A stretch of DNA of 64,000 nt from Albidovulum sediminicola (GTDB lineage Bacteria; Pseudomonadota; Alphaproteobacteria; Rhodobacterales; Rhodobacteraceae): NCBI RefSeq assembly GCF_025751575.1, contig NZ_JAOWLA010000001.1, positions 1-64,000 on the forward strand, read 5' to 3'. The notes beneath the pieces were generated by a model. The model did no database searches. It had not been told where the DNA came from and was given only the letters and a program-made list of their open reading frames with translations. The translations under genes were made by a program, and so were the position numbers. Below are positions 1-64,000 of the stretch, in pieces (position 1 is the first letter of the stretch; each line of letters begins with the position of its first letter).

Positions 1-173
1 CGACGATCGACACCTGGCTCGAGATGCAGCCCGAGGCTGACCGCGCCCGCTTCTTCGCCCAGATCGAGGCGCTGGCCACCAACCCGAACGCCCGCAAGAT
101 CGCAACGCATCCCCTGCGTGGCGACGAGGTCACTGCCATGGTCGAGAAGCTGAAGGCCAAGGCCCAAGCTTGA
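1..173 (+). CDS. C-terminal end of an unidentified protein (partial)
   Basis: An open frame enters at the left edge and ends at a TGA at 171-173, giving the last 56 residues of a protein. The tail is hydrophilic and helical, rich in Ala, Lys and Glu, and ends in a Lys/Ala run (KLKAKAQA). No catalytic motif or membrane segment is visible. I do not recognise the family. A strong hairpin lies 36 bases after the stop, which fits this being the last gene of its transcript. Confidence 0.6.
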   Translation, partial: TIDTWLEMQPEADRARFFAQIEALATNPNARKIATHPLRGDEVTAMVEKLKAKAQA

Positions 174-207
174 CAGGCGAAGGATTGATGGCGAACTGGT
201 CAACTTG

Positions 208-235
208 CTCGGCCCCCGCGCAAAAGCGGGGGCCG
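208..235 (+). terminator. Hairpin after the first gene, terminator-like
   Basis: CGGCCCCCGC at 210-219 pairs perfectly with GCGGGGGCCG at 226-235 around a 6-base loop. The sequence after it is GAAAAC, not a T-run, so it is not a textbook intrinsic terminator on the plus strand. It may stop or pause transcription from the upstream gene. The remaining stretch up to 422 shows nothing I can support as a gene. Confidence 0.45.
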
Positions 236-422
236 AAAACGGCGCGGAGCGGCCGTCCGCTGCCTGACGCCGCCGCCGCAAAGCTTCACCAAACCGGCCG
301 TTCGGTCGTCGACGCAGCATTGTGGGAATACAAACGACGGCAACGCGAGACAAAGATGCCGGACGCGTGTCTCATCTTATTGCCACCTTCCGGGGCCGAA
401 GGTCTTCGCCTGAAAGCCGGAC

Positions 423-1334
423 TCACTTTCCCAAAGCCTTGAGCACCAAGTCTGGCTGATCGGTCGCTGCCGCAAAGCCGCGATCAAGCAGTTCGCGCCA
501 AGGGGCCGGGTCGCTATTGTTGACCAAGGCCGAATCCTCCGGACCACCCGCGCCGATGGCGAGGCAAATGCCCAATGCCTTCAATCGAGCAACAAACTCC
601 GGTGTCAGTCGCGTACTGCGGACATTGACCATCCTGAGCGCTGAGCCGACCTGCGCGAAGACTTCCTCGAAATCCGAAAGATAGTCCCGCGACTGGAACA
701 GGGAGACAGCGACGTCGATGCCCGTGGCCAAGGTCGCATCGCGCAATTTGCTCTGATCGGTACCGGAGTAATAGAGCTCGAAGAGCCGCAAGTTCCGCGT
801 GTCGCGGCCTTGAAGCGCTGCCGCAAGACTGTCGACCTCGTAGGTTTTCAGCCCCAACAGCACCAGCAGCCGACCGTCTGCCAGATCGAGTGCCTCTGCA
901 AGCGTCGGCACATGGAGGTCGCCACCATCAGCGGCGTCGACGAGCGTCAGTTGCCTGACCTGTTCCAGGGAATAGTCACGAACATAGTCCTTGCCGCCGC
1001 GGCTCTCGCGTGAGGGCCCACCCGGCGGCCCTTCCGGGAACACGCTTTCAACGTCGGTGGTTCGGTTTAGCGTGTGGTCGTGCATGAGCACGTATTGGCC
1101 GTCAGCGGTGAGCTGGGGGTTGATATGTATGGCCTCAATTCCACGATCGAGGGCGTATTGAATCGCGGCCAGCGAGTTCTCTGGTGCTCCGCCCATGACC
1201 GCACTGCGATGTGCGATCACCAAAGGCGGCTTGCCGGGCGTCAGCCGTTCCTCAAAGCTCACCTGAGCGAACAAGGTCGTCGGCAGCAGTAGTCCCAGCA
1301 AAGACATCGCCGCCAATGCGAATTTCGCGTGCAT
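423..1334 (-). CDS. GDPD-like (glycerophosphodiester phosphodiesterase fold) exported protein with altered metal site
   Basis: About 303 residues with a signal peptide (roughly residues 1-24, ending TTLFAQ), so probably periplasmic. The start at 1334 gives this signal peptide directly; an upstream ATG at 1397 adds an unlikely basic leader. The TIM-barrel family signatures are present: H42-R43 in the AHRS stretch, PENSLAAI, and H85-D86 in MHDHTLNRTTD. In the family the calcium or magnesium site is built by an ExD motif and a later Glu in an IExK stretch. Here the first aligns with IHINP (His70, Asn72) and the second with LLGLK, so all three ligands look substituted. Family assignment is firm; catalytic activity is doubtful. 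It is the only coding sequence between the left-edge gene and the integrase relic. Confidence 0.8.
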   Translation of the reverse strand: MHAKFALAAMSLLGLLLPTTLFAQVSFEERLTPGKPPLVIAHRSAVMGGAPENSLAAIQYALDRGIEAIHINPQLTADGQYVLMHDHTLNRTTDVESVFPEGPPGGPSRESRGGKDYVRDYSLEQVRQLTLVDAADGGDLHVPTLAEALDLADGRLLVLLGLKTYEVDSLAAALQGRDTRNLRLFELYYSGTDQSKLRDATLATGIDVAVSLFQSRDYLSDFEEVFAQVGSALRMVNVRSTRLTPEFVARLKALGICLAIGAGGPEDSALVNNSDPAPWRELLDRGFAAATDQPDLVLKALGK

Positions 1335-1578
1335 GCCAGGAATTTTCCCCTTGCCGGCCCGGCGCCCGCTCCAAATCATGATACCCTTCAAATACATATG
1401 CGCCCCAAGATTGGCTGGTGCAGATCAAGTAAGAAATATCAGAGTATGGCCAGATCAATTGCTCAGGCAACTGCGCTCGCGTGTCGCGCCACTGTGGGTG
1501 CCGCTCCTGTCGGTGAAGTCCGCTCCGGGTCTCGTGGCCGCCCTCCGCCGCGCGGAAGCAACATTGTGATATCGTGGA

Positions 1579-1599
1579 ACACCAACGTCGCGTTGGTGT
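1579..1599. repeat. Perfect 9-base inverted repeat upstream of the integrase remnant
   Basis: ACACCAACG at 1579-1587 and CGTTGGTGT at 1591-1599 form a perfect palindrome around TCG. It lies 33 bases before the ATG of the recombinase relic in an otherwise gene-free stretch (1335-1632). It could be an operator, a hairpin of the relic mobile element or a recombination-site arm; the sequence alone does not decide. Confidence 0.5.
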
Positions 1600-1632
1600 C
1601 GTGGCAGGGCGTGGCGGACAAGAGGAAGCCCC

Positions 1633-2139
1633 ATGCCAACCGCAAACTTGCGTGCCATTCGTGCCTGCGGCCCTTCCTGGAACAAGGGGCGTGTCGCCAG
1701 CCAGGAGCGGCCGCTTCAACCCAAACACGTCTGGGCTCTTCGCGTCCGATTGGAGATTGCCGAGAACCACCGGGATCTCGCCTTGTTCAACCAGGCCATC
1801 GACAGCAAACTCCGCGGCTGCGACCTGGTGCAGCGCAGAGTGGCGGATGTCTATGCGTCAGCTCAGGTCACGGAACGCGCTTCCATCATACAGGGCAAGA
1901 CCCAGCGCCCGGTCCGGTTCGAGATCACCGAAAGCACCCGAAAGTTGATTTCACGCTGGATGAGGGAGCCGCTGATGATCGCTGCGGTGCGGCTTCCCCG
2001 AACCGGACTTTCGTCGGATCATGGAGCAACGTCCGGCACACCATCTATTCACAAGATTCTTGGCACGGCATTCGTTAGCGCCATGAACGGTCTGCACTTG
2101 CGCAAAGGCACCGCATCCGACGGCCGCGTTTCGGGTTAA
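1633..2139 (+). pseudogene. Tyrosine recombinase/integrase remnant, C-terminal catalytic part lost
   Basis: The first ~115 residues match, from memory, a short chromosomal integrase family of proteobacteria that starts MPTANLRA, followed by PSWNKGR, KHVWALRVRLE, DLALFN-AIDSKLRGCDL and IQGKTQRPVRFEITE. The start at 1633 has a GAGGAAG ribosome site. Members of this family run to about 200 residues and finish with the HxxR, His and Tyr catalytic boxes. Here similarity stops near residue 115 (around base 1975); the remaining ~50 residues to the stop at 2140 do not resemble the family in any frame, and no Arg-His-Tyr set is visible. I read it as a truncated, inactive relic, probably rejoined to unrelated DNA. 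Confidence 0.7.
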
Positions 2140-2200
2140 GGCAATGATCAGCACACGTCGGTAGACAAAAACGCCCAACTTGGCGCCGCCCCGGGACAGC

Positions 2201-3133
2201 TCACGTCGGCCAGGCGCCAGAGCCGTGAAGGTCTTGCGTGAGTTTCTCAACCGCCAACACAACCCGGGATAGGGCCGGGTCGCCAAGCATCCGGCGATGA
2301 TGGCTCAGGCCCACCGTTCGCAGATACCGTGGTTCGAGAGGGACGGCGGCAACCTGTCCACTGGCCAACTCGCCCGCAAAGGCGCTTTGCGCAAAAACGC
2401 CGAAACCCGCCCCGGAACTGACCAGTTTGACCAGTTGGTGGCCTGCGTCGATCTCGTACAGGATGTTCAGCTTCAGCCCCAACGCCTCGACTTGCCGTTC
2501 CAGGTTCGATCGAAGGGTGTGCCGGGCGGAGGTGACGATCAGCGGCAACTCCGGGATACGGCTGACAGGAAAGGGTGTCGGGATGTCCCGCATCTTGTCC
2601 GCCGCTCCGATGAGCATCATTTCTTCCCGCATGAGCGGCCGCGAGATGACGGTTTCGGTGTCGTGGGCATTGAACGTGACGGCGATGTCAAGCTCTCCTG
2701 CCTCGACCCAGTCGTAAAGATAACCCGACATCGCCTCGACGATCCGCAACGACACCTTGGGAAACACGGTGGACAGCCTGTGCAAGAGTGGCTGGGTCAT
2801 CACCACGGAGACCGAAGGCGGCAGGCCGATCGATACGTCGCCTGACGGCTCGAACCCGATGTCCTGAAGATCGGTCTGAAGTGTGCCGAGAATCCCGAAG
2901 ACCTCATAGGCCTTGGGCAGCAGGTGGCGGCCCGCCCGCGTCAGCACCACACCGCGCGGCAAGCGATCGAACAGCGGCTGGCCCAGATCGGTTTCAAGCC
3001 GCCGGATCGACGCTGAAAGCGCCGGTTGCGCCACGCCCAGTCGTGTCGCGGCCGCGGTGATGGAGCCCTCCTCGGCCACCGTCATGAAGGCACGAAGCCG
3101 GACAAGATCGAACTGATGAACGAGCTGAGCCAT
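2201..3133 (-). CDS. LysR-family transcriptional regulator
   Basis: 310 residues. Residues ~8-67 form the LysR winged helix-turn-helix (FMTVAEEGSITAAATRLGVAQPALSASIRRLE), and the rest is a periplasmic-binding-protein-like effector domain. It diverges from the dctPQM-type TRAP operon with a 98-base gap that holds an ATGG/CCATA dyad overlapping its own start codon, a layout typical of autoregulated LysR activators controlling the divergent operon. The likely effector is the substrate of the transporter or a catabolite of it, which I cannot name. The ATG at 3133 is the natural start for the family. Confidence 0.92.
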   Translation of the reverse strand: MAQLVHQFDLVRLRAFMTVAEEGSITAAATRLGVAQPALSASIRRLETDLGQPLFDRLPRGVVLTRAGRHLLPKAYEVFGILGTLQTDLQDIGFEPSGDVSIGLPPSVSVVMTQPLLHRLSTVFPKVSLRIVEAMSGYLYDWVEAGELDIAVTFNAHDTETVISRPLMREEMMLIGAADKMRDIPTPFPVSRIPELPLIVTSARHTLRSNLERQVEALGLKLNILYEIDAGHQLVKLVSSGAGFGVFAQSAFAGELASGQVAAVPLEPRYLRTVGLSHHRRMLGDPALSRVVLAVEKLTQDLHGSGAWPT

Positions 3134-3136
3134 AAT

Positions 3137-3176
3137 CCATACAATTTATCATATGGCGATAGACGTAATCCATATG
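3137..3176. promoter_or_regulatory. Candidate LysR operator in the divergent promoter
   Basis: CCATA (3137-3141) and TATGG (3152-3156) form an inverted repeat spaced by 10 bases, the shape of a LysR T-N11-A type box. A third copy, CCATATG, occurs at 3170-3176, and TAATCCATA is directly repeated at 3133 and 3166. The region is markedly AT-rich compared with its surroundings. It overlaps the start codon of the regulator and lies about 55-95 bases upstream of dctP. Confidence 0.55.
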
Positions 3177-3231
3177 AGATTTTTTTGCCAGAGCAGGCTA
3201 ACAAGGCTCGGCAGTTCTCTGGGAGGAATAC

Positions 3232-4236
3232 ATGAAACGTCTGGCACTCATCGCGACCGCCGCCGCAGGCGCCCTTTTCGCCGGTGCGACCTTCGCCGCC
3301 GACTTCACCATCACGGTCACGCTCGACACCAGCCCGCAGCATGTCCGCAATGTCTGGCTCAAGGACTTCGCGCAGGCGGTCGAGGAAAAGTCCGGCGGCA
3401 AGCTCGAGCTCGAGATTTTCGAGGCCGCTGCGAAATACAAGGACAGTGAAGCGGCCGCTGCAGTGGCGCAAGGCGCCATCGACATGGCGATCCCGCAGTA
3501 CCAGCTGATCTCGCGTTTCGTGCCGGAGTCGGATTTTGAGCAGCTGCCGATGTTCTACGGTCTTGGGCGTGACCAGATCTATGCCGTGGTTGACGGCGAA
3601 GTTGGCGACGAATTGCACGAGAAGATCGAGAATACACTTGGCGTGAAGGTGCTGGGCCGTCCGATCGACCTTGGCTTTGGCACGGTATTCTCCACGGACG
3701 TCGAACTGAAGACCCCATCCGATCTGGCCGGGCTGAAGGTGCGTGTGCCCGGTGGCCCCGCGACCGTGCAGCGGTATGAAAACATGGGGGCGGTGCCGGT
3801 TCAGATCGCCTGGCCGGACGTGCCCCAGGCGTTGCAGACCGGAACGATCTCGTCGCTCTGGTCGACGCAGGAATCCGTCGCCTCGGCCAAGCTGTGGGAC
3901 GCCGGGGTCAAGTACGCGATGGAGGACCGGCAGGCCATCGTGCAGTATGTTCCCCTGATCAGCCAGCAGGCCCTCGACAAGCTGCCCGAAGACCTGCGCG
4001 CCGTTCTGGTCGACACCTGGGACGCGATGGTCGACGCGCAGCGCGACTTCGCCGCTGAGCGTCAGCAGAGGGCCCGCGACCTGAATGCCGAGAACGGCAT
4101 CGTGACCTCCGACCCCGACGCCGCAGCGCTGGCCGAGATGCGAAAGACGCTGATGGCGGTCCAGCCTGCGCTGGTCGAGGAACTGGGCATCGACCCGGCC
4201 TTCATCGACCGGATCGCAGCCGTGACCGGCGAGTGA
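3232..4236 (+). CDS. dctP: TRAP transporter solute-binding protein (DctP family)
   Basis: 334 residues with a cleavable signal peptide (about 1-23, ATFAA), so it acts in the periplasm, capturing an organic acid-type substrate for the membrane subunits encoded just downstream. The DctP fold shows in the paired blocks around KVRVPGGPATVQRYENMGA and PQALQTGTISSLWSTQES, which in the family include the substrate-binding Arg and the helix-swapped hinge. A GGGAGGA ribosome site precedes the ATG by a normal spacing. It is first in an operon with dctQ and dctM, divergent from a LysR gene. The substrate cannot be read from sequence. Confidence 0.93.
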   Translation: MKRLALIATAAAGALFAGATFAADFTITVTLDTSPQHVRNVWLKDFAQAVEEKSGGKLELEIFEAAAKYKDSEAAAAVAQGAIDMAIPQYQLISRFVPESDFEQLPMFYGLGRDQIYAVVDGEVGDELHEKIENTLGVKVLGRPIDLGFGTVFSTDVELKTPSDLAGLKVRVPGGPATVQRYENMGAVPVQIAWPDVPQALQTGTISSLWSTQESVASAKLWDAGVKYAMEDRQAIVQYVPLISQQALDKLPEDLRAVLVDTWDAMVDAQRDFAAERQQRARDLNAENGIVTSDPDAAALAEMRKTLMAVQPALVEELGIDPAFIDRIAAVTGE

Positions 4237-4252
4237 CTGGGCGGGCCCGGCC

Positions 4253-4726
4253 ATGAAGTCCTTCCTTGTCGGGCTGGAGACCGGGGCAACCGGTCTGCTC
4301 GCCCTCGCGGCTGCCCTTCTGACGGTCAGCGAATCCGTTTTGCGCTATGTCGCGCCGACGAAACTGCCCGACTGGGGCGCCGAAGTGACCGTCTACCTTG
4401 TCGGCTGGGCGGTCATGCTAAGCGCGGGCCGCCTGATCCGCGACAGGATGCACGTCAGCGTCGAGATGTTGGCAGAACAGCTTCCGGAGCGCACCCAAGT
4501 CGCGCTCAGGCTGTTTACCTGTCTCTTCGGGGTGGTCGTGGCGGGCTGTATCGCCTGGGCCGGCTGGCTGATGGTCGACTTCGCGATCCTGCTGGGCGAA
4601 CGCTCGGACAGCTCGATCCGCTTTCCCATGTGGGCCTACTACGCCGCGATTCCCGTGGGATTTGGCCTGTCCGCGGCGACATACTTCTGGCAGATCGCGA
4701 TGATCGCCACCGGGCAGGAGGGCTGA
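4253..4726 (+). CDS. dctQ: TRAP transporter small permease (DctQ family)
   Basis: 157 residues with four hydrophobic segments, as expected for the small membrane subunit that joins the large DctM permease. The DctQ hallmark region is visible around YVAPTKLPDWGAEVTVYL and GRLIRDRMHVSVEMLAEQLP. It lies 16 bases after dctP and is followed after 2 bases by dctM, so the three are cotranscribed. No strong ribosome site precedes it, which suggests translation partly coupled to dctP. Confidence 0.9.
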   Translation: MKSFLVGLETGATGLLALAAALLTVSESVLRYVAPTKLPDWGAEVTVYLVGWAVMLSAGRLIRDRMHVSVEMLAEQLPERTQVALRLFTCLFGVVVAGCIAWAGWLMVDFAILLGERSDSSIRFPMWAYYAAIPVGFGLSAATYFWQIAMIATGQEG

Positions 4727-4728
4727 GC

Positions 4729-6012
4729 ATGCTTCTTTCTGTCGTCCTGGCCCTGTTCTTCATCCTGTTGCTGATCGGCGTGCCGATCTACCTGGTGCTG
4801 TCCGGCCTTGCCGTTCTGGTCTGGACGGTCGAGGGCAATCCGCTGGTCTCGCTCGGGCAGCAATACGCCAACCACCTTAATTCCTACACTCTGGTGGCGG
4901 TGCCGCTGTTCGTGATCGCTGCGACCTTCATGCAGCGTGGCGGCGTCGCCCGTGCCCTGATCGCCATGGCCTCCGCCTGGGTCGGCCGGGCGCGCGGGGC
5001 GCTCGGGATCGTCTGCATCCTCGCCACCGCCGTCTTTGCGGCCATCTCCGGCTCTTCGGTCGCCACGGCGCTGGCCATCGGCGCGGTGCTGATCCCCGCC
5101 ATGAAACAGCGCGGCTACCCGATCACCTTCGCCACCGGCACCATCGGGGCGGGCGGCACGCTGGGCATCCTGATCCCACCCTCGCTGGCCATGCTGATCT
5201 ACGGCATCATCGTCGATGAGTCCGTGCCACGCCTCTTCCTTGCCGGGGTGGTCCCCGGACTGATCCAGGCCGCGCTGCTGATGGCTTATGTCCGCTACTA
5301 TGCCGTCCGCCACGATCTGCCCGTCGAGGACCCGATGGACCGGCAGCAGTTCATCCGCGCGAACCTGCACGCGATGCCCGCTTTGCTCGTGCCGACCATC
5401 ATCCTTGGCGGCATCTATTCGGGCCTTGTCACCATCTCCGAAGCGGCCGGTCTGTCCGCCGTGGTCGCGATGATCGTGTCGCTGACCTTCTACCGCGAGA
5501 TCCGGCTGCGCGACGTGCTGCCGATCCTCGCCGACGGGGTGCGGCAGACGGGCGTGATCATCTTCATCGTGCTTGCGGCCCTGACCTTTGCCCATTGGCT
5601 GACCGGGGCGGGCGTGACCCGTGCGCTTGTCACCTTCATCGAGCGGATGGACCTGACCGCGCTGCAATTCCTGATCGCAGCGAACATCATCATGTTCATC
5701 CTGGGCATGTTCCTTGAGGTCATCTCGGTCATTCTGATCTTCGTGCCGCTGATCGTTCCGGTCCTGCTGAGGCTGGACATCGACCCGATCCACTTCGGCG
5801 TGATCCTTGTCGTGAACATGGAAATCGCGCTGCTGACGCCACCGGTCGGGCTGAACCTCTTCGTCCTGAAATCCGTCGCCGACACCGGCATCGACAAGGT
5901 GATCCGGGGTGTGACCCCTTACATCGGACTGATGCTGGTGCTGCTGGTATTCATCACGCTGGTGCCGTCGGTCTCCACCTGGCTGCCCGACCTCGTCTTC
6001 GGCGCAAGATAG
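4729..6012 (+). CDS. dctM: TRAP transporter large permease (DctM family)
   Basis: 427 residues, strongly hydrophobic, with the ~11-12 transmembrane segments of the DctM subunit that carries out sodium-driven uptake. Diagnostic stretches include ATAVFAAISGSSVATALAIG, GTIGAGGTLGILIPPSLAML and the C-terminal MEIALLTPPVGLNLFVLK. The ATG at 4729 sits two bases after the dctQ stop; a longer in-frame start at 4630 would only add residues read inside dctQ. A tautomerase-like gene follows after 9 bases. Confidence 0.93.
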   Translation: MLLSVVLALFFILLLIGVPIYLVLSGLAVLVWTVEGNPLVSLGQQYANHLNSYTLVAVPLFVIAATFMQRGGVARALIAMASAWVGRARGALGIVCILATAVFAAISGSSVATALAIGAVLIPAMKQRGYPITFATGTIGAGGTLGILIPPSLAMLIYGIIVDESVPRLFLAGVVPGLIQAALLMAYVRYYAVRHDLPVEDPMDRQQFIRANLHAMPALLVPTIILGGIYSGLVTISEAAGLSAVVAMIVSLTFYREIRLRDVLPILADGVRQTGVIIFIVLAALTFAHWLTGAGVTRALVTFIERMDLTALQFLIAANIIMFILGMFLEVISVILIFVPLIVPVLLRLDIDPIHFGVILVVNMEIALLTPPVGLNLFVLKSVADTGIDKVIRGVTPYIGLMLVLLVFITLVPSVSTWLPDLVFGAR

Positions 6013-6021
6013 GAAATAACC

Positions 6022-6372
6022 ATGCCCGTAGCCCAGATCATCGTCGCGCCGCACCTGGCCCGGACCATCTCGGCGTATGCCGACAGGATCAGTGCCGATC
6101 TGAAGGCGGCCCTTGTCGAAGGCCTGTCGACCGATCCGCGCCTGGTGCAGGTCACGATCACCGCCGCGCTCTGCCCGCCCGAGGGCTGCGAGACGCTGTG
6201 CCTCGTGCATCACCGCGCCGCGGACTCGCGGACCCAAGACATCCGCAAGGCAACCGCCCGCCAGTTGCACGACATCCTGCGCGAGGCCACGAACGCCACG
6301 GTGCGGGTCCGACTGATCGCGACAGAGCCATCGCATATCGCCGCCTGTGACAGTCCGGAGGCCCTGTCGTGA
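6022..6372 (+). CDS. Small tautomerase-like protein
   Basis: 116 residues beginning Met-Pro, so Met removal would expose the N-terminal proline that acts as catalytic base in the tautomerase superfamily. The size, the N-terminal strand MPVAQIIVAPHL followed by a helix and the second strand RLVQVTITAAL fit one beta-alpha-beta-like unit pair, but similarity is weak and the assignment is tentative. It sits in the TRAP operon, 9 bases after dctM, and its TGA overlaps the GTG start of the hydrolase gene. This supports a shared role in processing the imported compound. Confidence 0.5.
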   Translation: MPVAQIIVAPHLARTISAYADRISADLKAALVEGLSTDPRLVQVTITAALCPPEGCETLCLVHHRAADSRTQDIRKATARQLHDILREATNATVRVRLIATEPSHIAACDSPEALS

Positions 6373-7328
6373 CCTGCAACGCAATCTCGCTTCGTGACAT
6401 CCGTTCGTTCCATGTCGGCGGCGCGACGGTCGAACTGACAGGCCAACCCCGGCAAGACGTTCGAGTGTCCCCCGATGCGGCCCCCCGCACCGTGGACCTG
6501 AATGGCCATTACGTCAGCGGGCAGCTTTACGCCCAGCACTTCGTGCTGGACCGGCCGCGCAGCGACGTGCCTATCCTGTTCTGGCATGGCGGCGCGATGA
6601 CCGGCGTGACGTGGGAGACGACACCGGACGACCGACCCGGCTGGTCGCAGGTCTTCCTGCGCCACGGCCACGATGTGGTTGTCTCGGATGCGGTGGAACG
6701 GGGGCGCGCCTCGTGGGCGCCCTTTCCGCAAATCTACGACAGCCCGCCGCTGTTCCGGACGGCCGAGGACGCCTGGTATTTGTTCCGCATGGGCGCGGCC
6801 GAGGATTTTGCCCGGCGACGTCCGTTTGCCGGGCAGCGTTTCCCGATCGCACGCTTCGATCAGCTTTGCGCCCAGTTCGTGCCGCGCTGGACCACGAACG
6901 CAAAGGCCACCATCGCGGCCTACATGCAGCTTGTCGCACGCTTCGACAGGGTTATCATCGTCGCCCATTCCCAGGGAGGCTGGTTCGCGCAATCCCTCGC
7001 GGCCCGTTTGCCCGACCGTGTCGCTGCCGTCGTCCTTCTGGAACCGGCGGGGGCACCGAACCTGGCTCCGGAGGAGATGGCCCGCGCGGCCCGGGTTCCC
7101 CACCTCTATGTATGGGGCGACAACTGCGACAGCCACCCAGCATGGAGACCCTACAAGAGCGACGCGACAGCCTACTCTGAATCGCTTCGCTCGCGGGGCG
7201 GGACCGTCGATACCCTCGACCTGCCGAAACACGGGATCTTGGGCAATTCGCACATGCCCATGATGGACGACAATTCAGACGAAATCGCGTCGATGATCTT
7301 GGGATGGCTTGCGCGAACCAGGGATTGA
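6369..7328 (+). CDS. Alpha/beta hydrolase (esterase-like)
   Basis: 319 residues. The nucleophile elbow AHSQGG puts the catalytic Ser at residue 201; the oxyanion-side motif is FWHGG (about residue 76), and a C-terminal GNSHMPMMDDN supplies the likely catalytic His. There is no signal peptide, so it is cytoplasmic. It starts at a GTG that overlaps the preceding stop (GTGA), showing translational coupling with the tautomerase-like gene. With the TRAP transporter this suggests hydrolysis of an imported ester, lactone or similar compound. Substrate unknown. Confidence 0.85.
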   Translation: MTCNAISLRDIRSFHVGGATVELTGQPRQDVRVSPDAAPRTVDLNGHYVSGQLYAQHFVLDRPRSDVPILFWHGGAMTGVTWETTPDDRPGWSQVFLRHGHDVVVSDAVERGRASWAPFPQIYDSPPLFRTAEDAWYLFRMGAAEDFARRRPFAGQRFPIARFDQLCAQFVPRWTTNAKATIAAYMQLVARFDRVIIVAHSQGGWFAQSLAARLPDRVAAVVLLEPAGAPNLAPEEMARAARVPHLYVWGDNCDSHPAWRPYKSDATAYSESLRSRGGTVDTLDLPKHGILGNSHMPMMDDNSDEIASMILGWLARTRD

Positions 7329-7643
7329 GAGCAGCCGATGCATGGTTCATTCCATGCCTCGGCATCTCGAACGTGCGCATAAATAAAATTCATTCGATCC
7401 AGTGCGCACGACAATAGCAAGGGAACGATACCAGTCGCCAACATCACGATGAAGATCGGCAGCTTGCCCTACATTTCGATCGACCGGACGCAAGCAAGGC
7501 TTCTCGGCTGAATTTTTGCTTCCGTAGTAGACCATGGGTCTGCTCGCTGCTGCAGCAGATGCCCGGAATCCGCCCATCTGCCTGTTCGCGCGTGTGCTGG
7601 AAATATGTCAAGTTCGCAGCCCGTTCCCGCATGCAAATGACGG
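7329..7643. other. Gene-free, AT-richer stretch
   Basis: I see no supportable coding sequence or RNA gene here. The segment is less GC-rich than its neighbours, and short frames on both strands are broken and lack ribosome sites. It may be old horizontally acquired debris, given the recombinase relic at 1.6 kb, but no family similarity is recognisable. Confidence 0.4.
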
Positions 7644-7690
7644 CTGGGCAGCGCCCCCACGCCCCCGGGGGTATTTAGGCAATGAAGAAG
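7644..7690 (-). repeat. Extragenic palindromic repeat, copy A
   Basis: Read on the minus strand, it begins CTTCTTCATTGCC, then TAAATA, then CCCCCGGGGG and a second GC-rich arm (GGGGGCGCTGCCC). The same order of blocks is seen at 39122, 49634 and 53349 on the plus strand. It lies in the spacer upstream of the D-amino-acid transaminase gene. Confidence 0.75.
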
Positions 7691-7761
7691 ATCGGCGCGT
7701 GGTCTTGACCTCGGCCCGGCTTGAGCGGAAGAAAACGCAGGCAGGGCAAAGGAGTCGATAC

Positions 7762-8625
7762 ATGAGCCGCATCGTCTATGTGAACGGGGACTACGTGCCG
7801 GAGGAGGAGGCGAAGGTGTCCGTCTTTGACCGTGGCTTCCTGATGGCGGATGCGGTCTATGAGGTGACGAGCGTCCTGGGTGGCAAGCTCCTGGACTTTC
7901 CCGGCCACACCGCGCGCCTGCACCGGTCGCTGTCGGAGCTCGACATGGGCTGCCCCGTGACCGACGAGGAGCTTCTGGCGATCCACCGCGAACTGGTGGT
8001 TCGCAACGGGATCGTGGACGGGCTGATCTATCTTCAGGTCACGCGCGGCAATCCGGGCGACCGGGATTTCGTCTTCCCGGATCCGGCGGTGGTCAAGCCG
8101 GGCATCGTCCTGTTCACGCAGTCGAAACCGGGCCTTGCGGAAAGCCCGGCGGCACGGACCGGCTGGCGTGTGATCTCGATCCCCGACATCCGCTGGGGGC
8201 GGCGCGACATCAAGACGGTGCAGCTGCTGTACCCCTCGATGGGCAAGATGATGGCCAAGAAGGCTGGCGTCGACGATGCCTGGCTGGTGGAAGAGGGCGT
8301 GGTGACCGAAGGCACCTCCAACAACGCCTATATCGTCAAGGACGGTCGCATCATCACCCGCAACCTGTCGAACGACATCCTGCACGGGATTACGCGCGCC
8401 GCCGTCCTTCGCTTCGCGCGCGAGGCGCAGATGACGGTCGAGGAACGCGCCTTCACGCTGGAGGAGGCGAAGGGCGCCGACGAAGCCTTCATCACGTCGG
8501 CCTCGGCCTTCGTGATGCCGGTGGTGGAGATCGACGGCGCAAAACTAGGTGCCGGCACGCCGGGCCCGGTCGCCACGCGGCTGCGGGAGATCTACCTGGA
8601 AGAGAGCCGCCGCGCGGCGATCTGA
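7762..8625 (+). CDS. dat: D-amino-acid transaminase (PLP class IV)
   Basis: 287 residues. Class IV aminotransferase features are clear: the N-terminal VYVNGDYVPEEEAKVSVFDRGF block, the PLP-binding lysine K151 in RDIKTVQLL, EGTSNNAYIV near residue 185, and the phosphate-binding loop LSNDILHGITR. The RxDIK context and the spacing favour D-amino-acid transaminase over branched-chain aminotransferase, though some family members act on other amino acids. Its role would be interconversion of D-alanine and D-glutamate with their keto acids. A GGAG site precedes the ATG at 7762; an upstream in-frame ATG at 7534 would read through the extragenic repeat and is rejected. Confidence 0.88.
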   Translation: MSRIVYVNGDYVPEEEAKVSVFDRGFLMADAVYEVTSVLGGKLLDFPGHTARLHRSLSELDMGCPVTDEELLAIHRELVVRNGIVDGLIYLQVTRGNPGDRDFVFPDPAVVKPGIVLFTQSKPGLAESPAARTGWRVISIPDIRWGRRDIKTVQLLYPSMGKMMAKKAGVDDAWLVEEGVVTEGTSNNAYIVKDGRIITRNLSNDILHGITRAAVLRFAREAQMTVEERAFTLEEAKGADEAFITSASAFVMPVVEIDGAKLGAGTPGPVATRLREIYLEESRRAAI

Positions 8626-8685
8626 GCGCGGGACGCGTATCAATTTGCATAGGCCCGCCACCCGGCGAGCCTTCTTATTACGGTC

Positions 8686-9003
8686 TCAAGCGTCCTTCGG
8701 CCCGACGTTTTCGCGGAAGGCCACCTCGAAGGCGGCCTTCTTCGCCTCATCGGCCTCGGTCTGGGTCTGCGCCTTCCAATCATCGTAGGGCATGCCGTAG
8801 TAGAGTTCGCGCGCCTCCTCCTTCGACATCGCGATGCCGCGTTCGTTCGCGGCCTCCTGGTACCAGCGGGCCAGGCAATTGCGGCAGAAGCCGGCGAGGT
8901 TCATCAGGTCGATGTTCTGCACGTCGGTGCGCGTTTCCATCAGGTGATGGCGCAGGGTGCGGAAGGCGGCGGCTTCGATCTCAATGCGGGTTTGTTCGTC
9001 CAT
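8686..9003 (-). CDS. DUF1244 family protein
   Basis: 105 residues. It matches the small, conserved alphaproteobacterial DUF1244 family, recognisable by FRTLRHHLMETRTDVQNIDL followed by NLAGFCRNCLARWY and ELYYGMPYDDWK. The paired cysteines in GFCRNC are typical. Function is not established. The ATG at 9003 is preceded by GAGGA; an ATG at 9015 overlaps the upstream stop and has no site. It follows the N-formylglutamate amidohydrolase gene by 8 bases and is probably cotranscribed with it. Confidence 0.85.
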   Translation of the reverse strand: MDEQTRIEIEAAAFRTLRHHLMETRTDVQNIDLMNLAGFCRNCLARWYQEAANERGIAMSKEEARELYYGMPYDDWKAQTQTEADEAKKAAFEVAFRENVGPKDA

Positions 9004-9011
9004 TGGGGTCC

Positions 9012-9752
9012 TCACAGGCCGGATGCGGCCAGCACATCCTCAAGAATGGGGGCAAGGCGGGCGGCCCACAAGACCTGCCCCTCGGGCGCGCGGATCAGGT
9101 CGTTGCGCACCTCGATCAACACATTGGGGCGGCCGGGGGTCAGGGCATGGCGGTCGATGGCGTCGCCATCGAGATGGCCAAGGTAGGGCTCGTTGTCGCC
9201 AGTGACGTAGCCTTCCGCCCGAAGCCGGTCGATGAGCGGCCGCGCGAGCCGCGTGTCCCGGTGGGAATAGAGTACCCCCACTTCCCACGGCCTGGGCGGG
9301 CGGCCGTTCAGGCGCGGGGTGAAGCTGTGGACCGCGCAAATCACCGTGTCGGCGCGCCGCGCCGCAAGCTTCGCATAAGCGGCGTGATAGGGCCGGTAGC
9401 AGGCGTCAAGCCGCCGCTGAAGCTCCTCCGGCCCGGCGTTGCGGTTCGCCGGGATGATCGTGCCGTCATAAAGCTTCATCAAGAGCGTCGGGTCGTCCTC
9501 TCCCCGGTTGGGGTCTATCACGAGCCGCGAAAAGCACGACAGGATGGCCGGGGCGTCGAGCCGGTCCGCCAAGGCTCGGGTGACGCCTGAGGCGCCCACG
9601 TCATAGGCGATGTGGCGGTCCATGTCGGCCGCGCAGATGCCGAGCGAGCCGCCGCCCACCCAGTCGGGCACCGTGTTCGCGGCATGATCGCAGGTCACCA
9701 GCCAGCGCGAGGGGCGGTCGGGACCCAGGATCTCATAGGCGGGAAATGTCAT
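9012..9752 (-). CDS. N-formylglutamate amidohydrolase family protein
   Basis: 246 residues. The family signatures are VTCDHAANTVP near the N-terminus, DMDRHIAYDVGASGV, SRLVIDPNRGEDDPT and CAVHSFTPRL, with the His/Asp residues expected to bind zinc. The family hydrolyses N-formyl-L-glutamate to glutamate and formate in histidine breakdown, but this shorter subgroup is found away from hut genes, so the substrate is uncertain. ATG at 9752 has a GGAAC site; an upstream ATG at 9803 gives an unlikely leader. It is paired with DUF1244. Confidence 0.85.
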   Translation of the reverse strand: MTFPAYEILGPDRPSRWLVTCDHAANTVPDWVGGGSLGICAADMDRHIAYDVGASGVTRALADRLDAPAILSCFSRLVIDPNRGEDDPTLLMKLYDGTIIPANRNAGPEELQRRLDACYRPYHAAYAKLAARRADTVICAVHSFTPRLNGRPPRPWEVGVLYSHRDTRLARPLIDRLRAEGYVTGDNEPYLGHLDGDAIDRHALTPGRPNVLIEVRNDLIRAPEGQVLWAARLAPILEDVLAASGL

Positions 9753-9879
9753 CGTTCCATCGCGAATTTGATACGGGCATCGGTTTAGTGGGTCTTGCGG
9801 CAAAGCACCAGTTGCCCTGAAAAGGGGAATAGGCGATAGAAGCGGTGCAAATTATGTTACCGCAAACAGGAGGCCCGGG

Positions 9880-11328
9880 ATGAGACGGACGCGCAATGTG
9901 AAGATCGTGGCGACCCTCGGCCCGGCATCGAGCGACTACGAGACGATCCGGGCGCTGTTCGAGGCCGGGGCGGACGTGTTCCGGCTGAACATGAGCCACG
10001 GCACCCATGCCGAGCAGAAAGCCCGCCACGACATCATCCGCCAGGTCGAGGCCGACACCGGCCGCCCGATCGCGATCCTCGCGGACCTTCAGGGCCCCAA
10101 GCTCCGGGTCGGCGTCTTTGCCAACGGATCGGAGGAGCTGGCCGAAGGCGCACGCTTCCGCTTTGATCTCGACAAGGCCGAAGGGGACGCGACACGCGTT
10201 TGCCTGCCGCACAAGGAAATCTTCGACGCGCTGGAACCGGGCACGACGCTCTTGGTGAACGACGGCAAGATCCGGCTGGTCGTGGATGCCTGCGGGGCGG
10301 ATTTCGCGGATTGCACCGTGACGACGGGCGGGACGATCTCCAACCGCAAGGGGGTGAACGTGCCCGATGTGGTGCTGCCGTTGGCGGCGCTTTCGGACAA
10401 GGACAAGGCGGATCTGGAATTCGCCTGCGAGCTTGGGGTGGACTGGCTGGCGCTGTCCTTCGTCCAGCGCCCCGAAGACGTGGAGGAGGCGCGGGGCCTT
10501 GCCAAGGGGCGCGCCGCGATCCTGTCGAAGATCGAGAAGCCCGCGGCGGTCAAGGCCTATCCGGCGATCCTGGCCGCGTCCGACGGGATCATGGTGGCGC
10601 GGGGCGACCTTGGGGTCGAACTTCCCGTCCACTCCGTTCCGCCGATCCAGAAGCGGCTCGTCCGTGGCGCGCGGGCTGCGGCCAAGCCGGTCATCGTGGC
10701 GACCCAGATGCTGGAAAGCATGATCGAAAGCCCGATGCCCACGCGCGCCGAGGTGTCGGACGTGGCGACCGCGATCTATGAGGGCGCCGATGCGGTGATG
10801 CTGTCGGCGGAATCCGCCGCCGGCCAATACCCGGTGGAGGCCGTGGCGACCATGGACAGCGTCGCCAAATCGGTTGAGGCTGACCCGACCTACCGCGAGG
10901 TGATCGAGGCCAGCCGCCGGGTTGAGCGCAAGACCATCGCCGACGGCATCGTCGCCGCCGCGCGCGAGATCGCCGAGGCGACCGACATCCACGCGATCTG
11001 CTGCTTCAGCCAGTCCGGCATGACGGCGAGCCTCGTCGCGCGGGAACGCCCGAACGTGCCGATCATCGCGCTGACCCCGATCGAGGCGACGGCGCGGCGG
11101 CTTTGCCTGACCTGGGGTGTCCATTGCGCCCTGACGCATGAGGTCATCGACCGCTTCAAGATGGCGGTGGTCAGCGCCGCCAGGGTTGCGCGCGAAGGCG
11201 GCTTTGCCACCGAACACGACCAGATCGTCGTGACCGCGGGCGTACCCTTCAACGTCAAGGGCACGACGAACATTCTGCGCGTCGCGCCCTGCGACGAACG
11301 GCTGATCTTCCGCACCGACCCGGAATAG
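9880..11328 (+). CDS. pyk: Pyruvate kinase
   Basis: 482 residues, the normal length. It converts phosphoenolpyruvate and ADP to pyruvate and ATP at the end of glycolysis. The N-terminal VKIVATLGPASSDYETIRAL and FRLNMSHG, the DLQGPKLRVG strand, the active-site block SKIEKPAAVKAY with IMVARGDLGVELP, and ATQMLESMIESPMPTRAEVSD are all intact. The C-terminal allosteric domain follows from about residue 350. AGGAGG lies 7 bases before the ATG. It stands alone, transcribed away from the amidohydrolase gene, with no dedicated regulator visible. Confidence 0.97.
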   Translation: MRRTRNVKIVATLGPASSDYETIRALFEAGADVFRLNMSHGTHAEQKARHDIIRQVEADTGRPIAILADLQGPKLRVGVFANGSEELAEGARFRFDLDKAEGDATRVCLPHKEIFDALEPGTTLLVNDGKIRLVVDACGADFADCTVTTGGTISNRKGVNVPDVVLPLAALSDKDKADLEFACELGVDWLALSFVQRPEDVEEARGLAKGRAAILSKIEKPAAVKAYPAILAASDGIMVARGDLGVELPVHSVPPIQKRLVRGARAAAKPVIVATQMLESMIESPMPTRAEVSDVATAIYEGADAVMLSAESAAGQYPVEAVATMDSVAKSVEADPTYREVIEASRRVERKTIADGIVAAAREIAEATDIHAICCFSQSGMTASLVARERPNVPIIALTPIEATARRLCLTWGVHCALTHEVIDRFKMAVVSAARVAREGGFATEHDQIVVTAGVPFNVKGTTNILRVAPCDERLIFRTDPE

Positions 11329-11599
11329 GCCGCGCGCTTCGGTCCGTCCGATCCCGACGGTCAGGGCCGTCACCCGTGCTGCTTCCGGCCCGTCCTGCCG
11401 TATCGTCATCAGCGGCATGCCGATTTGGCATGAGCGGAGATCTCGGCGGGTAGGCCCAGCCCTGAGGCGAAGAACAAGGACCGCAGCCGCATCGGCGGCA
11501 CGTCGGAGCGCCGCCCAGCCTGGAGAACGGCCATGGCGGCCCGCAGGCGCCCGCGAACCCGCCCATGCACACCCGGCGCCTGGACATCGATCGCGCGCG

Positions 11600-11975
11600 G
11601 ATCGGGCCTCTGGATAAGACCAGGCAGGGGCAGACCCGGGGGCGGGCCCACACCCTAGACGGGATCGTGCTGACCCAGATCGTGCGCACCGGTGCGCCCG
11701 TGCTTTACGGAGGCTTCACCTCGAACGTCGAGATGCTCTCCGGCAGTCGCGCCTTTGGCCCCGCCCATACCATGGCGCCCTAAGAAAGCGCGGTCCATGC
11801 CCGCTCCTCTCGAACTGGGACAGTCATCCCGACGGGCGCGAAAAGGCCGGGATTGACACACGGACGCGGGCCAATAGCCTCCGGAAGGCGCTGGCGGAGG
11901 ATTACGAGGAACCGGCGCTCGCCCCCACCGTGGCCGAGGCGCTGGGCGCCGCCTGCTACCTCGAGCGAGACGCCG
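11600..11975 (+). pseudogene. mttB-type trimethylamine methyltransferase family relic (two fragments)
   Basis: Two pieces of one family survive in different frames. The first, in the frame ending at the TAA at 11781-11783, reads GIVLTQIVRTGAPVLYGGFTSN and then FGPAHTMAP, which matches the mid-region of MttB-like proteins. The second, in the frame through 11801-11953, reads PLLSNWDSH then DTRTRANSLRKALAEDYEEP, matching the C-terminal end of the same family. The 5' half and roughly a hundred or more residues between the pieces are missing. The stretch 11329-11600 carries no recognisable gene. This is a decayed methylamine/betaine-type demethylation gene next to a BetI-like TetR gene. Confidence 0.75.
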
Positions 11976-12097
11976 CTACTCCTCGCCCAGATCCGGCAAG
12001 GAACGCTTGCGGACGGGCGCCCGGGGCCTGTACGCTCCAAATCGTGCAAAGAGGCCGCGCGCAATGATGCCGCCGCCGGCCTGACGGCCGCAAGCGC

Positions 12098-12706
12098 ATG
12101 ATGGACAGGACAGTGAGCGTACCAAGGTTCAACCGCATGCCGGGCGAGAAGCGGCGCGCCAAGCTGATCGAAGCAGGGCTCGCCTGCATGGCGCGGGGCG
12201 GCATCACGGAATTCACCGTGGACCGGATCTGTGCGGAGGCCGGCGTTTCGCGCGGGCTGATCACCCATTACTTCGGCACCATGAGCGCCCTTCTGCGCGC
12301 GGTCTATGTCAAGATGTACGAAGGCGTCGACATGCCGTCGGGCGCGATCAGGGCGGATGCAACCCATCTCTCGCTGTTCCTCGACGCACAGTTCTCCCCC
12401 GAGGCGTTCAACAAGGACAGCGTGAACGTCTGGCTGGCGCTCTGGGGTCAGATTGCGACCGACGCGGACCTGCGGGCCGAACACCAGGCGCAATACGCGA
12501 CCTATCTGGCGAGGATCGCGGCGGCGATCACGGACGCGGCGCGGCGGAACGGCCGGACCGTGGACGCCATGATGCTCGCGAAGACGCTGGTTCCCCTGTT
12601 GGACGGCCTCTACGTTCAGCACGGCATTGATCCCGACTCCATGCCGGCCGGGACGGCGCAGGCTGCCTGCCGGGCGCTGCTTGAGCCGCATCTAGGGCCT
12701 TTCTGA
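12098..12706 (+). CDS. TetR-family transcriptional regulator (BetI-like)
   Basis: 202 residues. The N-terminal helix-turn-helix (about residues 18-65) reads RRAKLIEAGLACMARGGITEF then ICAEAGVSRGLITHYFG, the pattern of TetR proteins of the BetI group; the C-terminal ligand domain is all-helical. Three in-frame start codons lie within 20 bases, so the exact N-terminus is uncertain. It follows the mttB relic, so it may have regulated a quaternary-amine locus that has since been lost. Its present target is unknown. Confidence 0.85.
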   Translation: MMDRTVSVPRFNRMPGEKRRAKLIEAGLACMARGGITEFTVDRICAEAGVSRGLITHYFGTMSALLRAVYVKMYEGVDMPSGAIRADATHLSLFLDAQFSPEAFNKDSVNVWLALWGQIATDADLRAEHQAQYATYLARIAAAITDAARRNGRTVDAMMLAKTLVPLLDGLYVQHGIDPDSMPAGTAQAACRALLEPHLGPF

Positions 12707-12725
12707 GCGCGCCTTGGCCTGAAAC

Positions 12726-13061
12726 CTAGCGTTCCGCCAGCCTTCGCAGGATATCGTGACGGGACAGAGCCCGCAGCGCCGACGTTCGCGCCTGCGCGGT
12801 TCGCGCCTCCAGCGTCACGATCTGCCGGGCCAGGGCTGGCGCCTCGCAGTGCTGGGCCTCCTGCAAGGCGGCGAGGGCCGAAGCGGGCAGCGCGCCGGTC
12901 GCAAAAAGCCCGGCGGCCTGCTCTACCTGAGACGCCCGTGTGTCCTTGCGCGCCTGGGCTGCGGCTAGCGCCTGCTGATCTTCCGCGAGCCGCCCAAGCG
13001 CGCGCGCGCGCAAGAGTTCGGCAACCTCCAAGAGCCTTCGCAGCGACGCGGCGTCCGTCAT
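12726..13061 (-). CDS. Small helical protein ending the flagellar operon (FliJ-like?)
   Basis: 111 residues, almost entirely helical and rich in Ala, Arg, Leu and Gln, with the heptad look of a coiled coil. Its ATG overlaps the flhB stop by four bases (ATGA), so it belongs to the flhA-fliR-flhB run. Size, charge and position suggest a FliJ-like export chaperone or stalk protein, but there is no diagnostic motif. I treat it as an uncharacterised flagellar-operon protein. Confidence 0.6.
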   Translation of the reverse strand: MTDAASLRRLLEVAELLRARALGRLAEDQQALAAAQARKDTRASQVEQAAGLFATGALPASALAALQEAQHCEAPALARQIVTLEARTAQARTSALRALSRHDILRRLAER

Positions 13062-14104
13062 CGCCGCCCCCCGGCCCGCTTGCGCATGGCATCGGCAAAA
13101 CGGATCGCCGCGGCCACGGAAGCGTAATGTTCCGGCCGGACCTCTTGCCCGATCTCGAGGCTGGCGTGAAGCGCGCGGGCCACGGGCGGGTCGGCGCGGA
13201 TCGGGACACCCGCCGCAGCGGCAGCCTCGCGAATGCGCGCGGCCACATGATCGACGCCCTTCGCAACGCAGAGCGGCGCCCGCTTGCTGCCCCGTTTCCA
13301 GCGCAGCGCCACGGCGTAATGGGTCGGGTTGACGATGACCACATCCGCCGTCGGCACATCCGCCATCATCCGGTCGTTGGCGATCGCCTGCGCCATGGCG
13401 CGCCGGGCCTGCTTCATATGCGGGTCACCTTCGGACTGCCGGAACTCGTCCGTCAGTTCCTGACGGGTCATCCGGTTGCGCTGGATATGTTCGTGGCGCT
13501 GCCACAGAAAATCCGCCGCCCCCGTCGCGGCCAGGACAAGCGCGGTGAGCACCAGGAAATCGCGCAGATCGCCGAACAGCGCCGCACTGGCAAGCCGGGG
13601 GTCTGCCCCGATCAGGGCCAGCGTGTTGGGCAGGCGCGACCAGACGAAGACCCCCAGCGCGAGGGAGAAAAGCAAAAGCTTCGAGAGGGTCTTGGCAAAT
13701 TCGAAAAGGCCGGTGGCCCCAAAGCGCCGCCGCGCGTTCGACAGCGGGTCAAGCCGCGAGAGCTTCGGCCCGATCCGGTCGGGTGCGAAAACGATAGCGC
13801 CTTGGGCCCCATAGGCTGCAAGCGCCACAAGGGCCGCGAAGACAAAGATCGGGAGGATTCCCGCGACGGCAGACAGCGCGGCCTGCGGGGCGCTCGCCGG
13901 GCCAAGCGCCAGCATCGCGCCGGCGCGCGTGCCAAAATGATCCAGGATCTCCGGCCCAAGCGCGCTTGCCGCGATCAGGAAAGCCGCCAGGACCGCAGCG
14001 CTCACAAGCTCAGACGAATGCGGGACATCGCCTTTCCCGCGCGCCTCGCGCAGCTTTTGGGGCGTCGGGTCGTGCTGCTTGTCGTCCTTGTCCTCACCGC
14101 TCAT
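13058..14104 (-). CDS. flhB: Flagellar type III export switch protein FlhB
   Basis: 348 residues. The N-terminus has the soluble KDDKQHDPTPQKLREARGKGD signature, followed by four membrane segments and a cytoplasmic domain. The autocleavage site NPTH is present at about residue 260 (VIVNPTHYAVALRW), so the substrate-specificity switch from hook to filament should be functional. The start overlaps the fliR stop and the stop overlaps the next start by four bases each. Confidence 0.96.
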   Translation of the reverse strand: MSGEDKDDKQHDPTPQKLREARGKGDVPHSSELVSAAVLAAFLIAASALGPEILDHFGTRAGAMLALGPASAPQAALSAVAGILPIFVFAALVALAAYGAQGAIVFAPDRIGPKLSRLDPLSNARRRFGATGLFEFAKTLSKLLLFSLALGVFVWSRLPNTLALIGADPRLASAALFGDLRDFLVLTALVLAATGAADFLWQRHEHIQRNRMTRQELTDEFRQSEGDPHMKQARRAMAQAIANDRMMADVPTADVVIVNPTHYAVALRWKRGSKRAPLCVAKGVDHVAARIREAAAAAGVPIRADPPVARALHASLEIGQEVRPEHYASVAAAIRFADAMRKRAGGRR

Positions 14105-14877
14105 GGCCGCACCGCGAAGGGATCGGCCAGGATCCCGGCAAAAGCGTTGTGCCAGACGGCGACCAGCGCCGGTGCCGCCGCGCCCAGTAACAGCAGCGTC
14201 CCGCCTGTCACGGCGGGGGCGCCCACCATCATCACCATGAGCTGGGGCATCGCCCGGTTGATCGCGCCCAGCGCGAAATTGTAGAGGGTCGCGATGATCA
14301 GAAACGGTGCGGCAAGGCCGAAGGCCAGCAAGAAGGCGCGGATCACGCCCCCGACACCCCAGTCACGCAGCACCCCGGCGTCGGGAATGCCCCCCGCAGG
14401 TAGGGCCTGATAGGACAGGATCAAAGCCTCTGCCAGCCGCAGGTGCAGCCCCGCCATCGCGGCAAGCGCAAGCCCCGCCATCAGGAGAAGATGAGAGATC
14501 GCCGGCAAAGGCTCCGCCCCGCCGCCCCCGAACATCTGCGCAAGCGAGGTCGATTGCGCGATCGTCATGCCCGCGACCTCCAGTGCCTGGGTGAAAAGCC
14601 GCAAGAATGCGCCCAGCACGGCGCCCACGACGACCTCTCCCAACAGCATAGCGGCGGCGTCCAGGGCTTGCCCGGGCGGCGTCACCATCGCCTGAACGGC
14701 CGGCAGGATAACTGCGGTAAAGGCAATCGCCGCCCCCAGGCGGATACGGACAGGCACGAACCCCTGCGAAAAGCCCGGCATCGCGACCATCGCGGCCCCG
14801 ACCCGCGCAAAGACAAGGGCGGCGGTCAGGGCCGCGCCACCGCCGAGGCGCTGAAGTTCGGCCAGCAGGTCGGTCAT
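14101..14877 (-). CDS. fliR: Flagellar export gate protein FliR
   Basis: 258 residues with about six hydrophobic segments, matching the FliR subunit of the FliP-FliQ-FliR core of the flagellar secretion gate. Recognisable stretches include ARVGAAMVAMPGFSQGFVPVRIRLG and LTAALVFARV near the N-terminus. It sits between flhA and flhB with 4-base overlaps. FliQ, usually beside FliR, is not in this window. Confidence 0.95.
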   Translation of the reverse strand: MTDLLAELQRLGGGAALTAALVFARVGAAMVAMPGFSQGFVPVRIRLGAAIAFTAVILPAVQAMVTPPGQALDAAAMLLGEVVVGAVLGAFLRLFTQALEVAGMTIAQSTSLAQMFGGGGAEPLPAISHLLLMAGLALAAMAGLHLRLAEALILSYQALPAGGIPDAGVLRDWGVGGVIRAFLLAFGLAAPFLIIATLYNFALGAINRAMPQLMVMMVGAPAVTGGTLLLLGAAAPALVAVWHNAFAGILADPFAVRP

Positions 14878-16964
14878 GACGGGACCACGCCCACCACGGC
14901 CGGTCGTGCCTCCGACGCCACCTCCTCATAGGACAGAACCGGTGCCGCAAGCCCCTTGGCCGCGACCAGGGCGCGCAGGAACCGCCGACGCCGGCCGGTG
15001 GTGACGACCCCGGCATGAATGCCGCCCTCGCTCGCGCGGCCCAGGGCTTCGGCTAGGTTCGCGGCAAGGCGTGCAAAAAGATCGGGCGGCAGCGCCACAT
15101 CCGCCGGGCCACCCCCTTCGGAGACCTCGTGCGCGGCGAAGTGGCGTTCCCACTCCGGCGCAAGCTGGACAAGCGGCGCGGTGCCATCCGGCCGCCGCAG
15201 CTCCGCGACGATCTGGAAGGCGAGCCTGCGCCGCACATATTCGCAGACCGTTTCGGGATTCGCGACGCCCCGCAACTCCGCCATCGCCTCGAGGATCAGG
15301 GGCAGGTTGCGGATCGAGACACGCTCCTCCAGGAGCAGTCGCAGAACGGCCAGGAGCAGATCCATGGGCACCCTGTCGGGGATCAGCTCCTCCAACAGGC
15401 GGCGGTTTGCCTCCGCGCGCTGCGGGTTTGAAAGGTTGACGGTTTCATCAAGCAGGCGGCGCAGGGTCTTAAGCGTCAGAAGCCGCGCGAAATTGCGCTT
15501 GATCACTTCCAGGAGATGGGTCGCCAGGACTTCCGTCGGCCCGACCACGGTAAGGCCCGCCAGGGCCGCCTCTTCGCGCCGGTCGGCCACGATCCAACGG
15601 GCCGCCGCGCCATAGACGGGTTCGCGCACATCGACCCCGTCCGGCAGGCCCTCCCCGCCCTCGCCCCTCAGCACCAGCGCCTGGCCGGGGTAGAGCCGGT
15701 CCTGCGCCGCCTCCACCCCCTGGATGCGGATCCGGTAGGAGCCGGGTCTCAGCGATGGGTCATCGGTCAGCCGGATCTCCGGCAGGATCAGGCCGAAGCC
15801 CCGGGCGACATGATTGCGCATGTTGCCGATCCGCGCCTCAAGCCCGGTTGCCGGATCAAGCACCATCCCGACCAGATCGGGCGCGAATTCTAGGTGGATT
15901 TCATCGACATCGAGCATGTCGCCCAGAGGTCTTGCCGACGCTTCGGGCAGCGGCGGCGTGATGCGCGAGGCCTCCAGCGCCCGCCGCCGGGCGACGGTCC
16001 TGCGAACGCCGTAGGCGGCGAGGCCAAGGACGCCCGCACCGCTCAGGAACGGGATGAAGGGCAGACCGGGAACCAGGGCAAACAGCGCCATCAGCCCGGC
16101 AACCGTCGCAAGCGCCGCCGGGTGCTTGCCGAGTTGGTCCAAGAGCGCGCGATCCACCGCCCCCTTCGAGCCGCCCCGCGCCAACAGCAGTGCCGCGGCG
16201 ATGGAGATGATCACCGCCGGGATCTGGCTGACCAGCCCGTCACCGACGGTCAGGATCGCATAGGTCTCCAGCGCGCGCCCGAAAGGCATCCCGTGAAAGC
16301 CGATTCCGATCGACATCCCCATGATCAGGTTCAGCAATGTGATCATCAGCCCGGCGACGGCATCGCCCTTGACGAATTTCGACGCCCCGTCGAGCGAGCC
16401 GAAGAACGTCGTCTCCGCCTGTTCGCGCTCTCGCCTTTGGCGGGCTTCCTCATGGCCGATGGCGCCGGCGTTCATGTCGGCGTCGATCGCCATCTGCTTG
16501 CCCGGCATGCCGTCGAGCGCGAAGCGCGCGCCGACCTCGGCCATGCGGCCGGCACCCTTCGTGATCACGATGAAGTTGACGATCATCAGCACACCGAAGA
16601 CGACGAGCCCGATCAGGACCGAGCCCGACATGACAAACATCGCAAACCCCTCGATCACGTTGCCGGCGGCGGCGGTGCCGGTGTGACCCTGCCCGATGAT
16701 GAGCTTGGTCGAGGAGACGTTGAGCGCGAGCCGCAGCATCAGCGAACCGAGCAGCACCATCGGGAACGACGAGAAATCAAGCGGCGTTTCAATGAAGAGC
16801 GTGAGTGTGAAAATCAGAATCGCCAGGGCGAAGGAGGCCGCAAGGCCGACATCGACGATCCAGGCCGGCACCGGCAGGACCATCATCACGATCACCGCCA
16901 TCAGCGCGCCCGCGAGCAGGACCGTGGCCCGGGCGCGCCGGTCTCCGGCACCCGCCGGCATCAA
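14874..16964 (-). CDS. flhA: Flagellar export apparatus protein FlhA
   Basis: 696 residues, the usual length. About eight membrane helices in the first ~320 residues carry the FHIPEP region (DAMPGKQ-like: FALDGMPGKQMAIDADMNAG), which conducts the proton-driven step of export. The cytoplasmic domain follows, with the chaperone-docking region near VGPTEVLATHLLEVIKRN. Its ATG overlaps the transglycosylase stop. With FlhB and FliR it builds the inner-membrane export gate. Confidence 0.97.
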   Translation of the reverse strand: MMPAGAGDRRARATVLLAGALMAVIVMMVLPVPAWIVDVGLAASFALAILIFTLTLFIETPLDFSSFPMVLLGSLMLRLALNVSSTKLIIGQGHTGTAAAGNVIEGFAMFVMSGSVLIGLVVFGVLMIVNFIVITKGAGRMAEVGARFALDGMPGKQMAIDADMNAGAIGHEEARQRREREQAETTFFGSLDGASKFVKGDAVAGLMITLLNLIMGMSIGIGFHGMPFGRALETYAILTVGDGLVSQIPAVIISIAAALLLARGGSKGAVDRALLDQLGKHPAALATVAGLMALFALVPGLPFIPFLSGAGVLGLAAYGVRRTVARRRALEASRITPPLPEASARPLGDMLDVDEIHLEFAPDLVGMVLDPATGLEARIGNMRNHVARGFGLILPEIRLTDDPSLRPGSYRIRIQGVEAAQDRLYPGQALVLRGEGGEGLPDGVDVREPVYGAAARWIVADRREEAALAGLTVVGPTEVLATHLLEVIKRNFARLLTLKTLRRLLDETVNLSNPQRAEANRRLLEELIPDRVPMDLLLAVLRLLLEERVSIRNLPLILEAMAELRGVANPETVCEYVRRRLAFQIVAELRRPDGTAPLVQLAPEWERHFAAHEVSEGGGPADVALPPDLFARLAANLAEALGRASEGGIHAGVVTTGRRRRFLRALVAAKGLAAPVLSYEEVASEARPAVVGVVPS

Positions 16965-17716
16965 TACATCACCCGGGGATTCGCCGCGAACAACGGGATC
17001 GGCGCCGCGTCCACAGGCATCGGGACAAGCGATCCGCGGCCCCGTGTCGATCCCGCCAGAAGCAGCGGGAAAAGATTGGCACGCACAGGCGGCGCGTCTG
17101 GATCATCCCCTGCGGGTGCCGCCTCGGTCGGCGCGCCGGCGAGGATCGTGTCGTGGATGCGCGCGAAACGCTCGGCATAGCGGCCTGCAAGCGCTGGCGT
17201 GCGGGAATGGTAAGCCCCGGCCGCCTCGGTCCAGGACCCGGTTTCCGCGAACAGAGACTTCAGGAACGTAGCCGCGTAGCGCGCGTTGCTGCCCGGCTCG
17301 AACATCTCCTCGACCGAGGCGAAGGCCTTGCCATGCCAAAGGTGGTTGATCTGGAAGCAGCCGATATCGAAACTTCGCGCGCCGGCTTCGCGGCGTTGCT
17401 CGACATAGGTCCGCGCCTCCGCCACCGTATCGAACCAGCGCCCGGCGCCCTCCATGTTCACGGTCCAGGGCCAGGGCGCCAGTGTCCCTTGCCGTCGGCG
17501 ACCCGTTTCGGCGCGCGAGACCGCGTAAAGCACGCTGACCGGGACGCCGGTTTCACGGGCGGCGGCCTCCGCCGCACGATCACAAAGGGACGACGGATCG
17601 GGCGCGGAAGCCGCCGGCCCGGCCCAGAGCAGCGCCAGAAGCCCGACCAGGATCCATCCCTGAGAGCCGCCCCGTTCATCTGGGTTTCCTGCATTCCGCA
17701 TCGCCAACCGCCGCAT
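16961..17716 (-). CDS. Exported lytic transglycosylase (SLT domain) in the flagellar operon
   Basis: 251 residues. A hydrophobic leader (about residues 20-38, ending AASA) exports it. The SLT goose-lysozyme-like domain follows: SRAETG holds the likely catalytic Glu, and GCFQINHLWHG and the NARYAATFLK region complete the fold. It would cut peptidoglycan to let the rod pass, a job done elsewhere by FlgJ or a dedicated transglycosylase. The C-terminal ~60 residues are proline-rich and variable. The start could be 17716 or the ATG at 17701. Confidence 0.88.
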   Translation of the reverse strand: MRRLAMRNAGNPDERGGSQGWILVGLLALLWAGPAASAPDPSSLCDRAAEAAARETGVPVSVLYAVSRAETGRRRQGTLAPWPWTVNMEGAGRWFDTVAEARTYVEQRREAGARSFDIGCFQINHLWHGKAFASVEEMFEPGSNARYAATFLKSLFAETGSWTEAAGAYHSRTPALAGRYAERFARIHDTILAGAPTEAAPAGDDPDAPPVRANLFPLLLAGSTRGRGSLVPMPVDAAPIPLFAANPRVMY

Positions 17717-17771
17717 TTCTTGCCGCCTTCGCGCAGGCTAGGTCAGGGGTCTTGAGAATTGGTAACCGGCG

Positions 17772-20048
17772 TCACGATTCCGGTTCAGCGAGAAGCATCT
17801 CGAACGTCTCGCGGGTGTCGCGGGCCTGTTCCACAAGCGCGCGGGCAGAGGCCAGCGTGACATCGCCGTCGCCGCCCGGCGCCACTTGCGCCAGATCGAT
17901 CGCGTGACGCCGGGCTCCTGTCGCGAGTTTCCCTGCCCGGAGCCAGAGCCCGTTGCGCCAGGCGGCGGCCATCGCGTCCTCCGCTGCGCCCGCCTGAAGG
18001 TAGTCCGCGACCGCCCCGTCGGCATCACCCTCAAGCTCGCGGGCGCGGGCGCGCAGGAGCGGGGCCTCACCTTCCACATTAGAAAGGTACGCCAGCGCGG
18101 TATCGCCGCGCCCCTCGGCAAGGTCCCGCCGGGCCAGAACAAGCCGCGCGTCTTCGTCGGGCGATGCCGCGCCATCCAGAAGACGGGCGACCTGCGTATG
18201 AAAACCAAGGCCGGACAGCCGCGCGGCCATCCGGCTGTTGGTGCGCGGGTCGAGAAAGCTGGCCGAAAAGCGGTCCGGGCGCGCGAAGACCAGGCGCAGG
18301 AAGGATCCGTCGTCCGCGCGCGAAGTCATAAGATCCGCGAACCGCGACAGCGTTCGCGCCTGTTGCCGTGGATCAAGGCCGTCCTCGGCCCGGTCAAGCA
18401 GATCCCAGGCCCTGTCAAAGTCGCTGGCGGAAGCGAAGGCCAGCGCCGCCTCGGCCGCCAGGCTGCTGTCGGGACCTGACGCGAAGGCCAATGCCTCCGC
18501 ATGGGTGGCCAGCCGTTCGGGCACCGGATCGCCGGCTGCAAGGCGGGCCTCGATCGCGGCACGCGTTGCCTGGGCGGACAGCGGGTCATTGGAAAGCGCC
18601 AGGGCGTCGAGACCGGCATCCGGCTCAGCGCCTTGCAGATCCTGCGTCAGGCCCGCACCGGCCAGGGCAGCCGCAGCCGCATTCTCGGGAACTGCGCGGC
18701 TCAGCGAGTTGCGCAGGATACCGGCGCTTTCCCGATCTTCATGGGCAACGAAGAACCGCGTCAGACCGGGCACGAGCGCGCGGCGCACGGGGTCGGGATA
18801 GGCGCGAAATCCGCGCAGAATGGCGCCGGCGTCATAGGTCTTGATGAGGTCCGGCTCAGCCGCAGCGAGCACCGCCCAAAGCGCGACAGCAGAACCGCAA
18901 TCAGAATAGCGTGTCAGATCCTCAGGCTGCATAACGGGCTGATCCTCCAGGATCTGCGCCATGGCGGCCAGCGGCGCGTCCCCGCCGCCCCCGAGAACAC
19001 GCATGACCAATGCTGCCTCGGGCCCCATCGAAAGCGCGAGGTAGAGCCGCGCCAGGCGCCGAACCGCGTCGGGGTCCGGCACGTCGAATTCCCCCAGCAA
19101 GGCCGCGCGCGCTTGCGCGATCTGATCGGCCACCGGCGCGTCGCCGATCCAGTCCTGAACCGCAAAATCCGAAGGATCGGGGCAGGCCGCCCCGTTCGGG
19201 GTGACGTCGGCACCGGGCGGCTCAAGCGGCGTTGCGGCCTCCACGCTCGTCATGGCACGCAGGGGCAGCTCGGGAGCTGCGGGCATCAGGGTCGGCTCGG
19301 GAGCGGCTTCATCGATCGCGCGCGTTCCGCCGGGCCGCGGTGGCAGGTCCGTTTCGACCTGAACCAGCCCCTGGGCCGCTGCATGGGCGAGTTGCTCGAT
19401 CAGCAATTCCTTCGCCCGCTCCATCGTTTCTTCGGACGCGCCCGCTCGCGGTGCGGGGAGGGTCGTCGAAAGGCGCGCGGGTGGCGCCGCAGGCGGGCCG
19501 AGCGGCAGGATCGCAGCCGGCGCCGAGATTTGTGCCCTTAGATCTTCTGCCAGGTCAGGTCGGCGCTCGCCACCGAGAGAGGTCGCGTCCGGAAGGCCCG
19601 GGGAAAGCGCCGCCTGCGTCCCAGAGGTGGGGGGTTGGTGCCCGCCCTCGAAAGACGGCAAGGCGCGTTCGTAAGCCGATCCGGGGTCAGCCGGGCCGTC
19701 GCTCAGGTCGATTGCGACGGCCCCCGCGGCTGTTGCAAAGGCACTCGCCGCGCAGTCGCAGCCGAGCGTCACGGCCAGTCGCCCGCCCCCGTCAAGCGCG
19801 GCGATGCCGGCGACCCGCTCGCGCGAGATCGCGCGGAAGACGTCTGAAAGGTCGAAGTCGATGTCCCGACGATCAAGGCGAAGCTCATACCCGTCGGCGG
19901 TGCGCCCAAGATCCCATCCCACCGCCCCGGGCAGGTCGATGGCGATCCGAGTGAACGCGCCATGCTCACCGGAACGGACCGGCACCGTTTCCGCCCACGC
20001 GGGGCAGGCGAACAGAAGCAGCATGACGAGACGCAGAAGATGCCTCAT
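17772..20048 (-). CDS. Large exported solenoid protein of the motA operon, uncharacterised
   Basis: 758 residues with a signal peptide (about 1-19, ACPAWA), so periplasmic. Residues ~20-115 form a beta-rich AMIN-like domain (FTRIAIDLPG, GYELRLDRRDIDFDLSDVF). A long Pro/Ala-rich linker spans ~120-290. The remaining ~460 residues are pairs of short Ala-rich helices, TPR/SEL1-like in look (for example ARRDLAEGRGDTALAYL and RARARELEGDADGAVADYL). Its ATG overlaps the motA stop by four bases, so it is made with the stator. A role in peptidoglycan or stator anchoring is an inference; rhizobial MotC is a functional analogue to consider but similarity is not evident. Confidence 0.7.
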   Translation of the reverse strand: MRHLLRLVMLLLFACPAWAETVPVRSGEHGAFTRIAIDLPGAVGWDLGRTADGYELRLDRRDIDFDLSDVFRAISRERVAGIAALDGGGRLAVTLGCDCAASAFATAAGAVAIDLSDGPADPGSAYERALPSFEGGHQPPTSGTQAALSPGLPDATSLGGERRPDLAEDLRAQISAPAAILPLGPPAAPPARLSTTLPAPRAGASEETMERAKELLIEQLAHAAAQGLVQVETDLPPRPGGTRAIDEAAPEPTLMPAAPELPLRAMTSVEAATPLEPPGADVTPNGAACPDPSDFAVQDWIGDAPVADQIAQARAALLGEFDVPDPDAVRRLARLYLALSMGPEAALVMRVLGGGGDAPLAAMAQILEDQPVMQPEDLTRYSDCGSAVALWAVLAAAEPDLIKTYDAGAILRGFRAYPDPVRRALVPGLTRFFVAHEDRESAGILRNSLSRAVPENAAAAALAGAGLTQDLQGAEPDAGLDALALSNDPLSAQATRAAIEARLAAGDPVPERLATHAEALAFASGPDSSLAAEAALAFASASDFDRAWDLLDRAEDGLDPRQQARTLSRFADLMTSRADDGSFLRLVFARPDRFSASFLDPRTNSRMAARLSGLGFHTQVARLLDGAASPDEDARLVLARRDLAEGRGDTALAYLSNVEGEAPLLRARARELEGDADGAVADYLQAGAAEDAMAAAWRNGLWLRAGKLATGARRHAIDLAQVAPGGDGDVTLASARALVEQARDTRETFEMLLAEPES

Positions 20049-20914
20049 GCGGCCTCCGCCTTCAGATCCTTGAGAGATTGTTCGAGGTCGGCGAAGCTTG
20101 GACGGAACGGGTGCGGCGTGTTCTGGCGGCCGACCTCGATGCAGATGTTGGGCGGGTGGCGATGCAGGTTCGCCACCAGCACTTCCCGGATCAGCTTGCT
20201 GAACTGGGCGTCCTCCTCCACCACCGCCTTCACCTTAGAGGCGAAGGGGCCGACGAGGCCATAGGCCATGAAGACGCCCATGAAGGTCCCGACAAGCGCT
20301 GAGCCGATCATACCGCCCAGGATCTCGGGCGGCTGATCGATGGACCCCATCGTCTTGATCACCCCCAGGACCGCCGCGACGATGCCGAGCGCGGGCATGC
20401 CGTCGGCCACGGATTGCAGCGCATGACTCGAATGCAGCGCGTGATGCAGGTTGGCCTCAAGCTGCTTTTCGAGAACTTCCTCGACCTGGTGGGGATCGTC
20501 GTAGTTCATCGAGGCCGCGCGCATCGTGTCGCAGATCAGTTCGCAAGCCTCGTGGTCGCGCTGGATCTTCGGATAGCGGGAGAAAATCGCCGAGGTTTCC
20601 GGATTTTCGATGTGCTCTTCGACCGCGACCGGGTTCGCTCGGGCCAGCCGGATCAACTCGTAGAGCAGGCAGAGCAGGTCGCGGTAGTCCTGCGGCTTCC
20701 ACTTAGCCCCCTTGAAAACCTTTCCGATATCCCGGAGCGTCTGCTTGATCGCGGGCATGTCGTTCGCAACGACGAAAGCCCCCGCCGCGGCGCCGCCGAT
20801 CATGATCATCTCCCAGGGCAGAGCCTCCAGGATGATGCCCATGCTGCCGCCGTGCAGCGTGTAGCCGCCGAAAACCATGATGAAGATGATGGCGATGCCG
20901 ATGATACCGATCAT
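20045..20914 (-). CDS. motA: Flagellar motor stator protein MotA
   Basis: 289 residues of the long alphaproteobacterial MotA type. It has four membrane helices; the C-terminal pair lies around ALGIVAAVLGVIKTMG and ALVGTFMGVFMAYGLVG, containing the conserved proline region of the proton path. The large cytoplasmic loop (about residues 60-160) bears the charged residues that touch FliG. MotB is not adjacent and is not in this window. The gene is followed, with overlap, by the 758-residue periplasmic protein. Confidence 0.95.
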   Translation of the reverse strand: MIGIIGIAIIFIMVFGGYTLHGGSMGIILEALPWEMIMIGGAAAGAFVVANDMPAIKQTLRDIGKVFKGAKWKPQDYRDLLCLLYELIRLARANPVAVEEHIENPETSAIFSRYPKIQRDHEACELICDTMRAASMNYDDPHQVEEVLEKQLEANLHHALHSSHALQSVADGMPALGIVAAVLGVIKTMGSIDQPPEILGGMIGSALVGTFMGVFMAYGLVGPFASKVKAVVEEDAQFSKLIREVLVANLHRHPPNICIEVGRQNTPHPFRPSFADLEQSLKDLKAEAA

Positions 20915-21004
20915 GATCCCTGTCCGAACGCCCGTCTCGGTCGACGCAGGCTAGCCCGCCGAGAGTTAAGATTTCCCCCTGCCCGGCCCATCGCGCAGAT
21001 CATG

Positions 21005-21592
21005 TCATTCGGTGGGCGCGCGAGCATTGCGGCCGGCGAGCGCTAGGCTGATCAAATAGGCCTTCTCGGTGTCCATCCCCGACAGCACCGCCGCCGCCGC
21101 CTCGGGCTTCATCCGGGCGACGAAACCGGCGGCGAAGTCCGTGTCCATCGCCTCAAAGAGCGGCGCGGCCTCCTTCGGCTTCATGCTTTCGTAGACGCTG
21201 ACGAGACGCGAGACATCCTTTTCCGCCGCCTGGTCCGCAATTGCGAGGATTGCGGTGAGCCGCTCCTCCGCCGCCGCAAGCGCGTCCTTCTGGCGGGTCA
21301 TCGCCGCCATCGCCAACTCGATCGTCCGCGCGCGCTCCGACAGGTTTGCCTCCCGGCTCTCGACGGCGGCTTCGCGGGCGCGCACGGCCTGAAAGAGCTC
21401 CATCACCCCGTCTTCGCTCTCGCAGGCCACTGCCGCTTCGTCAGAGGGCGTGCCTGGCCCCGCCTCGGCCATCGCGGCCGGGATCGCCCCCGCGAGCCGC
21501 AGGGCGGCCGAGCCCAGGAAAAGCGCCATGATCAAGGCCAGCGCGCGGCGGCCGGAGCGGCGGCGAGACGCGGATCGGGGCGGCGGGCTCAT
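21005..21592 (-). CDS. MotE-like flagellar accessory protein
   Basis: 195 residues. An N-terminal membrane segment (about 18-40) is followed by a coiled coil (RAREAAVESREANLSERART...) and a C-terminal MgtE-N/FliG-like helical domain: LVSVYESMKPKEAAPLFEAM and FVARMKPEAAAAVLSGMD. This architecture matches MotE-type proteins, which in rhizobia assist the periplasmic motor protein MotC. The start overlaps the preceding stop by four bases. It is encoded between fliL and motA, which supports a stator or motor-assembly role. Confidence 0.8.
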   Translation of the reverse strand: MSPPPRSASRRRSGRRALALIMALFLGSAALRLAGAIPAAMAEAGPGTPSDEAAVACESEDGVMELFQAVRAREAAVESREANLSERARTIELAMAAMTRQKDALAAAEERLTAILAIADQAAEKDVSRLVSVYESMKPKEAAPLFEAMDTDFAAGFVARMKPEAAAAVLSGMDTEKAYLISLALAGRNARAPTE

Positions 21593-21951
21593 CCCATTTC
21601 CCCGTCCTGCGGGGACATCCTGCGTCGAACGAAGCGCGCGCGCGCTCCCGCAGACGGATCTGCCTCGGGCGGAAGGTCATGCAGGGCCGCCAGCATCAGT
21701 TCCAGCTGCCGTGCGGCGCTCTCTGCGCGCTGGGTCCGTTCCTCCAGCCGCGCTGCGGAATCCTGCGCCGCCGTGCGCGCCTGCCCGAGGACGCGCGCCA
21801 GGTCATCGACCTGTGCGGACAAGACTGCGATGGCCCCGCCCATTCCGGTTTCCAGCCCGCTGAACCGCTTGAGGCGGCGCGACAGGATCAGGCAGTAGAA
21901 ACCCGCGCCCAGCGCGGCGGCGAACAGCAGAAGATTTGACAGAAGTTCCAT
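21589..21951 (-). CDS. Small bitopic coiled-coil protein next to fliL
   Basis: 120 residues. A single N-terminal hydrophobic helix (about 4-20, LLSNLLLFAAALGAGFYC) is followed by a basic stretch SRRLKRF and a long Ala/Glu/Arg coiled coil. The ATG at 21951 has GAGG six bases upstream; an ATG at 21972 lies within fliL. A bitopic protein encoded directly after fliL recalls the flagellar-positioning protein PflI of Caulobacter, but this rests on position and topology only. Confidence 0.6.
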   Translation of the reverse strand: MELLSNLLLFAAALGAGFYCLILSRRLKRFSGLETGMGGAIAVLSAQVDDLARVLGQARTAAQDSAARLEERTQRAESAARQLELMLAALHDLPPEADPSAGARARFVRRRMSPQDGEMG

Positions 21952-21958
21952 GGCCGCC

Positions 21959-22435
21959 TCAGTTGATGACAAACTCGGTGATCAGGAGGTCGCGCGCGCG
22001 CCCCTCGCCCAGGACGATCTGAACCCGCCGCAGCATCTGCGCGCGCAGTCGGATCAGGGCCGTCTTTTCGGACAGGTCCTCCGGCTCCAACGCACGCAGG
22101 TAGGTATTCAGCACGTCGGTGACGCGGGGTAGGAAATGCAGCGCCTCCTGCTCATGCGCCTTCGGCACCTCGATCTGGGCGGCGAAGTGAAGGAAGCGGC
22201 CGCTGTTGCCCGGTCCGACGGGAAGCACGATCCGGTCCACCGGGACGAACGCAACCTCGGGGAGCTCCGCGATCGAGGCCTCCTCGGCGGCTTCGGGCGC
22301 GGCGTCGCCATGCCCGAGGATCAGGCCCGAATAGACGGCGAAGAACCCCCCGCCACCCGCGATCAGCGCCAGCACAAGACCGATGATCAGGCCCTTCCCT
22401 TTCTTCTTGACCGCCACGGTCTCCGCGTCCGACAT
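21959..22435 (-). CDS. fliL: Flagellar basal body-associated protein FliL
   Basis: 158 residues. A short basic cytoplasmic tail (KKKGKG) is followed by one membrane helix (about 15-37) and a periplasmic domain ending in LITEFVIN, the typical FliL C-terminus. FliL surrounds the stator at the basal body and supports its function. The ATG at 22435 has a GGGAGGACACC leader; a longer in-frame start at 22486 would overlap the CtrA-like site and is rejected. First gene of the leftward flagellar run, divergent from fliF. Confidence 0.9.
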   Translation of the reverse strand: MSDAETVAVKKKGKGLIIGLVLALIAGGGGFFAVYSGLILGHGDAAPEAAEEASIAELPEVAFVPVDRIVLPVGPGNSGRFLHFAAQIEVPKAHEQEALHFLPRVTDVLNTYLRALEPEDLSEKTALIRLRAQMLRRVQIVLGEGRARDLLITEFVIN

Positions 22436-22478
22436 CCGGTGTCCTCCCGATTTCAGGGACGGGATAACCCGAATACGG

Positions 22479-22493
22479 CTAACCAATTCTTAA
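22479..22493. promoter_or_regulatory. CtrA-like box in the fliL/fliF divergent promoter
   Basis: CTAA-N7-TTAA (22479-22482 and 22490-22493, spacer CCAATTC) differs by one base from the CtrA consensus TTAA-N7-TTAA known from Caulobacter and used for motility control in Rhodobacteraceae. It is centred between the two divergent flagellar operons, about 60 bases from either start. Confidence 0.55.
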
Positions 22494-22553
22494 ATGCGAT
22501 CGGGGATTGATCGATCACCGGGGCAGGACGCCCCCGAAAGTCGGAGACATCCC

Positions 22554-24158
22554 TTGCAGCAGTTCCTGACGCTCTGGCAGGCCCTACGCCCGACGCATCG
22601 GGTCATCGTCGCCGGCGCCGCGGCATTGATTTTCGCCGCGGTCCTTCTTCTGGCGGGGGCTGCGCGCAATCCGTCCCTGGCGCTGCTTTACGCCGGGCTC
22701 GACCAGGCCCGCGCGGGGGAGGTCCTGGCGGCCCTCGACCGGCACGGCGTCCCCTACGAGATCCAAGGCGAATCGATCTACGTCGATGGCGCGCGGCGCG
22801 ATGAGATGCGGATGCTGCTGGCCTCGGAAGGGCTGCCTGCGAACAGCGGCGCGGGCTATGAGCTGCTGGACGGGCTGTCGGGCTTCGGGACAACGGCGCA
22901 GATGTTCGACGCGGCCTATCTGCGCGCCAAGGAAGGCGAGATCGCGCGCACCATCGCGGCGCTTCCGGATGTGCGTTTCGCCCGCGTCCATATCGCCAAT
23001 GTGGAACCCGCCGGGTTCCGTCGCGCCGCGCCTCCGACGGCCTCCGTCATGGTTGCGACGACACTGGGCACCGTCCCGCCGGAGCACGCCCGTGCCTTAA
23101 GGTTTCTCGTCGCCTCCGCCGTCGCGGGCCTGCAGCCTGCGGACGTCTCCATCCTGGACGGCCAGGGCAATCTCGTGCCGGGCGACACGGACCCCGGCGT
23201 CTCAGCCGCATCGCGCGCGGAGGATCTGCGCCGCTCGGTCCAGCGCCTGCTCGAAGCGCGCGTCGGGGCCGGGAACGCGGTGGTGGAGGTCGCCGTGGAC
23301 ATCGTGACGGAGCGCGAGACGATCAGCGAACGCAGGCTCGACCCGGAGAGCAGGATCGCGATATCGACCGACAACGAGGAGCGTTCGCAGGCCGGGTCCG
23401 ACAGCGGGGCCGCTCCCGTGACCGTCGCCTCCAACCTTCCATCCGGCAACTCGGACGGCGGGCAAGGCAGTTCCAGCCAGTCAAACGAATCGCGCGAACG
23501 GGTAAACTTCGAGGTCTCGGAGACCACGCGGGAGTTGCTGCGCACGCCCGGTGCCGTGCGCCGCCAAACGGTTGCGGTCCTCTTGAACGCCGCACCTGCC
23601 GCCGAAGGGCAGCCGCCCGAGCCTCGATCCGAGGAGGAACTGGCGGCGCTGCGCGAACTCGTGGCGGCGGCGGTTGGCTTTGACGAGGGCCGCGGGGACG
23701 TGATCTCCATCCGCTCGCTGCCGTTCGAACCCTTTCTGGCAGGGACCGAGGCGCCGGGCGCGGGCTGGATCAGGCCGACCGCGATCGACGTGACGCAGTT
23801 GGTTCAGGCGGGGGTGGCCGCGCTGGTCGCGCTGCTGCTCGGCCTTTTCGTCGTCCGCCCCATTCTGGCTGGCGCGCGCGCCGCGGGGCCCGTTCCACCC
23901 GCAGCAGCGGTCGCGCGACTGGGCGCGGCGCCCGATCCCGACGCCCTGACCGGAGAGATCGAGGACGACGATGCGTCTGCCGGTGTCACCGCGCGCCCGG
24001 CGTCGCCGAGCCGAACGCTCGGCCCGCCGCGCGAGGCCTCGGATGACCCGCCGGACCCGGTCGCGAGACTGCGCGCGCTGATGGTCGAGAAGCGCGACGA
24101 AACGGCCGAGATCCTGCGCAGCTGGATGGAAGAAGGCGAACAGGAGGAGGCGCGGTGA
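22554..24158 (+). CDS. fliF: Flagellar MS-ring protein FliF
   Basis: 534 residues from a TTG start at 22554, which has GGAGA at a correct spacing and begins LQQFLTLWQAL like other FliF N-termini. An in-frame ATG at 22494 abuts the CtrA-like site and lacks a ribosome site, so I reject it. Membrane helices lie near residues ~18-40 and ~420-445. Between them are the ring-building motifs, including YEIQGESIYVDG, GLPANSGAGYELLDG and VRFARVHI. The C-terminal tail (about 80 residues, LRALMVEKRDETAEILRSWM) binds FliG. The stop overlaps the fliH-like start (GTGA). Confidence 0.93.
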   Translation: MQQFLTLWQALRPTHRVIVAGAAALIFAAVLLLAGAARNPSLALLYAGLDQARAGEVLAALDRHGVPYEIQGESIYVDGARRDEMRMLLASEGLPANSGAGYELLDGLSGFGTTAQMFDAAYLRAKEGEIARTIAALPDVRFARVHIANVEPAGFRRAAPPTASVMVATTLGTVPPEHARALRFLVASAVAGLQPADVSILDGQGNLVPGDTDPGVSAASRAEDLRRSVQRLLEARVGAGNAVVEVAVDIVTERETISERRLDPESRIAISTDNEERSQAGSDSGAAPVTVASNLPSGNSDGGQGSSSQSNESRERVNFEVSETTRELLRTPGAVRRQTVAVLLNAAPAAEGQPPEPRSEEELAALRELVAAAVGFDEGRGDVISIRSLPFEPFLAGTEAPGAGWIRPTAIDVTQLVQAGVAALVALLLGLFVVRPILAGARAAGPVPPAAAVARLGAAPDPDALTGEIEDDDASAGVTARPASPSRTLGPPREASDDPPDPVARLRALMVEKRDETAEILRSWMEEGEQEEAR

Positions 24159-24754
24159 CCCGCCCCGTTTCGCTCGAATGTTTCGACGAGGCCCCCGAGG
24201 GGGAAGTCCGGCGCGACGTGTCCTCCGTCCAATTGGAGGAGGCCAGGCTTCAGGCCTATGAGAGCGGCTTCACGGCCGGTTGGGACGATGCGATCAACGC
24301 CCAGGACGAGGAGATCGCGCGGCTGCGCGCCGATCTCGGCCAAAGCCTGCGCGAGCTGTCCCTGACCTACGCCGAGGCCCGCGGCCACATCCAGCACGCT
24401 CTTGAGCCGCTGCTGGTCGAGATGGTGGCCAAGGTCCTTCCGAAGATGGCGCAGGAGGCGCTTGGCCACCTGGTTCTGGAGGCCCTGCGCCCCGAGACGG
24501 AACGGCTGCTCGATGTGCCCGTACGACTGCGCGCCCACCCCGAGAACCAGCGCACGGTCGAGGAGATCGTGATCCCGAGGGCCGACTTCCCGCTGGTATT
24601 CGAAGCCGAGCCCTCGCTGTCGCGCGGACAGGTGCGCCTGATCGCCGGCCCGCGCGAGGTCGACATCGACCTCGACCGCGCGATCGCGGAGATCGGCGCG
24701 GCGGTCACGGACTTCTTCCAAGCTGATGAGCCACAGGAGGCCGCGCATGACTGA
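24155..24754 (+). CDS. fliH: FliH-like flagellar export ATPase regulator
   Basis: 199 residues from a GTG that overlaps the fliF stop. The N-terminal half is a charged coiled coil (YESGFTAGWDDAINAQDEEI, LRADLGQSL), and the C-terminal half resembles the FliH/HrpE globular domain, with VRLRAHPENQ and a terminal acidic helix. It likely links the FliI ATPase to the export gate and FliN; FliI is not in this window. Sequence similarity in this family is weak, so the name rests on context and layout. Confidence 0.75.
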   Translation: MTRPVSLECFDEAPEGEVRRDVSSVQLEEARLQAYESGFTAGWDDAINAQDEEIARLRADLGQSLRELSLTYAEARGHIQHALEPLLVEMVAKVLPKMAQEALGHLVLEALRPETERLLDVPVRLRAHPENQRTVEEIVIPRADFPLVFEAEPSLSRGQVRLIAGPREVDIDLDRAIAEIGAAVTDFFQADEPQEAAHD

Positions 24755-25031
24755 CAGCATCCCGGAGCGGGACACCGCAGAGAGCCCGCTGACCGGAATC
24801 CCGATCGAAGTCACGATCTCGGTCGGGCGGAGCCGGATCCAGTTGAAAGACCTGCTGAAGCTGCGGCGCGATGCCGTCCTGCCATTGGACCGCCGGATCG
24901 AGGACCCGGTGGAACTGCACGTCGGGGAACGGCTGATCGCGCGCGGCGAACTTGTGGAGCTGGACGGCGAGGGGACCGGGCGGCTCGGCGTCCGGTTGAC
25001 CGAAATCGCCGAACGCCCGGCAGAGGGCTGA
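24747..25031 (+). CDS. fliN: Flagellar C-ring protein FliN
   Basis: 94 residues, mostly a single SpoA (surface presentation of antigens) domain: IPIEVTISVGRSRIQLKDLLKL then VELHVGERLIARGELVEL and GRLGVRLTEI. This is the torque-ring and switching subunit. The ATG at 24747 has AGGAGG six bases upstream and overlaps the fliH end by eight bases. It has a slightly shorter N-terminus than many FliN proteins. Confidence 0.93.
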   Translation: MTDSIPERDTAESPLTGIPIEVTISVGRSRIQLKDLLKLRRDAVLPLDRRIEDPVELHVGERLIARGELVELDGEGTGRLGVRLTEIAERPAEG

Positions 25032-25032
25032 G

Positions 25033-25755
25033 ATGGAGCCCCGGCTGATCCTTGCCGCGATCACGGTCTGGCTGCCATATCCGGCCCTGGCTCAGCAGGT
25101 CACACTCTCCCTCGACGGCAGCACGCTGACGGGGCAGTCGCTTTTCCTGATCGCCACTGTCACGCTCCTGGGGCTGGCGCCGGGACTCGCGGTGATGATC
25201 ACCTGCTTTCCGTTCATCGTGACGGTCCTGTCGATCCTCAGGCAGGCGATCGGCTTGCAGCAGTCCCCCCCCAACATGCTGATCGTCACGCTGGCGCTGT
25301 TCCTGACCTGGTTCGTGATGGAGCCGGTTTTCCTTCAGGCCTGGGCCGATGCGATCTCTCCGCTGATGGCGGGACGGATCGACGCGGCGGCCGCCTTCGA
25401 CGCGGGGCTGGCGCCCTTCCGCATCTTCATGGCGCACCGGCTGGACCCCGACACGCTGGCGGAGCTTGCGGCCCTGCGCCCGCAGACCCCGGCCTTTGCG
25501 CGGGCCGAGGATGCGCCGCTTTCACTTCTGGTTCCATCCTTCATGCTTTCAGAAATGGCGCGGGCCTTCCAGATCGGCTTCCTGATCTACCTGCCGTTCC
25601 TGATCATCGACCTGGTCGTTTCGGCCGTTCTGATGTCGATGGGCATGATGATGGTGCCGCCCGCGGTCGTCGCGCTGCCCTTCAAGCTGGCCTTCTTCGT
25701 CGTGGCGGATGGCTGGTCGCTCCTGACCGGCGCGCTTGTGCGCAGCTACTTCTGA
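25033..25755 (+). CDS. fliP: Flagellar export gate protein FliP
   Basis: 240 residues. An N-terminal signal sequence (PALAQ at about 17-21) is followed by FliP hallmarks: MITCFPFIVTVLSILRQAIG, PPNMLIVTLALFLTWFVM, LLVPSFMLSEMARAFQIGF and SVLMSMGMMMVPP-type ends. FliP forms the pentameric core of the gate with FliQ and FliR. The ATG follows the fliN stop by one base. It closes the rightward flagellar run. Confidence 0.96.
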   Translation: MEPRLILAAITVWLPYPALAQQVTLSLDGSTLTGQSLFLIATVTLLGLAPGLAVMITCFPFIVTVLSILRQAIGLQQSPPNMLIVTLALFLTWFVMEPVFLQAWADAISPLMAGRIDAAAAFDAGLAPFRIFMAHRLDPDTLAELAALRPQTPAFARAEDAPLSLLVPSFMLSEMARAFQIGFLIYLPFLIIDLVVSAVLMSMGMMMVPPAVVALPFKLAFFVVADGWSLLTGALVRSYF

Positions 25756-25914
25756 GGCGCCGCCGCGAACGGGGTGTTGCGCACGGCCGATCCGGCCGAT
25801 CCGCAACGCTTCGCGCGCGGCGCGTAGAGTCCGCGCCATTCGGCAACCCGACAGGACGCCGCGCGGGGCCGATCGTTCTCAGCCCCCGGCGCCTGCCAGA
25901 GCAAGGATGACGCA

Positions 25915-27375
25915 ATGCTTCAGATCGGTATCAACCTTGGCGACAAGCCCCATGCGCACGGTGCCACCCCCGGCCCCGCCCCACATGTCTTCGTGATCGC
26001 GGGCGAGGCCAACGCCTCGGGCCGCGCACCGGAGGACGACGCCACCGCATTTCCCGCAATCGCCCGGCACTGGTCCGCCGCCAACGCGTGGGAGCCGATC
26101 GGAAGCCGCCTTTGCCATGGGCCTTGGGAAACCGCAGCGATCGCACGGCCCGATCCGCTGGCCAACTTCGGCTGGGCGCGCGCCTTCGCCAGCGCCTATC
26201 AGGCGGCGCACCCTGAGAACCCGGTCCACCTGGTCGGGGTGGCGCGCGCAGGTTCGGGTTTCGCCACCTCCCAATGGGTCAAGGGCAGCGCGGAGTACAA
26301 CGCCGCCATTGCGCGGGTGAACGCCGCGATGGCCGAGGCCCCGGCGGGCGCCATCCTGAAGGGCATCCTTTGGCACCAGGGGGAAGCCGACAGCCAGACC
26401 CAGGCTGCACGGGACAGCTACGAGGCGGCGCTGAACCAGCTGATCACCGATCTTCGCGCGGATGTCACCGGGGCCGGCGCCTCGACGCCGTTCGTACTCG
26501 GGGGGCATTTCCCCAAGTCGACGCTTTACCATTCCGCGATCCAGAACGTCTGCCAATCGCGTCCCAACCAGGTGAGCCATACCGGCTACGCGGACCCTTC
26601 GACCCCATCGGAGGGCACGCTGGCCTCTCTCACCGAGGCCGACGCGCCCACGGTGGCGGCGCTTGGCCAAAGCTACGTCGCGGGGCTGGCGGAGGCGGCG
26701 GGGAACGCGCCACTCGGGTCCGGGGGGGCGATCACGCTTGGCACCATCACGCAATATGCGCTGCCCCGGCTCACCCAGTCCACCCTGTCCGGCGTGTCGC
26801 TCGGCACGCCGTCGCCGGACCGGCTGATCCTGATCGCGGTGTCCGCGCGGGCCGCGGCAGCGGTCACGCCGCTTTCGGTAACGGTCGGCGGCGTGGCCCT
26901 GACCCGGGCCGGGACGCATGCAACCGACGCCGGCCTCAGCGGCACCTCCCTCTTTTACGGCCGGGTGCCCGAAGGGACGTCGGCCGCGGTCACGGTGAAG
27001 CTCGACAGCTTGCCCGGGTCCGGACAATCGGCAATCGCGGTCCTCCCGGTCCATGGCGCCCGGCCGCATCTGGCAAACGCCCTGGGTCAGGCGACGACGG
27101 CGCTGCAAACCACGGGGATCTTCAGCATTTCGGCCCCGGTTTCCGTTCAGCCGGGCGATCTGGTCTTCGCGGCGGCGGCGGCCTATTCCCCGGCGCTCGC
27201 AACCGGCGTGATCGACCTCAGCCAATCCGTATCGGGCTCCTATTCGGGCGGCTATTACGGCGTGCATTGCGGCGCGGAGCTCCAGATCGCCGCCGGGATG
27301 CGGACGGTGACGTGCAGCTTCGATCAGGGCGTCAGCAGAGCCTCGATCAACGCCCTGGTCCTCAGGCCCGCCTGA
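25915..27375 (+). CDS. SASA (sialate O-acetylesterase/CE6-like) protein lacking the usual catalytic serine
   Basis: 486 residues. The N-terminal ~250 residues form an SGNH-type SASA domain: block I reads AGEANASGR at about residues 29-37 and the conserved HQGEADS follows near 150. In active members block I is GQSN with the Ser as nucleophile; here it is GEAN, so position 32 is Ala. The usual late DxxH is also not evident (EADAPTVAALG). The C-terminal half (about 255-486) is a beta-rich repeat-like domain of the type found on surface or phage-tail proteins (DRLILIAVSAR, VTVGGVALTRAG). There is no signal peptide. It follows the flagellar cluster but is not clearly part of it. Confidence 0.75.
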   Translation: MLQIGINLGDKPHAHGATPGPAPHVFVIAGEANASGRAPEDDATAFPAIARHWSAANAWEPIGSRLCHGPWETAAIARPDPLANFGWARAFASAYQAAHPENPVHLVGVARAGSGFATSQWVKGSAEYNAAIARVNAAMAEAPAGAILKGILWHQGEADSQTQAARDSYEAALNQLITDLRADVTGAGASTPFVLGGHFPKSTLYHSAIQNVCQSRPNQVSHTGYADPSTPSEGTLASLTEADAPTVAALGQSYVAGLAEAAGNAPLGSGGAITLGTITQYALPRLTQSTLSGVSLGTPSPDRLILIAVSARAAAAVTPLSVTVGGVALTRAGTHATDAGLSGTSLFYGRVPEGTSAAVTVKLDSLPGSGQSAIAVLPVHGARPHLANALGQATTALQTTGIFSISAPVSVQPGDLVFAAAAAYSPALATGVIDLSQSVSGSYSGGYYGVHCGAELQIAAGMRTVTCSFDQGVSRASINALVLRPA

Positions 27376-27378
27376 GGG

Positions 27379-28212
27379 TTATCTGCGCGTTGGGCGCGGC
27401 GTGGGGCGTTGCGGGCCGGGCAGAAACTCCACCCCGCCCGACTGCCGCAGCGGCTGCGGATAAAGCATCATCATCGTCAGAACGTCTTCGGGCATCTCTG
27501 TGACGACATTCAACCCGATCTCTTGTGCCTCACGCGCGGAGATCGGGTAGTCATGCGTCCAGGTGCCCGAGGACAGCAGTTCGGCGATGCCGGCCGCCTT
27601 CTCCTCCGGCATCTGGGCAGACAGGATCTCGGTCGCGGCGCGGCGCACCTGATCCAGCGCCTTCTGCCCGACATCGGCCAGGATCAGGGTTTCGTCATCG
27701 ACCTCGGCCACCGGCTTGGCGCTGACCGCCTTCAGGATGGAGGCCGCGGGAAACTGGCCGATCTGCGGGTCGATCGGCCCCAGGACCGAATGGTCACACA
27801 TCGCGATCTCATCCGCGGCCAGCGCAACCAGGGTTCCGCCCGACATCGCGTGGTGCGGGACAAAAACCGTGACCTTTCCGCGATGCGCCTCGACCGCGCG
27901 GGCAATCTGTAGCGCGGCGAGCACGAGGCCGCCGGGCGTGTGCAGCACGATATCGAGGGGCATGTCCTTGTCGGTCATCCGGATCGCGCGCAGCACGTCC
28001 TCGCTGTCCTGGATGTCGATGTAGCGCATCAGCGGAAAGCCCAGGAAGCGCATCGTCTCCTGCCGGTGGACCATCAGGATCACCCGGCTGCCGCGTTTTT
28101 TCTGGAAACGGTCGATCATCTGCATCCGGCGCAGATCAAGCATCTTGCGTGCGATCACGGGTTGCAGCATCGACAGGATGATGAACACCCAGAGCATGTC
28201 GGAAATACTCAT
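27379..28212 (-). CDS. Clp-fold serine protease, SDH family (membrane-anchored)
   Basis: 277 residues. An N-terminal hydrophobic helix (about 5-20, MLWVFIILSMLQPVI) anchors it in the membrane. The ClpP/SppA-like fold follows, with VLHTPGGLVLAALQIARA, the nucleophile stretch PHHAMSGGTLVALAADEI (Ser in SGGT) and CDHSVLGPIDPQIG. Such proteins are predicted membrane-bound peptidases with a Ser-Asp-His triad. The ATG overlaps the SelW-like gene stop (ATGA), so the two are coupled. Confidence 0.85.
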   Translation of the reverse strand: MSISDMLWVFIILSMLQPVIARKMLDLRRMQMIDRFQKKRGSRVILMVHRQETMRFLGFPLMRYIDIQDSEDVLRAIRMTDKDMPLDIVLHTPGGLVLAALQIARAVEAHRGKVTVFVPHHAMSGGTLVALAADEIAMCDHSVLGPIDPQIGQFPAASILKAVSAKPVAEVDDETLILADVGQKALDQVRRAATEILSAQMPEEKAAGIAELLSSGTWTHDYPISAREAQEIGLNVVTEMPEDVLTMMMLYPQPLRQSGGVEFLPGPQRPTPRPTRR

Positions 28213-28499
28213 CCCTGCCCCCCCGCGCGGTCGACATGGCCCAGCGATCTTTCGGGATCGATCCGGTCGCGCACCCGCTGCTTGAGGGCCTTGATTTCGG
28301 GAAATCCACCGTCGCGCTTGCGTTCCCAGATCACCTCGCCGTCCAGCGTGATTTCGAATGCGCCGCCGGAGCCGGGCGACAGCGTGACGCCGCCCAGATC
28401 GTTCTGAAACGTGGAGAGAAGCTCCTGCGCCATCCAGGCAGACCGCAAGAGCCAGTTGCAGCCGGTGCAGTAGGTGATCGTGACACTGGGCAGGGGCAA
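28209..28499 (-). CDS. SelT/SelW/Rdx-family thioredoxin-like protein
   Basis: 96 residues. The N-terminal YCTGCNW motif gives the redox CxxC of the SelW/Rdx family (with Cys in place of selenocysteine), and LGGVTLSPGSGGAFEITLDGE matches the family's core strands. The role is likely thiol redox. It is first of a two-gene operon with the Clp-fold protease, sharing a 4-base overlap, a pairing that may reflect a link between redox state and membrane proteolysis. Confidence 0.88.
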   Translation of the reverse strand: MPLPSVTITYCTGCNWLLRSAWMAQELLSTFQNDLGGVTLSPGSGGAFEITLDGEVIWERKRDGGFPEIKALKQRVRDRIDPERSLGHVDRAGGQG

Positions 28500-28654
28500 G
28501 TGGCGTTCTCCTTGGTCGGCTCGGTCCTCGGGTGCGGGGCGATCCTAGCCGGTTTCTCGCGGAAAGTGCTGCGAAATTTCGCCTCGCTCCGTGCCGCATT
28601 ACGGGCGGGTGCGGACCCTCTTGCGGGTGTTCCGGCGATCTGGCACGGTCGGGC

Positions 28655-30460
28655 ATGAAAACGCAAAACCTTTCCCCTTCGCCCTGGTCCGATGTCGCCC
28701 CCCGCCTTGTCGCGGTCGCGGCAGGCCGCAGCCCCGCCGACCTCGTGATCCGGGGCGGCCAATGGGTCAACGTCCACACCCGCGAGGTCCTGCCCGGCCA
28801 TGACATCGCCATCGCCGAAGGGCGATTTGCCGCGATCGCACCCGACCTCTCCTACGCCATCGGCCCCGAGACCGAGGTGATCGAGGCGGAGGGACGCTTC
28901 ATGGTGCCGGGGCTCTGCGACGGGCACATGCATGTGGAATCGGGGATGCTGACCCCGGCCGAATTCGCCGCCGCCGTGATCCCGCATGGCACCACCTCGA
29001 TGTTCGCCGACCCGCATGAGATCGCCAACGTGCTGGGGATCGAGGGCGTGCGCATGATGCATGACGAGGCGTTGATGCAACCCGTCAACATGTTCATGCA
29101 GATGCCCTCCTGCGCGCCCTCGGCGCCGGGGTTGGAGACGACGCCCTACGAGATCGGCCCCGACGAGGTGGCGGAGGCCATGACATGGCCCGGCATCATC
29201 GGCTTGGGGGAGATGATGAATTTCCCCGGCGTGATCGCGGGCAGCCAGCAGATGCTGGCCGAGATCGCCGCGACCCAGCGCGCGGGCAAGACGGTGGGCG
29301 GGCATTACGCCAGCCCCGACCTCGGGCCGGCCTTCCTTGCCTATGTCGCGGGCGGTCCGGCCGACGATCATGAGGGCACGACCGAGATGGACCCGGTCGT
29401 GCGCGCGCGCCAGGGCATGCGGGCGATGATGCGCCACGGCTCCGCCTGGTTCGACGTTGACCGCCAGATCACGGCCGTGACCGAAAAGGGGCTCGATCCG
29501 CGCAACTTCATCCTGTGCACCGACGACTGCCACCCCGGCACGTTGGTCGAAGAAGGGCACATGGACCGCGCCTATCGCCGCGCGGTCGAAAAGGGCTGCG
29601 ATCCGCTGGTCGCGCTTCAGATGGCGACGATCAACACCGCGACCCATTTCGGGCTGGAGCGTGAACTGGGCTCGATCGCGCCGGGACGCCGGGCCGACCT
29701 GATCCTGACCTCGGATCTGAGGACGCTGCCCTGCGAGCAGGTGATCGCCCGTGGCCGCACCGTTGCGCAGAACGGTCGTCTGACCGTTACATGCCCCCAT
29801 TACGACTGGCCCACGGCGGCCAGGGACACGGTGCGGATGGGACGAGACAAGACTGCGAAGGATTTCGAGATCCCGGCGCCGGCGGGTGCCGACACCGTGC
29901 GGGTCAGGGTCATCGGCATCGTCGAGAACCAGGCGCCGACCCGCGCCCTGACCGCCGAATTGACCGTCAGGGACGGTATCGTCGAGCCCGACGCGGCGCA
30001 GGATGTCGCGCAATGCGCGGTGATCGAACGCCACAAGGGGTCGGGCCGGATGGTCAACGGCTTCGTCAACGGTTTCCGCTACAAGGGCCGGATGGCCATG
30101 GCCTCAACCGTCGCGCATGACAGCCACCAGATCATCGTCGTCGGAACCGATCGCGCGCTGATGGCCAAGGCCGCGAACGCCATCGCCAGGATGGGCGGGG
30201 GCTTCTCGCTCTGGAAGGACGGGGAGGAGATCGCCGACATCCCCCTGCCGGTCGCGGGGCTGATGTCGGATGCGCCGGCCGCCGAGATGGCCGCCCGCGC
30301 CTCGAACCTCGTCGCCCGGATGCGCGACTGCGGTTGCGACCTGAACAACGCCTCGATCCAGCACTCCTTCCTGGCCCTCGTCGTGATCCCCGAACTCAGG
30401 ATCTCCGACCTCGGGCTGGTCGATGTCACCAAGTTTGAATTCACCGAGCTTTTTGCATGA
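28655..30460 (+). CDS. ade: Adenine deaminase
   Basis: 601 residues. It hydrolyses adenine to hypoxanthine and ammonia. Amidohydrolase metal motifs are present: DGHMHVESGM near residue 95, then GTTSMFADPHEIANVLG; CTDDCHPG gives a further metal Asp, and HFGLERELGSIAPGRRADL closes the barrel. The C-terminal domain contains VAHDSHQIIVVG and DCGCDLNNASIQHSFLALVV. The ATG at 28655 directly begins MKTQNLS; an upstream in-frame ATG at 28532 has no ribosome site. It overlaps the AMP nucleosidase gene by four bases. Confidence 0.95.
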   Translation: MKTQNLSPSPWSDVAPRLVAVAAGRSPADLVIRGGQWVNVHTREVLPGHDIAIAEGRFAAIAPDLSYAIGPETEVIEAEGRFMVPGLCDGHMHVESGMLTPAEFAAAVIPHGTTSMFADPHEIANVLGIEGVRMMHDEALMQPVNMFMQMPSCAPSAPGLETTPYEIGPDEVAEAMTWPGIIGLGEMMNFPGVIAGSQQMLAEIAATQRAGKTVGGHYASPDLGPAFLAYVAGGPADDHEGTTEMDPVVRARQGMRAMMRHGSAWFDVDRQITAVTEKGLDPRNFILCTDDCHPGTLVEEGHMDRAYRRAVEKGCDPLVALQMATINTATHFGLERELGSIAPGRRADLILTSDLRTLPCEQVIARGRTVAQNGRLTVTCPHYDWPTAARDTVRMGRDKTAKDFEIPAPAGADTVRVRVIGIVENQAPTRALTAELTVRDGIVEPDAAQDVAQCAVIERHKGSGRMVNGFVNGFRYKGRMAMASTVAHDSHQIIVVGTDRALMAKAANAIARMGGGFSLWKDGEEIADIPLPVAGLMSDAPAAEMAARASNLVARMRDCGCDLNNASIQHSFLALVVIPELRISDLGLVDVTKFEFTELFA

Positions 30461-31932
30461 ACACAGAAACCGCCATCCTGACCCCGCGCGCACCCGCGGC
30501 GGAGCAATTCACCGAGGCCTCGGCCGCCGTCACGCGGCTTGAGGCGCTTTATGCCCAGGCCACGGGCTTTCTCTTCGACCAGTTCACCCGTGCGCTGGGG
30601 GGCCACCGTCCGACCGCCCGCGTGCGCGCCTTCTACCCCGAGGTGCGGATCACCACGAACACCCATGCCAAGGCTGACAGCCGCCTGTCCTTCGGCCATG
30701 TTCCGGTGCCTGGAACCTATGTCGCGACCATCACCCGACCCGACCTGTTTCGGAACTACCTGATCGAGCAGATCGGGCACCTGATCCGCAACCACGGCGT
30801 GCCGGTCACCGTGGGCCCCAGCAGCACACCGATCCCGGTGCATTTCGCCGTCGCCTCCAGCCCCCATGTCAACGTCCCGCAAGAGGGCGTCCTGGGCTTT
30901 TCGCTGCGCGATGTCTTCGACGTGCCGGATCTGTCCACGACCAACGACGACATCGTCAACGGGACCGCGCGGCGCAATGCCGACGGCTCCGACCACCTGG
31001 CGCCCTTCACGGCGCAGCGGGTGGATTACTCGCTGGCGCGTCTCAGCCACTACACCGCGACGGACGCGGAGCATTTCCAGAACTTCGTCCTGTTCACCAA
31101 CTACCAGTTCTATGTGCAGGAGTTCGAGGCCTATGCGCGGCAGGCCTTGGGCGATCCCGCATCGGGCTACACAGCCCTTGTCGGTCCGGGGAACGTGAGG
31201 ATCACCACCCCCGACGGCGACCTGCGGGACCCCGCCAAGATGCCGCAGATGCCGACCTATCACCTCAAGCGGCGCGGCGGCCAGGGGATAACGCTGGTCA
31301 ACATCGGCGTCGGCCCGTCGAACGCCAAGACCGCGACGGATCACATCGCGGTGCTGCGCCCCCATGCCTGGCTGATGGTTGGCCACTGCGCGGGGCTGCG
31401 CAATTCGCAGTCGCTGGGCGATTTCGTGCTGGCCCACGCCTATGTGCGCGAGGACCACGTCCTGGACGCGGATCTTCCGGTCTGGGTGCCGATCCCGGCC
31501 CTGGCAGAGATTCAGATCGCCTTGCAGGAGGCCGTCGCGGATGTCGCCCATATGGATGGCTTCGACCTGAAGAAGATCATGCGCACCGGAACCGTCGCCA
31601 CGATCGACAACCGCAACTGGGAACTGCGCGACCAGTCCGGCCCGGTCCAGCGGCTTTCGCAATCGCGGGCCATCGCGCTCGACATGGAAAGCGCCACGAT
31701 CGCGGCCAATGGTTTTCGCTTTCGCGTGCCCTACGGAACGCTGCTCTGCGTCTCCGACAAGCCGCTCCACGGAGAGTTGAAGCTTCCCGGCATGGCGACG
31801 GATTTCTACCGGACGCAGGTCAGCCGGCACCTTCAGATCGGGGTGCGCGCGATGGAAAAGCTGCGCGACATGCCGGTGGAGCGTATACACAGCCGCAAGC
31901 TTCGTAGCTTCGAGGAAACAGCCTTCCTGTGA
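30457..31932 (+). CDS. amn: AMP nucleosidase
   Basis: 491 residues, the usual length for the proteobacterial enzyme, which splits AMP into adenine and ribose 5-phosphate. The N-terminal AMP nucleosidase domain (about 25-190) includes FYPEVRITTNTH and GHVPVPGTYVATITRPDLF. The C-terminal phosphorylase-like domain has GVGPSNAKTATDHIAVLRPHAWLMVGHCAGLR, and the nucleoside-binding acidic stretch ALDMESATIAANG. The ATG overlaps the adenine deaminase stop, so the two genes form a pathway AMP to adenine to hypoxanthine. Confidence 0.95.
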   Translation: MNTETAILTPRAPAAEQFTEASAAVTRLEALYAQATGFLFDQFTRALGGHRPTARVRAFYPEVRITTNTHAKADSRLSFGHVPVPGTYVATITRPDLFRNYLIEQIGHLIRNHGVPVTVGPSSTPIPVHFAVASSPHVNVPQEGVLGFSLRDVFDVPDLSTTNDDIVNGTARRNADGSDHLAPFTAQRVDYSLARLSHYTATDAEHFQNFVLFTNYQFYVQEFEAYARQALGDPASGYTALVGPGNVRITTPDGDLRDPAKMPQMPTYHLKRRGGQGITLVNIGVGPSNAKTATDHIAVLRPHAWLMVGHCAGLRNSQSLGDFVLAHAYVREDHVLDADLPVWVPIPALAEIQIALQEAVADVAHMDGFDLKKIMRTGTVATIDNRNWELRDQSGPVQRLSQSRAIALDMESATIAANGFRFRVPYGTLLCVSDKPLHGELKLPGMATDFYRTQVSRHLQIGVRAMEKLRDMPVERIHSRKLRSFEETAFL

Positions 31933-32060
31933 CGCTGCGAAAAACGCCGAAAATGGTCGAAAATGGCTTGCCTTAGCGCACAATCTGATGCGATTGACCG
32001 CAACAGACAGTGATTGAAGACGAATTAGCCCCAACAGAGGGGGCCAACGAGGAGACAGAC

Positions 32061-32348
32061 ATGTCCAAACCCATGACCAAGACCCAGCTGGTGACCGCAG
32101 TGGCAGAAGCGATGGGCGCTGACAAGAAAACCGCTTCGTCCGCGCTCGATGCGATCGCCTCGGTCGTGACGACGGAAGTCGTCGGCGGCGGGGCGGTGAC
32201 GCTGCCCGGCATCGGCAAGGTCGTCTGCCGCACCCGCCCCGAGCGCCAGGTGCGCAACCCCGCCACCGGTGAATCCATCACCAAGCCCGCGGACAAGGTC
32301 GTCAAGATCTCGGTCGCCAAGGCGCTGAAGGACAGCGTCAACGGCTGA
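32061..32348 (+). CDS. hup: HU-family DNA-binding protein
   Basis: 95 residues. HU/IHF hallmarks are clear: MTKTQLVTAVAEAMGADKKTA, the hinge GGGAVTLPGIGKVV and the DNA-binding arm RPERQVRNPATGESITKPADK. It bends and compacts DNA. GAGGAGA precedes the ATG at 32061; an upstream in-frame ATG at 32010 is ignored because of that strong site. A terminator hairpin follows. Monocistronic by layout. Confidence 0.95.
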   Translation: MSKPMTKTQLVTAVAEAMGADKKTASSALDAIASVVTTEVVGGGAVTLPGIGKVVCRTRPERQVRNPATGESITKPADKVVKISVAKALKDSVNG

Positions 32349-32385
32349 CCGGCGGCCCGCACGGGCATGCTGGACCAAAACGGGG

Positions 32386-32408
32386 TCGCCCTTCGGGCGG
32401 CCCTTTTC
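32386..32408 (+). terminator. Intrinsic terminator after hup
   Basis: GTCGCCC and GGGCGGC pair around a TTC loop (one G-T pair), followed by CCTTTTCTTTT. It lies about 40 bases beyond the hup stop, in the correct orientation. Confidence 0.75.
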
Positions 32409-32524
32409 TTTTCTCAGGTCCCGCAACGATATCGCCGCACCACATCCGTTGCGGTCCTTTGACGTGGCGTTTCCCCGGACGCGCCGAGCCGTGGTATCGT
32501 GCCCGAAACGGAGGAGCCCCGATC

Positions 32525-33355
32525 ATGTCCGACACAGCCTCGATCGCCGACCACTGGGGGACGGGGGACGTCTATTCCCGAATAGTCGCGGCCATGAAGT
32601 CCGCCGGGCTCGACCCGGCGAGCGTCACGGTCGAACAACTCGCCCCCGTCGATCATTTCCACGCGCGGGGATTTCCCGCGACCAAGGAGCTTGCGGATGC
32701 GCTGCCCTTCAAGGCGGGGCAGCGCATCGTCGATATAGGAAGCGGCGTCGGTGGACCTGCAAGATACCTCGCGCAGAGGTTCCAGTGCCATGTGGACGGG
32801 ATCGACATCACCAAACCCTTCGTCGAGGCCGCCAACAAGCTGACCGAGCTTGTCGGGCTCAGCCACCTTGTCTCTTTTGTGGTCGGCGACGGTCAGAACC
32901 TTCCCTTTGACGACGCCGTGTTCGACGGCGGCTACAGCCAGCACGTCACGATGAATGTTCCCGACCGAGGGGCCTTCTTTCGCGAAGCGTTTCGCGTGCT
33001 GAAGCCCGGCGCCTTCTTCGCGATCACCGAACACGGTCTTGGAGCAACCGGGAATCCGCATCACCCGCTGCCCTGGTCCAAGGATGGAACCGGTGCCTTT
33101 CTGATGCGGCCGTCGCAAACGGTGTCCATTCTGGAGGCCGAAGGTTTCGTTCAGGTCGAGGTCAAGGATACCGGCGACAAGTACGTCGACGCCTATAACA
33201 CCGCGATCGCCCTAGCGCAGAAGGGGCAGCTTCCGGTTTTGGGCACGCATGTCCTTCTGGGCGAACAGGCCCCCGAAATCGTCAGGAATGCGGCCCGGAA
33301 TATCGAGGAGGGGCGAACCCATCCCGTTCAGATAACGTGCCGAAAACCCGGCTGA
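32525..33355 (+). CDS. SAM-dependent methyltransferase (class I)
   Basis: 276 residues. The Rossmann SAM-binding motif VDIGSGVGGPARYLAQRF is at about residue 79, followed by GIDITKPFVEAA and a GDGQNLPFDDAVFDGGY motif. The chain resembles sarcosine/dimethylglycine and related small-molecule methyltransferases, but the substrate cannot be named. GGAGG lies ahead of the ATG at 32525; an in-frame ATG at 32459 would extend it across the putative ribosome site and is rejected. Neighbours give no clear pathway. Confidence 0.85.
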   Translation: MSDTASIADHWGTGDVYSRIVAAMKSAGLDPASVTVEQLAPVDHFHARGFPATKELADALPFKAGQRIVDIGSGVGGPARYLAQRFQCHVDGIDITKPFVEAANKLTELVGLSHLVSFVVGDGQNLPFDDAVFDGGYSQHVTMNVPDRGAFFREAFRVLKPGAFFAITEHGLGATGNPHHPLPWSKDGTGAFLMRPSQTVSILEAEGFVQVEVKDTGDKYVDAYNTAIALAQKGQLPVLGTHVLLGEQAPEIVRNAARNIEEGRTHPVQITCRKPG

Positions 33356-33584
33356 CGCCGCCCGGCACTCCGAACGCCAGCCACGCGGGTCTGGACTGAG
33401 CGCCTGCGAAAGGGGTTCAGTGGCCGCATCGCGGCCAACGCGATGTGCCAAGACGCTCATTTTCTTTTCGCCTCGCCGCGTTGGGCGGGGTCGCTTCCCT
33501 TCGCCGCCGGAACATGGCAATCAGCATCCCGGCCATGTCGGGCCACGGTTGGACCACAGTCGGCCCAGAGCGGAAGGATGAACG

Positions 33585-34472
33585 ATGGACCTGCGCGCGA
33601 TCCTCATGGGCCTGGCTTTCGCCTTCATGTGGTCTTCGGCCTTCACCTCGGCGCGCATGATCGTCGCCGATGCGCCGCCGCTGACCGCCCTCGCGTTCCG
33701 GTTCCTGATCTCTGGCCTCATCGGCGTGTGCATCGCTGCGGCCGTCGGGCAAACCTGGCGGCTGAGCCGGGGCCAGTGGCGTTCCGTCATGATCTTTGGC
33801 CTTTGCCAGAATGCGCTCTATCTCGGGCTCAACTTCGTCGCGATGCAATGGGTCGAGGCTTCGCTTGCCGCGATCATCGCCTCCACCATGCCGCTTCTCG
33901 TCGCGCTTCTGGGCTGGGTGTTCCTGGGCCAGACCGTACGCCCGCTTGGCGTGGCGGGCCTTGTCGCCGGTGTCGTGGGCGTCACCCTGATCATGGGGTC
34001 GCGCTTTTCGGGCGGGGTCAGCGTCGAGGGGCTGATCTTCTGCGGGCTCGGCGCGCTGGCGCTGGCGATCGCCACGCTGACGGTGCGCAGCGCGTCGTCC
34101 CAGGGCAATGTCCTGATGATCGTCGGGCTTCAGATGTTCGTCGGGTCCGCCATCCTCGGCGTCGCCGCGTTTCTGACCGAGCCCTGGCAGGTCAACTGGA
34201 CGCCACGGCTGATCCTTGCCTTTGGCTACACGACGCTGGTCCCGGGGCTGCTGGCGACCTGGGTCTGGTTCCGGCTGGTGGGCCGCATCGGGGCGGTGCG
34301 CGCCGCGACCTATCACTTCCTCAACCCGTTCTTCGGGGTCGCGGTCGCGGCCGTCTTCCTGGGCGAACAGCTTGGCCTGGCCGACATCATCGGCGTCGGG
34401 ATCGTGGCCGCCGGCATTCTGGCGGTGCAACTGTCCAAGCAGGCGCCCGTCGTCGCCAGCCCCGCCCGCTAG
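33585..34472 (+). CDS. DMT/EamA-family transporter
   Basis: 295 residues with ten predicted membrane segments in two EamA repeats (about residues 5-135 and 150-285). The repeat ends are typical: ASTMPLLVALLGWVFLGQTV and HFLNPFFGVAVAAVFLGEQLG. Members export or take up small metabolites such as amino acids. AAGGA precedes the ATG at 33585. It converges with aroC. Confidence 0.92.
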   Translation: MDLRAILMGLAFAFMWSSAFTSARMIVADAPPLTALAFRFLISGLIGVCIAAAVGQTWRLSRGQWRSVMIFGLCQNALYLGLNFVAMQWVEASLAAIIASTMPLLVALLGWVFLGQTVRPLGVAGLVAGVVGVTLIMGSRFSGGVSVEGLIFCGLGALALAIATLTVRSASSQGNVLMIVGLQMFVGSAILGVAAFLTEPWQVNWTPRLILAFGYTTLVPGLLATWVWFRLVGRIGAVRAATYHFLNPFFGVAVAAVFLGEQLGLADIIGVGIVAAGILAVQLSKQAPVVASPAR

Positions 34473-34482
34473 ACGGCGCCGG

Positions 34483-35592
34483 TCAGGTCCCGCCGATCGG
34501 GCCGCGCAGGCCGCCTGTCTGGCCGCGATCCAGAAGCAGGTGATCGAGGATCACGCAAGCCATCATCGCTTCGCCCACCGGCACCGCGCGGATGCCGACA
34601 CAGGGGTCATGGCGGCCCTTGGTCACGATCTCGCTTTCCACGCCGGAAACGCCGATCGTCCGGCGCGGCGACAGGATCGAGGAGGTGGGCTTCACCGCGA
34701 AGCGGACGACGACATCCTGCCCGGTCGAAATGCCCCCCAGAATCCCGCCCGCGTGGTTCGAGGAGAACAGCGGTTTTCCGTCATTGCCCATGAAGATCTC
34801 GTCGGCGTTCTCCAGGCCCGTCAGCTCAGCCGCCGCCATTCCTTCGCCGATCTCCACGCCCTTGACCGCGTTGATCGACATCATCGCCGCCGCCAGGTCG
34901 GTGTCGAGCTTGCCGTAGATCGGCGCGCCCAGACCCGCCGGCACGCCCGAGGCCACGACCTCGACCACAGCGCCGACGGAGTTTCCGGATTTGCGCAGCT
35001 CGTCCAGATGCTCCGCCCAGATCGCCGCGGCCGCGGCGTCGGGGCACCAGAACGGGTTCTGCGCCACCTCCGCCAGGTCGAAGCGGTCGCGGTCGGCCTT
35101 CAGGCGGCCCATCTGGACCATGTAGCCGGTGATCTTCACTTCCGGTGCAAGCGCCGCCAGCGCAGCCCGCGCCAGGCCGCCCGCCGCCACCCGTGCCGCG
35201 GTTTCGCGGGCCGAGGACCGGCCGCCGCCGCGATAGTCGCGGATCCCGTATTTCTGCCAGTAGGTGATGTCGGCATGACCGGGGCGGAAGCGTTCGGCGA
35301 TCTCGCCGTAGTCCTTCGAGCGCTGGTCGGTGTTCTCGATCATCAGCTGCACCGGGGTGCCGGTCGTGCGCCCCTCGAACACGCCTGAAAGGATGCGCAC
35401 CGCGTCGGGTTCGCGCCGTTGCGTGGTGTATTTGTTCTGACCCGGCTTGCGGCGGTCCAGCCAGTGCTGAAGCGTCGCCTCGTCGATCTCCACCCCCGGC
35501 GGGCAGCCGTCGACCGTCGCGCCCAGGGCGGGCCCGTGGCTCTCGCCCCAGGTGGTGACCCGGAAAAGATGTCCGAAGGTGTTGAGGCTCAT
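34483..35592 (-). CDS. aroC: Chorismate synthase
   Basis: 369 residues. It converts EPSP to chorismate in the shikimate pathway, using reduced FMN. The signatures are [18 protein letters not shown] near residue 17, [16 protein letters not shown] and [24 protein letters not shown]. The ATG at 35592 follows an AGGAG site; upstream in-frame ATG at 35661 would add a non-conserved leader. It diverges from the TPP riboswitch-controlled thi operon and converges with the DMT transporter gene. Confidence 0.97.
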
Positions 35593-35735
35593 GGGCTCGC
35601 TCCTGCTCTTGCAGGGGGCATAGCGAAGCGCGCGGCCGCGCTCAAGCGCCTTGGCCCGCAATCGGAAGGAAATGCGTGCGCCCCGCGTCTCGTGCGCTCT
35701 TGAGTTTCCTCAAACGCAGGGCTAGGTTCGCGCCC

Positions 35736-35822
35736 ACCTCGGGGTGCCCTGTTCTCAGGGCTGAGATGCGAAAGCGAACCCGTTGAACCTGAACCGGTTA
35801 GAACCGGCGGAGGGAAGGTCGC
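35736..35822 (+). promoter_or_regulatory. TPP riboswitch (thi-box)
   Basis: The canonical TPP aptamer elements are in order: CTCGGGGTGCCC, CTGAGATG, the GAACCCGTTGAACCTGAACC core, GGTTAGAACCGG and GGAGGGAAG. It lies just ahead of the thiB ATG at 35869 and likely hides the ribosome site when thiamine pyrophosphate is bound. Confidence 0.95.
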
Positions 35823-35868
35823 ACAAGCACCCCCCATCTCCGCCCGCCTGACCATTGGAGGATGAGAG

Positions 35869-36864
35869 ATGAGAAAATCCCTGATGATCGCGGGTCTCCT
35901 GTCAGTCGCGGCGCCGTTTTCGGCAGTGGCGCAGGATAAGCCCGTCCTGACAATCTATACCTACGACAGCTTTGTCTCGGAATGGGGCCCCGGCCCCGCG
36001 GTCGAGGCGGCGTTCGAGGCCGACTGCGGCTGCGACGTGCAGTTCGTGGGTTCGGGTGATGGCGCCGCACTCCTGGCGCGGCTCCTGATCGAGGGCAAGG
36101 ACAGCCCGGCCGACATCGTGCTGGGCATCGACACCAACCTGACGGCGGAAGCGGCAGCCAGCGGTCTTTTCGCCCCGCATGCGCAGGCTCTGGCGCTGGA
36201 CCTGCCCGTGGCCTGGTCCGATCCGCTGTTCCTGCCCTATGACTGGGGCTATTTCGCCTTCGTCTACGACAAGACCAAGACCGCCACCGTTCCGGCGGAC
36301 TTCGAGGCGCTTGCCGCTTCCGACCTCAAGATCGTGATCGAAGATCCGCGGTCCTCGACGCCGGGGCTTGGCCTGCTGCTCTGGGTCAAGCAGGCTTACG
36401 GCGAGCGGGCCGCAGAGGTCTGGTCGGCGCTGGCCGATAATATCGTGACCGTCACCCCCGGCTGGTCCGAGGCCTATGGCCTGTTCCTGAGCGGCGAGGC
36501 CGACGCGGTCCTGTCTTACACGACCTCGCCCGCCTATCACCTGATCGCCGAAAGCGATGACAGCAAGGCCGCGATGGACTTCAGCGAAGGCCATTACCTG
36601 CAGGTCGAGGTCGCGGGCAAGCTTGCCGGCAGCGACCAGCCGGAGCTTGCCGACCGGTTCCTCGCGTTCATGACCACCGACGCCTTCCAGTCCGTGATCC
36701 CGGAAACCAACTGGATGTACCCGGCCAAGACCCCCGAAGCCGGCCTGCCGGAGGGTTTCGGCACGCTCGTCACACCGTCCAAGGCGCTGATCTACGACGC
36801 CGAGGACGCGCGTGCCATCCGCGACGAGGCGCTTGCCGAATGGCAGGCCGCGCTCAGCCAGTAA
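35869..36864 (+). CDS. thiB: Thiamine ABC transporter, substrate-binding protein ThiB
   Basis: 331 residues with a signal peptide (about 1-22, AVAQ). The thiamine-binding family pattern is present: LTIYTYDSFVSEWGPG, an early Cys pair CGC, VLGIDTNL, PYDWGYFAFVYDK and VIEDPRSSTPGLGLLLW. It binds thiamine (and phosphates) in the periplasm and delivers it to ThiP. The gene lies directly after a TPP riboswitch, confirming thiamine as the ligand. Confidence 0.95.
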   Translation: MRKSLMIAGLLSVAAPFSAVAQDKPVLTIYTYDSFVSEWGPGPAVEAAFEADCGCDVQFVGSGDGAALLARLLIEGKDSPADIVLGIDTNLTAEAAASGLFAPHAQALALDLPVAWSDPLFLPYDWGYFAFVYDKTKTATVPADFEALAASDLKIVIEDPRSSTPGLGLLLWVKQAYGERAAEVWSALADNIVTVTPGWSEAYGLFLSGEADAVLSYTTSPAYHLIAESDDSKAAMDFSEGHYLQVEVAGKLAGSDQPELADRFLAFMTTDAFQSVIPETNWMYPAKTPEAGLPEGFGTLVTPSKALIYDAEDARAIRDEALAEWQAALSQ

Positions 36865-38411
36865 GCCGCACCCTCGCGGTCGGAGGAGCGCCCGCCGCGC
36901 TCCTCCTGCTGCTGACGCTCGGGACGCTGGGCGCGGTCTTCCTGCGCGCGCGAGCGATGGGCAGCCTCGGTCCCGCCGACTGGGCGGCGGTCCGCTTCAC
37001 GCTCTGGCAGGCCCTGTTGTCGGCGTCACTCTCCACCCTTCTGGCCGTTCCCGTGGCCCGCGCCCTTGCCCGGCGCAGCTTTCCCGGCCGGGGTCTGCTG
37101 ATCGCGCTGCTCGGCGCGCCCTTCATTCTTCCCGTAATCGTCGCGGTGATGGGCCTTCTGGCGGTCTTCGGGCGGGCGGGCGTGTTGAACGCGGGCCTTG
37201 GCGCGCTGGGGCTTCCCGCCGTGTCGATCTACGGGCTTCAGGGCGTCGTTCTGGCGCATGTCTTCTTCAATCTGCCGCTGGCCACCCGACTCCTGGTGCA
37301 AGCCTGGCTCGACATCCCGGCCGAGCGCTTCCGGCTCGCCGCATCGCTCGGGATGGGGCCGTCCGAGGTCGCGCGTTTTCTGGAACGGCCAATGCTGCGC
37401 TCGGCCCTGCCCGGCATCTTCCTCGCGATCTTCCTGATCTGCCTGACCAGCTTCGCGGTCGCGCTGACGCTCGGCGGGGGGCCGCGGGCGACCACCGTCG
37501 AACTTGCGATCTACCAGGCGTTCCGCTTCGACTTCGACCTTGGCCGCGCTGCGATGCTGGGCCTGCTCCAGGTGGCGCTCTGCCTTGCGGCCTCGGTTGT
37601 AGCAATCGGCGTCGCAGCGCCGTCGGCCTTTGGGGCCGGTCTCGACCGGCGGGTCGCTCGCTGGGACGCGTCGAGCCGCTGGTTGAAGGCGCAGGACGCG
37701 ACGATCCTGCTGCTGACGGCGGGTTTTCTGTTGCTGCCGCTCGCGATGATCACGCTCAGGGGGCTTCCGGCGCTGCCGGGTCTGCCCGGGCCGGTCTGGG
37801 CCGCGTCGCTACGCTCGCTCCTGGTCGCCCTGGCATCGGCGACGTTGACACTGCTGCTGGCGCTGCCCATGGCGCTGGCCATCGCGCGCGCCCGCCCGGC
37901 CCCGGCCCGCACGCTTGAGGCGCTTGCGATGCTGCCGCTCGCGACCTCGCCCCTCGTCCTTGGCACCGGGCTTTTTTTGCTGCTGCGGCCCTACGCCGAT
38001 CCCGCGACACTTGCGCTGCCGGTCACGGCGGCGGCCAACGCCACGCTCGCGCTCCCTTTCGCACTGCGGATCCTGCTGCCCGCCGCCCGCACCTGCGAGG
38101 CCGACTTCGGCCGCCTCGCCGACAGTCTCGACCTGCGGGGGCTTGCCCGGCTTCGGCTGCTGACGCTACCGCGCCTGACACGGCCGCTTCGCTTCGCGGG
38201 CGGGCTGGCGGCGGCGCTGTCGATGGGCGATCTCGGCGTCATCGCCCTTTTCGCGGACCCGGAGACGGCAACGCTCCCGCTCCAGCTTTACCGGCTGATG
38301 GCGGCCTACCGGATGGCCGATGCTGCCGGGGCCGCGGTGCTGCTGCTGGGGCTTTCCTTCGCGCTTTTCTGGATCATCGACAGGGGAGGCCACCCGAATG
38401 CTGGTTCTTGA
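36840..38411 (+). CDS. thiP: Thiamine ABC transporter permease ThiP
   Basis: 523 residues, about twelve membrane segments, forming two fused permease halves. Each half carries the EAA-type loop that contacts the ATPase: AWLDIPAERFRLAASLGMGPSE around residue 155, and a second in SLDLRGLARLRLLTLPRL. The only reasonable start, ATG 36840, overlaps thiB by 25 bases. The end overlaps thiQ by 14 bases, so thiBPQ is one transcript. Confidence 0.93.
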   Translation: MAGRAQPVSRTLAVGGAPAALLLLLTLGTLGAVFLRARAMGSLGPADWAAVRFTLWQALLSASLSTLLAVPVARALARRSFPGRGLLIALLGAPFILPVIVAVMGLLAVFGRAGVLNAGLGALGLPAVSIYGLQGVVLAHVFFNLPLATRLLVQAWLDIPAERFRLAASLGMGPSEVARFLERPMLRSALPGIFLAIFLICLTSFAVALTLGGGPRATTVELAIYQAFRFDFDLGRAAMLGLLQVALCLAASVVAIGVAAPSAFGAGLDRRVARWDASSRWLKAQDATILLLTAGFLLLPLAMITLRGLPALPGLPGPVWAASLRSLLVALASATLTLLLALPMALAIARARPAPARTLEALAMLPLATSPLVLGTGLFLLLRPYADPATLALPVTAAANATLALPFALRILLPAARTCEADFGRLADSLDLRGLARLRLLTLPRLTRPLRFAGGLAAALSMGDLGVIALFADPETATLPLQLYRLMAAYRMADAAGAAVLLLGLSFALFWIIDRGGHPNAGS

Positions 38412-39093
38412 GGGCGCCACCATTTCGCAAACCGATTTCCACCTGCGCGCAGACCTCAGCGTCGCGGCAGGCGAGCGGGTCGCCATCATTGGACCCTCCG
38501 GGGCCGGTAAATCCACCCTGCTTGCCGCCATCGCGGGCTTCGTGAGCCTTTCGGGCGGCCGGATCCTCTGGCAGGGCCAGAACATCTCCGGGCTTCACCC
38601 TGGGGCGCGCCCCGTTTCGATCTTGTTCCAGGACCAGAACCTGTTCCCGCATCTGACGGCGTCGGAAAACGTGGGCCTCGGGCTGCGCCCCGATCTGCGC
38701 CTGACCGCCAGCGATCGCTCCCGCGTCGAGGCCGCGCTTGAACGCACGGGCCTCGGCGGTTTCGGGGCGCGACGGCCGGGCGCGCTTTCTGGCGGCCAGC
38801 AAAGCCGGGTCGCACTGGCCCGGGCCCTGCTGCGCGACCGCCCAATCCTCCTCCTCGACGAGCCCTTCGCAGCCCTTGGCCCCGCGCTCAAGGCCGAAAT
38901 GCTCGATCTGGTCGGCACGATCGCCGCGCAGAACGGGACGACCGTGCTGATGGTCAGCCACGATCCGGAGGACGCCCGCCGCTTCGCCCCCCGCACCATC
39001 CTTGTGGCCGACGGGCAGGCATTCCCGCCCGCCGACACGGCGGCGCTTTTCAACGCCCCGCCCGCGGCGCTGGCGGCCTATCTCGGAAACTGA
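38398..39093 (+). CDS. thiQ: Thiamine ABC transporter ATPase ThiQ
   Basis: 231 residues. Walker A is GPSGAGKST (about 32-40), the Q-loop is LFQDQNLFPHL, the ABC signature is LSGGQQSRVALARAL, Walker B is ILLLDEPFAAL, and the switch His is in SHDPEDA. It powers uptake through ThiP. The ATG at 38398 lies in the thiP end with AGGGGAGG upstream. Confidence 0.95.
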   Translation: MLVLEGATISQTDFHLRADLSVAAGERVAIIGPSGAGKSTLLAAIAGFVSLSGGRILWQGQNISGLHPGARPVSILFQDQNLFPHLTASENVGLGLRPDLRLTASDRSRVEAALERTGLGGFGARRPGALSGGQQSRVALARALLRDRPILLLDEPFAALGPALKAEMLDLVGTIAAQNGTTVLMVSHDPEDARRFAPRTILVADGQAFPPADTAALFNAPPAALAAYLGN

Positions 39094-39096
39094 AAA

Positions 39097-39120
39097 CGCG
39101 CCCCCGAAGGGACGCGCCTG
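39097..39120. terminator. Hairpin between convergent thiQ and petC
   Basis: ACGCGCCCCC and GGGACGCGCC form an imperfect stem with a GAA loop directly after the thiQ stop. On the minus strand it is followed by TTTTC, so it also suits the end of petC transcription. Confidence 0.5.
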
Positions 39121-39121
39121 G

Positions 39122-39172
39122 TTTCTTCATTGCCAAAAATACCCCGGGGGTCCGGGGGCAGCGCCCCCGGCC
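39122..39172 (+). repeat. Extragenic palindromic repeat, copy B
   Basis: TTTCTTCATTGCC, AAAAATA, CCCCGGGGG, then CCGGGGGCAGCGCCCCCGG. It carries the full GC-rich second hairpin. It occupies most of the gap between the convergent ends of thiQ and petC. Confidence 0.8.
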
Positions 39173-39185
39173 TCGCCCAGAAGGC

Positions 39186-39977
39186 TCAGGCTGCGGACTT
39201 CTTGCCCTTGACCCCGGCCCAGAGGCGCTTGTTGGTCAGGTACAGAAGGACCGTCAGCAGGCCCAGGAACAGAACGCCCAGGAAGCCCGCCTGCTTGCGC
39301 GCCATCATCTTCGGCTCCGCCGCCCACATCAGGAAGGCGGCCACGTCCTCGGACATCTGCTCGACCGTCGCGGGCGTGCCGTCCTGGTAGGTCACCAGGT
39401 CGTCCGACAGCGGCGACGGCATCGCGATCCAGCCGGTGGAGAAGGCGTGGTTCTCGTAGAAGGTCGTTCCGGCCTCCTCCTTCTCCTCGCCGCTGTAACC
39501 GGTCAGGAGCGCGTGGATGTACTCCGGTCCGCCGATGCCCTGGAAGAACTGGTTGATCCCCAGCCCGTAGGGACCATGGAACGCAGCCCGCGCCTTGGCG
39601 ATCACGCTCAGGTCCGGGGCGCCGGCGGCGGTGTTGGCGGGGAACTTGTCCGCCGGGGTGGCTGGGCGTTCCTCGCCGGTTTCCTTGTCGATGACGCTCA
39701 GGTTCGCGGCATAGGCGCGGACCTGGTCTTCGGGCAGGCTCGGCCCGCCCTCTTCCGACAATTCGCCGATGCGCACCTGCTTCATGCCGTGGCAGGCAGA
39801 GCAGACCTCGGTGAAGACCTGAAGCCCACGCTGCAGCTGGTGCTCGTCATAGGTGCCGAACGGCCCCTCGAACGAGAAGGCGAAGTCCTCGATGTGCGCT
39901 TCGCTTCCCGCGGCAAGCGCCGCGCCGGTCGACAGGGCCAGAACGGAAGCGGCCGTGATTGCGATTTTCTTCAGCAT
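39186..39977 (-). CDS. petC: Cytochrome c1 of the bc1 complex
   Basis: 263 residues. A signal peptide (about 1-22) exports it. The heme-binding CSACHGM motif is at about residue 59, the axial Met lies later in the domain ([13 protein letters not shown]), and a C-terminal membrane anchor ([15 protein letters not shown]) precedes a basic tail. It is the third gene of petABC and passes electrons from the Rieske protein to cytochrome c. Confidence 0.95.
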
Positions 39978-39996
39978 CTCAATCTTTCCTTTCCGA

Positions 39997-41313
39997 TCAC
40001 TCGGCCGGATGCGCGCCGTAGTGCGCCTTGAAGTCTTCCTCGATCGTCGCCGGCTGTGGCAGCGGCTTCTCGATGATGCCGAGCAGCGGCAGGATCACCA
40101 GGAAGTAGGCGAACCAGTAGGCCGCGCCGATCAGCGAGATGATCGAATACGGGGGCTCGGCCGGCATCGCGCCGCACCACATCAGCACGACGAAGTCGAT
40201 GACCAGGAGGTAGAACCACCAGCGGAACATCGGGCGGTACTTGCCCGAGCGCACCGTCGAGGTGTCGAGCCAGGGCGCGAGCGCCATGACCGCGATCGCG
40301 CCGAACATCGCCAGGACGCCGAAGAACTTGGCGTCGACGATGCCGAAGGTGAGCCAGTTCGCGGCCATCACGATCCAGACGTCCGAGGTGAAGGCGCGCA
40401 GGATCGCGTAGAACGGCAGGAAGTACCATTCGGGAACGATATGCGCGGGGGTCGCGAGCGCGTTCGCCTCGATGTAGTTGTCCGGGTGGCCAAGGTAGTT
40501 CGGCATGAAGCCGACGATGGCGAAGAACACCATCAGCACCAGCGCCAGCGCGAAGAGGTCCTTGATCACGAAATAGGGCCAGAAGGGCAGGGTGTCCTTT
40601 TCCGCCTCGGCCTTGGAGCCGCGACGCACCTCGACACCGGCGGGGTTGTTGTTGCCCGTGGTGTGGAAGGCCCAGATATGCACCGCGACCAGCGCCGCGA
40701 TCACGAAGGGCAGCAGGTAGTGGAGCGAGAAGAAGCGGTTCAGCGTCGGGTTGTCCACCGCCGGTCCGCCCAGAAGCCAGGTCTGGATCGGTTCGCCGAT
40801 GCCCGGGATCGCGCCGAAGAGGCCGGTGATCACGGTCGCGCCCCAGAAGGACATCTGCCCCCAGGGAAGCACGTAGCCCATGAAGGCGGTGCCCATCATC
40901 AAGAGGTAGATGATCATGCCAACGATCCAGGTCACCTCGCGGGGCGCCTTGTAGCTGCCGTAGAACAGGCCGCGGAAGATGTGGATGTAGACGGCGAAGA
41001 AGAACAGCGACGCGCCGTTGGCGTGCAGGTAGCGCAGCATGTGGCCGCCGTTCACGTCGCGCATGATGTGCTCGACACTGGCGAAGGCATAGTCGACATG
41101 CGGCGTGTAGTGCATCGCCAAGACGATGCCGGTCGCGATCTGAAGCGCGAGGCAGAAGGCCAGGACGATGCCCCAGATCCACCACCAGTTAAGGTTCTTC
41201 GGCGTCGGGATCATCAGCGTGTCGTACATCAGGCCGACGACCGGCAGACGCCGGTGCAGCCACTGCTCAAAGCCCGACTTGGGTTCGTAATGGTCGTGCG
41301 GAATACCAGCCAT
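39997..41313 (-). CDS. petB: Cytochrome b of the bc1 complex
   Basis: 438 residues with eight membrane helices. The paired heme-ligand histidines lie in helices B and D (for example [10 protein letters not shown] context and HIWAFHTTG), and the quinol-oxidation motif PEWYFLPF (PEWY) is intact. The ATG at 41313 begins MAGIPHDHY; a longer frame upstream would read into petA. It is 11 bases downstream of petA. The spacing to petC is 19 bases. Confidence 0.97.
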
Positions 41314-41324
41314 GGTCGTCCCCC

Positions 41325-41888
41325 TCAGCCGAGTTTGATGGTGGTGGCGTCGACGAAGGCCGCGACCGGCACGTCGAGGTTGCGCGGCGCGGGGCCTTTG
41401 CGGATGCGGCCGGACGTGTCGTAGTGCGAACCGTGGCAGGGGCAGAACCAGCCGCCGAAATCGCCCGAGGCGTTGCCGAGCGGCACGCAGCCGAGGTGGG
41501 TGCACACGCCCATCATCACCAGCCACTCACCCGCTTCATCGAGCGCGCGGTTTTCGTCGGAGGCATCGGCTTCCGGGGCGATGTTGGCGTTTTCGGCCTT
41601 GGCGTCGATCAAGTCGGACATCGTGACGTCGCGCGCCGCGGCGATCTCATCCGCCGTGCGGCGGCGGATGAACACCGGCTTGCCGCGCCATTTGACGGTC
41701 AACTGGGTGCCGACCTCGACGCCGCTCACATCGACGAAGATCGACGACAGCGCCTTGACGTCAGCCGAGGGGTTCATTTGATCGACCAGCGTCCAGACGG
41801 CGGCGCCGCCCGCGACCGCGCCGGCTCCGGCGGTGGCATAGTAGAGGAAATCCCTCCGGGTGCCTGCGTGTTCTTCTGCGTGAGACAC
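41325..41888 (-). CDS. petA: Rieske iron-sulfur protein of the bc1 complex
   Basis: 187 residues. A twin-arginine-like [11 protein letters not shown] motif near residue 12 directs Tat export and leaves an N-terminal membrane anchor. The [2Fe-2S] boxes CTHLGC and CPCHGSHYD are both intact. Hinge and cluster domains are of normal length. It is the first gene of the petABC operon, and the 297-base spacer upstream (41889-42185) shows no gene and presumably holds the promoter. Confidence 0.97.
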
Positions 41889-42185
41889 GAGTTATTCTCC
41901 CTTCCTCGGCCAGCGGACCGGCCATGCGACGATAGGGCAGCGGTTTCCCGCGACCTTCCCGGGCGGTTATTAGCGGCCAATTTCAAGCCCGTCCAGCGGA
42001 CAATCGAGCGCAGCGGCCGTTCTTTTTCAGGCGTTGCAGGGCGGTTTCGCGGCGCGGGGCGGGAAGCACGCGCCCTAAAACCCCGCAGCGCGGGGAATCG
42101 GCCCCGGCGCCAAGCGAATCCTCACACGAAGAACGGTGCCGCGCGGCGATTCCCCCGAGGCGCCAACGGCGAAAGCACCATGCGA

Positions 42186-42797
42186 TCACGCGGCAGGCGG
42201 TTCCGTCGCCCGCATGCTGTCGCGCGCGGCAAAGCCCGCGTACCAGTCGGCAAGGCCGGGATGGCCCGCGCGCCAGTTCCGCGCACCGTGCCGGAAGTCG
42301 AGATAGCCGAGCGCGCAGGCCAGCGCGATCTGCCCCATGTCCAGGGGCCCGCCCAGATGGTCCATCCAGCGCGCCTCAAGCGCATCGAGCGCGCGGGCGA
42401 TCTTGCCCCACTGGCCCTCGACCCAGCCGGGGAAGCGCTTGTCCTCCGGCCTCAGCCGCGCCTCGTAGACCATGAGGAGGGCGGCATCCAGGATGCCGTC
42501 CGCCGTCGCCTCAAGCGTAAGGGTCCGCCAGAGGCGCGGCGCTTCGGGGTAAAGGCTGGCGCCCGCGCGGGCATCCAGGTAGCGGCAGATCACGGGGCTG
42601 TCGTAGATCGCGGGGCCGTCGTCCGGGATCAGCGCCGGGATCTTGCCCAGCGGGTTGTCCCCTAGCGGCAGGTTGCCGGGATCAAGCGGCGTGCCCCCGG
42701 CCTGCACGACCTCCACATCGCCCGCCTGGCCGGTTTCCAGCAAGAGCACCATGACCTTGCGGCCAAAGGGCGTGGTGGGCGAATGATAAAGGCGCAT
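42186..42797 (-). CDS. Glutathione S-transferase family protein
   Basis: 203 residues. The thioredoxin-like N-terminal domain starts MRLYHSPTTPFGRKVMVLL; DNPLGKIPALIPDDGPAIYDSPVICRYLD contains the cis-Pro and the SNAIL-type Ser that bind glutathione. The C-terminal half is helical. GAGGGAGAG precedes the ATG at 42797. Substrate unknown. Confidence 0.92.
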   Translation of the reverse strand: MRLYHSPTTPFGRKVMVLLLETGQAGDVEVVQAGGTPLDPGNLPLGDNPLGKIPALIPDDGPAIYDSPVICRYLDARAGASLYPEAPRLWRTLTLEATADGILDAALLMVYEARLRPEDKRFPGWVEGQWGKIARALDALEARWMDHLGGPLDMGQIALACALGYLDFRHGARNWRAGHPGLADWYAGFAARDSMRATEPPAA

Positions 42798-42851
42798 CGT
42801 GCTCTCCCTCACTGGGTTCCGGCGACAGGTGACGTGAGGCGAAAGGCCCTG

Positions 42852-43622
42852 TCAAGCGGCGGGATCGGCGCCCTTCCGGGGCTTCGGGGCCTTGCGTTCG
42901 CGCACCTTCCAGTGGTTGCTTGCGTCCACGAAGACTTCGAAGACCCCGGTTTTCGTCAAGAGGTCCGAAAGCTTCTGGCTGCCGTAGCTGCGGGTGTCGA
43001 AATCGGTCTGGAGCTGGTTGATGACCTGGCCGAGCAGGCCCAGCGAATATTCGGTCTCTTCCGGGTTGATCTGCTTCATGGCCCGGCGCACGAGCGGGAC
43101 GGCTCCGGACGGCGACTGCTTGGGCGTCGCGGGCTGGCCATCCTTCGGCCGGGCAGAGGCCTCCCGGCCCTCTCCTTCGGTCGCGACGATATTCTCGATG
43201 AACAGGAAACGGTTGCAGGCCTGGCGCAGCGCCAGCGGCGTTTTCTGCTCTCCGATCCCGTAGACAAGCACCCCATCCTCGCGGATGCGGCTTGCCAGGC
43301 GGGTGAAGTCGCTGTCCGAGGACACGAGGACGAAGCCCCCGACCTTGCCCCGGTGCAGGATGTCCATCGCGTCGATCACCAGCCCGATGTCGGAGGCGTT
43401 CTTGCCCCGCGTATTGGCCGACTGCTGGTGCATCACCAGCCCAAGCTCCTGCGCCTGCTTCTTCCAGGAACCGAGCGCCGGGTTGGACCAGTCGCCATAG
43501 ACGCGGCGCACGGAAGGCTCGCCCAGCGTCGCGATCTCCTTGAGGATGTCCGTGGCGAACTGGGCCGGGACGTTGTCGGCGTCGATCAGGACGGCAAGAT
43601 GGGGCGGATGTCCCGCAGCCAT
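42852..43622 (-). CDS. NYN-domain (LabA/DUF88-like) protein with C-terminal LOTUS/OST-HTH-like module
   Basis: 256 residues. The NYN PIN-like nuclease fold is shown by VLIDADNVP near residue 11, KNASDIGLVIDAMDIL, and VLVSSDSDFTRLASRIRE, which place the acidic metal residues. From about 185 there is a small helical module (LGLLGQVINQLQTDFDTRSYG, SDLLTKTGVFEV) resembling LOTUS/OST-HTH domains that bind RNA. Predicted RNase or RNA regulator; target unknown. Confidence 0.82.
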   Translation of the reverse strand: MAAGHPPHLAVLIDADNVPAQFATDILKEIATLGEPSVRRVYGDWSNPALGSWKKQAQELGLVMHQQSANTRGKNASDIGLVIDAMDILHRGKVGGFVLVSSDSDFTRLASRIREDGVLVYGIGEQKTPLALRQACNRFLFIENIVATEGEGREASARPKDGQPATPKQSPSGAVPLVRRAMKQINPEETEYSLGLLGQVINQLQTDFDTRSYGSQKLSDLLTKTGVFEVFVDASNHWKVRERKAPKPRKGADPAA

Positions 43623-43690
43623 GTGGTCATTCTCCTATGTCTTTGCTCCGGACTATGCGCGGGTCGGACCCGATGGGCAACGCGAACCCG

Positions 43691-44305
43691 TCAGGCCAGG
43701 CTTTCGCGCATCAGCCTTGCCAGCACCGAAACCTCCGCCCCGATGCCTGCGGCCTCCATTCCTTCCGCGGCGCCAGTCCGCGCGGAGCCGGGCTTGTTCT
43801 GCCCAAGCTTCCAGGTGCCTTCGATCGAGGCGATGTCGAACCGACAGGGCACGATCATGCGCATCAGCCGGTCAAGGGCTTCGCCGTCCACCTTGTCCAC
43901 CAGCCAGGGCGCCTTGCCGGCGATCCGGTTTTCGAACGTGGCCGACAGCCTGTCGAGATGGCCGCGCAACGCGTCCCCCGTCAGAAGGTGAAGCGTCCCT
44001 CTCAGGTGCACCGCGACATAGTTCCAGGTCGGCACCTGATCCGCCAGCCCGTACCAGTCCGGAGAGACATAGCCATCCGGCCCCGACACCGCGAGAAGCG
44101 CGGGCACCGGCGCGCCCAGCGCCCGCGCGATCGGGTTGGAACGCACGAGATGCATTTCGGCGAACCCGTCGCCCAGCACGAAAGGCACATGCGACAGCAG
44201 CGGCCCGTCGGGGCCGTTGACGGCGAGCGCCCCGAAGCCGCGATCCCTCGCGAAGGCAAGGTTCCGCTCGGCTGTTTCCTGGCGATAGACGGGATTGGGA
44301 TGCAT
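43691..44305 (-). CDS. PaiB-family FMN-binding protein
   Basis: 204 residues. The flavin-split-barrel family is recognisable from MHPNPVYRQE at the N-terminus, VSPDWYG, VPTWNYVAVHLRGT and KLGQNK at the C-terminus. In Bacillus PaiB acts as a negative regulator; in proteobacteria its role is not established. GAGGTGG precedes the ATG at 44305; the longer frame start at 44374 has no site. The gene is monocistronic. Confidence 0.87.
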   Translation of the reverse strand: MHPNPVYRQETAERNLAFARDRGFGALAVNGPDGPLLSHVPFVLGDGFAEMHLVRSNPIARALGAPVPALLAVSGPDGYVSPDWYGLADQVPTWNYVAVHLRGTLHLLTGDALRGHLDRLSATFENRIAGKAPWLVDKVDGEALDRLMRMIVPCRFDIASIEGTWKLGQNKPGSARTGAAEGMEAAGIGAEVSVLARLMRESLA

Positions 44306-44458
44306 GGGCCACCTCTTTTGCCTTCCTACCCGGATGGGGAACGGCTGACACGCGATGAAATGTAACCCGGACAATCGCGGGGACCCCCAGATTCCGTTTT
44401 GCCCGAGGTCGGAGTCGCGCGATTATGAATCCAGCCACGTCTAAGGGCGGGTCTCCTC

Positions 44459-44914
44459 ATGGACTGGAACCTGATCACCGCGATCGCGACCGTCATCGGT
44501 GTCGTCGGCGGCATCGTGTCGGTCGGCTTTCTGGTCTTCGAGGTCCGCCACAACACCCATGCCATCGAAGGGGCCACGGTCCAATCGCTGATGAGCCTCG
44601 AACGCGATGTCTTCGCGCTCCTCGCCGATAACGCGGAACTCTTTCTCAGGGGCTGCGAAACCATCGAGGACCTGACGCGCGAAGAACGGTTCCGCTTCGA
44701 CCGGGTCGTCGGCGCGCAGATGTCGCTGATCTACAGCGCCTTCGTTCAACACGGCGAGGGGCTGATGGACGATGAGATCTGGGAGGCCTATCTGAACGCC
44801 GTCGGACGCTACATGGTCTTTCCGGGTTTCGCCGAAAGCTGGGGGGTACTCAAGCCCGCCTATCCCCGGTCCTTCCGCGCGGCCATCGGGCGCAGGTTCC
44901 CCGAGGCCGGATGA
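44459..44914 (+). CDS. Small membrane-anchored protein of unknown function
   Basis: 151 residues. One N-terminal hydrophobic helix (about 4-28, ITAIATVIGVVGGIVSVGFLVF) is followed by an acidic cytoplasmic or periplasmic helical domain containing SLERDVFALLADNAELFLRG. I recognise the type from marine proteobacteria but not a function. It converges with the ion-channel gene. Confidence 0.7.
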   Translation: MDWNLITAIATVIGVVGGIVSVGFLVFEVRHNTHAIEGATVQSLMSLERDVFALLADNAELFLRGCETIEDLTREERFRFDRVVGAQMSLIYSAFVQHGEGLMDDEIWEAYLNAVGRYMVFPGFAESWGVLKPAYPRSFRAAIGRRFPEAG

Positions 44915-44935
44915 GCGCGTCGCTGGTCGCGAAAC

Positions 44936-45709
44936 TCAGCTCAACCCTTCCGTCTCGATCCGGATCACGGCGCCGCAGTGCTTGCAGTGGATGGCGTCGG
45001 GGTCGTGCAGGCGCAGCCCGCAGTGTTCGCAGGTCTGGCGCACCTTCGGCGGTCGGAACATCACCTGCGCGAGCCGCAGGAAAAGCGTGACCCCGAAGAT
45101 CATCACCATGACCGAGATCATCCGGCCCGTGGTGCCGGTCAGCGTGATGTCGCCAAACCCGGTCGTGGTCAGCGCCGTCACGGTGAAATAAAGCGCATCG
45201 GCATAGTTCGCGATCTGCGCATTGGTCCGGTACTGGGTGGCATAGACGAGGCCCGTCATCACGAACATGAAGACGATCAGGTTGATCGTGGCGAGAATCA
45301 CGTCCTCATTGCGGCGAAAGAACGGGAAGTCAGCCCGCAGACGATCCAGCAACTGGTAGGTGTGCAGAAGCCGGAGCGTGCGCACCACCCGCAGGAAACC
45401 AAGCCCCTCGCCCGCCAGGGGCGCCAGGAACGAGATGATCGAGACGATGTCGGCCAGCGTCACCGGCAGGATCAGGAACCTGAGCCGCCGCTCCGCCAGC
45501 ACGATGCGCGCCGCGAAATCGGTCAGGATAACGACACCAAACAGGACATCCACCGCCTCGATCCAGGGACCATGGCGGGTGAACGATGTCGCGATGACGA
45601 AGAGGATGGTGACGAGGTCGAACGCCAGAAGCCAGTAACGGAACCGGTGTGCCCGCGGGCTATCGCCCTCGTAAAGCTCCCGCAACCGCTCGAACCGCTT
45701 TTCCGGCAT
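44936..45709 (-). CDS. Voltage-gated-type potassium channel with C-terminal zinc ribbon
   Basis: 257 residues. Six membrane segments are predicted. A basic S4-like helix reads LRVVRTLRLLHTYQLL, the pore helix and filter read TVTALTTTGFGDITLTG (TTTGFGD). This filter is close to TVGYGD, so potassium selectivity is likely but not certain. The C-terminal ~30 residues contain CEHCG and CKHCG, four cysteines in the layout of a zinc ribbon, an unusual addition for a small bacterial channel. There is no obvious partner. Confidence 0.85.
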   Translation of the reverse strand: MPEKRFERLRELYEGDSPRAHRFRYWLLAFDLVTILFVIATSFTRHGPWIEAVDVLFGVVILTDFAARIVLAERRLRFLILPVTLADIVSIISFLAPLAGEGLGFLRVVRTLRLLHTYQLLDRLRADFPFFRRNEDVILATINLIVFMFVMTGLVYATQYRTNAQIANYADALYFTVTALTTTGFGDITLTGTTGRMISVMVMIFGVTLFLRLAQVMFRPPKVRQTCEHCGLRLHDPDAIHCKHCGAVIRIETEGLS

Positions 45710-45768
45710 CGGCCGTCCTTCGTATTGCCCGCGCCCCGGTCATTTGTGCCGGGACGCGGGCCGATGCG

Positions 45769-46896
<1,128 letters not shown>

Positions 46897-47004
46897 GAGG
46901 ATCCTCCCGTTTTCCTTCAAATGTTACGTGGCGACCCTGAGCCATGAGCGGCGCAAATGCAATTCGGGAAACGACATGAACGCGGCTGCTTCGGACTCCT
47001 TAAT

Positions 47005-47994
47005 CTAGCGCACCTTCAACACGATCTTGCCGACATGGCCGGAACTTTCGATCCGCGCATGCGCGGCAGCGGCGTCCGCCAGCGCGAATTCCGAATCCAT
47101 GACGGGCACCACGCGCCCTGCCTCGATCAAGGGCCAGACCTGCGCGCGCAGGGCGCTGGCGATGCGCGCCTTGGCCAGGTCGGACTGCGGGCGCAGCGTC
47201 GATCCGGTGATCGTCAGCCGCCGCGTCATGACCTGGGCAAAGTTCAACTCCACCTTTGGGCCGGAAAGGAAGGCGATCTGCACCAGCCGCCCGTCATCGG
47301 CCAGCGCCCGGACGTTCCGGGGCAGGTAGTCGCCGCCCACCATGTCGAGGATCAGGTCCGCCCCGCCCTCCGTCTTCAGCACCTCGACGAAGTCCTCCTC
47401 GCGGTAGTTGATCGCCCGCTCGGCCCCAAGGGTCCGGCAGACCTCGCATTTCTCCTCCGATCCGGCGGTCGTAAAGACACGCGCGCCAAAGGCGCTGGCG
47501 AGTTGGATCGCGGTCGTCCCGATGCCGGAGGACCCGCCATGGACCAGGAACCGTTCCCCCGCCTTCAGGCCGCCGCGTTCGAAGACATTGGTCCAGACGG
47601 TGAAGAAGGTCTCCGGCAGACAGGCCGCTTCCTTCAAGCCCAGCCCCTTCGGCACGGGAAGCGCATGGGCGGCAGGCGTCACCACATATTCCGCATAGCC
47701 CCCGCCGGGAAGCAGGGCGCAGACCTCGTCGCCCACAGCCCAATCCGTGACACCCGGCCCCAGGGCGGCGACGCGGCCCGATGCCTCCAGGCCCGGAAGC
47801 GGCGAGGCCGAGGGCGGCGGGGCATAGGCGCCTGCGCGTTGCAGTGCATCGGGCCGGTTGACGCCGGCATAGGCAACCTCGATCAGGATCTGGCCGGCGC
47901 CCGGAACCGGCACCGGCTGGTCCGACAGCGCCAGAACCTCCGGCCCGCCCGGCTTCGTGATCTCCACCGCGCGCATCGTCTTTGGCAGGGTCAT
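47005..47994 (-). CDS. NAD(P)H quinone oxidoreductase (MDR family, PIG3-like)
   Basis: 329 residues. The MDR fold includes YAGVNRPDALQRAG, LPGLEASGRVAALGPGV, the NADPH motif VHGGSSGIGTTAIQLA and GADLILDMVGGDYL. Catalytic zinc residues are absent, as expected for quinone reductases. It ends 11 bases before the COQ9 gene starts upstream on the same strand, so the two may share a transcript. Confidence 0.9.
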   Translation of the reverse strand: MTLPKTMRAVEITKPGGPEVLALSDQPVPVPGAGQILIEVAYAGVNRPDALQRAGAYAPPPSASPLPGLEASGRVAALGPGVTDWAVGDEVCALLPGGGYAEYVVTPAAHALPVPKGLGLKEAACLPETFFTVWTNVFERGGLKAGERFLVHGGSSGIGTTAIQLASAFGARVFTTAGSEEKCEVCRTLGAERAINYREEDFVEVLKTEGGADLILDMVGGDYLPRNVRALADDGRLVQIAFLSGPKVELNFAQVMTRRLTITGSTLRPQSDLAKARIASALRAQVWPLIEAGRVVPVMDSEFALADAAAAHARIESSGHVGKIVLKVR

Positions 47995-48005
47995 TGTCTC
48001 TCCTC

Positions 48006-48692
48006 TCAGCCGTGTTTTCCCGGCAGGTCCGTCCGCGCCTGGGGCGCCCGAACGCTTTCCAACAGGCGCAGCGGTCCCGCCAGCACCTTGCTCAGCACCG
48101 GGTTTTCCCGCGCCTGCGCCTTGAACTTCTCGAACCGCATCACATCCTCGATCCGACGGTCGAGGAAGTCCCAGGTCGCCGCGTTCCCCTCGCTCTCGTC
48201 GCCGAGCCAGTAGAGAACCGTGGCGGAATAGACCGCCGACAGCGTGGCGCGCTTCGAATACCAGTTGATGTCGCGCGAGGTGTCGCCAAGCGCGGTCCAG
48301 ATCGCGTCCGCCGTGCCCCAGATCAGCGCGGCCCCCGCCGCGGCATGCTGCGGTAGCGCGAAGAGCGAGGCGCCCCGCCGCACCAGTTCACGGTCCGCCA
48401 CCTCCAGCCGGAAGCGCAGCGCCGCGGCGATCCGGTCGCGAAACCGAAGGGCAGATACATCCTCCGCCGCGAGCCGCGCCAGCATCAGCCGGTCGCCGCG
48501 CCTGTGGTAATCGGCCGCAAGTGCCGCCGCCCCGCCGGGGCAGATCACCCGCGCGACCGCAGGCTCCACGCCCGCGTCCTGGCAGGCGGCGGCAAAGGCC
48601 GCAGCGCTCCACCCGTCGAAAACGACATGCAAGAGCGCCGCGTCGAGAAGCGATTCTCTCACCGCCTCCGCATCCAGCCCCTTGTTTTCCAT
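48006..48692 (-). CDS. COQ9-family ubiquinone biosynthesis protein
   Basis: 228 residues. The TetR-like fold of COQ9 is indicated by AAACQDAGVEPAVARVICPGG and by the ubiquinone-associated region WYSKRATLSAVYSATVLYWLGDESE. COQ9 delivers lipid intermediates to the hydroxylase COQ7. The ATG at 48692 follows GAGGAATT; an earlier frame start at 48770 overlaps the S21 promoter region. Divergent from rpsU. Confidence 0.9.
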   Translation of the reverse strand: MENKGLDAEAVRESLLDAALLHVVFDGWSAAAFAAACQDAGVEPAVARVICPGGAAALAADYHRRGDRLMLARLAAEDVSALRFRDRIAAALRFRLEVADRELVRRGASLFALPQHAAAGAALIWGTADAIWTALGDTSRDINWYSKRATLSAVYSATVLYWLGDESEGNAATWDFLDRRIEDVMRFEKFKAQARENPVLSKVLAGPLRLLESVRAPQARTDLPGKHG

Positions 48693-48799
48693 ACTCAATT
48701 CCTCTTCGTCGCGACGGTGGACAAAATCCGCCGTCTCTGCTACAGAAGCGCCTCCTGCAAACTCTTGCAACTCTAACTTAGGAAGGTGGTGACAACCAC

Positions 48800-49006
48800 A
48801 TGCAGGTCAGCGTTCGCGACAACAACGTCGAACAGGCGCTTCGCGCGCTCAAGAAGAAACTTCAGCGCGAGGGTGTGTTTCGTGAAATGAAGCTCAAGCA
48901 GCATTTCGAGAAGCCGTCCGTCAAGAAAGCCCGTGAAAAGGCCGAGGCCGTCCGCCGCGCCCGTAAACTGGCGCGTAAGAAGGCCCAGCGCGAAGGCGCG
49001 CTCTAA
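48800..49006 (+). CDS. rpsU: 30S ribosomal protein S21
   Basis: 68 residues, very basic, with the typical N-terminal [25 protein letters not shown] and a Lys/Arg-rich tail. It aids mRNA binding on the small subunit. GGTGGTGA lies ahead of the ATG. A strong terminator follows, so it is monocistronic. Confidence 0.97.
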
Positions 49007-49046
49007 GAGGCGACTGGAACGTCTGGCGGGGCAACCCGCGAAGTGG

Positions 49047-49079
49047 AACCCCCGCGGCCCGGCCCCGGGGGTTTTGCTT
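49047..49079 (+). terminator. Intrinsic terminator after rpsU
   Basis: AACCCCCG and CGGGGGTT form a perfect stem around an 11-base GC-rich loop, followed by TTGCTTTT. Correct position 40 bases after the rpsU stop. Confidence 0.8.
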
Positions 49080-49186
49080 TTCCTACGCGACCCGCGCGGA
49101 AAACCGCCCTCTCTCTTGCCCACGCTATTCTCACCCCCCGGCGCGGGTGATAGGGAAGCCTCTGGGGGCAGGAAAGGAACGCGCAG

Positions 49187-49633
49187 ATGATCACTCGCCG
49201 CAGCACACTGGGCCTCGGCCTGCTTGCCCTGGGCCTCGCGGCCTGCGGACGCCGCGAACGCGCGCGCGGCCCCACCGGCCCAGCCGAGGTGAACCGCCTG
49301 ATCGCCCATTACGCCCGCTTCTACGACGTGCCGGAAGACCTCGTGCATCGCGTTGTTCGCCGCGAAAGCAGCTATAATCCCGCCGCGCGCAACGGCCCCT
49401 ACTACGGTCTGATGCAGATCCTTCCGCAGACCGCAGCCACCATGGGCTACCGCGGCGCGCCCGAGGGCCTGCTCGACGCGGACACGAACCTGCGCTTCGG
49501 CGTCAAGTATCTGCGCGGCGCCTGGCTTGTGGCGCGCGGCGACCGCGACGCGGCCGTGATGTGGTATTCCCGCGGCTATTATTACGAGGCCAAGCGCATG
49601 GGCCTGCTCAAGGAAACCGGGCTGCGCGCCTGA
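49187..49633 (+). CDS. Lipoprotein lytic transglycosylase (SLT domain)
   Basis: 148 residues. A lipoprotein signal (about 1-20, LAAC) anchors it to a membrane. The SLT domain has VVRRESSYNP with the catalytic Glu, GLMQILPQTAATMGY and a terminal YSRGYYYEAKRMG. Shorter than most lytic transglycosylases, but the catalytic core is complete. It is followed by an extragenic repeat. Confidence 0.92.
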   Translation: MITRRSTLGLGLLALGLAACGRRERARGPTGPAEVNRLIAHYARFYDVPEDLVHRVVRRESSYNPAARNGPYYGLMQILPQTAATMGYRGAPEGLLDADTNLRFGVKYLRGAWLVARGDRDAAVMWYSRGYYYEAKRMGLLKETGLRA

Positions 49634-49710
49634 TCTTCTTCATTGTCCCCAATACCCTCGGGGGTGAATGCCCCGGGCGCGCCCGGGGCAGAGGGGGCGG
49701 AAAGCCCCCT
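49634..49710 (+). repeat. Extragenic palindromic repeat, copy C
   Basis: TCTTCTTCATTGTCCC, AATACCCTCGGGGGT, then CCCCGGGCGCGCCCGGGG and AGGGGGCGGAAAGCCCCCT. It has two additional hairpin arms compared with the other copies and separates the convergent transglycosylase and lrp genes. Confidence 0.75.
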
Positions 49711-49716
49711 TTCCTG

Positions 49717-50175
49717 TCAGACAGGAATTGCCGTCGTCTGCCGGACGGTCCTCAGCGCGAAGGAGGAGTGCATCTGTGCCACCCCGGGCAGCCTTGCCAG
49801 GTACTGCCGGTGGATGCGGGCGAAATCGTCGGTGTCCTGCGCCACGACCTTCAGCAGATAGTCCGCCGAGCCCGCCATCAGGTGACACTCCAACACGTCC
49901 GGCACCAGCTTCACGGCCCGCTCGAACGCCTCCAGAACCTCGTCGGCCTGCCCCGACAGCGTGATCTCGACAAAGACCGTCGTTGGCCGGTCCAACCGCC
50001 GCGCATCAAGAAGGGCGACGTAGCCCTGGATGAAGCCCTCCGCCTCAAGCCGCCCCACGCGCCGGTGGCAGGCCGAGGGTGACAGGTTGACACGCTCGGA
50101 CAGCTCGGCGTTCGACAGCCGTCCCTCCTTCTGCAAGATCCCCAAGATTCGTCGATCCGTTGCGTCTAGCTGCAC
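49717..50175 (-). CDS. Lrp/AsnC-family regulator
   Basis: 152 residues. The helix-turn-helix is at about 15-50 (RLSNAELSERVNLSPSACHRRVGRLE), followed by the RAM ligand domain with LECHLMAGSADYLLKVVA. It is divergent from ald with a 136-base AT-richer gap, the classic arrangement in which an Lrp-type protein (AldR-like) controls alanine dehydrogenase in response to alanine. Confidence 0.93.
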   Translation of the reverse strand: MQLDATDRRILGILQKEGRLSNAELSERVNLSPSACHRRVGRLEAEGFIQGYVALLDARRLDRPTTVFVEITLSGQADEVLEAFERAVKLVPDVLECHLMAGSADYLLKVVAQDTDDFARIHRQYLARLPGVAQMHSSFALRTVRQTTAIPV

Positions 50176-50311
50176 CGCGGCATAACTTTCTTGATCAGAT
50201 TCCGACTTTCTCCGAATTATCTTCGAAAACTCTCGCCCGGACCAGCCGTAAATTCAAAGCAATTGCGCACCATCGCATGCATTCTTGCGCCAACGCATTT
50301 TGGAGGACCCC

Positions 50312-51430
50312 ATGAAGATCGGCTGCCCAAAGGAAATCAAACCGCAGGAATTCCGCGTCGGCATGACGCCGAACGCCGCGAACGAGGCCGTCCGCAGCGG
50401 CCATGACGTCTATATCGAGACCAACGCCGGCATGGGCGCGGGCTTCACCGACGCGGACTATACCGCGGCCGGCGCCAAGATCCTTGGCACCGCGAAAGAG
50501 GTGTTCGATACCGCCGACATGATCGTCAAGGTCAAGGAACCCCAGGCGGTGGAGCGCAAAATGCTGCGCGATGGGCAGATCCTGTTCACCTACCTCCACC
50601 TGGCGCCGGACCCGGAGCAGACGCACGACCTGCTCGCCTCGGGTGCGACCTGCATCGCCTATGAGACCGTGACCGACCGCAATGGCGGCCTGCCGCTTCT
50701 GGCGCCGATGTCCGAGGTCGCGGGCCGTCTTGCCCCGCAGGTCGGCGCCTGGACCCTGCAGAAGGCCAATGGCGGCCGCGGCGTCCTTCTGGGCGGCGTG
50801 CCGGGCGTGGGCCCGGCGAAGGTCCTGGTCATCGGCGGTGGCGTCGTGGGAACCCACGCGGCCAAGATCGCGGCCGGCATGGGCGCGGATGTCACCGTCC
50901 TCGATCGCTCGATCCCTCGGCTGCGTTACCTCGACGACGTTTTCGGCGGCACCTTCAAGAACAGCTTCGCCTCGGCCGGCAACACGATCGAGCTTGCCCG
51001 CCAGGCCGACATGATCATCGGCGCCGTGCTGATCCCCGGCGCCGCCGCGCCGAAGCTGATCTCAAAGGCGCAGCTGTCCGAGCTGAAGCCCGGCGCGGCG
51101 CTTGTCGATGTCGCCATCGACCAGGGCGGCTGCTTCGAGACCAGCCGCGCCACCACCCACCAGGACCCGATCTACGAGGTCGACGGCATCATGCACTACT
51201 GCGTGGCCAACATGCCGGGCGCGGTTGCGCGCACTTCGACCCTGGCGCTTGGCAACGCGACCATGCCCTTCATGCTGGCGCTCGCCAACAAGGGCTGGAA
51301 GCAGGCCTGCGCCGATGACGTGCACCTGCTGAACGGCCTGAACGTCCATGCCGGCAAACTGACCTACGCCGCCGTCGGCGAGGCGCTTGGCCTGCCCTCG
51401 ATCGCGGCCGCCGAGGCGCTCAAGATCTGA
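50312..51430 (+). CDS. ald: Alanine dehydrogenase
   Basis: 372 residues. NAD-dependent interconversion of L-alanine with pyruvate and ammonia. Substrate residues sit in [21 protein letters not shown] (Lys) and FTYLHLAP (His); the NAD fold reads [20 protein letters not shown], and the C-terminal [12 protein letters not shown] is typical. GGAGGA precedes the ATG at 50312. Divergent from an Lrp-type regulator and followed by a strong terminator. Confidence 0.97.
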
Positions 51431-51448
51431 TCGACCCGCCGATCGTGC

Positions 51449-51477
51449 AAAGGGCCCGCCAACCGGCGGGCCCTTTT
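51449..51477 (+). terminator. Intrinsic terminator after ald
   Basis: AAGGGCCCGCC and GGCGGGCCCTT form a perfect 11-base stem around AACC-type loop bases, followed by TTC. It may also serve the converging sulfotransferase gene. Confidence 0.8.
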
Positions 51478-51505
51478 CGTATCCATTGGCTCCGGGCCCC
51501 ACCGC

Positions 51506-52093
51506 TCAATTGCGCGCGCGGAACGCTTCGGGATTGTTGCTGACCGGATAAGGCTCCTCCGGAACCTCGACCCCAAGGAAGCCGCAAAGCGGTGCCCATC
51601 CGCTGCCCAGTTCATAAACCAGCAGGCGCTCTTTCGGCACCGTCGCCAGGACATCAGCCACGTTGCGCCTGTAGGCGGCGATCGCCACCGCCCGGTCGGC
51701 CGGATCGCCACCAAGAACGGTCGGCAGAAAGCCGGTGAAGGACTCCGCGTCCGTGCTGTCGCGATAGACCCGAAGAATGGTCTTCTCGAAGCTCTCCCAC
51801 CAGCTTTCGGCGCTTCGGTGGGTCAGAAGGACCTTCGCCTCAGGGTAATAGGCGATTAGTTCGCGCCACCAATAGGCCGATGGCCAGTCGACGCAGGCAC
51901 CATAGCCAGCGAAAAGCCGCTCCCAGTCGGGGGGTGCCCCGCGGTAGAGCGCCCGCCACATCGCCTGCTGTTCGGGGTTTGCGATGACCTCGAACATGTG
52001 GTGGGTGGGCCCGAAACCCAGCCGGTTCAGGGCGATCCGCATCGACTCTGTGCCGGTGCGGCCAAATCCCGTTCCGATAAGCTTCAGGCCCAT
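51506..52093 (-). CDS. Sulfotransferase-family protein
   Basis: 195 residues. GTGFGRTGTESMRIALNRLG at residues 7-26 is the PAPS 5'-phosphosulfate loop, and LLTHRSAESWWESFEKT contains the 3'-phosphate site. The chain is short for a sulfotransferase but complete for the compact subgroup common in marine alphaproteobacteria. Acceptor unknown. Confidence 0.85.
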   Translation of the reverse strand: MGLKLIGTGFGRTGTESMRIALNRLGFGPTHHMFEVIANPEQQAMWRALYRGAPPDWERLFAGYGACVDWPSAYWWRELIAYYPEAKVLLTHRSAESWWESFEKTILRVYRDSTDAESFTGFLPTVLGGDPADRAVAIAAYRRNVADVLATVPKERLLVYELGSGWAPLCGFLGVEVPEEPYPVSNNPEAFRARN

Positions 52094-52106
52094 GCTGCGC
52101 GTCCGG

Positions 52107-52532
52107 TCATGCCTTGCGCAGGGCGTCCCGGATCTCCTTCAGGACATCAAGCTCGCTCGGACCCGCAGGGGCCGCGGGCGCGGGCTCTTCCTTGGCGCTG
52201 GCGGCGTCCTTGATCTTGTTCACCCCCTTGACCAGCAGGAAAACGACGAAGGCGATGATCAGGAAGTTGATGATCGCGGTGATGAAGGACCCATAGGCAA
52301 AGACCGCCGCCCCGGCGTCACGGGCTGCGGCCAAGCTGGCATACTCCCCCTCGCCAAGGTTTACGAAGAGGTTTGAAAAGTCGATCCCGCCGGTGATCAC
52401 CCCGATGATCGGGTTGATCAGATCGGACACGAGCGATGTCACGATCGCCGTGAATGCGGCCCCGATGATGATGCCCACAGCCATGTCCATGACGTTGCCG
52501 CGCGCGATGAAATCCCTGAATTCCTTGATCAT
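52107..52532 (-). CDS. mscL: Large-conductance mechanosensitive channel MscL
   Basis: 141 residues with two membrane helices. The N-terminal [31 protein letters not shown] is the pore-lining helix, and the C-terminal [15 protein letters not shown] helix bundles in the cytoplasm. It releases osmolytes on hypo-osmotic shock. The ATG at 52532 gives the standard N-terminus MIKEFRDF; a longer frame upstream is a non-conserved extension. Confidence 0.95.
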
Positions 52533-52644
52533 GTATTTCCCCACTGATGATAACGCCGCGCCCGGACGGGTGCCGGGCGCGGATGGTCGACTGTACCACA
52601 AGCGCCGGGTTTGAGGAGCGTTTTCCCGCAGCCACACCCGAACA

Positions 52645-53286
52645 TCACGGCTCCGGCGCGCGCCCGGCGGCCAGCGCCGCGATCACCTCCTCGTCCGAGG
52701 TCTGCGGGAAGGCGCGGTAATGCGCGCCGACGGCATAAAAACTGGCGGGCTCTTCAAGAATGACGATTTCATCCGCCGTGCCTTCGAAGTCCGCCCGCGC
52801 CTCGCGGGGTGCCACCGGCACCGCCAGCACGATCCGCGCTGGCGATCGCTCCCGCAGCGCGGCCAGGGCGGCCCTCAGCGTCGCGCCGGTCGCGATCCCG
52901 TCATCGACCACGATCGCGGTGGCGCCGGTCAGTCCCGCGACCGGCCGGTCGCCGAGGTAGCGCCGCCGCCGCCCCGCGATCTCGCGGCGCAACTCGGCCA
53001 CCCGCCCGGCGAAATCCTCTTTCCGCATCGCGATCTCGGCCAGAACCCCCGCATTGAAGACGGGCGCCGTGCCCTCGGCAACCGCGCCCGCGGCAAGCTC
53101 CTCATGACCCGGAACACCGATCTTGCGCACAAGGATCAGATCCAGGGGGGCGTCCAGCGCCGCCGCGATCTCGGCCGCGACCGGCACGCCGCCTCTTGGC
53201 AGCGCGAAGACCACCGGCTTCGCGATCGCCATATCCGTCAATCTGTCGGCAAGCTTCCGCCCCGCCTCGGCACGGTCGGCAAACAT
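52645..53286 (-). CDS. Phosphoribosyltransferase-domain protein
   Basis: 213 residues. The PRPP-binding motif [11 protein letters not shown] is at about residue 125, and an N-terminal [18 protein letters not shown] forms the first strand. These stand-alone type I PRTase-fold proteins are common in proteobacteria, and their base acceptor is not established. It is followed upstream by the extragenic repeat and the pheT 3' end. Confidence 0.87.
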
Positions 53287-53348
53287 GTCGCCCTCCCGCT
53301 CGCTCCGCCGCCAGTTTGGCAGAGCGGCACGAAAGGGCCAAGGCCTAG

Positions 53349-53400
53349 TTCTTCATTGTCAAAGTACCCCCGGGGGTGCGGGGGCAGGCAGCCCCCCCCT
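53349..53400 (+). repeat. Extragenic palindromic repeat, copy D
   Basis: TTCTTCATTGTC, AAAGTA, CCCCCGGGGG, then GCGGGGGCAGGCAGCCCCCCCC. It lies directly beyond the pheT stop codon (53409) and upstream of the phosphoribosyltransferase start at 53286. Confidence 0.8.
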
Positions 53401-53408
53401 GTCCGGCC

Positions 53409-55817
53409 TTAGCCGCGCAGGCTTCCGCCCGTGGCCTTGGCGACCTTTTCGACGATCTTCGCGCCAACGGCCTCGATCTCCTCGTCGGTCAGGGTCTTGT
53501 CGCGAGGCTGCAACCGCACCGTGATGGCGAGCGATTTCTTCCCCGCCCCCATCTGCGCCTCGGCCTTGTCGCCGGTGAACTGGTCGAAGACCCGAACCTC
53601 TTCGATCAGCGCCTTGTCGGCACCCTGGGCGGCGTTGACCAGCGTCAGCGCCTCAACCGAGGCATCGACGACGAAGGCGAAATCGCGCTCGACCGCCTGC
53701 AGGTCGGAGATCGCCAGCGCCGGGCGCGTCGCGGTCTTCACCTTCGGGAAGGGCACGCGCGCGACTTGGATGGTGAAGGCGACCGCGGGCCCCTTCACGT
53801 CCATCTCGCGCAGGATCTTCGGATGCACCTCGCCGAAGGTGCAAAGGACGTTCGGGCCAAGCCCGATCACGCCCGACCGCCCGGGATGCCACCAGCCCGC
53901 CACCTTGCGGTTGATCTGGACCTTGGCGGGCGCGCCAAGGGCGGCCAGAACCGCCTCCGCATCGGCCTTGGCATCGAAGACATCGACCGCGCGGCGCGAC
54001 CCGAACGGGTCACGCGGGGCCGATGCGCCGACCAGAAGGCCCGCGGCCTGCACCTCCTGCTCGCCCGGCTCACCACCGGCGAAGGCAGGGCCAACCTCGA
54101 ACAGCGCCAGATCCATGAACCCGCGCGCCTGGTTGCGCGCCGCCGCCTGCAAGAGCCCCGGCAGAAGGTCGGGCCGCATATGCGTCATCTCGGAGGAGAT
54201 CGGGTTTTCCAGCCGCGTCGCCTCCGACCCGCCGCCGAACAGCGCCGCCGAGGCGCTGTCGATGAAGGAATAGGTCACGCATTCGTTGTAGCCCAGCGCG
54301 GCCAGCGTCCGGCGCGCGGCCTTTTCGCGGACCTGCATCGGGGTCAGGATGGGTTTCGGGACACCGGGCCGGGCGCGCCGCATCGGCTTGCCCACCAGCT
54401 TCGTCAGCGAGGCGATCCGCGCCACTTCCTCGACCAGGTCCGCCTCGCCCAGGATATCGGGGCGCCAGGACGGCGGCGTGGCCATGTCGGCGGCCAGCGT
54501 GAAGCCCAGCGCCTCAAGCGTAGCGCGCTGGGTGGCTTCGGGGATCTCCATGCCGACCAGGCTGACGACCCGCGCGGGGTCCAGCCGGTAGGCGCGCGTG
54601 GTGTCCGGGACCGCGCCGTCGACGACCACATGACTGGGCTCGCCGCCGCACAGGTCAAGGACCATCCGCGTCGCAAGCTCCAGCCCCGGCAGGGTGAAGG
54701 CCGGGTCCACGCCGCGTTCGAACCGGTAGCGCGCGTCCGAATTGATCCGCAGCGCGCGGCCTGTCGTGGCGATCGTGATCGGGTCCCAATAGGCGCTTTC
54801 AAGGAAGACATCGACCGTGTCCTCGGTGCAGCCCGAATGCTCGCCGCCCATGATCCCGGCCAGGCTTTCCGGCCCCTGGTCGTCCGAGATCACCATCATG
54901 CCTTCGCGCACGCTGTAGGTCTTGCCGTCCAGCGCCAGCAGTTCCTCGCCGCCCTTGGCGGGGTGGATGCGCAGGTCGCCCCTGACCTTCGCCACGTCGA
55001 AGACATGGAGCGGACGGTTCAGCCCGAAGGTGAAGTAGTTGGTGATATCCACCAGCGCCGAAATGGGTCGCAGCCCGATCGCCTTCAGCCGCGCCTGAAG
55101 CCAGGCGGGCGAGGGGCCGTTCTTCACGCCGCGAATGGTGCGCCCGGTGAACAGCGGGCAGCCCTTGTCCTTCAGGGCCGCGTCGATGACCACGCCCACG
55201 GGGCTGTCGAATGTGCCCGCGACCGGATCGACGCTCAGCGGCTTCAACGTGCCGAGGCCGCGCGCGGCCAGGTCGCGGGCGATGCCGCGCACGCCCAGCG
55301 CGTCGGGGCGGTTGGGGGTGATCTTGATGTGGATCATCGGATCGACCGCGCCGGGACGGTTCGCGGCCAGCCAGTCCACGAACTTCTCGCCCACCTCGCC
55401 CGAGGGCAGCTCGATGATGCCGTTGTGTTCGTCGCTGAGCTCCAGCTCGCGTTCCGAGGCCATCATGCCGTGGCTTTCGACGCCCCGGATCTTGCCCACG
55501 CCCAGCGTCACGTCGATGCCGGGGACATAGTCGCCGGGCTTGCACAGGACGACCGTGATCCCCGCCCGCGCGTTCGGCGCGCCGCAGACGATCTGCTTTT
55601 CGCCCTCGTCCGTCATCACGCGGCAGACCCGCAGCCGGTCGGCGTCGGGGTGCTGCTCGGCATGGAGCACCTTGGCGAGCGTGAAGGTCGAAAGCCGCGC
55701 GGCGGGGTTCGAGATCTCTTCGACCTCCAGCCCCAGATCGGTCAGCGCCTCCGCGATCTGATCCACCGAGGCGGTGGTGTCGAGGTGGTCTTTCAGCCAG
55801 GAGAGGGTGAATTTCAT
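53409..55817 (-). CDS. pheT: Phenylalanyl-tRNA synthetase beta subunit
   Basis: 802 residues, the normal length. It starts [18 protein letters not shown], followed by the tRNA-binding EMAP-like domain (about 40-150), the B3/B4 editing region (about 215-375), the B5 module, a degenerate synthetase core and the C-terminal FDX-ACB domain ending about residue 800. The ATG at 55817 overlaps the stop of the inserted gene upstream (ATGA). The beta subunit recognises tRNA-Phe and edits mischarged tyrosine. Confidence 0.97.
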   Translation of the reverse strand: MKFTLSWLKDHLDTTASVDQIAEALTDLGLEVEEISNPAARLSTFTLAKVLHAEQHPDADRLRVCRVMTDEGEKQIVCGAPNARAGITVVLCKPGDYVPGIDVTLGVGKIRGVESHGMMASERELELSDEHNGIIELPSGEVGEKFVDWLAANRPGAVDPMIHIKITPNRPDALGVRGIARDLAARGLGTLKPLSVDPVAGTFDSPVGVVIDAALKDKGCPLFTGRTIRGVKNGPSPAWLQARLKAIGLRPISALVDITNYFTFGLNRPLHVFDVAKVRGDLRIHPAKGGEELLALDGKTYSVREGMMVISDDQGPESLAGIMGGEHSGCTEDTVDVFLESAYWDPITIATTGRALRINSDARYRFERGVDPAFTLPGLELATRMVLDLCGGEPSHVVVDGAVPDTTRAYRLDPARVVSLVGMEIPEATQRATLEALGFTLAADMATPPSWRPDILGEADLVEEVARIASLTKLVGKPMRRARPGVPKPILTPMQVREKAARRTLAALGYNECVTYSFIDSASAALFGGGSEATRLENPISSEMTHMRPDLLPGLLQAAARNQARGFMDLALFEVGPAFAGGEPGEQEVQAAGLLVGASAPRDPFGSRRAVDVFDAKADAEAVLAALGAPAKVQINRKVAGWWHPGRSGVIGLGPNVLCTFGEVHPKILREMDVKGPAVAFTIQVARVPFPKVKTATRPALAISDLQAVERDFAFVVDASVEALTLVNAAQGADKALIEEVRVFDQFTGDKAEAQMGAGKKSLAITVRLQPRDKTLTDEEIEAVGAKIVEKVAKATGGSLRG

Positions 55818-56410
55818 AGTGGGGCTCCACCGATGTACTGAAGTGCAAACTGAAGCAAGTATGCGGAACCAAGAATGATTAGAGCCCACGCGGCCCAATA
55901 AACAATACTCGGGAACCGCCGAACGGTGAAGAAATCAACCATTCGCCCAACGCTTTCATCGCATCGAACTGACGCGATGAACGCCGCTCTCTGATTTAGA
56001 TAGATGCAGTCGAGCGTGATTAGCTCTTTCGCGCCGATGTACGGAATGTTGACAAGGCATTTCCCAGACTCAACGTTTTCATAAGAGACTTTCTGCGGAG
56101 GGTTTATAGACACGTTCCGCGGAAAGTGGCTAAGCACCACGCTCACATCTTTGGCTGCCCTACGCCCTTCATTCAGCACAAAGAACTGCTCATTGTATAC
56201 TTCCAAGAGGTTATCGGGCTGAGGCGGCTCCGCCGTCTTGTCCGCAAGATTCAGCAAGTGAAGACTGGCATGCGCACGACCGAAGACGAGTTTCGGGCGA
56301 ACCCGCAAGAGATAAAAGATGAACGCTCCGAGTAGCGAGAACAGCAGCCCGGTAAACTGGGCGCCATTGCCAAGCACAAACTGCCAAATCTGGTCTAGCA
56401 GAGTACTCAC
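55814..56410 (-). CDS. Unknown membrane protein gene embedded between pheS and pheT
   Basis: 198 residues from a GTG that overlaps the pheS stop (GTGA); its TGA overlaps the pheT ATG (ATGA). Both junctions are 4-base overlaps, so it is translated within the pheST operon. An N-terminal hydrophobic helix (about 18-36) is followed by a soluble, probably beta-rich domain (about 40-160) with [15 protein letters not shown], and one or two C-terminal hydrophobic helices (about 168-190). It has only one or two cysteines and no catalytic motif I recognise. The bases are visibly poorer in G+C (27 of 60 in 56041-56100, against 40 of 60 in 56461-56520 within pheS), which suggests acquisition. Confidence 0.85.
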
Positions 56411-57489
56411 CTACTCAACCCCCCCGCGACCGTCGGCATGTCCAGCGCCGCGAAGCCGTAGTGGCGCAGCCAGCGCAGGTCGGACTCGAAGAAGGCGCGC
56501 AGGTCGGGGATGCCGTATTTCAGCATCGCCAGACGGTCGATGCCCATGCCGAAGGCGAAGCCCTGCCACTCGTTCGGGTCGACGCCCGCCGCGGCCAGGA
56601 CCTTGGGGTGGACCATGCCGCTGCCCAGGATCTCCATCCACTTGTCGCCCTCGCCGATCTTCAGCTGGCCGCCCGCCCAGGAACAGCGGATATCGACCTC
56701 GGCGGAGGGTTCGGTGAAGGGGAAGTGGCTGGCGCGGAAGCGCAGTTCCACGCTGTCGACCTCGAAGAAGGACCGGCAGAACTCCTCCAGCACCCATTTC
56801 AGGTTGGCCATGGAGATGTCGCGGTCGATCGCCAGCCCCTCGACCTGGTGGAACATCGGCGTGTGGGTCTGGTCCATGTCCATGCGGTAGACCCGGCCCG
56901 GCGCGATGACGCGGATCGGCGCGCCTTGCGAGGCCATGGCGCGGATCTGCACCGGCGAGGTGTGGGTGCGCAGGACGTGGGGCGGGCGGTTGTCGCCCTC
57001 TGCGCGCGCCATGAAGAAGGTGTCGTGTTCCTGCCGGGCGGGGTGTTCCGGCGGGATGTTGAGCGCGTCGAAGTTGTGCCAGTCATCCTCGATCTGCGGG
57101 CCCTCGGCGACGGCAAAGCCCATGTCGGCGAAGATCGCGGTGATCTCCTCGGTCACCTGGCTGACGGGGTGGATGGTGCCTTGGCGGCGCGGGCGGCCCG
57201 GCAGGGTGACGTCCAGCCATTCGGCCTTGAGGCGCGCGTCAAGGGCGGCGTCGGCAAGCCCCGCCTTCTTGGCCCTCAGCGCGGCGTCGATCTCATCCTT
57301 GAGGCGGTTCAGCGCGGCGCCAGCGGCTTGACGGGTGGCCGGGTCCATCTGCCCAAGCTCCCGCATTTTCAGGCTGATCTCGCCCTTCTTGCCCAGCGCC
57401 GCGACGCGCAGATCCTCCAGCGCGCCCTCGTCGCCCGCCGCGGCGATCCCGTCCAGATATTTGCCCTTCAGCGCGTCCAAACCGTCCAT
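56407..57489 (-). CDS. pheS: Phenylalanyl-tRNA synthetase alpha subunit
   Basis: 360 residues. The N-terminal coiled coil (about 1-85) binds tRNA, and the class II catalytic core shows [50 protein letters not shown] and [20 protein letters not shown] as motifs 1-3. The ATG at 57489 begins [11 protein letters not shown]; upstream frame residues are non-conserved. Its stop overlaps the start of the inserted gene. Confidence 0.97.
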
Positions 57490-57562
57490 CTCTCGGCCCT
57501 TCGAAAATCCGGGCTCCGTGCTACCACAGGAGCCTCCGATTGCAAGCCGCCGAGCGGCGGCC

Positions 57563-57606
57563 GCCAAAACAAAACCCCGCGGCGCCTTTCCGGCACTCGC
57601 GGGGTT
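57563..57606 (-). terminator. Terminator after rplT (minus strand)
   Basis: On the minus strand AACCCCGCG and CGCGGGGTT form a 9-base stem around a 16-base spacer, followed by TTGTTTTGG. It lies between the rplT stop (57631) and pheS (57489), separating the two operons. Confidence 0.7.
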
Positions 57607-57630
57607 CCGACTGTCCCTCGGAGAGAGGAA

Positions 57631-57993
57631 TTACGCGAGCGCGGCCTTCGCCTTTTCGACGATGGCGCCAAACGCCGCCGGCTCATGCACGGCGAGATCG
57701 GCCAGAACCTTGCGGTCCACTTCGATGCCGGCCTTCGAAAGCGCGTTGATGAAGCGCGAGTAGGTCAGCGATTCGTCGATGGCGCGGCAGGCGGCGTTGA
57801 TGCGCTGGATCCAGAGCGCGCGGAAGTTGCGCTTGCGCGCCTTCCGGTCGCGGGTGGCGTATTGCTGGGCCTTGTCGACGGCCTGCGTGGCGGTGCGGAA
57901 GTTGCGCGAACGGGCGGAGTAGTAGCCTTTCGCCTTCTTGATGACCTTGCGGTGACGGGCGTGGGTGACGACGCCGGATTTAACGCGGGACAT
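57631..57993 (-). CDS. rplT: 50S ribosomal protein L20
   Basis: 120 residues. L20 signatures are clear: [29 protein letters not shown]-type start (basic, RNA-binding N-terminus), then [18 protein letters not shown] and [26 protein letters not shown]. It starts assembly of the large subunit. It follows rpmI by 15 bases. InfC, which often heads this operon, is not adjacent. Confidence 0.97.
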
Positions 57994-58008
57994 GGGTCAG
58001 TCTCCTAA

Positions 58009-58209
58009 TCAGCGGTTATACGGCATGTATTTCTTGACGATCTTCGCGTCGGCATCGGCCAGGAGCATCGTGCCCGTGGCCTTGCGGACGAAGTCCGTCG
58101 AACGCTTGATCATGCCGTGACGCTTGCCGGCGACACCCGCCTTGACGCGACCCGAGGCCGTCATCTTGAACCGCTTCTTCGCGGCCGATTTGGTCTTCAT
58201 CTTGGGCAT
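58009..58209 (-). CDS. rpmI: 50S ribosomal protein L35
   Basis: 66 residues. The chain begins [17 protein letters not shown], and ends with KYMPYNR, typical of L35. GGAGATGAAAT precedes the ATG. First of the rpmI-rplT pair. Upstream (58210-58449) I see no gene, only the likely promoter. Confidence 0.97.
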
Positions 58210-58449
58210 ATTTCATCTCCATCTTCAGACGTGAGCGCACGACTCGGCAATGCCACTTGGCCGGCCGCGCGGGGTATTCGAGAGGCGCCCTATAGCCGGG
58301 GTGGCCCCGGATGGCAAGGGGGGACGGCAGCGCAAAGGGGGTCTGGCCAAGGCAATCTTCGGCCTTGCATCAGGCCCGGCCACAGGGCGCGAAGCCCGGC
58401 GACTTTTTCCTTGGGCGGAACGGACAAACCCTCAAATCGGGACAATAAA

Positions 58450-58471
58450 GCGGCAAAAATGCGGCAAAACT
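58450..58471 (+). promoter_or_regulatory. Tandem 11-base repeat upstream of the small exported-protein gene
   Basis: GCGGCAAAAAT at 58450-58460 is followed immediately by GCGGCAAAACT at 58461-58471. The repeat lies about 42-63 bases ahead of the ATG at 58513, in an AT-richer stretch. One helical turn between copies suggests a binding site for a dimer or two adjacent monomers. Confidence 0.4.
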
Positions 58472-58512
58472 GTGTCATACTGACGCATATTAACCAGTAT
58501 CCGGAGGTTCAG

Positions 58513-58764
58513 ATGATCGACAAACGTATTCTTGCTCTTGTGACGTTCGCGGCCTTTGCCGCCGCTGGCCCGGTTCTCGCGAACGGTGACGGCGAATGCT
58601 TCAGCGGCTGCGACCCCGAGCCCAGGGAACATGCCGACAACGGCTGGGGCAATGGCGAGGACGGGGACAACCCGGGAACGCCGAAGGGTATGCCGACGCA
58701 GGCCGGGACGAAGCTCAACGAACTCGAAGGGTCGGGACCGCTGTCGCGTTTCGACGGACGGTAA
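58513..58764 (+). CDS. Small exported acidic protein, unknown function
   Basis: 83 residues. A signal peptide (about 1-24, PVLAN) is followed by a short acidic, Gly/Asn-rich mature chain containing CFSGCDPEPREH and NGWGNGEDGDNPGTPKG. The two cysteines could form a disulfide. GGAGG precedes the ATG. I recognise no family with a defined role. It is read by itself and followed by a weak terminator hairpin. Confidence 0.65.
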   Translation: MIDKRILALVTFAAFAAAGPVLANGDGECFSGCDPEPREHADNGWGNGEDGDNPGTPKGMPTQAGTKLNELEGSGPLSRFDGR

Positions 58765-58791
58765 GACCCAAGGCCCGCATCGACTTGGCCC

Positions 58792-58811
58792 AACCGGGCA
58801 GTCCGGTTTTC
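58792..58811 (+). terminator. Weak terminator hairpin
   Basis: AACCGG and CCGGTT pair around GCAGT, followed by TTC, 27 bases after the stop at 58764. Confidence 0.45.
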
Positions 58812-58923
58812 AAACCGATGGGCGACGGGCCTTCAGACACTCAGACCTGGCCGGCTTCGAGGATCGGAGCCGGCCAAGTCATGACGGTCGGGGCTCATCT
58901 GAACCCTCCGCGGACATGAGGCG

Positions 58924-59922
58924 TCAGAGGCGCAGAACGGCATTGCCGGAAAGTGCGCCAGTTTCCTGTGCCTCATGCGCTGCGACAAAGTCGTCGAAGG
59001 CGAACACCCGGGCGATGCGCGGCGCCAGGCGCCCCTCGGCCAGCAGCGCGTTGATGTCGCCAATGGCCGCCATCTTCGCACCCTCATCAATCGAATAGAC
59101 GTAGACCGGGTGGAGCGAGATGTTGCGCATCGCCAGCGGATAGAACGGGATCGACGGGGTCAGGTTGGTCGCCGTCGCATAGGCCGCGGCACTTCCGCCA
59201 GGCCGGATGATGCGGGGATAGAGACCGACATGCGCGGCCAGATCGACATCGACGACATGATCGACACCGCTGTCGCCGGCGACCTCCAGAAGGCGCGCGC
59301 CAAGGTCTTCGGTGCGATAGTCGATCGTCACCTCCGCGCCCGCGGCCCGCGCGATCTCCGCCTTTTCGGCGGAACTGACGGTCGCGATGACGCGCGCGCC
59401 CAGGCCGGTCGCGATCTGGATCGCGGAATGGCCGACCGCCCCGGCGCCGCCCGTCACCAGCAGGGTTCGCCCACGCACCGGACCGGCGGCGAGGACGGCG
59501 CGATGCGCGGTCATGGCGGGAACACCCAGGCAGGCGCCGATCTCGTAGCTGACCCCCTCGGGCAAGGGCGCGGCCTGGAGGCTGTTCACGCAGACATATT
59601 CGGCCGCGGTGCCCACGGTCCCCTGCGACACGCCGGACGGACTGCGGTTGGCGTTGAACAGCCAGACCCGTTCACCGACCCGCCCCGGATCGACGCCCGC
59701 GCCGACCGCGTCGATGACCCCTGCGCCATCGTTGTGAACGATGACCTTGTCGGCAACCATCGGGCCCTGGGCCCCGCTTCTCAGCTTCACGTCCGAGGGG
59801 TTGACCCCCGAAACGGCAACCCTGACACGCACTTGGCCCGGCCCCGGCTCCGGGATCTCGGCAGGCAAAATCCGCAGCGTGTCCCGGGCGCTGCCGCGTG
59901 CGATGTTGAATAGCGCCTTCAT
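58924..59922 (-). CDS. Zinc-free MDR-family (quinone oxidoreductase-like) enzyme
   Basis: 332 residues. The MDR fold shows VAVSGVNPSDVKLRSGAQGP, HNDGAGVIDAVG, and the cofactor loop VTGGAGAVGHSAIQIATGLGA. Zinc-ligand cysteines are absent. It is a second, distinct MDR reductase in the window (compare 47005-47994). Substrate unknown. Confidence 0.88.
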   Translation of the reverse strand: MKALFNIARGSARDTLRILPAEIPEPGPGQVRVRVAVSGVNPSDVKLRSGAQGPMVADKVIVHNDGAGVIDAVGAGVDPGRVGERVWLFNANRSPSGVSQGTVGTAAEYVCVNSLQAAPLPEGVSYEIGACLGVPAMTAHRAVLAAGPVRGRTLLVTGGAGAVGHSAIQIATGLGARVIATVSSAEKAEIARAAGAEVTIDYRTEDLGARLLEVAGDSGVDHVVDVDLAAHVGLYPRIIRPGGSAAAYATATNLTPSIPFYPLAMRNISLHPVYVYSIDEGAKMAAIGDINALLAEGRLAPRIARVFAFDDFVAAHEAQETGALSGNAVLRL

Positions 59923-60415
59923 CCTGGCTCCCCCCGTATTTCATGACCCTCCTGGCTCCCCCGCGCGCCGGCACGGCAAGCCTGATCCTTCCGAAGAGGT
60001 CGGGGAGGCGTAGATTGTCAAGCCCTTGCTGAGCGTGCCCCAATGAAATGGTCCACGGCGATGTTTGGAAAACGAAGCAAAACGGGAGACGAACATTGGG
60101 ATGAAGGCAATCTGCCGCCCGCTGGACCTGCGCTCTTCATCAATCTTCTTCACCATGCCAGCCACGGCATTACAAGGTTTCTCCCCACGACGGCGAGGCG
60201 GTGCCTTGGCGCCAGGGCATTCTCACCGAAACCTGAATGCAACCCGTTGTTTTTGAGATAAAAGCAAAGAAGAGGCCGCTTGCGGAGGTGCCCCGGCGCG
60301 GGCTAGCTTGCCCCTGACAGGCCAGGACGGCCGAGACCGAACATGTCACGGATGGTGCAGGGGTGCGCCGGGGTGGCAGGGGTCCCGGACCGTGCGCCCG
60401 GGGCCCCTTTGACGG
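59923..60415. other. Gene-free gap, no supportable feature
   Basis: About 490 bases. Short frames on both strands lack ribosome sites and family resemblance. A GC-rich imperfect hairpin around 60380-60412 could end the DUF1761 transcript. The middle part is AT-richer than its surroundings. Confidence 0.35.
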
Positions 60416-60808
60416 TCAGAAAAGCCCCAGAACCGCGCCGATGACGGCCGAGCCCAGCACAGCATAGCCGCCGTCGATGAAGGTCAGCGCCCTTGGCCGG
60501 CCCGCGTAGGCGTAGTTGATGACGATCCAGGGCGCGGCCACGAAAGCGCCCAGCCCGAACCCGGCGACGAGGCCGGAGCCAAACCCGTGAATTCCGGTCA
60601 TTCCGAAGACGTGCCGCATCATCCCCGCAACCAGCAGCATCGCGATGGCGGAAAGGATGAAGGGCGTGGCGCTGCGGTTCAACGGCTTGCCTGCCTCATC
60701 ACAGGCAACGCCGGCCGCCGCGATCCACTGACGCGACAGAAGCATGTACCAGACCGCGCCAAGCGCATAGCCCGCCGCCGCTGCGACGAGTACGCTGAAA
60801 AAGGACAT
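60416..60808 (-). CDS. DUF1761 membrane protein
   Basis: 130 residues with four hydrophobic helices. The DUF1761 pattern is recognisable: GAVWYMLLSRQWIAAAG near residue 20, FILSAIAMLLVAGMM and the TFIDGGYAVLGSAVIGAVLG end. Function is not established. ATG at 60808 starts MSFFSVL; an upstream frame adds a non-conserved leader. Confidence 0.87.
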   Translation of the reverse strand: MSFFSVLVAAAAGYALGAVWYMLLSRQWIAAAGVACDEAGKPLNRSATPFILSAIAMLLVAGMMRHVFGMTGIHGFGSGLVAGFGLGAFVAAPWIVINYAYAGRPRALTFIDGGYAVLGSAVIGAVLGLF

Positions 60809-60864
60809 GATGGACCCCCGACACTGTTTCGTTCCGCCATCATGCCTTTTCGGCGGCGGGCGGT

Positions 60865-61278
60865 CTACAGGCCAGCAAGCTCGCAGATCACGGCCCATTC
60901 GGCCTCAGAGACCGGCTGAACCGAAAGGCGGGTGTTCTTGACCAGCGCCATCTCGGCCAGGCGGGGCTCCGCCTTCGCCTCTTCAAGCGTGATGGCGCGC
61001 GGCAAGGGCTGGACGGCGCGGATATCCACGCATTCCCAGCGCGGATCGTCAGTCGAGCTGTCGGGGTGGCACTCGGCCGAAACCTCGACGATGCCGACGA
61101 TCTCCTTGCCGATGTTGGAGTGGTAGAAAAAGCCCCTGTCGCCGAGCTTCATCGCCCGCATGTTGTTACGGGCCTGGTAGTTGCGCACGCCCGTCCATTC
61201 CTCGCCCGCCGCACCCTTGGCGACCTGCTGGTCCCAGCTCCAGGTGTCGGGTTCGGACTTGAAAAGCCAGTAAGCCAT
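60865..61278 (-). CDS. EVE-domain protein
   Basis: 137 residues. The EVE (PUA-like) fold shows YWLFKSEPDTWSWDQQ, WTGVRNYQARNNMRAMKLGDRGFFYHSN, and EIVGIVEV. These proteins are thought to bind modified bases in DNA or RNA. The ATG overlaps the YciI-like stop by one base (TGATG), so the two are coupled. Confidence 0.9.
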   Translation of the reverse strand: MAYWLFKSEPDTWSWDQQVAKGAAGEEWTGVRNYQARNNMRAMKLGDRGFFYHSNIGKEIVGIVEVSAECHPDSSTDDPRWECVDIRAVQPLPRAITLEEAKAEPRLAEMALVKNTRLSVQPVSEAEWAVICELAGL

Positions 61279-61547
61279 CAGCCCACGACCCGCTTCCATT
61301 CGGTGACGGTCACGCTTTCGAAGAGGCCCGCAAGGCCGTAGGGATCGCCCGCCACCCAGGCCTCCGCCGCCGCGCGGTCGGCGCAGTCGAGAATGACGAG
61401 AGAGCCGCACATCTGCCCGTCTTCGATCAGCGGGCCGGCCAGGGCCACGATTCCGGTCTGTTCGATATAGCCAAGATGGGCCGCCCGGTTGTCGAGGCGC
61501 GTCTGAAGCTGGCCGCGCTTGTCACGGCAGATAACGGCGAAATGCAT
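61278..61547 (-). CDS. YciI-like protein
   Basis: 89 residues. The dimeric ferredoxin-like family is shown by HFAVICRDKRG at the start, RAAHLGYIEQTG, VALAGPL and DPYGLAGLFESVTVTEW. Function is unclear. The ATG at 61547 has AAGGA at six bases; an earlier ATG at 61553 abuts that site. It follows gpsA directly. Confidence 0.88.
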   Translation of the reverse strand: MHFAVICRDKRGQLQTRLDNRAAHLGYIEQTGIVALAGPLIEDGQMCGSLVILDCADRAAAEAWVAGDPYGLAGLFESVTVTEWKRVVG

Positions 61548-61549
61548 GG

Positions 61550-62515
61550 TCATTCCTTCTTGAGTGGACGGGAAAGCAGCGCCTCGACGGCCTGCGGAAC
61601 GGAGACCTGGCCGCGGACCAGGGCCGCGACCATCCGGGTGACGGGTACATCGACGCCCATCCGTTCGGCCAGCGCGCTGGCCGCCTCGGCGGTGGCCGCG
61701 CCCTCGACCGTGGTCGTGGTGTCGAAGGCCTGGCCCGCGCCCAATGCCTGGCCGAAGCGGAAGTTTCGCGACTGGGTCGAGGTGCAGGTCAGAACCAGGT
61801 CGCCGAAGCCCGAAAGGCCCGCCAGCGTTTCCGCCCGCCCGCCAAGCGCCAGCGCAAGGCGGCTCATCTCGGCGAAACCGCGGGTCATCAGCGCGGCACG
61901 GGCGCTGTCGCCGAGGCCGCCGCCGATGACGACACCGGCGGCGATGGCGATCACATTCTTCAGCGCACCGCCAAGTTCCGCGCCCGCCACATCCTCGGTC
62001 CGGTAGAGCCGCAGGACGGGCGTCGAAAGTTGGGCTTGCAAGGACTCGCCGGCGGCGGCGTCCGCGCAGGCCAGTGTCAGGGCGGTTGGCAGGCCGCGCG
62101 CGATGTCGGCGGCGAAGCTCGGGCCGGTCAGGATTGCGACGGTTGCGCGCGGGCAGGCCGCCGCCACGATGGCCGTCGGTCCGCGGCCGGAGGTCAGGTC
62201 GATCCCCTTGCAGCAGGCCACCAGTGCGCGCCCGTCAAGCACCGTGGCGTGGTCGCGCACGAAGCCGTCAAGGCGCTGCATGGGAACCGCCAGCAGCAGT
62301 GTGCCCGCCCCGGAGAAATCGGCAAGCTGGTCCGAGACGGTGATATTGGCCGGCAGATCCGCCCCCGGCAGCCGCCGGTCGTTGCGCCCGGTCGCGCGCA
62401 TGGTGGCCACATGATCGGGGTCACGCGACCAAAGCCCGACATGACCGCCGTTGCGCGCCAGCGCAATTGCCAGCGCCGTCCCGAAGGCGCCCGCGCCGAG
62501 GACCGCCACGCTCAT
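61550..62515 (-). CDS. gpsA: Glycerol-3-phosphate dehydrogenase [NAD(P)+]
   Basis: 321 residues. It makes sn-glycerol 3-phosphate for phospholipids. The NAD motif [12 protein letters not shown] is at the N-terminus, the catalytic Lys lies in [22 protein letters not shown] is diagnostic, and [12 protein letters not shown] contains the second Lys. Its ATG overlaps the tsaD stop by four bases. Confidence 0.96.
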
Positions 62516-63606
62516 GCCTTGGCCCCCTTCTTGCCCGCGCCCAGCATCGGCGCGCTTTGCCGGTCGAGCGGCCAGCGCGGCCGCGCGGGCAGGTCGAGGC
62601 CATCGCGAAGCCCGAGGCGGAACCGCTCGATGCCGGCCCAGGCAATCATCGCCGCGTTGTCGGTGCAAAGCGCCAGCGGCGGGGCGAGGAAGCGCACGCC
62701 GCGGTCGCGCGCGACGCCCTCAAGCCCCGCGCGGATGGCGCGGTTCGCAGCCACCCCGCCCGCGACGGCAAAGGCGGGCGCTCGGGGCCGCTCTTGCAGG
62801 TAAAGGTCCAGTGCGCGTGCCGACTTCGCCGCGAGGACCTCCACCACCGCCGCCTGAAACCCTGCGCAAAGGTCGGCGCGGTCCTGACGGGTCAGACCGC
62901 CCTTCTCGGCCACCACGCTGTCGCGTGCCCGCAAAAGCGCGGTCTTCAGCCCCGAGAACGACAGGTCCACCCCGGGGCGATCCAGCAGCGGTCGCGGAAA
63001 AGCGAAGCGCGTGGCGTCGCCCGTGGCCGCCTCGGCCTCGACCGAGGGGCCGCCGGGTTGCGGCAGGCCCAGCAGCTTGGCCGTCTTGTCGAAGGCCTCG
63101 CCCGGCGCGTCGTCGATTGTTCCGCCGAGGCGGGTGAAGTCTTCGACCCCGCGCACCAGCAGGAACTGGCAATGCCCGCCCGAAACCAAGAGCATCAGGA
63201 AGGGAAAGGAAAGCCCGTCGGTCAGCCGCGGGGTCAGCGCGTGCCCGGCCAGGTGGTTGACCCCGATCAGCGGCAGACCCGCCGCGACAGAGATCGCCTT
63301 GGCGCACATCACCCCTGCCAGCACCCCGCCGATCAGCCCCGGTCCGGCCGTCACCGCGACCGCGTCGAGATCGGTAAGCGCAACGCCGGCCTCCGCCAGC
63401 GCACGCTCCACGCAGTGGTCGATCTGCTCGGCATGGGCGCGCGCGGCGATTTCCGGCACCACGCCGCCGAAGTCGGCATGGAGCGCCGTCTGCCCCTCCA
63501 CCACCGAGGACAGGATCACCGGCGCGCCATCCGTCAGGCGCACGACGGCGGCCGCGGTATCGTCGCAGCTGCTCTCAAGCCCGAGAATGGTGATCGTTTC
63601 GCCCAT
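62512..63606 (-). CDS. tsaD: tRNA threonylcarbamoyladenosine transferase TsaD
   Basis: 364 residues. It completes the t6A modification of ANN-decoding tRNAs with TsaBCE. The ASKHA fold shows [15 protein letters not shown] at the start, [15 protein letters not shown] for the metal-binding His pair, GVNHLAGH and LVSGGHCQF. The ATG at 63606 begins MGETITILG. It diverges from hemD over an 85-base gap. Confidence 0.96.
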
Positions 63607-63691
63607 GGTCCTGCCGGTTGCGCCCCTTGCCTCTGGCAGGTAACACCCAGACAGGCTCCAGACAATCCCGCGGGGCCGGAAGGGGGGCGCG

Positions 63692-64000
63692 ATTACCCGT
63701 CCGACGCTGATCCTGACACGCCCCGCCGCGCAGGCAGAGGCCTTTGCCCGCGCCTTCCGCGATCGCTTCGGGGAGGACTGGCCCGTCATCGCCTCCCCGC
63801 TCACCGAAACCCGGTACCTTGACGCGGCGATGGAGCTGACGGGCTGCACGGCGGTGATCTTCACCTCGGCCAATGCCGTCACCGGCTTCTGCCGCCTGAG
63901 CCCGAGGCGCGATCTGGAGGCACTTTGCGTCGGCGCGCGCACAGCCGAGGTCGCGCGCCGCGCGGGTTTCGCGGCCAGCGAAGGCCCCGGCGATGCGGAG
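63692..64000 (+). CDS. hemD: Uroporphyrinogen-III synthase, N-terminal part (partial, ATT start proposed)
   Basis: The frame running off the right edge reads [21 protein letters not shown] and then [10 protein letters not shown], the N-terminus of HemD, which closes hydroxymethylbilane to uroporphyrinogen III for heme and bacteriochlorophyll. The frame is open from 63644 and holds no ATG, GTG or TTG before the conserved block. The best start is ATT at 63692, with a GGAAGGGGGG purine run just upstream. The first in-frame ATG, near 63830, would remove the conserved start. The gene diverges from tsaD. Confidence 0.75.

Follow-up and report, generated by a model that had tools for sequence, protein, structure and literature searches.

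The left flank of cDHS1, a defence hotspot of Pseudomonas aeruginosa, is marked by pheS, pheT, ihfA, and merR; this hotspot is described as reaching up to 224 kb, with a median of 26 kb, and as holding many multi-gene systems (PMC10250203). The published defence hotspot of P2 phages is bounded by gpA and gpQ (Rousset et al. 2022, PMC9122126), and chromosomal hotspots are reported to show recombination at their flanking core genes (Oliveira et al. 2017, PMC5635113). In the current report, we describe the junction between pheS and pheT, the genes of the two subunits of phenylalanyl-tRNA synthetase (PheRS), starting from a window of 64,000 nucleotides of Albidovulum sediminicola (the whole stretch of DNA that was analysed).

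As far as the excerpts of these papers used here describe their systems, the junction resembles cDHS1 in that core genes form fixed flanks, turnover is high, G+C is lower, and a recognisable mobile element is often missing; unlike cDHS1, which lies beside pheS/pheT, the present slot splits the pair and often starts with one overlap-joined gene (PMC10250203). With P2/P4-like hotspots it shares small loci (~1-5 kb), high turnover, and two conserved flanking genes, and the phage homologues of the gene found in the window belong to P2-like phage genomes; unlike the content of the gpA-gpQ hotspot (PMC9122126), both of these homologues sit downstream of tail and baseplate genes, one near the right end of a Yersinia phage and the other towards the integrase of a Pantoea plasmid. 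The pheS-pheT slot further differs from P2/P4-like hotspots in being chromosomal and inside an operon. Rapid turnover and the many cases without recognisable mobile elements are also features of chromosomal transfer hotspots, a general class whose excerpted description mentions no case in which the operon of a two-subunit enzyme is split at a 4-bp overlap (Oliveira et al. 2017, PMC5635113). Within open-licence PMC papers, no description of the pheS-pheT slot was found. Defence hotspots between core genes are known, and the slot presented here, which lies within the operon of a two-subunit enzyme and has occupants joined by start/stop overlaps, seems to be a new variant of them.

The slot itself is well supported. 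The reading that we favour, with a probability of roughly 0.6, is that the junction serves as a replacement slot for single foreign, often conflict-type genes, and that its occupant in the window, a protein with a beta-sandwich between two transmembrane (TM) helices, is probably anti-phage.

The gene between pheS and pheT

The features of the locus are as follows, with the gene between pheS and pheT termed the cargo gene.

53409..55817, minus strand: pheT, phenylalanyl-tRNA synthetase beta (ORF and homology)
55814..55817, minus strand: ATGA stop/start overlap of the cargo gene and pheT (sequence)
55814..56410, minus strand: cargo gene, TM / beta-sandwich / TM protein, 198 aa (ORF, model, alignment)
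55825..55831, minus strand: GGTGGAG near the cargo 3′ end, Shine-Dalgarno-like for pheT (-6.2 kcal/mol)
55832..55909, minus strand: predicted C-terminal membrane helix, residues 168-193, with R164-R165 just before it (model, hydropathy)
55964..56290, minus strand: predicted beta-sandwich domain, residues 41-149, with family motif N80-x-G82-x3-A86 (model, alignment)
56309..56365, minus strand: predicted N-terminal membrane helix, residues 16-34, with R36, R38, K40, and R45 after it (model, hydropathy)
56407..56410, minus strand: GTGA stop/start overlap of pheS and the cargo gene, the slot's starting point (sequence)
56407..57486, minus strand: pheS, phenylalanyl-tRNA synthetase alpha (ORF and homology across the family; start codon at 57486 by homology)
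56419..56425, minus strand: run of G in the final codons of pheS, resembling a Shine-Dalgarno site for the cargo gene (anti-SD duplex -10.7 kcal/mol)

A preliminary description of this DNA had reported four-base overlaps at both ends of the cargo gene, and these are read as GTGA with pheS (56407-56410) and ATGA with pheT (55814-55817); that is, the ORF opens with a GTG shared with the pheS TGA, and its own TGA is shared with the pheT ATG. The lower G+C reported for the gene relative to its neighbours was borne out as well. The cargo gene has 52% G+C, the 600-bp bin covering most of it (55801-56400) is the lowest among the window bins listed (51.8%), and its G+C by codon position is 0.60/0.37/0.59, as against 0.69/0.45/0.92 in pheS and 0.70/0.47/0.90 in pheT, the third position thus standing at 0.59 versus about 0.9. 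A genome search placed the number of copies in the host at one.

The proposed architecture of the protein (a membrane anchor, a probably beta-rich domain, and C-terminal hydrophobic helices) agrees with the AlphaFold model (mean pLDDT 76, pTM 0.57), in which helices span residues 3-14, 16-34, and 168-193 and eight strands fall within residues 41-149. Across nine aligned members of the cargo family, the residues invariant besides the start are N80, G82, A86, and G181. Basic residues mark the cytoplasmic side of membrane helices (the positive-inside rule), and because R36, R38, K40, and R45, together with R164 and R165, lie on the domain side of both helices, the beta-sandwich domain probably faces the cytoplasm. 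In keeping with the earlier remark that the protein carries no known motif, searches of Pfam, NCBIfam, PADLOC, and PHROGs returned zero matches at E up to 10, the PADLOC profile PycTM (the TM effector of Pycsar) included. Among the best 50 fold-search matches listed, only weak beta-sandwich matches were present, among them carbohydrate-binding modules, mu-adaptin, and a TRAP subunit, with E values no better than 4e-4 and TM-scores not above 0.45; therefore, no function was taken from the fold. The top viral match was an uncharacterised 168-aa protein (E 1e-6).

Homologues and their mobile settings

The preliminary description had set its proposal of acquisition against the alternative of a universal orthologue at this locus. 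Such an orthologue is absent: with a limit of E 0.01, only 6 of the 295 family genomes searched have a match, host included, and one of these matches is weak and elsewhere. Besides the host copy, four family copies lie at the 3′ end of pheS (G246, G141, G158, and G283), and in G283 the homologue comes after pheS while pheT is on another contig. The copy in G141 is interrupted by an inserted transposase-like ORF (judged by eye). The remaining match, in G270 (E 0.005), was discarded as a slot copy, both pheS and pheT being absent nearby.

At the genus level, two of 22 genomes match, namely the host and G802 (identified by position as D. aestuarii), and a search of the phylum returned three of 398 (the host, G356, and G595). 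The G356 copy lies within ORFs of 41-53% G+C that include integrase-like genes and are flanked by ORFs of 64-69% (names by eye). Yersinia phage vB_YenM_324 (Peduoviridae, P2-like) also encodes a homologue, close to its right end (E 1e-6), and a relative of that phage protein (53%) is carried by a Pantoea dispersa plasmid packed with P2-type phage genes, where it is situated after baseplate genes and before an integrase. The family thus has homologues in P2-like phage genomes, as P2-phage cargo genes (morons) do. No relative was recovered by a pattern scan with the cargo protein over genome contigs or by one with alignment A1 over viral contigs, and tblastn gave no match among plasmids. The window gene is a member of a mobile family, with copies on a P2-like phage, on a phage-like plasmid, and in an integrase island. 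Because homologues at 17-37% identity exist in other genera, the phage, the plasmid, and the island, the reading of the cargo frame as a translated gene is supported. Dating aside, the proposed acquisition into the operon is likewise supported, by the foreign composition of the gene, by its patchy presence, and by the tight or bare-overlap junctions of most other alphaproteobacterial families sampled.

An old, vertically inherited family gene that most lineages have lost, and whose rapid evolution would explain low identity and odd composition, might account for the position of all five strong copies in the 295 family genomes at the pheS 3′ end. We regard this explanation as highly improbable, however, given that the proteins of the two genus carriers are 26% identical while pheS is about 90% identical between them, that G+C is low (0.42-0.52) in each family carrier examined, and that distant homologues sit on mobile elements.

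The junction across relatives and its occupants

Both pheS and pheT were sought in the same 295 family genomes, and 95 genomes appear among the best 150 listed matches for each gene. Within these 95, conserved core genes flank the slot on both sides, as in core defence hotspots: the two genes are linked on one strand in 77 genomes and not in the other 18. At least 250 bp, and up to 16.7 kb, separate them in 68 of the 77 linked junctions, whereas three show a bare ATGA overlap and six hold 54-154 bp. The preliminary description had held that pheS and pheT adjoining in most relatives would support insertion. In fact, most junctions listed are filled, mostly with something else, so the window gene is not a lone insertion but one among many genes to have occupied this slot.

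Outside the family, 122 of the 132 alphaproteobacterial genomes with both genes were entered (the other ten being divergent or fragmented). The pair is linked in 119 of the 122, with 107 of these 119 within 60 bp, 36 in a bare 4-base overlap, and seven holding at least 250 bp. Among the ten omitted genomes, six are unlinked, two are tight (G692 and G790), G298 holds ~892 bp, and G739 holds ~677 bp (partial match), so that the count of junctions with at least 250 bp becomes 8 or 9 of 123 once these are added. Near-contact is thus the common state across the class; a filled slot characterises the family, though it is not wholly confined to it. Upstream, rpmI-rplT spacing is constant at 11-16 bp (47 loci), and rplT-pheS spacing varies from 101 to 4336 bp (49 loci); the upstream side is thus flexible too, and part of the slot variation may be regional.

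Occupants were tabulated in 74 fetched junctions and at 80 named pheS loci, two sets that share species, so the counts of 20/74 and 21/80 given below are not to be added. In the fetched set, the first ORF starts at the exact 4-base overlap with the pheS stop in 24 junctions and is AT-rich in 20 of them, leaving 54 of the 74 with a first ORF other than an AT-rich exact-overlap gene; the named set contains 24 exact-overlap first ORFs, 21 of them AT-rich. First-ORF calls were mechanical, and those for G292, L225, and L242, as well as others, could be spurious. The AT-rich first ORFs of the fetched set have a median of 51% G+C versus 63% in the pheS end. AT-rich first ORFs differ in composition from GC-matched occupants, and in 8 of 20 (fetched) and 7 of 21 (named) cases carry the additional 4-base ATGA overlap with pheT. 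A combined class of 43 junctions wrongly includes L168 (a bare pheT overlap) and L185 (a YrhK gene); both are excluded from the counts of 20 and 21, and the ribosome-site means given below are still based on all 43.

The occupants come from numerous unrelated families, and membrane helices are predicted in many of them. A Pfam tally of 123 proteins (115 junction ORFs and eight others; 25 of 32 families listed) included YrhK (10), DUF2513 (8), ASCH (8), and BLUF (2), with single instances of Fic, HepT-like, NTP_transf_2, addiction-module antidote, and Rhodanese; other ordinary occupants were a cupin, an esterase-like protein, and two glutamine amidotransferases. No mention of DUF2513 was found in open-licence PMC papers. 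Within the genus, occupants include PemK/MazF, HIRAN, and SMI1/KNR4 (24.9 bits, just under the cut-off of 25.4). PADLOC, applied to the same 115 junction ORFs and eight others with the G204 and G141 ORFs left out, gave, as raw counts, few and mostly weak matches, the top one to PDC-S09 (1.1e-15). One occupant protein of G221 matches PDC-S23 and PDC-M59B, and weak PycTM matches occur in occupants of G023, G046, and G221 (E 1e-4 to 4e-3). Pycsar effector TM proteins are thus weakly similar to these slot-mates, unlike the window protein, which has no profile match and bears a beta-sandwich between its helices.

Turnover is high between close relatives, again as in core defence hotspots. The genus sample comprised 22 genomes, 20 with pheS, from which 18 junctions were read (the cut-off genes of G817 and G819 were left unread). 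At least 250 bp are held by 17 of the 18 readable junctions, and 11 of the 18 (12 with the doubtful L225) start with an AT-rich exact-overlap ORF. When 15 first ORFs were clustered (BLASTP, E 1e-3; L238, L239, and L242 omitted for having no or doubtful cargo), they fell into 11 clusters, one of which is the doubtful L225. The closest species, G808, is without the window gene, with pheS 97% identical and the first 300 pheT residues 94% identical. The homologues nearest to the window gene among slot copies, those of G246 and D. aestuarii, do not have its pheT-side overlap. Rhodobacter capsulatus strains SP108 and DSM 1710 have DNA identities of 94.6% in pheS and 94.0% in pheT, and their cargo genes, which are equal in length and each bear both overlaps, do not cluster. 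The junction of Falsirhodobacter deserti is empty (12 bp), and that of Falsirhodobacter sp. 20TX0035 holds 466 bp.

These occupants bear on a rival explanation, namely that the junction is a tolerant, functionally neutral insertion site, open to any short gene of miscellaneous function that keeps pheT translated. The YrhK, ASCH, BLUF, cupin, esterase-like, and amidotransferase genes fit this idea, as do the variable rplT-pheS spacing and the window gene's lack of a PADLOC match, and we consider it possible, if rather doubtful. Against it, AT-rich exact-overlap occupants are distinct in composition and turn over between close species, toxin-antitoxin and SUKH-like genes are found among the slot's occupants, and the family of the window gene is otherwise at home on a phage, on a phage-like plasmid, and in an integrase island.

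Predicted translation, function, and exchange of the occupants

Anti-SD pairing beyond -4 kcal/mol was computed for the pheS tail in 98% of the 43 exact-overlap junctions and 87% of the 92 others, and the site is stronger with cargo (mean -8.8 vs -6.5, the 43 including the two misplaced junctions). Since the G-rich run is also present in 87% of the 92 junctions that lack cargo of this exact-overlap type, the site is not made by the cargo. A Shine-Dalgarno-like site before the pheT start was found in 15 of 20 pheT-overlapping cargo ends, against 25% of interior controls, and the window gene possesses both Shine-Dalgarno-like sites (-10.7 and -6.2). Taken together, the overlap and site data thus indicate that the cargo occupies the usual start position of pheT and can pass translation on. 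In most other alphaproteobacteria, pheT starts inside or just after the pheS stop, with the G-rich run in the pheS tail; in many members of the family a foreign ORF has assumed this start position, its GTG overlapping the pheS TGA and the pheS-tail run being usable for it. In the tightest cases, a Shine-Dalgarno-like site at the cargo end together with ATGA would preserve pheT translation. Expression of the window gene is accordingly predicted from its overlap and Shine-Dalgarno-like run to be tied to pheS, and the essential operon would supply the cargo with steady expression.

Position between the two subunit genes and predicted co-translation with them could also suggest a modulator of PheRS or of translation, such as a membrane tether for PheRS. 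A role in translation, which the preliminary description had left open, is not favoured, and we judge it very unlikely indeed, because slot-mates come from many unrelated families, close relatives such as G808 are without the gene, the G283 homologue follows pheS with pheT on a different contig, and phage and plasmid homologues sit away from pheST in other contexts.

The favoured conflict function is suggested by the mobile relatives and by some conflict-type slot-mates; the occupant would most likely work at the inner membrane to counter phages or other rival genetic elements. We counted PemK/MazF, SMI1/KNR4, HIRAN, Fic, HepT-like, antidote, DUF2513, and weak PycTM slot-mates in favour of the anti-phage reading, and the window gene's empty PADLOC search and the common non-conflict occupants (YrhK, ASCH, and BLUF) against it. 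A fixed address at which the foreign gene differs between most examined species of the genus amounts to a catalogue of candidate conflict genes, which could be collected with primers placed in the conserved pheS and pheT. By entering the translation relay of an essential enzyme, foreign genes would gain promoter-free expression and make damage to the slot costly. The slot also raises the testable question of how unrelated genes become fitted to the same base.

With regard to exchange, an integron cassette was considered and rejected: an attC sought 3′ of the ORF was not found at the borders read by eye, there being no room for one because the cargo stop overlaps the pheT start. The GTTGAGT in the pheS tail, whose likeness to the integron site consensus had prompted the idea, reads as pheS codons ahead of a start and was set aside. 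A dedicated mechanism that recognises the pheS 3′ end and places or swaps whole ORFs at GTGA, in effect an integron-free cassette system, seems unlikely, and the same holds for the attendant notion that the family expresses immune or conflict genes one at a time by plugging them into this essential operon. The simplest route for a replacement slot would be homologous recombination between relatives, with conserved pheS and pheT serving as arms and the occupants being swapped in between. In Rhodobacterales, homologues of the gene transfer agent (GTA) genes of R. capsulatus are described as well conserved (PMC9836097), and the host carries a GTA_TIM gene (E 5.5e-147). Between D. nitratireducens and R. 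capsulatus, the last 60 nt of pheS show an identity of 0.96-0.98, compared with 0.69-0.90 in windows along pheS, a modest sign, suggestive only, of recombination or of co-transfer with the cargo.

Flexibility on the upstream side of pheS

The upstream side of pheS is a flexible region as well: in relatives, rplT lies anywhere between 101 and 4336 bp from pheS (49 loci), while the rpmI-rplT spacing remains steady at 11-16 bp (47 loci). The observation concerns window positions 57486-58209 and named loci in the range L137-L216.

Diversity of genes between pheS and pheT

In four other family members (G284, G231, G196, and G039; loci L101, L106, L077, and L094, respectively), the pheS-pheT junction is occupied by GC-matched ASCH-like genes, as judged by eye and by a Pfam tally over 123 proteins (115 junction ORFs and eight others). 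This suggests that older resident occupants exist alongside the foreign ones.

In Rhodobacter sp. SW2 (G111; L130, 388-1519), the first gene after pheS is an AT-rich occupant similar in kind to those of loci L139 and L171. Next come two ORFs resembling, by eye, a toxin of the RelE/HigB type and an antidote of the HigA type, and finally pheT on the opposite strand. The slot of G221 (L114, 282-2635) holds six small ORFs. They include a pair of which one member is AbrB-like (by eye) and the other Doc-like, as well as a 2TM protein that matches PycTM weakly.

Disrupted and mobile homologues of the window's slot gene

In G141 (L009, 6317-9389), the homologue is interrupted by a transposase-like ORF, and an arginine-deiminase-like gene (by eye) separates the broken copy from pheT. 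In the AT-rich integrase island of G356 (L120), a gene immediately 3' of the homologue (9278-10000) encodes a 240-aa membrane protein for which a Pfam scan returned zero matches above the cut-off. Near the homologue in Yersinia phage vB_YenM_324 (L013) lies a gene judged YfbU-like by eye (4718-5296); this gene's product was among the 123 scanned proteins, of which a single one gave a match to a YfbU model.
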